32,123 bases of DNA. It comes from Candidatus Peribacteria bacterium. Its GTDB lineage: Bacteria; Patescibacteriota; Gracilibacteria; Absconditabacterales; Absconditicoccaceae. Position 1 is the stretch's first letter, and each line of letters starts with the position of its first letter. The translations under genes and the position numbers were made by a program. Of this stretch, positions 1 through 32,123 are shown piece by piece. The notes beneath the pieces were generated by a model. It did not search any database, was not told the DNA's origin, and saw only the letters and a list, made by a program, of their open reading frames with translations. The stretch spans positions 1 through 32,123 of the forward strand of contig JAISMG010000027.1 of NCBI GenBank assembly GCA_031276875.1. The letters are read 5' to 3'.

Positions 1-246
1 TCCTGTATACACAATTTCCCCTGCTACAGATCACGTTCTCCAAAACAAATGAGCTACCGTTTCTTTCCATTCTGCAAACGTTAATTGATAGTCATCATTT
101 ATACTTTTAAATCACGGCAGAGTCGTTGCTGCATACACAAATAATGCACTTAATCCTACTACTGTACTAGTAAAGATTACTCCACTTACCATGAATCTAA
201 ACGCCCATTGCTTCAAATTTTTAAACCAAGTTTGTCTTTTTTTCAT
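1..246 (-). CDS. Hypothetical secreted/membrane protein, C-terminus cut by window edge
   Basis: Minus-strand reading from ATG at 246: MKKRQTWFKNLKQWAFRFMVSGVIFTSTVVGLSALFVYAATTLP[G]FKSINDDYQLTFAEWKETVAHLFWRT[G]SVAGEIVYTG. Signal-peptide-like N-terminus; two in-frame TGA read as Gly. Not in the ORF track. Confidence 0.6.
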
Positions 247-555
247 TGCAATAAAAAGAAGAAAATAAAAAATTCCTACTATTTGAGGAGTAAAACTATT
301 GACAAATGTATATGTATTATTCTTTTACCTACTGTTAAAATTTTTAACGTATATATATATATCGATTTTACGCATTGCTGATACAGACTGGAGATGCGGT
401 TTCTCTCTGGCATTACTAGATGAAAAAATAAATACGTTGTGTGTATATTCTTTTCTATATGAAATGCAAATGTTTTTTAAGAAAATCTTTTAAGCTAATA
501 CTCCTATTTTACGGTTACCTTATAACTTATAGTACCTCTTAAAAATAATCTCCTT

Positions 556-1419
556 CTATGTAATCCTTTCAGCAAAAACCATTATTCTTTTGTCGGTACG
601 TCCAATAGGATAACATCCCATCAAGGTAAGATATTCTTTCCCTTCTGCTGCATACTGTAAATACGTATCATTGACGTATTTTGGAGCAACGATTTCTGTT
701 TGGATAACGCGATATTCATACAGTTCTCCTTCTCGTACGACTTGGATAAGGTCGCCCGCTTTCAATTGAGGAATATTACGAAATACGGTACCATATTTGT
801 TGTTTTTCCAATATTCTTGTGAAGTATGCCCAAACAGAAACGTATTGCCTCCGTCTCCGGGATTGGGAGTAGTAGGATATTTTACCACTCAGTTTTCTAG
901 TTCTTTATCAAAACTTCCATCAGTAAATTCTGCATAATCTTTTACTTGGGTCTGTATCACTGGCACATCTAAATTGATGGAAGCAATCACCAATCTATTT
1001 CCCGGTGGTAACAAATTAAAATCAAAAGGATATTCATCTAAACGAGTTCTCAACAGCTGCTGTATCTCCGGAGCGATTTCTTTTTCTACGGAAAGCACAG
1101 ACGCATATTTTTGGAGCAATTCCTCGGCAATCTTAGATTTTTCTTGCTCTTTGGAAGCAAGGATTGCAGTCATAGAAACTTCTGTCGTACGAAGCACTTC
1201 TACAGGAGTCGGAGCAAATTTATCTTGGAAGGTATCCATAATCAGCTGAGCATTGGTAATCAGATACATCCCCAGAAAAATGGAAATAAAAATAATCAGT
1301 AAGGTTTTTATCTCTCTAAAAAAAGTCTTGAGAGAAAATTTTGGAGTTCTCAATTGGTCATATACACACTGAATTTCAAGGTCTTCTAGTGTTTGATACA
1401 TAATAATTGCGGGGAACAA
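556..1419 (-). CDS. Sortase family protein (class D/E-like)
   Basis: ORFs 889-1419 and 556-888 join through one TGA: ...FDKELEN[G]VVKYPTTPNPGDGGNTFLFGHTS...YLTLMGCYPIGRTDKRIMVFAERIT. Sortase His (GHTS), Cys (MGCYP) and Arg (GRTDKR) motifs; N-terminal TM segment. Confidence 0.85.
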
Positions 1420-1568
1420 ATAAAGGGAAACAACTATTGTCTTCTCTAAGTATATTCAAGAAAGAAAAAAAGTAAAAAAAAGCAGACTTTTTTCGCCACT
1501 TTGGATTGACTTTTTAAGTAGAAATTTCCCAATTTGTTTTTCGGGCATATTTAAGCCAAAAAAATCTC

Positions 1569-1597
1569 TTGACTTTACTAATATATATATTTAAAAT
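1569..1597 (+). promoter_or_regulatory. Putative sigma70-type promoter of purEC
   Basis: TTGACT (1569-1574), 17-nt spacer, TAAAAT (1592-1597). Confidence 0.6.
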
Positions 1598-1636
1598 TCA
1601 CAACATAAAATAAAAGTTTAATTATTTAAAAATAAA

Positions 1637-1706
1637 AAGGAGGTGATAAATAAAACATCTAACCTGAGATGTAAAAGCAGGTAGTCCGAGAACCGAAAAA
1701 GGGACT
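1637..1706 (+). promoter_or_regulatory. Structured 5' leader candidate upstream of purEC (putative H-type pseudoknot plus hairpin)
   Basis: AAGGAGGTGAT (1637-1647), then ACATCT/AGATGT stem (1655-1660/1667-1672) whose loop ACCTG (1662-1666) is complementary to CAGGT (1678-1682), then AGTCC/GGACT hairpin (1683-1687/1702-1706). Confidence 0.45.
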
Positions 1707-1747
1707 TTAAAGAAAAAAGTAGGAAAAAATTAAAATAAATATTTAAA

Positions 1748-3229
1748 ATGAAAAAAAAACCTTTAGTTAGTATTGTAATGGGCAGTATTTCCGACAAAAA
1801 AATAATGGAAAAAGCTGCAGTCTTTTTTGGGGAAATAGGTGTCCCCTTTGAAATGAGTGTGCTATCCGCTCATAGAACACCCGATGAGACAGTAAAATTT
1901 GCAAAAAATTTGAACTCTCAAGACATTCAATATGTAATTGCTGGAGCTGGAATGGCTGCTCATTTAGCAGGAGTCATCCAGTCAAATGCACCTTTTGTAA
2001 GTGTATATGGGGTTCCTATTGGTGAAACAGCATTTAATGGTATGGAAGCACTGCTTTCTACCGTTCAAATGCCTCCTGGTGTTCCTGTCGCTACCGTTGG
2101 TGTTGATGGAAGTTTAAATGCTGCTATTTTGGTAGCGAAAGAACTTTCCAAATCTGACAAAATAATTCGTCACCATCTTGAACAGTACTTTGCTACACAA
2201 AAAATGAAAGTTCTTAATGCCAATAAACAATTAGAAAGAACATATTATCGTGGGAAAGTTAATTATCCAACAAATACTGTTCCGTACACACTATGGCAAA
2301 CAAATTTTGATTGGGGTAAACAATATGTTGGGAAAGTTAGAGATGTTTATTTTATCTCCAACGAGAGATTAGTAATGATTACTACAGACCGCATTTCCTC
2401 TTTTGATGTGGTACTTCCTGAAGCTATTCCCCATAAAGGACAAATTCTCAATCAAATATCTACATTCTTTTTAGATGCAGTATCCGATATTTGTCCAATA
2501 TGGAAAATAGCAACACCACACCCAATGATAATGATTGGATATCAATGCAACACTTTCCCTGTTGAAATGATTGTTCGTGCATTCCTTGCTGGTAGTTCTT
2601 GGAAGGACTACAAAAATGGAAAGCGAACTAAAAGTGGCGTTATAATCCCAGATGGGATGAAGGAAAACGAAAGATTTTCTTCATCAATTATTACTCCAAC
2701 AACAAAAGCTGGAGAAGGTGAACATGACGAAGATATTTCTCGTGAAGAAATCATCAATCATGGACTAGTATCAAAAGAAGATTATGAAATCATGGAACAA
2801 TATTCGTTGGCTTTATTCCAACGAGGACAAGAAATTGCTTCCAAAAGAGGATTAATCCTCGTTGATACCAAGTACGAATTCGGCTGGCGTATGGAAAATG
2901 GTAAAAAAGTCATTTACTTGATTGACGAAGTTCATACTCCTGATAGCTCGCGTTATTGGTACGCAGATACGTATGAGGAACTCTTTGAAAAAAGAGAACC
3001 ACAACGACAGTTGTCCAAAGAATTTGTAAGGGAATGGTTAATGGACAACGGATTTCATGGTAAAGAAGGGGAAATTATCCCTGAAATAACGCCAAAGATA
3101 GCAAACGAAATCAGTCAACGATACATTGAGCTGTTTGAAATATTAACTTCTCAATCATTTGAAAAAATGACAACAACTAATCTCCTTTCCGAGATTAAAA
3201 ATGTCATTGTTACAAACTATCTGGATTAG
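1748..3229 (+). CDS. purEC: Fused PurE (N5-CAIR mutase) - PurC (SAICAR synthase)
   Basis: N-terminal VSIVMGSISDKKIMEKAAVFFGEIGVPFEMSVLSAHRTPD...GAGMAAHLAGV (PurE); C-terminal GKVRDVYFISNERLVMITTDRISSFDVVLPEAIPHKGQILNQIS...TPTTKAGEGEHDEDIS...EVHTPDSSRYW (PurC). No in-frame TGA. Confidence 0.95.
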   Translation: MKKKPLVSIVMGSISDKKIMEKAAVFFGEIGVPFEMSVLSAHRTPDETVKFAKNLNSQDIQYVIAGAGMAAHLAGVIQSNAPFVSVYGVPIGETAFNGMEALLSTVQMPPGVPVATVGVDGSLNAAILVAKELSKSDKIIRHHLEQYFATQKMKVLNANKQLERTYYRGKVNYPTNTVPYTLWQTNFDWGKQYVGKVRDVYFISNERLVMITTDRISSFDVVLPEAIPHKGQILNQISTFFLDAVSDICPIWKIATPHPMIMIGYQCNTFPVEMIVRAFLAGSSWKDYKNGKRTKSGVIIPDGMKENERFSSSIITPTTKAGEGEHDEDISREEIINHGLVSKEDYEIMEQYSLALFQRGQEIASKRGLILVDTKYEFGWRMENGKKVIYLIDEVHTPDSSRYWYADTYEELFEKREPQRQLSKEFVREWLMDNGFHGKEGEIIPEITPKIANEISQRYIELFEILTSQSFEKMTTTNLLSEIKNVIVTNYLD

Positions 3230-3248
3230 AGACATATTTTGTCTCAAA

Positions 3249-3284
3249 GGGAGGAAAAACGTATTGTAAACGCCTCCCTTTTTT
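3249..3284 (+). terminator. Intrinsic terminator after purEC
   Basis: GGGAGG (3249-3254) / CCTCCC (3273-3278) stem followed by T-run. Confidence 0.8.
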
Positions 3285-3375
3285 CATTCTCTCAAAAAAT
3301 TCTTCCCCACTTTCTGTTGCAACCACTCATTAAATCCTTATATCATAATTATCTTTATTTTTTACCTCTCTACCG

Positions 3376-5082
3376 ATGTACAGAAAAATCCTTCTTCGAA
3401 ACAAAGTCGCAAGTGCCATCCTGCGAACTATTTCCACTCGGCTTCTACTGGCAAGTTATAACTGTTTTATTTTTGGCAATGTGAAAGGCGGACTAATTTT
3501 GCTCTGATTTGCAGTTGCATTTATTCTCTCCGGTATCGGAGTATATGCGGAAAAGAAGCGAACATTTATAGGAATTAAAGTATTTTTCACTGTCCTCATC
3601 ATCCTCGGCATAGGATTTGGAATGCTCGTCAAAATCCGTCATCAACCCCTTTCCTTTGGAATGCAAGAACTACTTTGGATTGCTGGACTGCTTCTTTTGA
3701 CCAGCTTTATCATCACCTTGGAAATCCAACAAAGAAGACTGAAAACCTCTCTGCCAGAGCTCCCAACCCATCAAACATCTCATACTAAACAGCGAATTTC
3801 TGCATTGGTGGTCTTTATTGTCATAAGTGTGCTAACGGTAGTCTATTTTATCATCGGGAAACACGCTCAAACCGTGCCAGAAGTGCCAGACTCTTACTTT
3901 GATAAAACACGAGAACATCCCAACTTACTTGACGAAGAAAATGGATATGAACAGCTGAGAAAGCTGATTGGAGACGTGGACACTCCCCTAGAAGAACAAA
4001 AAGTCATTATGGAGAAGTATCCGTTTAAGTATCAAATAGACCAACAAGAATCAAGAGAACTCCGACCTCAAGTGCATTATGGAAACAAGCTTTCCGTTAC
4101 CGACCCAGCATATTTCACTACACCAAAATATCGAATACCGGGAAATAATGAACAATATACTACTCTGATGGAATATCTCGCCACACGTCCAGACGAAATG
4201 AACACAGAGAAGCTTGAAACCTTGATGCATTCAGATTTTTTCCCTCGTTTATCCGAAATCGTAGAAATGGAGCGAAAAAACACCGACATCACCATTCCAA
4301 AAATTCAAAATATCCAATCACTAGAAAGAGTACTGCAACGTTTAGTAGCCTACTATGCAGATACGGGAAATTTGGAAACTGCGGTGAAGCTGAATATCAT
4401 CGCCCTCAAACTCGGCGACAATTACCTTTCCACCTATGGCTCACTCACACACGGACTTATTGGAATTGTTAATTTCAATTTGGCAGTCAATGCTACAGAG
4501 TATCTCTTGAGTCGCTATGAACTATCTGAAGACCAGAGACTTGCATTACTTGAAACCTATCAAAACATTCTGACGACTGACAAAGAAGAAGCACTGAGAA
4601 ATATTTTCAGAGGAGAGTATCACGCAATGCGAGCAATGACCAATGGATTTAATTTTATTGACCCTAACGAAATTGCAAACGTTGGTGGAAAAACTGAAAA
4701 TCTTTCTGCTTTGGGAGCATTACTCTTGAGAAAACCCTTTTATGATAGAGAGGCAACTATTGCCCAGTATCAATATGCTTTACAAAAAGGAAGTGAACTG
4801 GTTTTGCAAGGAGTTTCAAACGATGAAATGCTGACACAAATCGGTGTCAATCCTCAGGGAGATTTCTTTCAGAGGCCACAAGCTCGAAATCGATATAATA
4901 TTGTTGGGAATATTACCATTTCAACTCTTTTTCCACGTTTAATAGGAAGCTATGCAATGTTAGAAGCTCTTTACCACCAAAAAGAACTTATGCTCCAACA
5001 GCTCCAATCCCCATCTTCTGTAATCTCAGACAACACAATCTTGGATGACACGAACAACGCAATTCCAGACAATCCTCTGTAA
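3376..5082 (+). CDS. Hypothetical membrane protein, tandem paralog A
   Basis: Frame open from ATG 3376 (MYRKILLRNKVASAILRTISTRLLLASYNCFIFGNVKGGLILL[G]FAVAF...) to TAA 5082 with one TGA (3505). N-terminal TM helices, helical C-terminal region. Confidence 0.8.
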
Positions 5083-5124
5083 TCTTGCCAACTAATCTTC
5101 TCTTTATCTTTTACCTCTCTACTA

Positions 5125-6876
5125 ATGTACAGAAAAATCCTTCTCCGAAACAAAGTCGCAAGTGCCATCCTGCGAATACTCGCCTCACGACTATTCCTCG
5201 CGAGCTATAATCTTCTCAGTGTAGGACTACGAAAGATGGGAAGTATCACTCTTTTCATTGCCCTTGTTTTCACTATTGTTTGAATAGGTATCTACAGCAA
5301 CAAATCGTGAATACTTATCTGCATAAAACTCCTGTTAGCCATCACCACCTTAGGTTCCATCGCAGGAAGTATCCTTATGTTAAGAGAACGACGAATAAGA
5401 AGATTATATACTACTCCCTTTGATATATCCCTTATTTTACTGTGCGTGATATTCTGCTTGTTAATCAGCTTTATCTTCTCATTAGATGTACAACAAAAAA
5501 GGCTCACAACTCCTCTAAATGAATTATCACCAGAAAAAAAATCTGACCACAAACAACGAATACCTTGATTTCTCGTCTTTATTGGCATCACGCTTACAAC
5601 CGTTATCTACTTCATCATTGGGAAACAAGCTCAAACTGTTCCTTTCGTCCCTGAAGCATACTTTGAAAAAACACGAATTAACGCTCATCTCTCTGACGAA
5701 GAAAACGGAGCTGAACAACTAAAAGCTTTAATAGAACCCATCTATCGTTCTTATCCTACTCCTGACGAAGCCCCTGCACCTTACCCTCTTAAAAAACAAA
5801 CAGCAAATGGACGAACAAATCTAGGATACGATATCACCTTACAGAGGGAAATACCGCTCAATAATATCACAGAACTTAACACTATCACAGAACACTTACA
5901 ACAAGATATAAAACGGAGATTGTATGTGACTTGAAGTCCGTTTCAAGAATACGATACACTCGCTGAACTTTTAGCAGAACATCCAGAATTTGATGAAGCA
6001 ACAGCCATTCAAATATTGGAACAATCAGACTTTTTCACCCGTATAGAAGAAATACTAAAGATGGAGTGGAACATTAGCGATACGCTTCCTAGCTTATGAG
6101 ATATACAACTCCTAGAAAAAAGTCTGCAATATATGGTAGCCTATCACGCTAACAAAGGGGAACTCTCCACAGGAATATATTACAATACGCTCGCCCTGAA
6201 ACTCGCCGACAAATACCTTTCTACTTATGTTTCATTGGTAAACGCATCAATGGCTGCATCGTGTCTTAACACGGCAATGGACACAACACAATATCTCTTG
6301 ACACATTACGAATTGAGTTCTACTGATAAAGCAACATTACTGGACACCTACCATACGCTCTTACATACCGATAAAATCACAGCTTTTCAACATATCCTCA
6401 AAGGAGAATATCACACAATGACGGACTTTCTTCATCAATTTACCGTCACTGCACCTGATGAAATCGGAATAATAGACTCAACAAATTCTCCGATGAGGAG
6501 TTTTACTTCCAATAATATATTTTCTATACGATTATTTAAACCCCCTTTTTATGATGCTCAAGCAACCAAAACAAGATTTGCATACGCCCTGAAAGAACTC
6601 GCAGAAGGTATTCGCAATGGAAAAAGTTCTGAGAAAATCCTAAAAGAAGTCTGAATAATCACTGAAAATCACAATATTAGCAAAGCTCAACTGCGAAATC
6701 TCTACAATATTATCGGAGATACTTATATAATGGCTCTCACTCCTCGTTGAGGATACACCTTACTTGACCGTACCTACCAACAGCACGCTCTCATCATCCA
6801 ACAGCTCCAATCTGCTGTCACATCAGACCGTGTTTCAAATGTTTCCCTTGGAGAACCAACAAAAAGACCTATTTAG
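5125..6876 (+). CDS. Hypothetical membrane protein, tandem paralog B
   Basis: Frame open from ATG 5125 (MYRKILLRNKVASAILRILASRLFLASYNLL...) to TAG 6876 when TGA = Gly (TGAs at 5281, 5308, 5566, 5932, 6097, 6652, 6748). Aligns to A, e.g. VVYFIIGKHAQTVPEVPDSYFDKTREH vs VIYFIIGKQAQTVPFVPEAYFEKTRIN. Confidence 0.8.
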
Positions 6877-6899
6877 TACATTTTGCTTAAACATTAACC
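6875..6899 (+). repeat. 25-bp dispersed motif, copy 1
   Basis: AGTACATTTTGCTTAAACATTAACC; overlaps the paralog B stop codon. Confidence 0.7.
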
Positions 6900-7025
6900 A
6901 ACTCAATTTCTCTGTTGAAATCCTCTGCAAAAAACATACCTTATACTATGCTAATAATGGATTTCTACTCCTCTGAAATCTTCTGCAATCTTGCCAATAA
7001 ATCTTCTGAAATCATCCGTAATCCT

Positions 7026-9596
7026 ATGCTAAACCTTCACGCCATCTACTACCGCAATATCTGACCCTTTGAAGACAAAGAATGCTCCCTTACGTTTAAT
7101 CAAGGGAAATTTCTCATCAAAGCCCCCATTGGAAGCTGAAAATCTTTCCTCTTTTTTGATGGACCTACCTATGCACTCTATAGAACCGCCAATAGAAATA
7201 TGCTCAATATCCAGAGTACCGAAGGAGAAATAAGTCTGATTTTTTCCGTTGATGAACAATACTACCTAATAAAAAGACTTCTAAAAACCGGAAAAAGCAA
7301 AGACAGTTGCAGTAGCCAACTCTTTCAAGTCATTCTGAACGAAGTGAAGAATCCAGATAATAGCGAAATCTTTACTGGATTCTTCGGCTCCGCCTCAGAA
7401 TGACTTCTCCAACGAAACACCAACATCATCCACGAAATCGCAAACAATCCCGCATTTCAACTTGAGGAAATCGTGATGAAAAATGAAACTGACCTGCAAC
7501 AAACCCTTGACCAATTACTCCCCCCAAAACCCGTTTTCCTTTCGACTATTTTTCTCCTCCAAGACGCAGACAATATCTTTGAACTCCAGCCTGCTGAAAG
7601 ATTGACCGTTTTAAAAAACGTCTTTGGACTACTCGGTATCGACGAAGCAAAAGAACAAGTCCAAGACAAAAAAAGAGAAATCTCCTACAAACTCAAAGCC
7701 TTACAAGACCATTCCCACCAAGACACCAGATTGAGAAAACTTTTGAAACAACTCCACAACGACTACATTAACATCAGTAGCATTCCCCTCTGACACAATC
7801 ATAGTAGCGTTTCCCCCTGACAAGGGGGAGGGAGCAAAGCGGAAGGGGGTTTGTGGCAAAAAAACTCCGCCTTCTTCACCGAAATCGAGCCCTTCTTTGA
7901 CCAAATCACTCTCAATGATTTCACCCTGAACGGACTTGATATTCAGTTTTTTCTTTCTCTTCAAGAACATCTCCAAACCGAAGAAAAATCTCTCCTTTCC
8001 AAACACACCAGCAAATCTCATCTCGAACAACAAATCAACGAACAAACCCAATACATCGCCCAGCAAGAACAAGAGAAAAAAAAGCTGATTGCCAACATCG
8101 CCCAGCTTGACCAACATATCGCCAGCATTGATACCAGTAAAATTCAGCAATTGAAATACGAAAAAACCAAGCAGTACGAAGCACAGCAGGCTTTGGAAGC
8201 CGAAGTCCAACACATCACCATTCCTCTGGATACAACAATAGTAGCGTTTTCCCCTGATAAAGAGGAGGGAGGACACTGGGCGAAGCGAAGGGAACGGAAG
8301 GGGGTTTCTCTCGCAGAACTTATCACCCTCATCCAAACCCTCAAAGAACGCTGAAAAGACCTCACCAACCAACTGCAACAAGCCCAACTCCAACTCAAAA
8401 ACCTTGAACTTGAAGCCAAAAACCAACAAATCAAACTTGACCAACTCCAGCAAGCAAAAAAAAGACTGGCAGACTTTGAAGTAAACATCACCCAACAAGC
8501 CACTTTTTTCTGTAAAAAAACCTGAAGCAATTGCCAATATATCAAAATCATCAATAAACAGCATTTTGACCAATTGGAAAAACAGAAAACTACATTGAAG
8601 ATGGAAATTGAACAATTGGAAATCCCTCTGACGAAGGAGGAAATAGGAGGAACGAATACAGACAATATATGTAGGGACGGGGCTTGTACCCGTCCGAACG
8701 ACGAAGCCGTTATCCAACAAATCCAACACCACAAACAGCAAATTGAAAACATCAAAACCTTTCTCACCAACCTTGACTACAAATCCCGAGAAGAAAAATA
8801 CGAACAAAAAAACCGCATCCAAACCACCATCAACCAACTTGACCAAACCATTATGAAATTGGAAGCCGAAACCCAAAAATTACAAGACTACCAACAGCAA
8901 AAAACAGCTTTTCAAACTTCTTTAGACAATATCCAACAACAAATCGCACAGGCCGAAACCACTAAAAAAAAGCTGAATGCAGACCACGACCAACTCCAAC
9001 AGCAACTTCAATCCCAGCCTTTGGAAACACTCAAAACCCAATTGCAAACCGTAGCAAATTTCTTGCAAACTGTTCACGATATTCAGCAACTTATCGCAGA
9101 CGCCACCGCGAACAAAAACCTCATCAAAGACTTACAGCAACAAGAGAAACTACTGATGAACTTATATACCATCTTGAGTAAAGAAATTCTCCTCATCGCT
9201 CTGGATGAATATTTGCCCGTTCTGAGTGAGATTATCAACAGTTTTTTGGTACAAGTCGTAGCCTATCAAATCTCAATGAAAATCACTGAAACCGCAGAAA
9301 AACTGGAATTGGAAGCGAAAATCTATGATGAAAAAGGAGAAAGAGAAGTGAAAAGTCTGAGTGGTGGACAGAGAACGATTTTGAAGCTGGTGCGAATGCT
9401 GGCGATTTCATCATATTTGCATACACCGCTACTCTTTTTGGATGAAACGATTAACAATTTAGATACCGAAACCGTTGGGAAAGTCAGCGAAATGCTCAAT
9501 AATTTTGTGAAGCAAAGGACGATGAAATTTTATACCGTTACCCACAATACGGAAATTCAGGAAATGGACATTTGGGATAGTGTGGTGGAAGTATAA
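7026..9596 (+). CDS. SMC/Rad50(SbcC)-like ATPase
   Basis: ORFs 7200-7403, 7473-7793, 7851-8354, 8574-9596 share one frame and join through TGA. Walker A IKAPIGS[G]KSFLFF with TGA at 7137; long Gln/Lys/Glu-rich coiled coil; ABC signature VKSLSGGQRTILKLVRML; Walker B LLFLDETINNLD; H-loop YTVTHN. Confidence 0.9.
7329..7404 (+). repeat. Palindromic dispersed repeat inside the SMC-like CDS (family 1)
   Basis: GTCATTCTGAACGAAGTGAAGAATCCAG ... CTGGATTCTTCGGCTCCGCCTCAGAATGAC; same ends as the 27502-27585 element. Confidence 0.85.
7781..7852 (+). repeat. Dispersed repeat copy inside the SMC-like CDS (family 2, copy 1)
   Basis: CATTCCCCTCTGACACAATCATAGTAGCGTTTCCCCCTGACAAGGGGGAGGGAGCAAAGCGGAAGGGGGTTT, matched by 8219-8307. 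Confidence 0.8.
8219..8307 (+). repeat. Dispersed repeat copy inside the SMC-like CDS (family 2, copy 2)
   Basis: CATTCCTCTGGATACAACAATAGTAGCGTTTTCCCCTGATAAAGAGGAGGGAGGACACTGGGCGAAGCGAAGGGAACGGAAGGGGGTTT. Confidence 0.8.
8621..8700 (+). repeat. Repeat-like insertion inside the SMC-like CDS (family 3)
   Basis: Composition break with TGTAGGGACGGGGCTTGTACCCGTCCG; ACGGG/CCCGT inverted arms; preceded by AATCCCTCTGACGAAGGAGG resembling the family 2 edge. Confidence 0.6.
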
Positions 9597-9723
9597 AAAA
9601 TTATCCATATCACATTTCCAAAAAAAAGGAAGAAGATACTACACCATTCATCAACGAAAATTCGCCTTTTTTTCATTAAATGCATATACTTAGAAGAGCT
9701 TTTATTTCCCCTCTGAGTACACG

Positions 9724-11589
9724 ATGAAAAAATTCCTTTCGCTTCTGATTATCAGCCTTTTGCTCCCTCATATCCTTTTGGCTCAAAGTGCTACTTCCGA
9801 ACCAAATATCAGTCTTGCCCTCCAAGGCGTAAAAGACCTCAAAAGCTGACTCGACCAAATCACGCAAGAACTTTTTGATTTGGATGCGGTAGAAAGAGCA
9901 AAAAATGAACATCTCGACGAAAAATACAGACAAGCTAGAAATGAAATTGTCAGAGTGATTAGTAGTATTGATGAAGCAACAACTAATATCACGCAAGCAG
10001 TCGCAAAACTTGCCGTCTATCAAACCCAAATGAGGAATACCTTCAACGAACTCAATGACCTCAGAGACTCCTCTAGTAAAGCGAAAGCATACCTCGCCGA
10101 ATATCTCAATTTGCTCTATAAAATGCAAAGAGAACTCTATCAAGATGAAGGTGATACCATCAATGAAATTAGACTGTTGGTTAATACGGATAATGTAAGC
10201 AAAACCTTAATTGGTTCAGAAATCACCACGGCAATGACGCTCCAACTCCATGACCTTATCCAACAGACAGACAAAGCTGAAGACAATGATATTGCTCTCC
10301 TGAGTAAACTCGGACAAATGAAACAGCAAGCTCAACGCACTTTTACGGCATATCGTGATGAAATCGAAAAACTCCAGCAAAAAAAGCAATATCTCATCAA
10401 CTTTATCGCCTTGTACAAAAATAAACAAGTAGAACTTTCTCAGAGATTTGATAAAGTCTTTGCAAGCAAAAAAGAAGTATATCTCAGCATTCAGAGCTTT
10501 TTGGATGAAATAGTAAAAAGAAATTATAAATCTGTGGAAGGAATTTCGCTCAAAATCGCCGAGCTTTCTCTGCTTCCCGACGCGAAAAATGCGGACACGA
10601 TTGCTCCTATTGCACGACCTGTCTATCCTATCGAAAACATTCTCCGTTATTTCAATGACCCCAAATTTGAAGAGGAAAACGGATTTAAACATCAAGCTAT
10701 CCAAATTCAAGCGGCACAAAGGTCGCCTGTGTATGCTGCCAGAGATGGCGTGGTGTATCACGTGTTCGATAATATGGACAGTATCAGCCGAGTATTGCTC
10801 GTCCACCAAAATGGCTACGTTACCACCTATCAATATTTGAACCAAATTATTGTTCAACCCGGAGAAATTGTCAAAAGAGGACAAATTATCGGATACAGCG
10901 GAGGTGAACCGTGAACCAAAGGAGCAGGATTTGTATCAGAAGGAGAAAATCTGACCTTCGGCGTGTACAGATACGGATTGCCGGTAGACCCATTAAGTGT
11001 GTTGGATTTGAGTGTGATTACCCATTGGGAAAATGTACTACCAGAAGAATATAGAATTAAATATTTGAATGATACCATTGTAAGACCTATTGACGTAAGT
11101 AGTTTAGAATTTTCTGAAGGAGCCACGGTTGATGAAAGAGCTCAGCATTTTATCAATAGTTATGCTAAAGGTATTTATAGAGACGTAAACTTTTGGAATT
11201 CTGTCGTACACGCTACCAATATTGATAGAGATATGGTAATCTGTGTAGCTTTCGCAGAATCTACTTTGGGAAATTATTTATCTACGAGTAATAATATTGG
11301 AAATGTAGGAAATAATGACCGTGGAGATAGGATTGCATATACCACTCCGTTTGAAGGAGCAAGATTGATAGCACTGACACTCAATAACCAATATCTCGGG
11401 AAGTATCATACCATCAATCAGCTTTCCAGATATGGAAACACCGACGGAAAAATTTATGCTTCCAGTCCTATCAATTGGCAAACCAATGTGCTGAAATGCT
11501 TATCCAAAATTAAAGGCTACACCATCCCTGAAGATTTCCCTTTTAGAACAGGTCCTAATCCCAAAGTAGCATCTGTTGAGGAAATGTAA
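9724..11589 (+). CDS. Envelope protein: coiled coil + degenerate M23/LytM domain + lysozyme/glucosaminidase-like domain
   Basis: MKKFLSLLIISLLLPHILLAQ signal peptide; TGA in-frame in LKS[G]LDQ and 10912 (GGEP[G]TKGAG). LytM-like RSPVYAARDGVVYHVF...VKRGQIIGYSGG...LTFGVYRYGLPVDP; C-terminal ICVAFAESTLGNYLSTSNNIGNVGNND. Confidence 0.85.
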
Positions 11590-11940
11590 TTAGTACCTTC
11601 ATAGAAGTAGCTTCTTTTCAAAAAGGATATATAATCAAATAAGCTAAAAAGCAGTTGATAACCGTAATATATTGAATGATAATTTTTATGTGAAAATTCC
11701 CTTGATTTTTGATTTCATTTTCGTATCTCCGTACACGTTCAACTTTTGAAAACGAAACATATTACAAATAACAAGCATTACAACGAATAACCAAGAAGTA
11801 CGTGAAAAATCCAAGTAGAGAACAAATAAATATCTAATGGATTTTTTTTAAGATAGAGAATAGAGTGACACTTTGCAAAAAAGCAGTATTTTCTGCGACC
11901 TTAAAATGGTAAAATAAAAATTATATATGTCCCCGTAAAA

Positions 11941-12090
11941 AAAACAAAAAAAAGCTAATTTCTTTTCAAGGAAGAGGAAGAAGCCGAAGTGTGAGACCAG
12001 CTTTGAAACTCAATGTCTCCGAGGTTATCACTTGTCTTGTAGGGAAACCTGCGAGAAAACGATAGTAGGGAGATAGCCCTACAAGTAAAG
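11941..12090 (+). ncRNA. Structured intergenic RNA candidate or leader of the downstream gene
   Basis: Local GC rise; CTTGTAGGG (12036-12044) / CCCTACAAG (12077-12085) enclosing CCTGC/GTAGG; preceding AAGTG...CACTT and ACC...GGT pairings. Strand inferred from downstream gene. Confidence 0.4.
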
Positions 12091-12147
12091 TAAATGGTTG
12101 ATGACGCTATCTCGTCAAAGACAAAAATAAAAATAATTTATTTCAAA

Positions 12148-12597
12148 ATGAAAAAAGTAAAAATTTTAGTAGGTGTACTTTTATTGTTTGTTATAGTTGG
12201 AAACTCCAATGTATATGCGTTATCTCTTGAAGAGATACACGAAAACTCCTTTTCTAAAGAAAAAGTGGTTGAATATCTGAATAATATCAATGATGAATAT
12301 TATTCTGGCACTTCTTTTGACTCCATCAAAAGTGATTTGAGTAATCTGAATTCAGATTATGATTTGAATGTTGCAGTTGTTATCTTTGAAGAATATTTAA
12401 AATTTTTAAAAACTTCTTCGGTATCAGATAATGACAAAAATGACAAAGTAATGAATGCAGGTGTTCAAGCCACTAAGTGGAAAAGGAATTGGTGTACATT
12501 AGGTGTTGCATCTTGGAGTCAGTGCGATAGCAATTGCGATAATTGTACAGGAAGTACTTGGGCGTTATGTGATAGTTATCCTATAGACTGTCCATAA
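12148..12597 (+). CDS. Small secreted protein with six-cysteine C-terminus
   Basis: MKKVKILVGVLLLFVIVGNSNVYA signal peptide; C-terminus WCTLGVASWSQCDSNCDNCTGSTWALCDSYPIDCP. Start placed at 12148 rather than 12094. Confidence 0.75.
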   Translation: MKKVKILVGVLLLFVIVGNSNVYALSLEEIHENSFSKEKVVEYLNNINDEYYSGTSFDSIKSDLSNLNSDYDLNVAVVIFEEYLKFLKTSSVSDNDKNDKVMNAGVQATKWKRNWCTLGVASWSQCDSNCDNCTGSTWALCDSYPIDCP

Positions 12598-12615
12598 CTT
12601 AAAAGTATTAAAATG

Positions 12616-12650
12616 ATAAGAGGAATTTTTATTCCTCTTATTTTTCTTTT
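12616..12650 (+). terminator. Intrinsic terminator
   Basis: Perfect 11-bp arms ATAAGAGGAAT / ATTCCTCTTAT with TTTT loop, followed by T-rich tract. Confidence 0.8.
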
Positions 12651-12756
12651 AAATTTAGAAGATTGCTTTAGATTTATCGAAAAAAGTATGTTTTTTTTTG
12701 CATTTTTTAAATTATTGACTATAATTAAATTGTTTTTATTTCTTATTACTATTATT

Positions 12757-13068
12757 ATGAAAAACGTTCTTAATGCGGTAATACCTTTCATTTATGGAAT
12801 TGTTGTAGGTTGCATAATTTGTACTTTAATTTGAACTTATCAACTTTCAAATGAAATGTGGAATGTTGTAATGACAATAAATACTACAACCTTCATATTG
12901 CTATGAGTAGCTTGTATTATCAGTGTAATACAGTTTTTTCTGAGAAAATCTTGGAAATTGCTCATTATCCATCTTCTCATTATTGTTAGTCTTTTTGTTC
13001 TTGTTAAGTTTTCATTTTTTTTAGGACAAGCTTTGCTTTGTGGTAGTTTTTCTCTCGGTTGTATATAA
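12757..13068 (+). CDS. Small hypothetical membrane protein
   Basis: MKNVLNAVIPFIYGIVVGCIICTLI[G]TYQLSNEMWNVVMTINTTTFILL[G]VACIISVIQFFLRKSWKLLIIHLLIIVSLFVLVKFSFFLGQALLCGSFSLGCI; open to TAA 13068 with two TGA. Confidence 0.6.
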
Positions 13069-13084
13069 GTCATTCGCAAAAAAT

Positions 13085-13240
13085 AAACTTTCAACCATAG
13101 ACCCCAATATTTTTACTCATCTAAAAAATTTAAAATATCTGGATATTGGAGGAAATCCCTTTGGAAAATTACCGCGTTCTTACTTCAAAGGATTAGAACA
13201 ACTCAGTGATGAAGGAGATTTTCCAAGTTTTAAGTCTTAA
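13085..13240 (+). pseudogene. Leucine-rich-repeat protein remnant
   Basis: NKLSTIDPNIFTHLKNLKYLDIGGNPFGKLPRSYFKGLEQLSDEGDFPSFKS* has an LRR pattern but no complete upstream ORF. Confidence 0.5.
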
Positions 13241-13409
13241 AAGTAGTATCTTCAAACGATATTCTCAATCTTCATTTTTGCTCTTATTTCTTGGATTATA
13301 AACTGACTAAACTATTATGTTATGACTGCTTTTTCAAGTGTTTTTATTTGCAACAGAGGAAAAGATAGTACTAAACTGATAAATTGTTATGTAAACTATC
13401 TTGAATTTT

Positions 13410-13438
13410 AGTGGTGCATTTTGAATTATAATTTTCTT
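13410..13438. repeat. 29-bp exact direct repeat, copy 1
   Basis: AGTGGTGCATTTTGAATTATAATTTTCTT, identical to 14264-14292. Confidence 0.9.
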
Positions 13439-13455
13439 GTTTGAAGAGGTTCTTT

Positions 13456-14163
13456 TTATATATCAAAAGTCAAAAATCCTGCTGTAAACGCATCAATTAA
13501 CCAACACTTCACGGGAACTCCTTCTTTCTTACAAGAGAATTCTTTTTTGTTATTTGGAAAAAATGACTCAAACCACGTTGTACTAGCACTACCTAATGTC
13601 AAGGTAAAATAATACGTATTGTTGTGTCCTATGTTTGCTTCTTCCAGTCCTTTTCTATCTCCAAAATACATCCAATCAGGCATATTTACGTAAGTAGAAT
13701 GTTTCATAATTCCTAACGTAATAGGATTTCATCGTCAAATAGGAAGAAGCTCTCCATCTGATATTTTCCATTCTTTGTTCATTTCAGAGAAGAAATTTAG
13801 CGTAAAGTCAACCAATATCGTGTTATCAGGAGCAATAAATACATTACGAATAAGTTTACAATTATTCCACTCATCGGGTAAAGTAAGTTGAAATCCATAT
13901 TCCTCATTTCTATAAGAACTACAATTCCCTTCTTGAAGTAGTGTTAGGTAATTAGTACCATATCCTTCATCTTCTATCAGGTCAGCTTCTCCAGAAAGTA
14001 TTATTTTAAATTGTTCAAGAGATTGCTCATTTTGGATGAGAGAATTTTCTGTATTGTTTCCCGTAGCAGTGGTTGTATCTCCTTCAAATAGAGGAGAACA
14101 TCCTCCCAAAGCAATGCCTAATCCACCAAGGAGAAATCCCATTCCATATATTTTACTCTGCAT
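13456..14163 (-). CDS. Hypothetical lipoprotein
   Basis: ORFs 13735-14163 and 13456-13707 join as ...GELLPI[G]R[G]NPITLGIMKHSTYVNMPDW...; lipobox GIALGGC near the N-terminus. Confidence 0.75.
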
Positions 14164-14263
14164 AAGATAGCATAAAAAGATAAATATGTATCAGTAGAGT
14201 ATGTTTCTTTCACCAGAATACAATATAAAATAAAATGTAAAACGAACACTTATCTTCCTGCTG

Positions 14264-14292
14264 AGTGGTGCATTTTGAATTATAATTTTCTT
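14264..14292. repeat. 29-bp exact direct repeat, copy 2
   Basis: Identical to 13410-13438; the pair flanks the lipoprotein gene. Confidence 0.9.
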
Positions 14293-14364
14293 TTTCTCAA
14301 CTATCCTTGATTTTCTTCATTATAAATATATAAATAATCCATCTTTTATATATTCTGTTTTACA

Positions 14365-15606
14365 ATGAAAATCTCTCTCTCACTCTTCGCCGTTTCTGTT
14401 CTTTTCGGAGGAAGTGTCCTCTTTGCAACCACACCTACAGAACCAGCACTAGAAGTACAATTTTTAGACCTTTCCACAACCATTATACAACAAGCCTGAG
14501 AGAGAAACGACACCTTGCAACAGCTTAAAAAACTCTTTACCTCTTGTGCAAATCACCACAAAAACCCATCAATACAACAAGCCTGTACTAATTTTTTGGA
14601 AACCAGCTTTCCTCTCCTTGAACATCAACGAAGAAGCTACAGAGCAGAAGAATTACAAATTCCCATTTCGTGAACCGTAGAAGTCCAAGAACTCGGATAT
14701 CTTTCTCCTGAACAGGTACAAAAAGCTGTAGGAATTTACCAAGCTTTAAGCTGACAAATGCAAGACTTGAATTATTTTGGAGCAATGAACGAATGGCGAA
14801 GATGAAATCATCCTTATGTACCCAAAGAAGACATCAAATATTACCTTGTTTCGCTTCCAGCAGAACATTTTTCATTTTTGCTAGCAACGGAAACGCAAAC
14901 CAGTGATGGAGCAATCCAACAGATTATCGCTCAATTGCCAACCAATTGGGGATTTGATAAAAAAAGTACAGACCATCTCAAAACATCTCCTTTACAAATT
15001 CAGCAGACAGGAGGGAAAATAAGCATAGAAAGCTATAGATTAGCAGGAGCAGATAATATATCAGGAGGAGCAAATCTAAGGTTTCAAAATGATATAGATT
15101 TTCTTATCACCAAATATCAATTACCAGCAAAAGCAACTTTTGAAGAGACCGTAAACAAAATGAAATTTTCTCATACCGTTAATGATTATGTATGAATAAG
15201 AGAAGTACTACAATATAAACAACGAACAGGTGAACTAGGAAGTTTGACACAATACTTTACTCCAGAAGGCACGGCAATAGGAAATGGTTCTATAGATGGT
15301 ATGTTGAATATTTTAAATACGAGACCGTTATATACAGGAGATACAACGTGATGGGTAAGTCGAGTATTTCCCTTTGGAAAGAATACTAATACACTTCTCC
15401 AGCACGGAGAAATAAAAATTTTAATATGAGGAGTTGGAGGATTGGGAATAGAACTTTTTGTATGGAACAAAAAAACTCCGCAAGTATGTTACCAAATAAG
15501 CCCCACAACGTTTTGATTTCTTACTAGTGCTTTTTTGGGAAGCTATGCTATAGAAATAGATAATGAAAATGAACCTTCATCATTCATACATAATGAAACC
15601 TCTTAA
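14365..15606 (+). CDS. Hypothetical secreted protein
   Basis: MKISLSLFAVSVLFGGSVLFATTPTEP...; open through multiple TGA (e.g. IIQQA[G]ERND, QIPIS[G]TVEV, NDYV[G]IREV, IKILI[G]GVGGLG) to TAA 15606. Confidence 0.75.
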
Positions 15607-15612
15607 TACTAC

Positions 15613-15742
15613 TGGCAAACCAATGTGCTAAAATGCTTACCCAACATTAAAGGCTACACCATCCTTGAAGATTTCCCTTTTAGAACAGGTTCTAATCCCA
15701 AAGTAGCATCTGTTGAAGAAATGTAATCAGTACCTTCATAGA
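15613..15742 (+). pseudogene. Duplicated 3'-end fragment of the 9724-11589 gene
   Basis: 130 bp matching 11476-11605 with 7 mismatches counted by eye, including the stop region and downstream GTACCTTCATAGA. Confidence 0.9.
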
Positions 15743-15897
15743 GATACCTAGACTTGGGGATATGTTATGTATATCTAACACAGAGTGACTAGGATATATA
15801 GCTATTATTATAGAGTTCTTAATGAAAAATTTGTTGATTTTCTCAAAGAGAACATTACAAGTAGGAGTACAAATTTTATTTCGAATTTTTTTCTCTG

Positions 15898-16719
15898 ATG
15901 TTCGATTTTTTTTATAAACTTTTTTCTCGTAGTTCTTCCTCCTCTCATCAGCCACCGAAAAAAGGGCGTTTTGTGCTTGTACTGTCTGGTGGAGGGATGA
16001 GAGGATTTTATACGTTAGGAATTTTAAAAGCAATAGAAGAAAGCTGACTCAAACAGCAGATTGATGCCATTTACGGAGTAAGTGCAGGAGCTATAGCAGC
16101 AGCCTACCGAGCCGCAGGACGAAAAGCTCAAGATATTTTTGAAAGGCTATTTAGTCTGGATATTTCGCCTACAAAATGGATACATTTTCCGCCTACCGCA
16201 CATCTCCTCAAATCCACGTTACCTAAAAAATACTTTGAGGCAGATTTGCCAAAAACCTTTGAAGAGCTTTCTATCAAAACGTATTTGGGAGCTACTGATA
16301 TGTATACTGCAAATTTTATCTTGTTTGACCAAGGCGAGATTATTCCTCCACTTTTGGGAAGTACAGCATTGCCGGGAGTATTTCCGAGCGTGAAATATCA
16401 GCAGTATTTACTCAATGATGGAGGAATTATTGATAATTTTCCTACCACTATTGCAAAAAAAGCTTATCCCCAGCACCATATTATCGGTGTCGCACTCAAT
16501 AAATTTAAAGAACATCAAGAACCCAAAAACATCATAGAAACACTTAGTTTGGCTCTGGAAGTGATGATGAGAAAAGATATGGTAAAAAGAACTAAAGATA
16601 TCACTATTGCTTTTTATGAAGATATGGATTGCAAAAGATTGGAAAGAGACAAAGAAAAGTGGAAGAAAGCATTTGACCAAGGATATTATTCAGGGATGAA
16701 AAAGTTTATGGAAATATAA
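15898..16719 (+). CDS. Patatin-like phospholipase
   Basis: MFDFFYKLFSRSSSSSHQPPKKGRFVLVLSGGGMRGFYTLGILKAIEES[G]LKQQIDAIYGVSAGAIAAAYRA...LNDGGIIDNFP: GGGxRG, GxSxG and DGG motifs. Confidence 0.9.
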
Positions 16720-16800
16720 TATGGTGTCTCCTTAGTATTGCTATTATTTATTATTGCTTAAATAAAATTCCTAGTTTTCATCTTACTTGATTACCTTTTT

Positions 16801-16825
16801 GGTACATTTTGTTTAAAAATTAACC
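16801..16825 (+). repeat. 25-bp dispersed motif, copy 2
   Basis: GGTACATTTTGTTTAAAAATTAACC. Confidence 0.75.
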
Positions 16826-16845
16826 TACGTTTCCTTTTGGGAGGT

Positions 16846-17700
16846 TCAGGAAACAGAAAGAGGAGTAGGGGAAAAGAAAAAAATAGTGATAATGCCGATA
16901 ACAAATACTCCCATAAAAAACCACTGACTTTTGGTAAACATTCCCACAAATTCTGCCTGTGTATCATTTCTCAGATATTCCAAAAAAAATCTGCATACGC
17001 TATATCCTATCATAAATTGACTACTAATTTTCCCTACGTGGAATATCTGCTTTTTTATCATTTTGCAAAAAAGTATACTATTTCCTATCAACAGCAATAA
17101 TCCTTCAAAGAGCATTGCAAGCAAATTAGTATTTATCCTTAATGCGGTATCCACATTTGAATACACGTGAAGAAAATGTGTAGTTTTCAAAAATTGTACT
17201 ATACTATCCGAAAATCACGGATTGACAAAGATAATACCATAAAGTTCTTGATTGAGAAAATTTCCCAGTCTCCCAAAAAAAATGCCCAAAGGCACCATCA
17301 CTAACAAACAATCCAAAAGCATTACAAATTCTTTTCGAGAAAGTTTGAAAAAAAATCTGCATACTAATAATGCTAGTAGTACACCTATAATGCCTCCTAT
17401 GAATGACATTCCACCTTTCCAAACTTCCAAAATTGCTCCCCAATTGTTTGCAAAACTTCCCCAATCATAAATAAAGACGTGTCCAAGTCTTCCTCCTATC
17501 AATACTCCAAATAGTAGAGCTATCATCAGTGTTTCCAAATGTTGGGTCAAGGCTACCTGTAAAGCGGGAAAACTTTTGAAGTATCCTTTTTTTCCTAAAA
17601 ACGAAAGAAAACAATATCCCAGAATAAAAGAAATACAATAAAAAATTCCATACCAATAAATACTCAATCCAAAGAGTTGAAATGCTACCATTATAAACAA
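16846..17700 (-). CDS. lgt: Prolipoprotein diacylglyceryl transferase
   Basis: GGRLGHVFIYDW, WKGGMSFIGGIIG, PLGIFFGRLGNFLNQELYG signature; joins through TGA at 17212-17214 to the C-terminal ORF. Confidence 0.92.
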
Positions 17701-18064
17701 ATAATGAACTAAAGCAATGTAGATAGTAAAGATTGTAAGGAGTTTTGCAAATGGATATTATAAGGTAAAAAGTAGATAATGAACATTGCGGATTATACTA
17801 CAATTTAACAAATTTTTAACAATAGATAATACTCATTCTAATTTTTTTATCAGGTTTCTAACGTTTTTACACTCTTTCAACATCATTATTTTCATACATT
17901 TCCCAAAACAAAAGGACGTTTTTCTCTATTTAACATCTTTTCCATATATTTATATTACTATTATTATTAATCTTTATATAGTTATTATATTATATATTAA
18001 TAGAAAAAATCTGATAAAAACAAACCATATTTTTAAATAAATAATATATTTTCCTTATAATTGC

Positions 18065-18092
18065 AAAAAATTTCACTTTTTATCTGTGAAAT
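18065..18092 (-). terminator. Intrinsic terminator downstream of gpmI
   Basis: Minus strand: TTTCAC agataaaaa GTGAAA followed by TTTTTT. Confidence 0.7.
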
Positions 18093-18120
18093 AGTGGGTA
18101 GCTAATGCAAACGATGATTA

Positions 18121-19659
18121 TTATGACGAGAGGAGAAGACTTTTTCCTGTCATTTCATTTGGCTTTTCAATCCCAAATAATGCCAATACGGTTGGTGCGA
18201 AATCATATAATGCTCCCTGTTCTCTAATAGCTTCTTGTACTACCCCTTGCTTGATGTACCAAAAAGGCACAGGATTGGTGGTATGGGATGTTTTTGGTGC
18301 TTCTGGAGTTCCCATTTCTTCACAATTTCCGTGGTCGGCAGTGAGCAAAATATCTACATCAAATGCTTTACTCACCGTCAAAAGCTGTTCCAAAATACTA
18401 TTCAGCTTTTCTACTGTTTGGATAATAGCTGTAGGTATGCCGGTATGTCCCACCATATCTCCATTAGCGAAATTGATAATAAAAAAATCAAAATGCTGAA
18501 TTTCCCTTTTAAAAGTATCCATAATCTCTTGAGCGGACATTTCAGGGTCGAGGTCGTAAGTTGCAACTTTATGGGAAGGAATGAGAATATTTTTCTGTCC
18601 ATCATAGACTATTTCTTTTTCTGCATTGAAAAATTTTGTCACGTGAGCAAATTTTTCTGTTTCTGCCAAATGAAGTTGTCTCATTTCGTGTTGAGAAAGT
18701 ACTTCGGAAAGGGTATGTGCTATTTCCTTTTCTGCTAAAAAAGTATCTCCTTCATATTCTTGGTAATATGTAGTCATTGTTGCAAGGTAGAGATGTTGTA
18801 ATTTTTTGGTCATTACTCCTTTTCCTCGTTTTTCATAACGTTGTGCCTGTTCTGGAAATTGAGAAACTACTAATGCTTGTGTAAATTGTCTGGCTCTATC
18901 TGTTCTAAAATTCAGATAAAATACTGCGTCTCCGCTTTCAATAGGTGCACCTTCCAAAAAGCTTACCGGCAAAATAAATTCATCTGTTTGCCCTGCTGCA
19001 TATGCTTTTGCAATATATTCACTGGGAGTATCGCTCGTTTGTGATTGTTGAAAGACAATTTCATCATAAGCTTTTTGTATTCTTTCCCAATTATTGTCTC
19101 TATCCATCGCGAAATATCTGCCTCCAAAGGTGGAAATTTTTACCATTGGATAGGACTGGAGAAATTTTTCAAAGGTTTTCATCAATGCTAAAGCTGACTG
19201 TGGAGGGACATCTCTTCAGTCACCAAAGAGGTGAAGATAGGTTGGAATATCTTTTGGTATCAGCTTTATAATTTCTTCTAAATGATGCTGGGAAGCGTGT
19301 ACTCCTCCGGGTCCAAAGAGGCTTAAGAGATGGAGATTTGAATGTTGAGCTTTTACGTGGGCAATCCCTTTTTGAAAGGCTTCTAATGACGCAAATTTTC
19401 CTTCTTCCAAAAGGTCGTCAATAGCTACTAATGACTGTTTGATAATTCTGCCTGTTCCTAAGGTCATATGTCCGACTTCTGAATTTCCCATTTGTCCTGC
19501 TGGAAGACCTACAGCTTTTCCTGAAGTATCAATGATGGTATGTTTTTGAGTGAAAAGTTGATGAATGGTGGGGGCATTTGCGAGAGTAATGGCGTTTTCG
19601 TTGGGTGTTTTGGTGTTGATACCAAATCCATCGAAAATAATTAAGGCGACTTTTTTCAT
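18121..19659 (-). CDS. gpmI: 2,3-bisphosphoglycerate-independent phosphoglycerate mutase
   Basis: VALIIFDGFGIN...GNSEVGHMTLGTGRIIKQ...HLFGD[TGA]RDVPPQSAL...FGGRYFAMDRDNNWERIQKAYD...LLTADHGNCEEM; split in the ORF track only by TGA at the invariant Gly. Confidence 0.97.
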
Positions 19660-19765
19660 ATGCTAAGGAGTATGGATAAAAAATAGGCGTATACATCAGC
19701 TCTTGTCTTATTATAAGATATTGAAAAGCGTTTGCAAGGGAGAAATGGTAGAAAATTTATATACA

Positions 19766-20368
19766 TTACTCTGAAATGGTTATAGTGAGATGTGTCCCCG
19801 TTCCTTGCTGTGAGTAAGCACTGATGAGATAACATATTGCGAAAGGAGTATCAAATATAAAGGTTCCATACTTTTTAGGCAAAAAGGCAGGGACTGTTTC
19901 TCCGAGAAAATGAGTAGTTCACGTTAGTATTTTCAATGTGAGATGTTCGTTGGGATGAAGAATTTTGAATGGTTCTGACTGGAAATACGAAGGTCAAGAA
20001 ATGCTTGGAGTTTGGCTATTACGAGTGCTATAGATGAGAATAGGGGAAATTTTTATCTCTCCTTCTTTTGCTATGACTTCTAGCTTTTTTTTACTTTTGC
20101 AGTAGGATGTATCACATTTTACAGCAAGGTTAATTGCTATACGCTTATTTTCCCCAAAGGGGAAATGTACGTCCTTTGAAGAAGTGGTTTCATCAAATTT
20201 TTCTCCTTGATAACAGAAATTATTGAGTGTATATTGATGAAGTATTCACGTGTCTAAAGTATAAAGAAGATGGTTTATGTATCCTATACTTATTCCTATG
20301 ACGAATAGTATTCCTAATATTCCTCGAGTGTATCGCAGTTTATAGCGTTGTAGGTGGCGGTTTTGCAT
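19766..20368 (-). CDS. Hypothetical membrane-anchored protein
   Basis: MQNRHLQRYKLRYTRGILGILFVIGISIGYINHLLYTLDT[G]ILHQYTLNNFCYQGEKF...TPSIS[G]PSYF...LKILT[G]TTHFL...HLTITISE*; three TGA, absent from the ORF track. Confidence 0.7.
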
Positions 20369-20381
20369 AGCTAGAAGGAAG

Positions 20382-21185
20382 TTATAAAGAACATAAAGCT
20401 GAAAAATTTTCTTCTATTTGCTGTTCCAAAGCTTCTTCTGCTATTCCCAAAAGTTCAGCACCAGAGGCATATGCATATTTCACATAGGCAGGATAATTTC
20501 TTTTGCCACGAAAGGCTTGCGGAGGGAGAAATGGAGCGTCGGTTTCCATCAGCCTTTTTGCCTTTTTTACTGCTAAAAATGCTGCTCTGGTGGAATGAGC
20601 ATTGGGGTAGGTTAAAATATTGGTAAATCCTAGTCGAACCTTTGGAAAAAGCTCTTCCACTATTTGCACTTCCTCAGCACCATATCCTCGACAATGAAAA
20701 TACAATTTAAGGTCTGGAAATGCTTTCAATATTTCCAATGTTTCTTCAAAGGCATCTCTGGAATGGATGACCAAAGGCAATTGCAATTTGCGGGCAAGTT
20801 CTGCGTGGAGTCTGAAGAGTTCCTGCTGGTGGGCAAGATTGGCGTTGTCTGTTCTGTGTAAATCAATGCCACATTCGCCGATAGCGATGACTTCATCAGG
20901 ATTTTGGAGATATTGTTGCTCCAATTCGTTTATCAGGGTTCAAAAATCTGAAGTTGCAATATTGCGTGCGTCTTCTGGATGAAAGCCCACCGTCGCTTTC
21001 ACGGTCAGCTTTGGAAATAATTTTTTCGCTTCCTGAGCAATGCGTATGCCATTTTGGTTGTAGTCGGTGTGAGCTCCTGCATTGACCAAAATTTTTCCAC
21101 CAGCGGTTTGAAAATCGGTAAGGTGAGTTTTCCAGTCAATGAACAGGTCTTCAAGGTTGAGATGAGTATGTGCGTCAATGAGCAT
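20382..21185 (-). CDS. tatD: TatD family hydrolase
   Basis: MLIDAHTHLNLEDL...ATVGFHPEDARN...IAIGECGIDLHR...LQLPLVIHSRDAFEETLEILK...FHCRGY...LMETDAPFLPP; joined through TGA (SDF[G]TLINE). Confidence 0.92.
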
Positions 21186-21216
21186 TCCAAGAAAACAAGA
21201 AAATTAAAACTAGACG

Positions 21217-22413
21217 CTATTTCACCAATTCATACGTATCTTTTGCAATCATATATTCTTCATCTGTAGGAACGACAATGACGGTAATTTTGCTCTCAGG
21301 AGTGGTGATAACTCTTTCTTGTTCTCTAAAATCATTTTTGGTTTCATCAAAACTTGCTCCCATTCGTTCCAATTGTTTCATTATCAACGCTCTGGTAAGA
21401 GGCGACCTTTCCAAAATTCCCGCTGCCATTACAATTACCTCCACTCCGTTCATCAATGCAGCATATCCTCCAATATATCTCACAATTCTATTTACATACA
21501 TTTTTAAAATCTGCGTTTCTGGCTCTTTTCCTGCTACATATCCTTCTTCAATATCTCTCATATCGCTAGATTTGCCATTGTAGAGTCCCAAAACACCAGA
21601 TTTTTTGTTCAGGATGGTATCTATTTCATCAGCAGACAGTCCTTCATTTTTTATCAGAAAGGGTACAATAGCAGGGTCAATATCTCCACATCTGGTTCCC
21701 ATAATCAATCCTTCCAATGGTGTAAATCCTAATGAAGTTTCCAAGGCTTTTCCATTCTGAATACACGCAATACTTGCACCATTTCCTACGTGGCAAGAAA
21801 TAATGTTGGTGGTGTTGTAATCTTTTCCCAGTAATTCACAGGCTCTCTGTGTAATGTACTGGTGAGAGGTTCCGTGAAATCCGTATTTTCTGATTTTGTA
21901 TTTCTCATAATATTCCATAGGGAGGGCATAGAGGTAATGTTCAGGGGTCATACTTTGAAAGAATGCGGTATCAAATACCACTACATTTGGTACTCACGGA
22001 AGTATTTCTTGTACTGCTTCAATTCCGATAATGTTTGCAGGATTGTGCAGAGGAGCCAGAGGAATGAGGGAATGTAGAATTTCCATTATTTTTGCGTTGA
22101 CCAATGCGGAAGTTTTAAAGATTTCTCCTCCGTGTACCATTCTATGTCCAACGGCGTTAATGTCTTCCAAACGTTCTAATGCTCCGTGCTGTGGATTTAC
22201 TAGGATTTCCAGCACTTTTTGGAGAGCTTCACGGTGATTGGCTAAATTTCCGGGGAATTCAGATTTATTTCCCTCGTGGTTTTTGTGCTTGATAAATGAA
22301 CCTTCTATTCAGATTTTTTCGACATTTCCTTTGGCTTCTACTTGCTGATTATCCCAATTAAAAAGCTGATACTTAAGGGAGCTACTCCCGGCATTGAGGA
22401 CTAAAATTTTCAT
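21217..22413 (-). CDS. ackA: Acetate kinase
   Basis: [18 protein letters not shown]...NVEKI[G]IEGSF...VGHRMVHGG...ILP[G][15 protein letters not shown]...[13 protein letters not shown]...CHVGNGASI...[10 protein letters not shown]; two TGA joins. Confidence 0.95.
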
Positions 22414-22606
22414 TAGCATAGGTGTATAAAAAATAAAATACAATACGTGAAGTATACGTAAAGGGGGGGTAAAAAACAAGAGCAATTGCTTTTTTTCACT
22501 CTTCCATCGAAATGTTCTCCAAAAATCCCTTCCAAAATTTGCAAAAAAATAAAAAAACAGTACTATTAGATATACCAACTTTTTATCTTATTTTGTAATA
22601 GACATA

Positions 22607-22912
22607 ATGCATCCTAACAAAAAACAAGCTCTTATTGAAATTTTAGAAAAGTTGAAGGGACATCGAGAACTCGCAGAAGGTTTTCTCATTCTGGTAAAAG
22701 AAGCCCAAGATGATAGATTAGCTGATGACCTCTTAAATCTAATCTATGACCAAATGAAAAAAATTGAAAATAGAGAAAAACAAAAACGTATTTATGAACA
22801 GTTGAAAGTTATTAAACAGCATAATTTAGAAATGGAAAAAGATAGAAAAGAAGCAGAAAGTCTTTTGGACTCTTTACTTTCTACACTTGAGAAAGAATGT
22901 CAACAACGTTAG
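22607..22912 (+). CDS. Hypothetical small helical protein
   Basis: 101 aa ORF, highly charged helical sequence; overlaps next start at 22897. Confidence 0.65.
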   Translation: MHPNKKQALIEILEKLKGHRELAEGFLILVKEAQDDRLADDLLNLIYDQMKKIENREKQKRIYEQLKVIKQHNLEMEKDRKEAESLLDSLLSTLEKECQQR

Positions 22913-23208
22913 AAAAAAATCACATTTATGAACAAGCAGAAGAAGAATTGAAACTTAATTCTATTAGAAAAAGTCAGGAAGTTCAATGATTTTTAAATGA
23001 AGGAAATCCTAGTTTACATTGGTCTCCAGAAAAAGCTTTGGATGAATTATCTAATGAGCTTGGAACCTGAGAAAATGCTCAAAGACAAACTTGTGCTACA
23101 ATGAATAGTCTTTATTACAGAGAACCATCTCATCATCAAAAAGAGGCTCATAATGCTCTTATATTAACTCAATTAGTACCTAATATGAAACGTGGTATGT
23201 GGGCATAA
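22897..23208 (+). CDS. Hypothetical protein
   Basis: MSTTLEKNHIYEQAEEELKLNSIRKSQEVQ[G]FLNEGNPSLHWSPEKALDELSNELGT[G]ENAQRQTCATMNSLYYREPSHHQKEAHNALILTQLVPNMKRGMWA*; two TGA; overlaps upstream CDS. Confidence 0.6.
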
Positions 23209-23239
23209 TAAAATATTTACTTATTTAATTTATAAAACA

Positions 23240-23449
23240 ATGACGACAATACCTTGATTTAAAGAAAAATTACCTCCAGAAGTATTTGAAACTTTTAAAA
23301 TTGGTTTGATGATTAACACTTGAAATCAAAGTCCTACTGATGAAGAAGTAGAAAGATATATATATGCATTACTCGATACTTCCGATACCCAACATAGCCA
23401 CGACCGAAAGAAAATGCACACCAAGCCCACCTTTCGTCCCGCTGACTAA
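23240..23449 (+). CDS. Hypothetical protein
   Basis: MTTIP[G]FKEKLPPEVFETFKIGLMINT[G]NQSPTDEEVERYIYALLDTSDTQHSHDRKKMHTKPTFRPAD*; convergent stop overlaps the next gene's stop. Confidence 0.5.
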
Positions 23450-24249
23450 CTTTTCTCTATCTGTAGTTCAATTGCTTTTCCCCTTTGCAAGAGCCAGACG
23501 AGCTCTTTTTCTTTGAGCAGAAAATTGGGTGATTGGTTCGTCCAAAGCTGAACACGATACGGAGAAGTATTCACCTTTTCTGTCAGCTTTTTAAAACAGC
23601 TATCTATCGCAGACATATCGTGAAATCTCGTTTTGTGAAAGTTGAAAAATCCTTTTATCGTTCTCTGCATTGTAAAGTAGTGGTAGTGGAGAGGGATAAG
23701 TGTATCGATATTTGCGTCTTTGAAATATTTCATATCATTTTTCAGCGTTCTAATCAGATACGGATTATGCACTCCCAAATCACGAATGCCTGCGGGTCGT
23801 GCATTTGCCACTTTCACCCAATACTGAAAAGGAAAGCTGAATGCTTTGGTGCGGGATTGGATTTCTGTGGGGTGATAGGTTTGGGCGAATGTGGTCATCA
23901 AGGCTTGCAGGTGGTTTTCACTCCCGACGTCCGTCAAAAGTCAGATTTTTCCTATTAATGAATATTTGAATGCATAGGTTTGCAAATAGGTAGTAAAGAG
24001 CGGTAAAATGAGTGGTTCCTTTGGACGTAAAGCAAGTTCGTACACGGGGTCTAAAAGTACGATTTCTGCTCATTGCTCTCTGAGAAATTGGATAGTCTTT
24101 TGGATTTCGTGAAGGATAAAGTCCAAATCTTTCTGTCCAAAAGGAAAAAAAGTCTGGTCGTGGTACACGAGATATTGGTGGTCATACTTGGTCAATACTT
24201 TCCAGAGAGCGAGGGTGTCATTTCCAGAACTTACAATGCCTATTTTCAT
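23446..24249 (-). CDS. Glutamate racemase (MurI)-like protein, apparently lacking catalytic cysteines
   Basis: MKIGIVSSGNDTLALWKVLTKYDHQYLVYHDQTFFPFGQKDLDFILHEIQKTIQFLREQ[G]AEIVLLDPVYEL...IDTLIPLHYHYFTM; layout resembles Asp/Glu racemases. Confidence 0.6.
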
Positions 24250-24851
24250 TCTAATGCTTGTTTCAAATAAAGATAATTGGGGATGAGATTCATCATTTCA
24301 TCCAGAGAAGTTGTCTGCAAAATGGCTTCAATGGTGAGTATTTGTTGATGTACTTGCTGAATAATACTGGTTCATGTGATGGAAGTTGGAGGTGGGAGTT
24401 GTTCCAGATTTTTGCTGAGTGTGGATAGTTTGGTGAGGTAATCATTGAGATGTTGAGAGAGGCTAGACTGATACTGAAGAAGAAATTTTTGTTCAAAGGA
24501 TTGGATGTTTTCTTTGAGCATAGTTCTATAATTTACGAGCTTGAGAAATGTTTGTTTGGTCAGTTCAAAGACTTCTTTTCGATAGATGACATCATCTCCT
24601 TGACTGATATATTGTGCTACTAAGAGGATTTCGTCATATTTTTGTTTCATAAGTTGTTCCAAGGCATTGACATAGATTTCACATTTGCGGATGCCTTCCT
24701 CTTTTTTGAGATATAAGGTCAATTGTTGTCCTTCCTCAAATGCACAATAGATTTTGTCTTCTAAATACGCAAAACTTTCTCCTCTTCCTATCCAGGAAAT
24801 CATTGCCAACATTACAAGTCAAATACTGAAAGAGAAAACATATTTTTTCAT
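24240..24851 (-). CDS. Hypothetical secreted helical protein
   Basis: MKKYVFSFSI[G]LVMLAMISWIGRGESFAYLEDKIYCAFEEGQQ...PPPTSIT[G]TSIIQQVHQQ...LKQALE[G]K*; overlaps the downstream start. Confidence 0.7.
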
Positions 24852-24877
24852 AACAATGAGGAAAAAAATAAAGGCTT

Positions 24878-25864
24878 TTATCCTTTGATGACCAGTTCTT
24901 TTACCGCCAATCGGAAATATTCAGCTGGCAGTATTCCATTTTTGATATCGTACTCTAGAGCAATCAGCTTTTTGAAAAAGTGGCGAATAAACGCTGATTT
25001 TTCTTTGAGCGTTGCTAGCTGTTTGAGGAGATTGCTTGCGGTAAAAGGGGGCATTTTCCCTTCACTGGCAATTTGTTTGCTTTCGTGGATACCTTGACGG
25101 TCAAAATCCAGCACTATCAAATAATTTCTCAGTCCTCGATACAATAGTCCTCCCACTTGGTTTCGGTCGGTGTTGTCGCTTTGCATATCGGCGAGAATTT
25201 CACACGCGTGCTGAGGAGCAGAAAACACATAGTCAAAAAAGCTGAAACTTTCCGCTGCTACCATTCCAAATGTCACTTCTTCCACGACGGCTTCCGTAAT
25301 CGTTTTGGTAGGGTTGGTCTGTTTCCAATAGCGGAGTTTTTCTATTTCATTCACCAAACGAAACTGGTCGTTTCAGACTTTTTTAATCAGTGCTTCTATT
25401 GCTGGATTTTCCAGTTCCAATCCTTCGGCCTGTTGTTTCACAAACAGTTTGAGTTCATTTTTGTCCAGTGGTCTAAATTCTTTGGTTTGTCCTTCTTTGC
25501 TTATCCATTTATAAAAGCGTCCTCTTTTGTCCGGTTTGTATGCCACGCAAATCATAATCGTATCACTGGAAATCCCGTTAGCACGTGCCATTATTTCTTC
25601 TGTAAGTTTCCCATACTGTTCTTCTTTGAGTTTATTGGTCGGTTCGGTATCTAGGGGTATGCCTTCCAAAATGAGCAATTTTTTACTCACAAAAAGTCCG
25701 CCTCCGGAGAGTTGCTGAAGGATAGCACCTGCATTTCGATTTTCCATATGATAAGCAAAAACGCTGTCTGCACCAAATTTCTGAGCAAATTGTTCTTTCC
25801 ATCTTTGGAGTTCTTTGGAGAGTTCGTAGCGATTTTCTCCAGTAAAGAGGTAGAGATTTTGCAT
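24878..25864 (-). CDS. holA: DNA polymerase III delta subunit-like
   Basis: MQNLYLFTGENRYELSKELQRWKEQF...ISSDTIMICVAYKPDKRGRFYKW...ALIKKV[G]NDQFRLVNEIEKLRYW: delta-type GxDlrxLxNEleKL signature across TGA. Confidence 0.85.
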
Positions 25865-26275
25865 AGCCGGGAAAGAAGAGTAAAAAAGCTGTAGCGTTTT
25901 GTGTGTTGGAGAGTGTAGTGATTTAGAAAAAATTTGCAAGAGAGGAAATGAGGAAAAATGCTTAAGGTTCAAGCAAAATCTACTAAAAAGCTCATCAAAT
26001 AAGCTAAAAACAGGGATGACAACGGCACACTACCTATGCACAACAAAACATTTGCATTCCATATCCAAAAACATATACCTTTCAGCGAACAGCAACTACT
26101 TTACGTGAAATCCTATCCCATACACCAAACAGCAATGCAGAACGTGAACAGCGAATAATTTTTATTTCTGCATTTCGTTAGAGTAATGTCCTTTCCAAAT
26201 GGAACCATCTCAATAAATCTCGATATATATATCACTATTTTATAACGTTTTCGACACTTCGTAATACGTTTCATT

Positions 26276-26307
26276 CCTTTTTGTCAATGCAAAAAGGGAT
26301 TTTTTTA
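26276..26307 (+). terminator. Terminator-like hairpin upstream of the FISUMP gene
   Basis: CCTTTTTG / CAAAAAGG stem followed by a T-run. Confidence 0.5.
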
Positions 26308-26338
26308 TGAAAAGTTTTTTATCTTACTAGCAAATAAT

Positions 26339-27409
26339 ATGATGAAAAAAACAACACTAATACGAACGTTAAGCGTTCTAGCCATAGGAGGAATAGTGCT
26401 ATGGTGAGCCAAAAGTTTAGCAGGCGGGGAGATGCATATTCAGCATAAAGCGGTGTGTAGAGCCATACTTCCTGCCAATGCTGTTTGGAATACAGCTCTT
26501 AATAAGACAGGAGATGTAGCACTTGTAGACCAAACAGAGACGAGTCATAATGTTTGGGAACCAGACGCAGGAGTAGCTACTTTTAGTGGTGATTATCGAG
26601 ATGGAGGATGTACGTTTAGTTGTGCAAGTAATTACAATTGGAATGGAAGTAGTTGTGAAGCAGCAAATATATGTGATATGAGTGTAACATGTAATGAGCC
26701 AGACATTACAATAGGAAGTTTTACGATAAAAGCATGTAATGTAGGTGCTTCAACGGCAGGAACCGGCGCATCTTCTTACGGATGTTACTTCCAGCGAGGA
26801 AATAACTATGGATTTGCAAACTCAGGAAGTATTGCTACAAGTAATAGTTTAGTACCTAATGCTTCTAGTTATGGCCCTTTACCATTGTCTTATTATAGTG
26901 GGTCTAACTTTATTACAGAACCTGGAGTAAGCAGTAGTAGTAAGTATGACTATTGGATAGGTGCTCAGAATAACAATTTGCGATGAGGAAGTGGGGATAT
27001 ACAAGCTAATGGACGAGATAGTGGAAATGCCAGAACAGAGAGACAATGACCGTGTCCAGATGGTTATCATGTACCAAGTGCCGGAGAATGGAGTGGGGTA
27101 GTGATGACACGATGGAATGCAGTAGGAAGTGGAGGAGCATCTATAAATACAAGTAGTTGATTGCCTTACTTTAATGATTCAAGCAAAGCTACTCAATTCA
27201 GGAACGACTTCCGTCTACCGTATGCAGGGTACCGCAATTACGATTCGTCCGCGTCGGTCAATTATCAGGGCAGCTACGGCCGCTACTGGTCATCCAGTCC
27301 GCGTTCTACCTACGCTCGTAACCTGAGCTTGTATTCGTCTTACGTGTACGCGTACGACAACTACAATCGCGCGTACGGCTTCTCTCTGCGTTGTTTCCAG
27401 AATTCCTAG
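26339..27409 (+). CDS. Secreted FISUMP (Fibrobacter succinogenes major paralogous domain)-type protein with variable C-terminus
   Basis: Signal peptide then ICDMSVTCNEPDITIGSFTIKACNVGAS...[G]PCPDGYHVPSAGEWSGVV...FRLPYAGYRNYDSSASVNYQGSYGRYWSSSPRSTYARNLSLYSSYVYAYDNYNRAYGFSLRCFQNS*; four TGA (26405, 26984, 27047, 27158). Confidence 0.85.
27222..27405 (+). other. Putative DGR variable region (VR)
   Basis: Abrupt change to GC-rich codons with many NAY/TAC/AGC/GAC positions at the CLec-type C-terminus, ending in an invariant-looking GGCTTCTCTCTGCGTTGTTTCCAG. Confidence 0.6.
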
Positions 27410-27438
27410 CTTGACCCTTTGGCTGTTCGCTTTCCCAT

Positions 27439-27456
27439 TCGCTTTCATTAAAGCGA
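27439..27456 (+). other. Hairpin immediately downstream of the putative VR
   Basis: TCGCTTT CATT AAAGCGA: 7 bp (8 with a G-U) with 4-nt loop, no following T-run. Confidence 0.7.
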
Positions 27457-27501
27457 GCAGAGCGAGCGTTCCGCTATCGTCATTCTGAGCCCGTCCCACG
27501 T

Positions 27502-27585
27502 GTCATTCTGAGGAGCGAACGTAGTGAGTGAGGAAGAATCCAGACATCTAACACACACTGGATTCTTCGCTCCGCTCAGAATGAC
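27502..27585. repeat. Palindromic dispersed repeat (family 1)
   Basis: GTCATTCTGAGGAGCGAACG...GAAGAATCCAG ... CTGGATTCTTCGCTCCGCTCAGAATGAC; flanking half-sites at 27479 and 27598. Confidence 0.9.
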
Positions 27586-27607
27586 TGACCATCACGTGTC
27601 ATTCTGA

Positions 27608-27625
27608 CCCCGCAGTCCTGCGGGG
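27608..27625. repeat. Perfect GC-rich hairpin
   Basis: CCCCGCAG TC CTGCGGGG. Confidence 0.8.
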
Positions 27626-27803
27626 GAAGGCGGGATTCGATTATATAAGTTTCAATTATACGTTTTCACTTGCAAATGCTCGGCAAATCCATAAAGTACA
27701 ACTAACCAACAAAGACAAAAGCCAAGCCCCCGTCCTTTAAGCACATGATGTATGAGGCGGTCAGCTTTCTTTCTCTTTGCTTTATCTTCTTATTTTTCTT
27801 ACT

Positions 27804-28466
27804 ATGACAGTTACTGCACAACAAGTGATGGACGCCAAAGTTCATCTCGGTTCCCTTAAAAATGAATCTCACCCAAAGACTTCTCCTTATTGGGCGGAAG
27901 TATCTAGAGGATTGGTGATTATCAATCCTGAAATTATCGCCACACAAATCAACACCGTACGTGAAGCTCTCCAAGAGGCAAAAAAGGCTGGAAAAGAAAT
28001 CTTGGTAGTATCTGAGAAGAAAATGTATGCTCAGGATTTAGAAGATTTCTCCAAAAAAGCAGGATTTTCTTATCTTAATTACAAAATCCCTGGAGGATTT
28101 TTGACTAACTTTGCTACGTTTAAAAAGAGGATTGACACCATCAACGATATGGAAAAATTTATGGGAAGTGAAGCTTACAGCTCTCTTACCAAAAAGGAAC
28201 AATTGATTTACAAGAGAAAATTTGCGAGAGTAAACAAGATTTACAAAGGAGTGACAAAATTAACCAAAAAGCCTGAAGTAGTGATTGTGCTTGATGGAAC
28301 AATGCTTGGAGTGTTATTGGATGAAGCGAAAAAAATTCCCAATCTGGAAACCTTTGTGATAACTTCTACCAATTTTCCGAGATATTGGAATGAAGACCAT
28401 ATTATTATGGCAAATGTAAATTCTCATAAAGCGATGGATTTTGTGGTAAAAAGTATTTTGGGATAA
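27804..28466 (+). CDS. rpsB: 30S ribosomal protein S2
   Basis: VMDAKVHLGSLKNESHPKTSPYWAEVSRGLVIINPEIIATQINTVREAL...IPGGFLTNFATFKKRID...LTKKEQLIYKRKFARVNKIYKGVTKLTKKPEVVIVLDG. Confidence 0.92.
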   Translation: MTVTAQQVMDAKVHLGSLKNESHPKTSPYWAEVSRGLVIINPEIIATQINTVREALQEAKKAGKEILVVSEKKMYAQDLEDFSKKAGFSYLNYKIPGGFLTNFATFKKRIDTINDMEKFMGSEAYSSLTKKEQLIYKRKFARVNKIYKGVTKLTKKPEVVIVLDGTMLGVLLDEAKKIPNLETFVITSTNFPRYWNEDHIIMANVNSHKAMDFVVKSILG

Positions 28467-28487
28467 TAAATAGGTGAATGGGAAATG

Positions 28488-28514
28488 AAGAGGTTATGAT
28501 GACCTCTTTTTTTG
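28488..28514 (+). terminator. Intrinsic terminator after rpsB
   Basis: AAGAGGT tatgatg ACCTCTT TTTTT. Confidence 0.8.
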
Positions 28515-28635
28515 TATGTTGTGATTTTGTACTTTTTAAGCCAGAAAGAAGTCTTGACTTTGTATTATTATTTATACTGACTATATAAAAAATAAATAAT
28601 AATATTAAAAAAAGTAAATATTAAAAATTGAAAAA

Positions 28636-29412
28636 ATGTTAAATTCTAAAGAAAGTCGCCTGACCAGTATTGGAGGGTGCGTAATCCTGATAGGATTATT
28701 TGTGTTTGTTTTGTCGTGTGGAAATTCTTCTCATAGACAACTTGTAGTGGATAGTCAACCCGTAGAAAAAACGGAACTGCAAAGTACAAGAAGAATTGAT
28801 AGTACTTTGGTTGTTTGGAAACAAGAATTGATAGAGTCCTCACAGGCAATCTTGGAAGACATCAATAGACAGTTAGTTGGGCAAGAAAAAGCTGTAGAAA
28901 AAGTTGAGATGATTATATCTAACTACCAAGACAAGTCTCGGAGAATCAACAAATTGCACAATAATCATCTCTATGTGTATTGTGCTCATAATCCTCAATA
29001 TAAAATTGTAAAGGGTTATGCTAACTCCTCCGATAATGGCGAGTATGATCTGTTTCAGCAATCCGGATTTGTCAGATTATATTTAGAGCTTAATGGTGAA
29101 AAACCAGAAAGCTTTAAATTTATGTCTGAAATAGACGGTTTCGCAAAAGAAATTGGTATTGAGACTAGATTTATGAACGGAACTAAGTTCCGTAATATCA
29201 AAATCACTCCAGAAATGGACAAGTGTCAGAAAGACCGTGAAGATGAATTATTGTCTTTGTCCAATCAAACGATTGCTGCGTTAAGTATGGGCAATTTGGA
29301 AGAAGTGTTAGATTTGTTGGAACAAAAAGAAATCTATGAGATGAGAAAGGAAGAAGCTTCTGAAAAGATTAAAGAAATTCGTGCAAATTATGGGGAAAAC
29401 TTCCCATATTAG
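28636..29412 (+). CDS. Hypothetical lipoprotein
   Basis: LIGLFVFVLSCGNSS lipobox-like N-terminus; 258 aa, no in-frame TGA. Confidence 0.75.
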   Translation: MLNSKESRLTSIGGCVILIGLFVFVLSCGNSSHRQLVVDSQPVEKTELQSTRRIDSTLVVWKQELIESSQAILEDINRQLVGQEKAVEKVEMIISNYQDKSRRINKLHNNHLYVYCAHNPQYKIVKGYANSSDNGEYDLFQQSGFVRLYLELNGEKPESFKFMSEIDGFAKEIGIETRFMNGTKFRNIKITPEMDKCQKDREDELLSLSNQTIAALSMGNLEEVLDLLEQKEIYEMRKEEASEKIKEIRANYGENFPY

Positions 29413-29434
29413 TGTACGATCGGTATTCCGAAAA

Positions 29435-29465
29435 ATAGGTATCATATCACTGATATCTATTTTTT
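29435..29465 (+). terminator. Intrinsic terminator after the lipoprotein gene
   Basis: ATAGGTATCA tatcac TGATATCTAT (one mismatch) followed by TTTTT. Confidence 0.7.
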
Positions 29466-29515
29466 CTTTCTTTACTATTTATATTTGGATACTCTTTATT
29501 TTCATCATAATAGAT

Positions 29516-30217
29516 ATGTATAAAAAAACGCTTTCACTTGCAAGCAATAAGGAAATAATTATACTCCTAACTATCAGCTTTATTTTTTGTTTTCCAATGT
29601 CTGAAAACCTGACTCCAAATACTTGGGAACATTATCTTCCGAGTAGTTCAGAAAAAAAACAAGCAGTGCTGATGTATATGTTCGTAGGACTTCTGCTTTC
29701 TCTGGGACAACAAGAAGTTTCCCCCTATATGCATCACCACATAAAACAATCAATGGGTTGGATAGTACTTTTGGTGACGACTATTTTTTTGGATGTGATG
29801 TTGTTTATTTTTGGGACTATTCTGTGGAGTGGATTTTCTGTATTAGCAGGACTGATTACTATTCCTATTTTGGTGTTGGGGATACTGTGTGTCAAGCAAG
29901 CACGAGATGGAAACTATCAACGAGACACCAACGGTGCGATGAAATTCTTTTCAGGATTTGCAGGATTGGGGAGTCGAGTGCTTAATCTCTTTGATGCAGA
30001 CCATTATCAAAAAATAGACCTACCTTCATCTTCTCCAATGTCTTCTGTTCCCTCTTCTCCTGTGCAACAACCAACTTCAGCTCAACCTGTCTCAGAAAAT
30101 GGACTTGAAAATCCCCAACAAATCCCTATAACTACTCCTGCCTCAGAGATTGACCTTTCGCAATATGCGATGAATGCGGGAAATGAAAGCCCCACTTCCT
30201 CTGAAAAAGCAGCATAA
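29516..30217 (+). CDS. Hypothetical membrane protein (DUF4870-like topology) with Pro/Ser-rich tail
   Basis: QQEVSPYMHHHIKQSMGWIVLLVTTIFLDVMLFIFGTILWSGFSVLAG...GILCVKQARDGNY; start at 29516 chosen over 29381. Confidence 0.65.
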   Translation: MYKKTLSLASNKEIIILLTISFIFCFPMSENLTPNTWEHYLPSSSEKKQAVLMYMFVGLLLSLGQQEVSPYMHHHIKQSMGWIVLLVTTIFLDVMLFIFGTILWSGFSVLAGLITIPILVLGILCVKQARDGNYQRDTNGAMKFFSGFAGLGSRVLNLFDADHYQKIDLPSSSPMSSVPSSPVQQPTSAQPVSENGLENPQQIPITTPASEIDLSQYAMNAGNESPTSSEKAA

Positions 30218-30254
30218 TTATCAGATTTTTTTTATCTTATTAGAAATTATCTTT

Positions 30255-31049
30255 ATGAAAATTGATATGAACCTTATTAAAGAGCTGAGAGATACGACCT
30301 TTGCTCCGTTAGGAGACTGTAAGTCAGCTCTAGAAGTAGCAGAAGGAGACCTTCAAAAAGCTATAGAAGTATTGAAAGAAAAAGGTATAGCCAAAGCAGG
30401 AAAAAAAGCTGACCGTGAAACCAATGAAGGAATGGTGAAAATTGAAACCAAAGAGGGAAAAACGGTTGGGTTGAAATTACTCTGTGAAACGGATTTTGTT
30501 GTGAAAAACGAACATTTCCAAACCTTATTCCAAACGATTATGGATAAACTTTTTACGGTGCAAGAAAATGTAAATAGTTTTGAGGCACTTGCTCCTGAGT
30601 TGCAAACGGAAATTAACGGATTGATTACGGATTTTGTAGGAAAAATCGGTGAAAATGTGAAAGTGGGAGCGGTATTGATTACCACAGAAAACGTATACGG
30701 ATACAATCATCCCGGAAATAAAGTTGCATCAGTGGTATATTATACGGGAAGCGAAGAAATTGCCAAAGAACTTGCTCTCCAAGTCGCTGCGATGAACCCA
30801 ACCTATCTTACCTTTGACGAAGTATCAGCAAGTGAAAAAGAAACCCTAAAAGCAAAATTCACTGAAGAACTCAAAGCAGCTGGGAAACCTGAAGCAATGA
30901 TTGAAAATATTGTGAAAGGGAAACTGGATAAAGCTTTTGCTGAAGAGGTGCTTTTGGAACAAGAATATATTCGCGACTGTGCACAAAAAGTAAAAACTTT
31001 GCTTACTGATGGGTTTACCATTACCAAATTTGTCAGATTTGCTATCTAA
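30255..31049 (+). CDS. tsf: Elongation factor Ts
   Basis: MNLIKELRDTTFAPLGDCKSALEVAEGDLQKAIEVLKEKGIAKAGKKADRETNEG...CETDFVVKNEHFQ...; start at 30255. Confidence 0.95.
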   Translation: MKIDMNLIKELRDTTFAPLGDCKSALEVAEGDLQKAIEVLKEKGIAKAGKKADRETNEGMVKIETKEGKTVGLKLLCETDFVVKNEHFQTLFQTIMDKLFTVQENVNSFEALAPELQTEINGLITDFVGKIGENVKVGAVLITTENVYGYNHPGNKVASVVYYTGSEEIAKELALQVAAMNPTYLTFDEVSASEKETLKAKFTEELKAAGKPEAMIENIVKGKLDKAFAEEVLLEQEYIRDCAQKVKTLLTDGFTITKFVRFAI

Positions 31050-31142
31050 TTACGTCGGCTAACGAACTACATAATGTATCTAACCCTCCATAATCTCTTA
31101 TGGAACGTCGCAGGACGACCTTTTATTTCTCCTTGTTAATCT

Positions 31143-31700
31143 ATGAAACAGTATGAATTGGTGTTGATGCTCAATGTTTCCGTTGCGGAAGCAGAGAGAA
31201 AAAAATTCTTATCTGAACTTGAAAGCAAATTCAATGTATTGGATAAAGATGAAATTTGACTGAAAGAAGTGCTTTTCCCTCTCAAAGGTGGAGCAAAGCA
31301 AGTGTACTTTCTTTCTTACAAGGTGGAACTTTCTTCCACAGACATTGCAAATTTGAAACAGTATCTTTTGTACAATCCAAATCTGATAAGATATGAAATC
31401 TTTGCGAGAAATGCAAATCAGGATTTTTTCCATTTTGATACATTGCAAACAGTCTTTCAGCAAGCGATTGAAGATATTAAGGAAAAAAAGTATGGACAAA
31501 AAGTAGACTTTTTTACGCATAAAGCCAACGAGAAATATCTCAACTGGAAATCTGTAGTGATATTAAAATATTATCTTACGAGATTTGGAGATATCAAACC
31601 AAGGATTTATACGGGAAATTCAGTAAAAATTCAAAAAAAGCTGAGAACAGAAATTTTGAGAGCAAGAGGATTTGGTCTATTGCCTTTCATTAGTAAATAA
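31143..31700 (+). CDS. Fused ribosomal proteins bS6 - bS18
   Basis: MKQYELVLMLNVSVAEAERKKFLSELESKFNVLDKDEI[G]LKEVLFPLKGGAKQVYFLSYKVELSSTDIANLKQYLLYNPNLIRYEIF (S6-like) followed in frame by YLNWKSVVILKYYLTRFGDIKPRIYTGNSVKIQKKLRTEILRARGFGLLPF (S18-like). Confidence 0.85.
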
Positions 31701-31736
31701 TGTTTTCATCCCTTTATATCATCAATTTTATTACAA

Positions 31737-31889
31737 ATGGCTAGTAAACTTCGTAGAATTAGAAAATACAATCGAACGTCCAGAATGAGAAAACACGGAT
31801 TTCGTTCCAGAATGTCGGATTGGACAGGTCGTAGAGTGCTTGCAAGACGCAGAGCAAAAGGAAGAAAAAGACTGACGGTTCAGAGATAA
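31737..31889 (+). CDS. rpmH: 50S ribosomal protein L34
   Basis: [50 protein letters not shown]; below the ORF track length cutoff. Confidence 0.93.
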
Positions 31890-31922
31890 GTTTTGTTTTG
31901 GACAACAACAGTACGTTGGAAG

Positions 31923-31949
31923 AATAGCGATGCTTTTCGCTATTTTTTG
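31923..31949 (+). terminator. Intrinsic terminator after rpmH
   Basis: AATAGCGA / TCGCTATT stem followed by TTTTT. Confidence 0.8.
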
Positions 31950-31967
31950 TTTGTGGAAATAAAAAAA

Positions 31968-31992
31968 GGTTAATTATCAAACAAAATGCACC
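31968..31992 (-). repeat. 25-bp dispersed motif, copy 3
   Basis: Reverse complement GGTGCATTTTGTTTGATAATTAACC. Confidence 0.75.
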
Positions 31993-32033
31993 AAAGAGGT
32001 AATTAAGTGAGATAAGAACTAGGAAACATTGTT

Positions 32034-32097
32034 TAAATAGTAAGTAAACAATATCAATGCTGAGGTATATTGAGGATTTTCCTCGGTTTACTATTTA
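32034..32097. other. Hairpin-rich region at window edge
   Basis: TAAATAGTAAGTAAAC vs GTTTACTATTTA arms enclosing GAGGA TTT TCCTC. Confidence 0.35.
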
Positions 32098-32123
32098 TTT
32101 TTGTTTCTACTTCTTTTATATAT

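Follow-up and report, generated by a model that had tools for sequence, protein, structure and literature searches.

A probable remote DGR variable region in a secreted FISUMP protein of a code-25 Candidatus Peribacteria genome

Introduction

The question raised by this locus is whether the GC-rich 3' end of a gene for a secreted protein is the variable region (VR) of a diversity-generating retroelement (DGR) whose reverse transcriptase (RT) and template repeat (TR) are encoded elsewhere in the genome. The locus lies in a stretch of 32,123 nucleotides (hereafter the window), contig JAISMG010000027.1 of the Candidatus Peribacteria bacterium assembly GCA_031276875.1. The assembly, in which the window is contig C9, comprises 1.23 Mb in 38 contigs and is 68% complete. 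A sequence-only reading had proposed a C-terminal VR served by a remote RT, together with a hairpin downstream of the gene.

The target gene and its product

The genome reads with code 25 (TGA=Gly) of the Gracilibacteria/Absconditabacteria type. Under this code the target gene is a single open reading frame, in which TGA encodes glycine at residues 22, 215, 236 and 273; translation with table 11 is broken at these four codons. The following features were defined.

26342..27409, + strand: predicted DGR target gene for a secreted 355-aa FISUMP (Fib_succ_major) protein
27230..27376, + strand: predicted variable region (VR), bounded by the first and last variable NNY codons (the Y in AGYR and the Y in AYGFSLRC)
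27377..27409, + strand: candidate IMH, the conserved non-variable 3' end GGCTTCTCTCTGCGTTGTTTCCAGAATTCCTAG, with AAT, as in VRs, at the codon that is CAC/CAT in TRs
27439..27456, + strand: candidate DGR target hairpin, imperfect, tcgcttt-CATT-aaagcga, with a 7-bp stem and a 4-nt loop

The N-terminus of the protein is signal-peptide-like and is common to paralogs on contigs C28, C22 and C19. Residues 233-351 matched the Pfam model Fib_succ_major above its cut-off (E 3.7e-10), a domain listed among those of DGR targets (PMC4159848); the match to the NCBIfam FISUMP model remained below its cut-off. A PDB sequence search with the protein gave no match, and its AlphaFold model (pLDDT 32.5) was too poor for use. 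The C-terminal peptide quoted in the sequence-only reading was found to be exact, and the switch to a GC-rich C-terminus described there is real: G+C amounts to 0.543 in 27215-27400, against 0.410 in the remaining gene and 0.366 in the window, the rich stretch covering approximately the final 180 bases of the gene.

In the window, rpsB is preceded by the DGR target gene together with a holA-like gene (26000-27800). Among the six same-genus genomes that are well readable at that place, none carries a FISUMP gene before rpsB; the position is mostly taken by the L10 and L7/L12 genes (rplJ-rplL) and otherwise by an unrelated gene. Gene order at rpsB is not conserved across the genus.

Variation follows the adenines of related templates

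Twelve FISUMP matches were obtained in the genome, and at least nine scattered target genes were counted. Further VR copies of the window family were detected in the assembly on seven contigs (C20, C29, C21, C15, C31, C28 and C2). The copy on C15 (L005, C15:40787-40994) belongs to a target pseudogene, being truncated and frameshifted by a 2-nt deletion, with the N-terminus of the gene missing.

The TR of G020, a genome of another genus in the same family, can be aligned with the window family; it served as yardstick for the A columns and was not used to infer anything. Pairwise diversity among the seven intact window-family VRs was 0.464 at the G020-TR A columns versus 0.203 elsewhere, a large contrast for which p=6e-9 is a guide rather than an exact value, since the columns are not strictly independent (codons, shared descent). 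The same contrast was obtained with a TR from the own genome as yardstick (TR1, described below; p=1.6e-8). When only first codon positions were considered, diversity was 0.593 at the G020-TR A columns and 0.154 elsewhere. VR diversity concentrates where related TRs carry A, mostly at codon positions 1 and 2. The share of first positions exceeds that of third positions in the VR, whereas the reverse applies upstream.

The window gene and its nearest paralog, C29, are identical at 0.956 of the upstream positions and 0.906 of the VR non-A columns, but at 0.571 of the TR-A columns; likewise, C31 and C2 are 94% identical upstream and 49% at the A columns. The window and C20 show 0.732 identity upstream and 0.937 at VR non-A columns, and the C28 gene resembles the window gene upstream while its VR non-A positions are nearer to those of C2 and C31. 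Across 21 pairs, upstream and VR identity did not correlate. This pattern is accounted for if VRs are overwritten locally from templates that they share, but not by ordinary divergence. The window VR differs from the paralog majority at 10 of 130 non-A columns and is therefore not a fresh copy of one template; changes may have accumulated in it after it was last overwritten, or it may have had a slightly different template.

The 3' end following the VR was compared between templates and targets. The codon after ...RCF(Q/K) or RCLK is CAY in three TRs (own contig C13, G020 and L085), and AAY or GAY (RAY) in the VRs of those three systems and of the window family, where AAT, AAC, GAC or GAT occur at this codon, AAT in the window itself. 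All seven intact window-family copies have 3' ends of the IMH type and not of the IMH* type. Since the window and its intact paralogs all carry the VR form of the codon, the missing template is not among them. The CAY/RAY difference looks like the IMH/IMH* difference known in other DGRs (PMC5006420). This one-base mark, CAY in TRs versus AAY/GAY in VRs, was seen in three systems (L009, L012, L038 and L085) and offers a possible means to separate templates from targets in metagenomes.

A DGR cassette on another contig

In agreement with the sequence-only reading, neither an RT nor a TR was found within the window. Two RT genes are present in the genome, on C13 and C22. On C13, a TR-like repeat (TR1) and an avd gene are followed by the RT gene. 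The Avd protein matched Pfam bAvd over the cut-off (E 5e-13), and its best NCBIfam match was DivGenRetAVD with 51 bits, against a cut-off of 80; a search of the genome for a second Avd revealed one copy only. The C13 RT matched Pfam RVT_1 and displays the motifs LPIGNLTSQ and YVDD. Its best PDB sequence match was 8ub7 (E 1.8e-29), which we take to be the Bordetella phage DGR RT, and its relatives sit in DGR cassettes. On its motifs, best PDB match and cassette-borne relatives, the C13 RT is assigned to the DGR type. C13 also bears a recA-like gene and other chromosomal genes. Directly 3' of the RT (L012 2633-3688), a large secreted protein is encoded in which nearly perfect PTEEE(K)TDSAI repeats precede leucine-rich ones.

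TR1 reads AGNRNRESGVLNNQGSNANYWASTPNGSNAFNLNFNSSIVNPQNTNNRSNGFSVRCF. Its cleaner counterpart is the VR of the FISUMP gene on C19, where 11 of 40 A positions and 3 of 110 non-A positions are changed (p=3e-5), 107 of 110 non-A positions thus being in agreement; for the VR on C10, the counts are 14/40 and 11/110 (p=8e-4). By this comparison the C19 and C10 genes, both on contigs other than that of the cassette, are identified as TR1 targets, and the A-specific changes indicate that in this genome a DGR acts, or acted, in trans upon FISUMP genes. The C19 gene has its N-terminal part in common with the window gene. A genome with neither a TR nor a DGR-type RT had been named as the finding that would speak against the proposed VR; both are present on C13. 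The RT, Avd and TR found there, together with the seven further VR copies, whose differences from the window VR fall mainly at template-A positions, support what had been proposed earlier, a VR that depends on a DGR RT encoded elsewhere in the genome.

The second RT, on C22 (L011 1270-2769), was rejected as a DGR RT. It is of the LPQGAPSSP type, is missing the DGR motif and resembles retron RTs (best NCBIfam match retron_St85; PADLOC RT-Protease_XI and similar). An uncharacterised 405-aa gene lies upstream. The C22 RT possibly belongs to a retron-like defence system in this code-25 genome.

A second template for the window family

The genome search suggested earlier for a near-identical template beside an RT succeeded in part: a TR with an adjacent RT was found on C13, but TR1 serves other targets and the TR of the window family is missing. 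TR1 differs from the window VR at 48 of 110 non-A positions, and the differences are not enriched at A (16/40, p=0.71). This mismatch with the window family means that a second template is needed. From the VRs, a template with the peptide AGNRN...VNNQGSNGNYWSSSPN..NARNLNLNSSNVNAN.NNNRANGFSLRCFQH was reconstructed, to which TR1 is 71-74% identical; being circular as evidence, the reconstruction served as a search query only. No cognate second TR was found in the 68%-complete assembly, around the C13 RT or in 49 family genomes. Of 49 pattern matches in genome_contigs, most were likewise due to chance. Searches of IMG/VR gave no relative at the protein level, and three matches to the VR core pattern that were rejected as chance hits in other reading contexts. 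It is plausible that the second TR lies in the missing third of the assembly, because near-identical repeats break assemblies and several VR copies are located at contig ends.

The downstream hairpin and intergenic repeat

The hairpin pointed out by the sequence-only reading does exist, with a 7-bp stem and a 4-nt loop, and starts 29 bp past the stop codon, slightly nearer than the approximately 35 bp given there. When the 120 nt downstream were shuffled by mononucleotide, 10 of 300 shuffles gave a stem of equal or greater length. Hairpins of phage DGRs have a GC-rich stem of 7-10 bp and a GRNA loop, and lie 4-34 bp from the VR (PMC3240598). The stem found here is 3/7 GC with a CATT loop, and neither its sequence nor its position is common to the other VR copies: different hairpins, with 3-nt loops, follow C29 and C21, the one at C15 resembles a terminator, and none of at least 6 bp was found at C31, C2 or C19. 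As a DGR element, the stem is present but lacks the published loop consensus and conservation among copies. A terminator or an intergenic repeat could just as well include this stem; it is compatible with a DGR and, as weak evidence, adds little. An intergenic repeat built on TCATTCTGA, with a long inverted repeat (GAGGAGCGAACG...GGAAGAATCCAG / CTGGATTCTTCGCTCCGCTCAGAATGAC), occupies 27481-27608, and the TCATTCTGA motif also occurs 3' of several other VR genes (C20, C28 and C22).

Discussion

The A-directed pattern of variation, the family of targets and the RT, Avd and TR cassette in the same genome lead us to regard 27230-27376 as very probably the VR of a cellular DGR, and the gene as its remote (trans) target in a code-25 genome. 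According to the model, the DGR RT, together with Avd, would copy a template RNA with AAC/AAT codons into cDNA and insert random bases opposite template A. This cDNA would then overwrite 27230-27376, beginning at the IMH at the 3' end, and new residues would result at approximately 20 positions of the secreted FISUMP domain. By analogy with known DGR target families, this domain probably binds ligands or partner-cell surfaces. The C13 RT would act on the window family via a second TR in the missing part of the assembly, and the DGR may still be active today.

It could be asked whether a retroelement is needed at all, as FISUMP genes are multicopy in this genome (12 matches), surface proteins often vary, and an ordinary family of paralogs might become diverse at an exposed loop through recombination or under positive selection. 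Such processes give no account of variation that falls at the A columns of an independent TR (p=6e-9, as a guide), of first-position diversity that exceeds third-position diversity in the VR and is exceeded by it upstream, or of the presence in the genome of a DGR whose cognate targets belong to the same protein family, which makes this explanation very improbable. Even less credit can be given to TR1 as donor of the window VR. It belongs to the same genome, encodes the same domain and reaches 71-74% identity to the inferred family template, but the 48 non-A differences out of 110 and the unenriched A positions (16/40) contradict a donor relationship, and TR1 instead fits C19 at 107/110 non-A positions.

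A fossil target deserves closer attention. Here the template would since have been lost or changed, and the region would now be subject to ordinary mutation, as might be read from the failure to find a second TR in the assembly, around the RT or in the 49 family genomes, from the diverged non-A third positions of the family VRs (mean identity 0.718), from the frameshifted C15 copy and from the divergence of TR1 from the window family. On the other hand, identity among the window, C20 and C29 VRs amounts to 0.87-0.94 at non-A columns, yet approximately 40% of the A columns differ, which argues that overwriting was recent relative to mutation. Moreover, 32% of the genome is missing, and several VR copies stand at contig ends, where TRs would also break the assembly. 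A fossil is thus considered rather unlikely, and a DGR supplied by a second template is preferred.

For this DGR, we tentatively advance a wider proposal, which is conceivable although the odds are somewhat against it: one RT/Avd pair would act in trans with two or more divergent templates and so keep at least nine unlinked surface-protein genes hypervariable, and repertoires would evolve by template-family switching, with divergence of the remaining gene taking its own course, as C28 may exemplify. The host genome is reduced and probably that of an episymbiont, besides using code 25, and for a lineage presumed to live on other cells the findings point to a hypervariable set of surface proteins. 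RT-anchored metagenome surveys miss remote targets (PMC8144416); here, the RT-linked contig would show none of the at least nine targets. The TR of a relative as yardstick, and a drop in paralog identity confined to template-A columns, allow remote targets to be recognised even when their template is missing.

Comparison with known systems

The closest counterpart is the DGR of G020, where TR, Avd and RT lie together on contig C4 and the VRs within 5 kb. From this TR to its VRs, 22/46 and 19/46 A positions are changed versus 2/134 and 1/134 non-A positions (p=1.6e-13 for 22/46 vs 2/134). Its TR peptide, AGNRNYSTADLKNQGSNGNYWSSSPNSAGSNNARNLNLNSSNVNANNNNNRANGLSVRC, is very close to the inferred template of the window family, and both systems share FISUMP targets, code 25 and the IMH/IMH* difference at the same codon. 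They differ in that the G020 targets lie close to their cassette, with 132-133 of 134 non-A positions agreeing with the TR, whereas for the window, a remote target, the TR is missing. The C13 DGR resembles the window system in genome, target protein family and A-directed change, but 44% of the non-A positions differ between its template and the window VR. Targets of the form YWSSSP...RAYGFSVRC beside a DGR-type RT were also found in Candidatus Gracilibacteria CG2_30_37_12 (L075) and in the uncultured bacterium LJ_bin-4100 (L085 and L098), with A-directed TR to VR change in the latter (p=2e-11); in both, unlike in the window, targets are cassette-linked and the template is different.

Within the genus, none of seven genomes gave a DGR RT match, whereas FISUMP genes are present in six of the seven, and the distribution of DGRs in the genus is patchy. 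Among more distant systems, Thiohalocapsa PB-PSB1 has unlinked targets assigned to a TR by non-A matching, some of them without a matching TR; its remote, trans-acted targets are comparable to the window target, while phylum and target architecture differ (PMC10907252). The DGR of Bordetella phage BPP-1 follows the same logic of TR/VR, IMH, Avd and RT, but has a GC-rich stem with a GRNA loop after the VR, in contrast to the 3/7 GC stem and CATT loop of the window hairpin (PMC3240598). DGRs with multiple and remote targets are already known, as are DGRs in CPR genomes (PMC8144416, PMC10907252, PMC3521204). The window system is interpreted as a DGR of known type with a large repertoire of remote targets.
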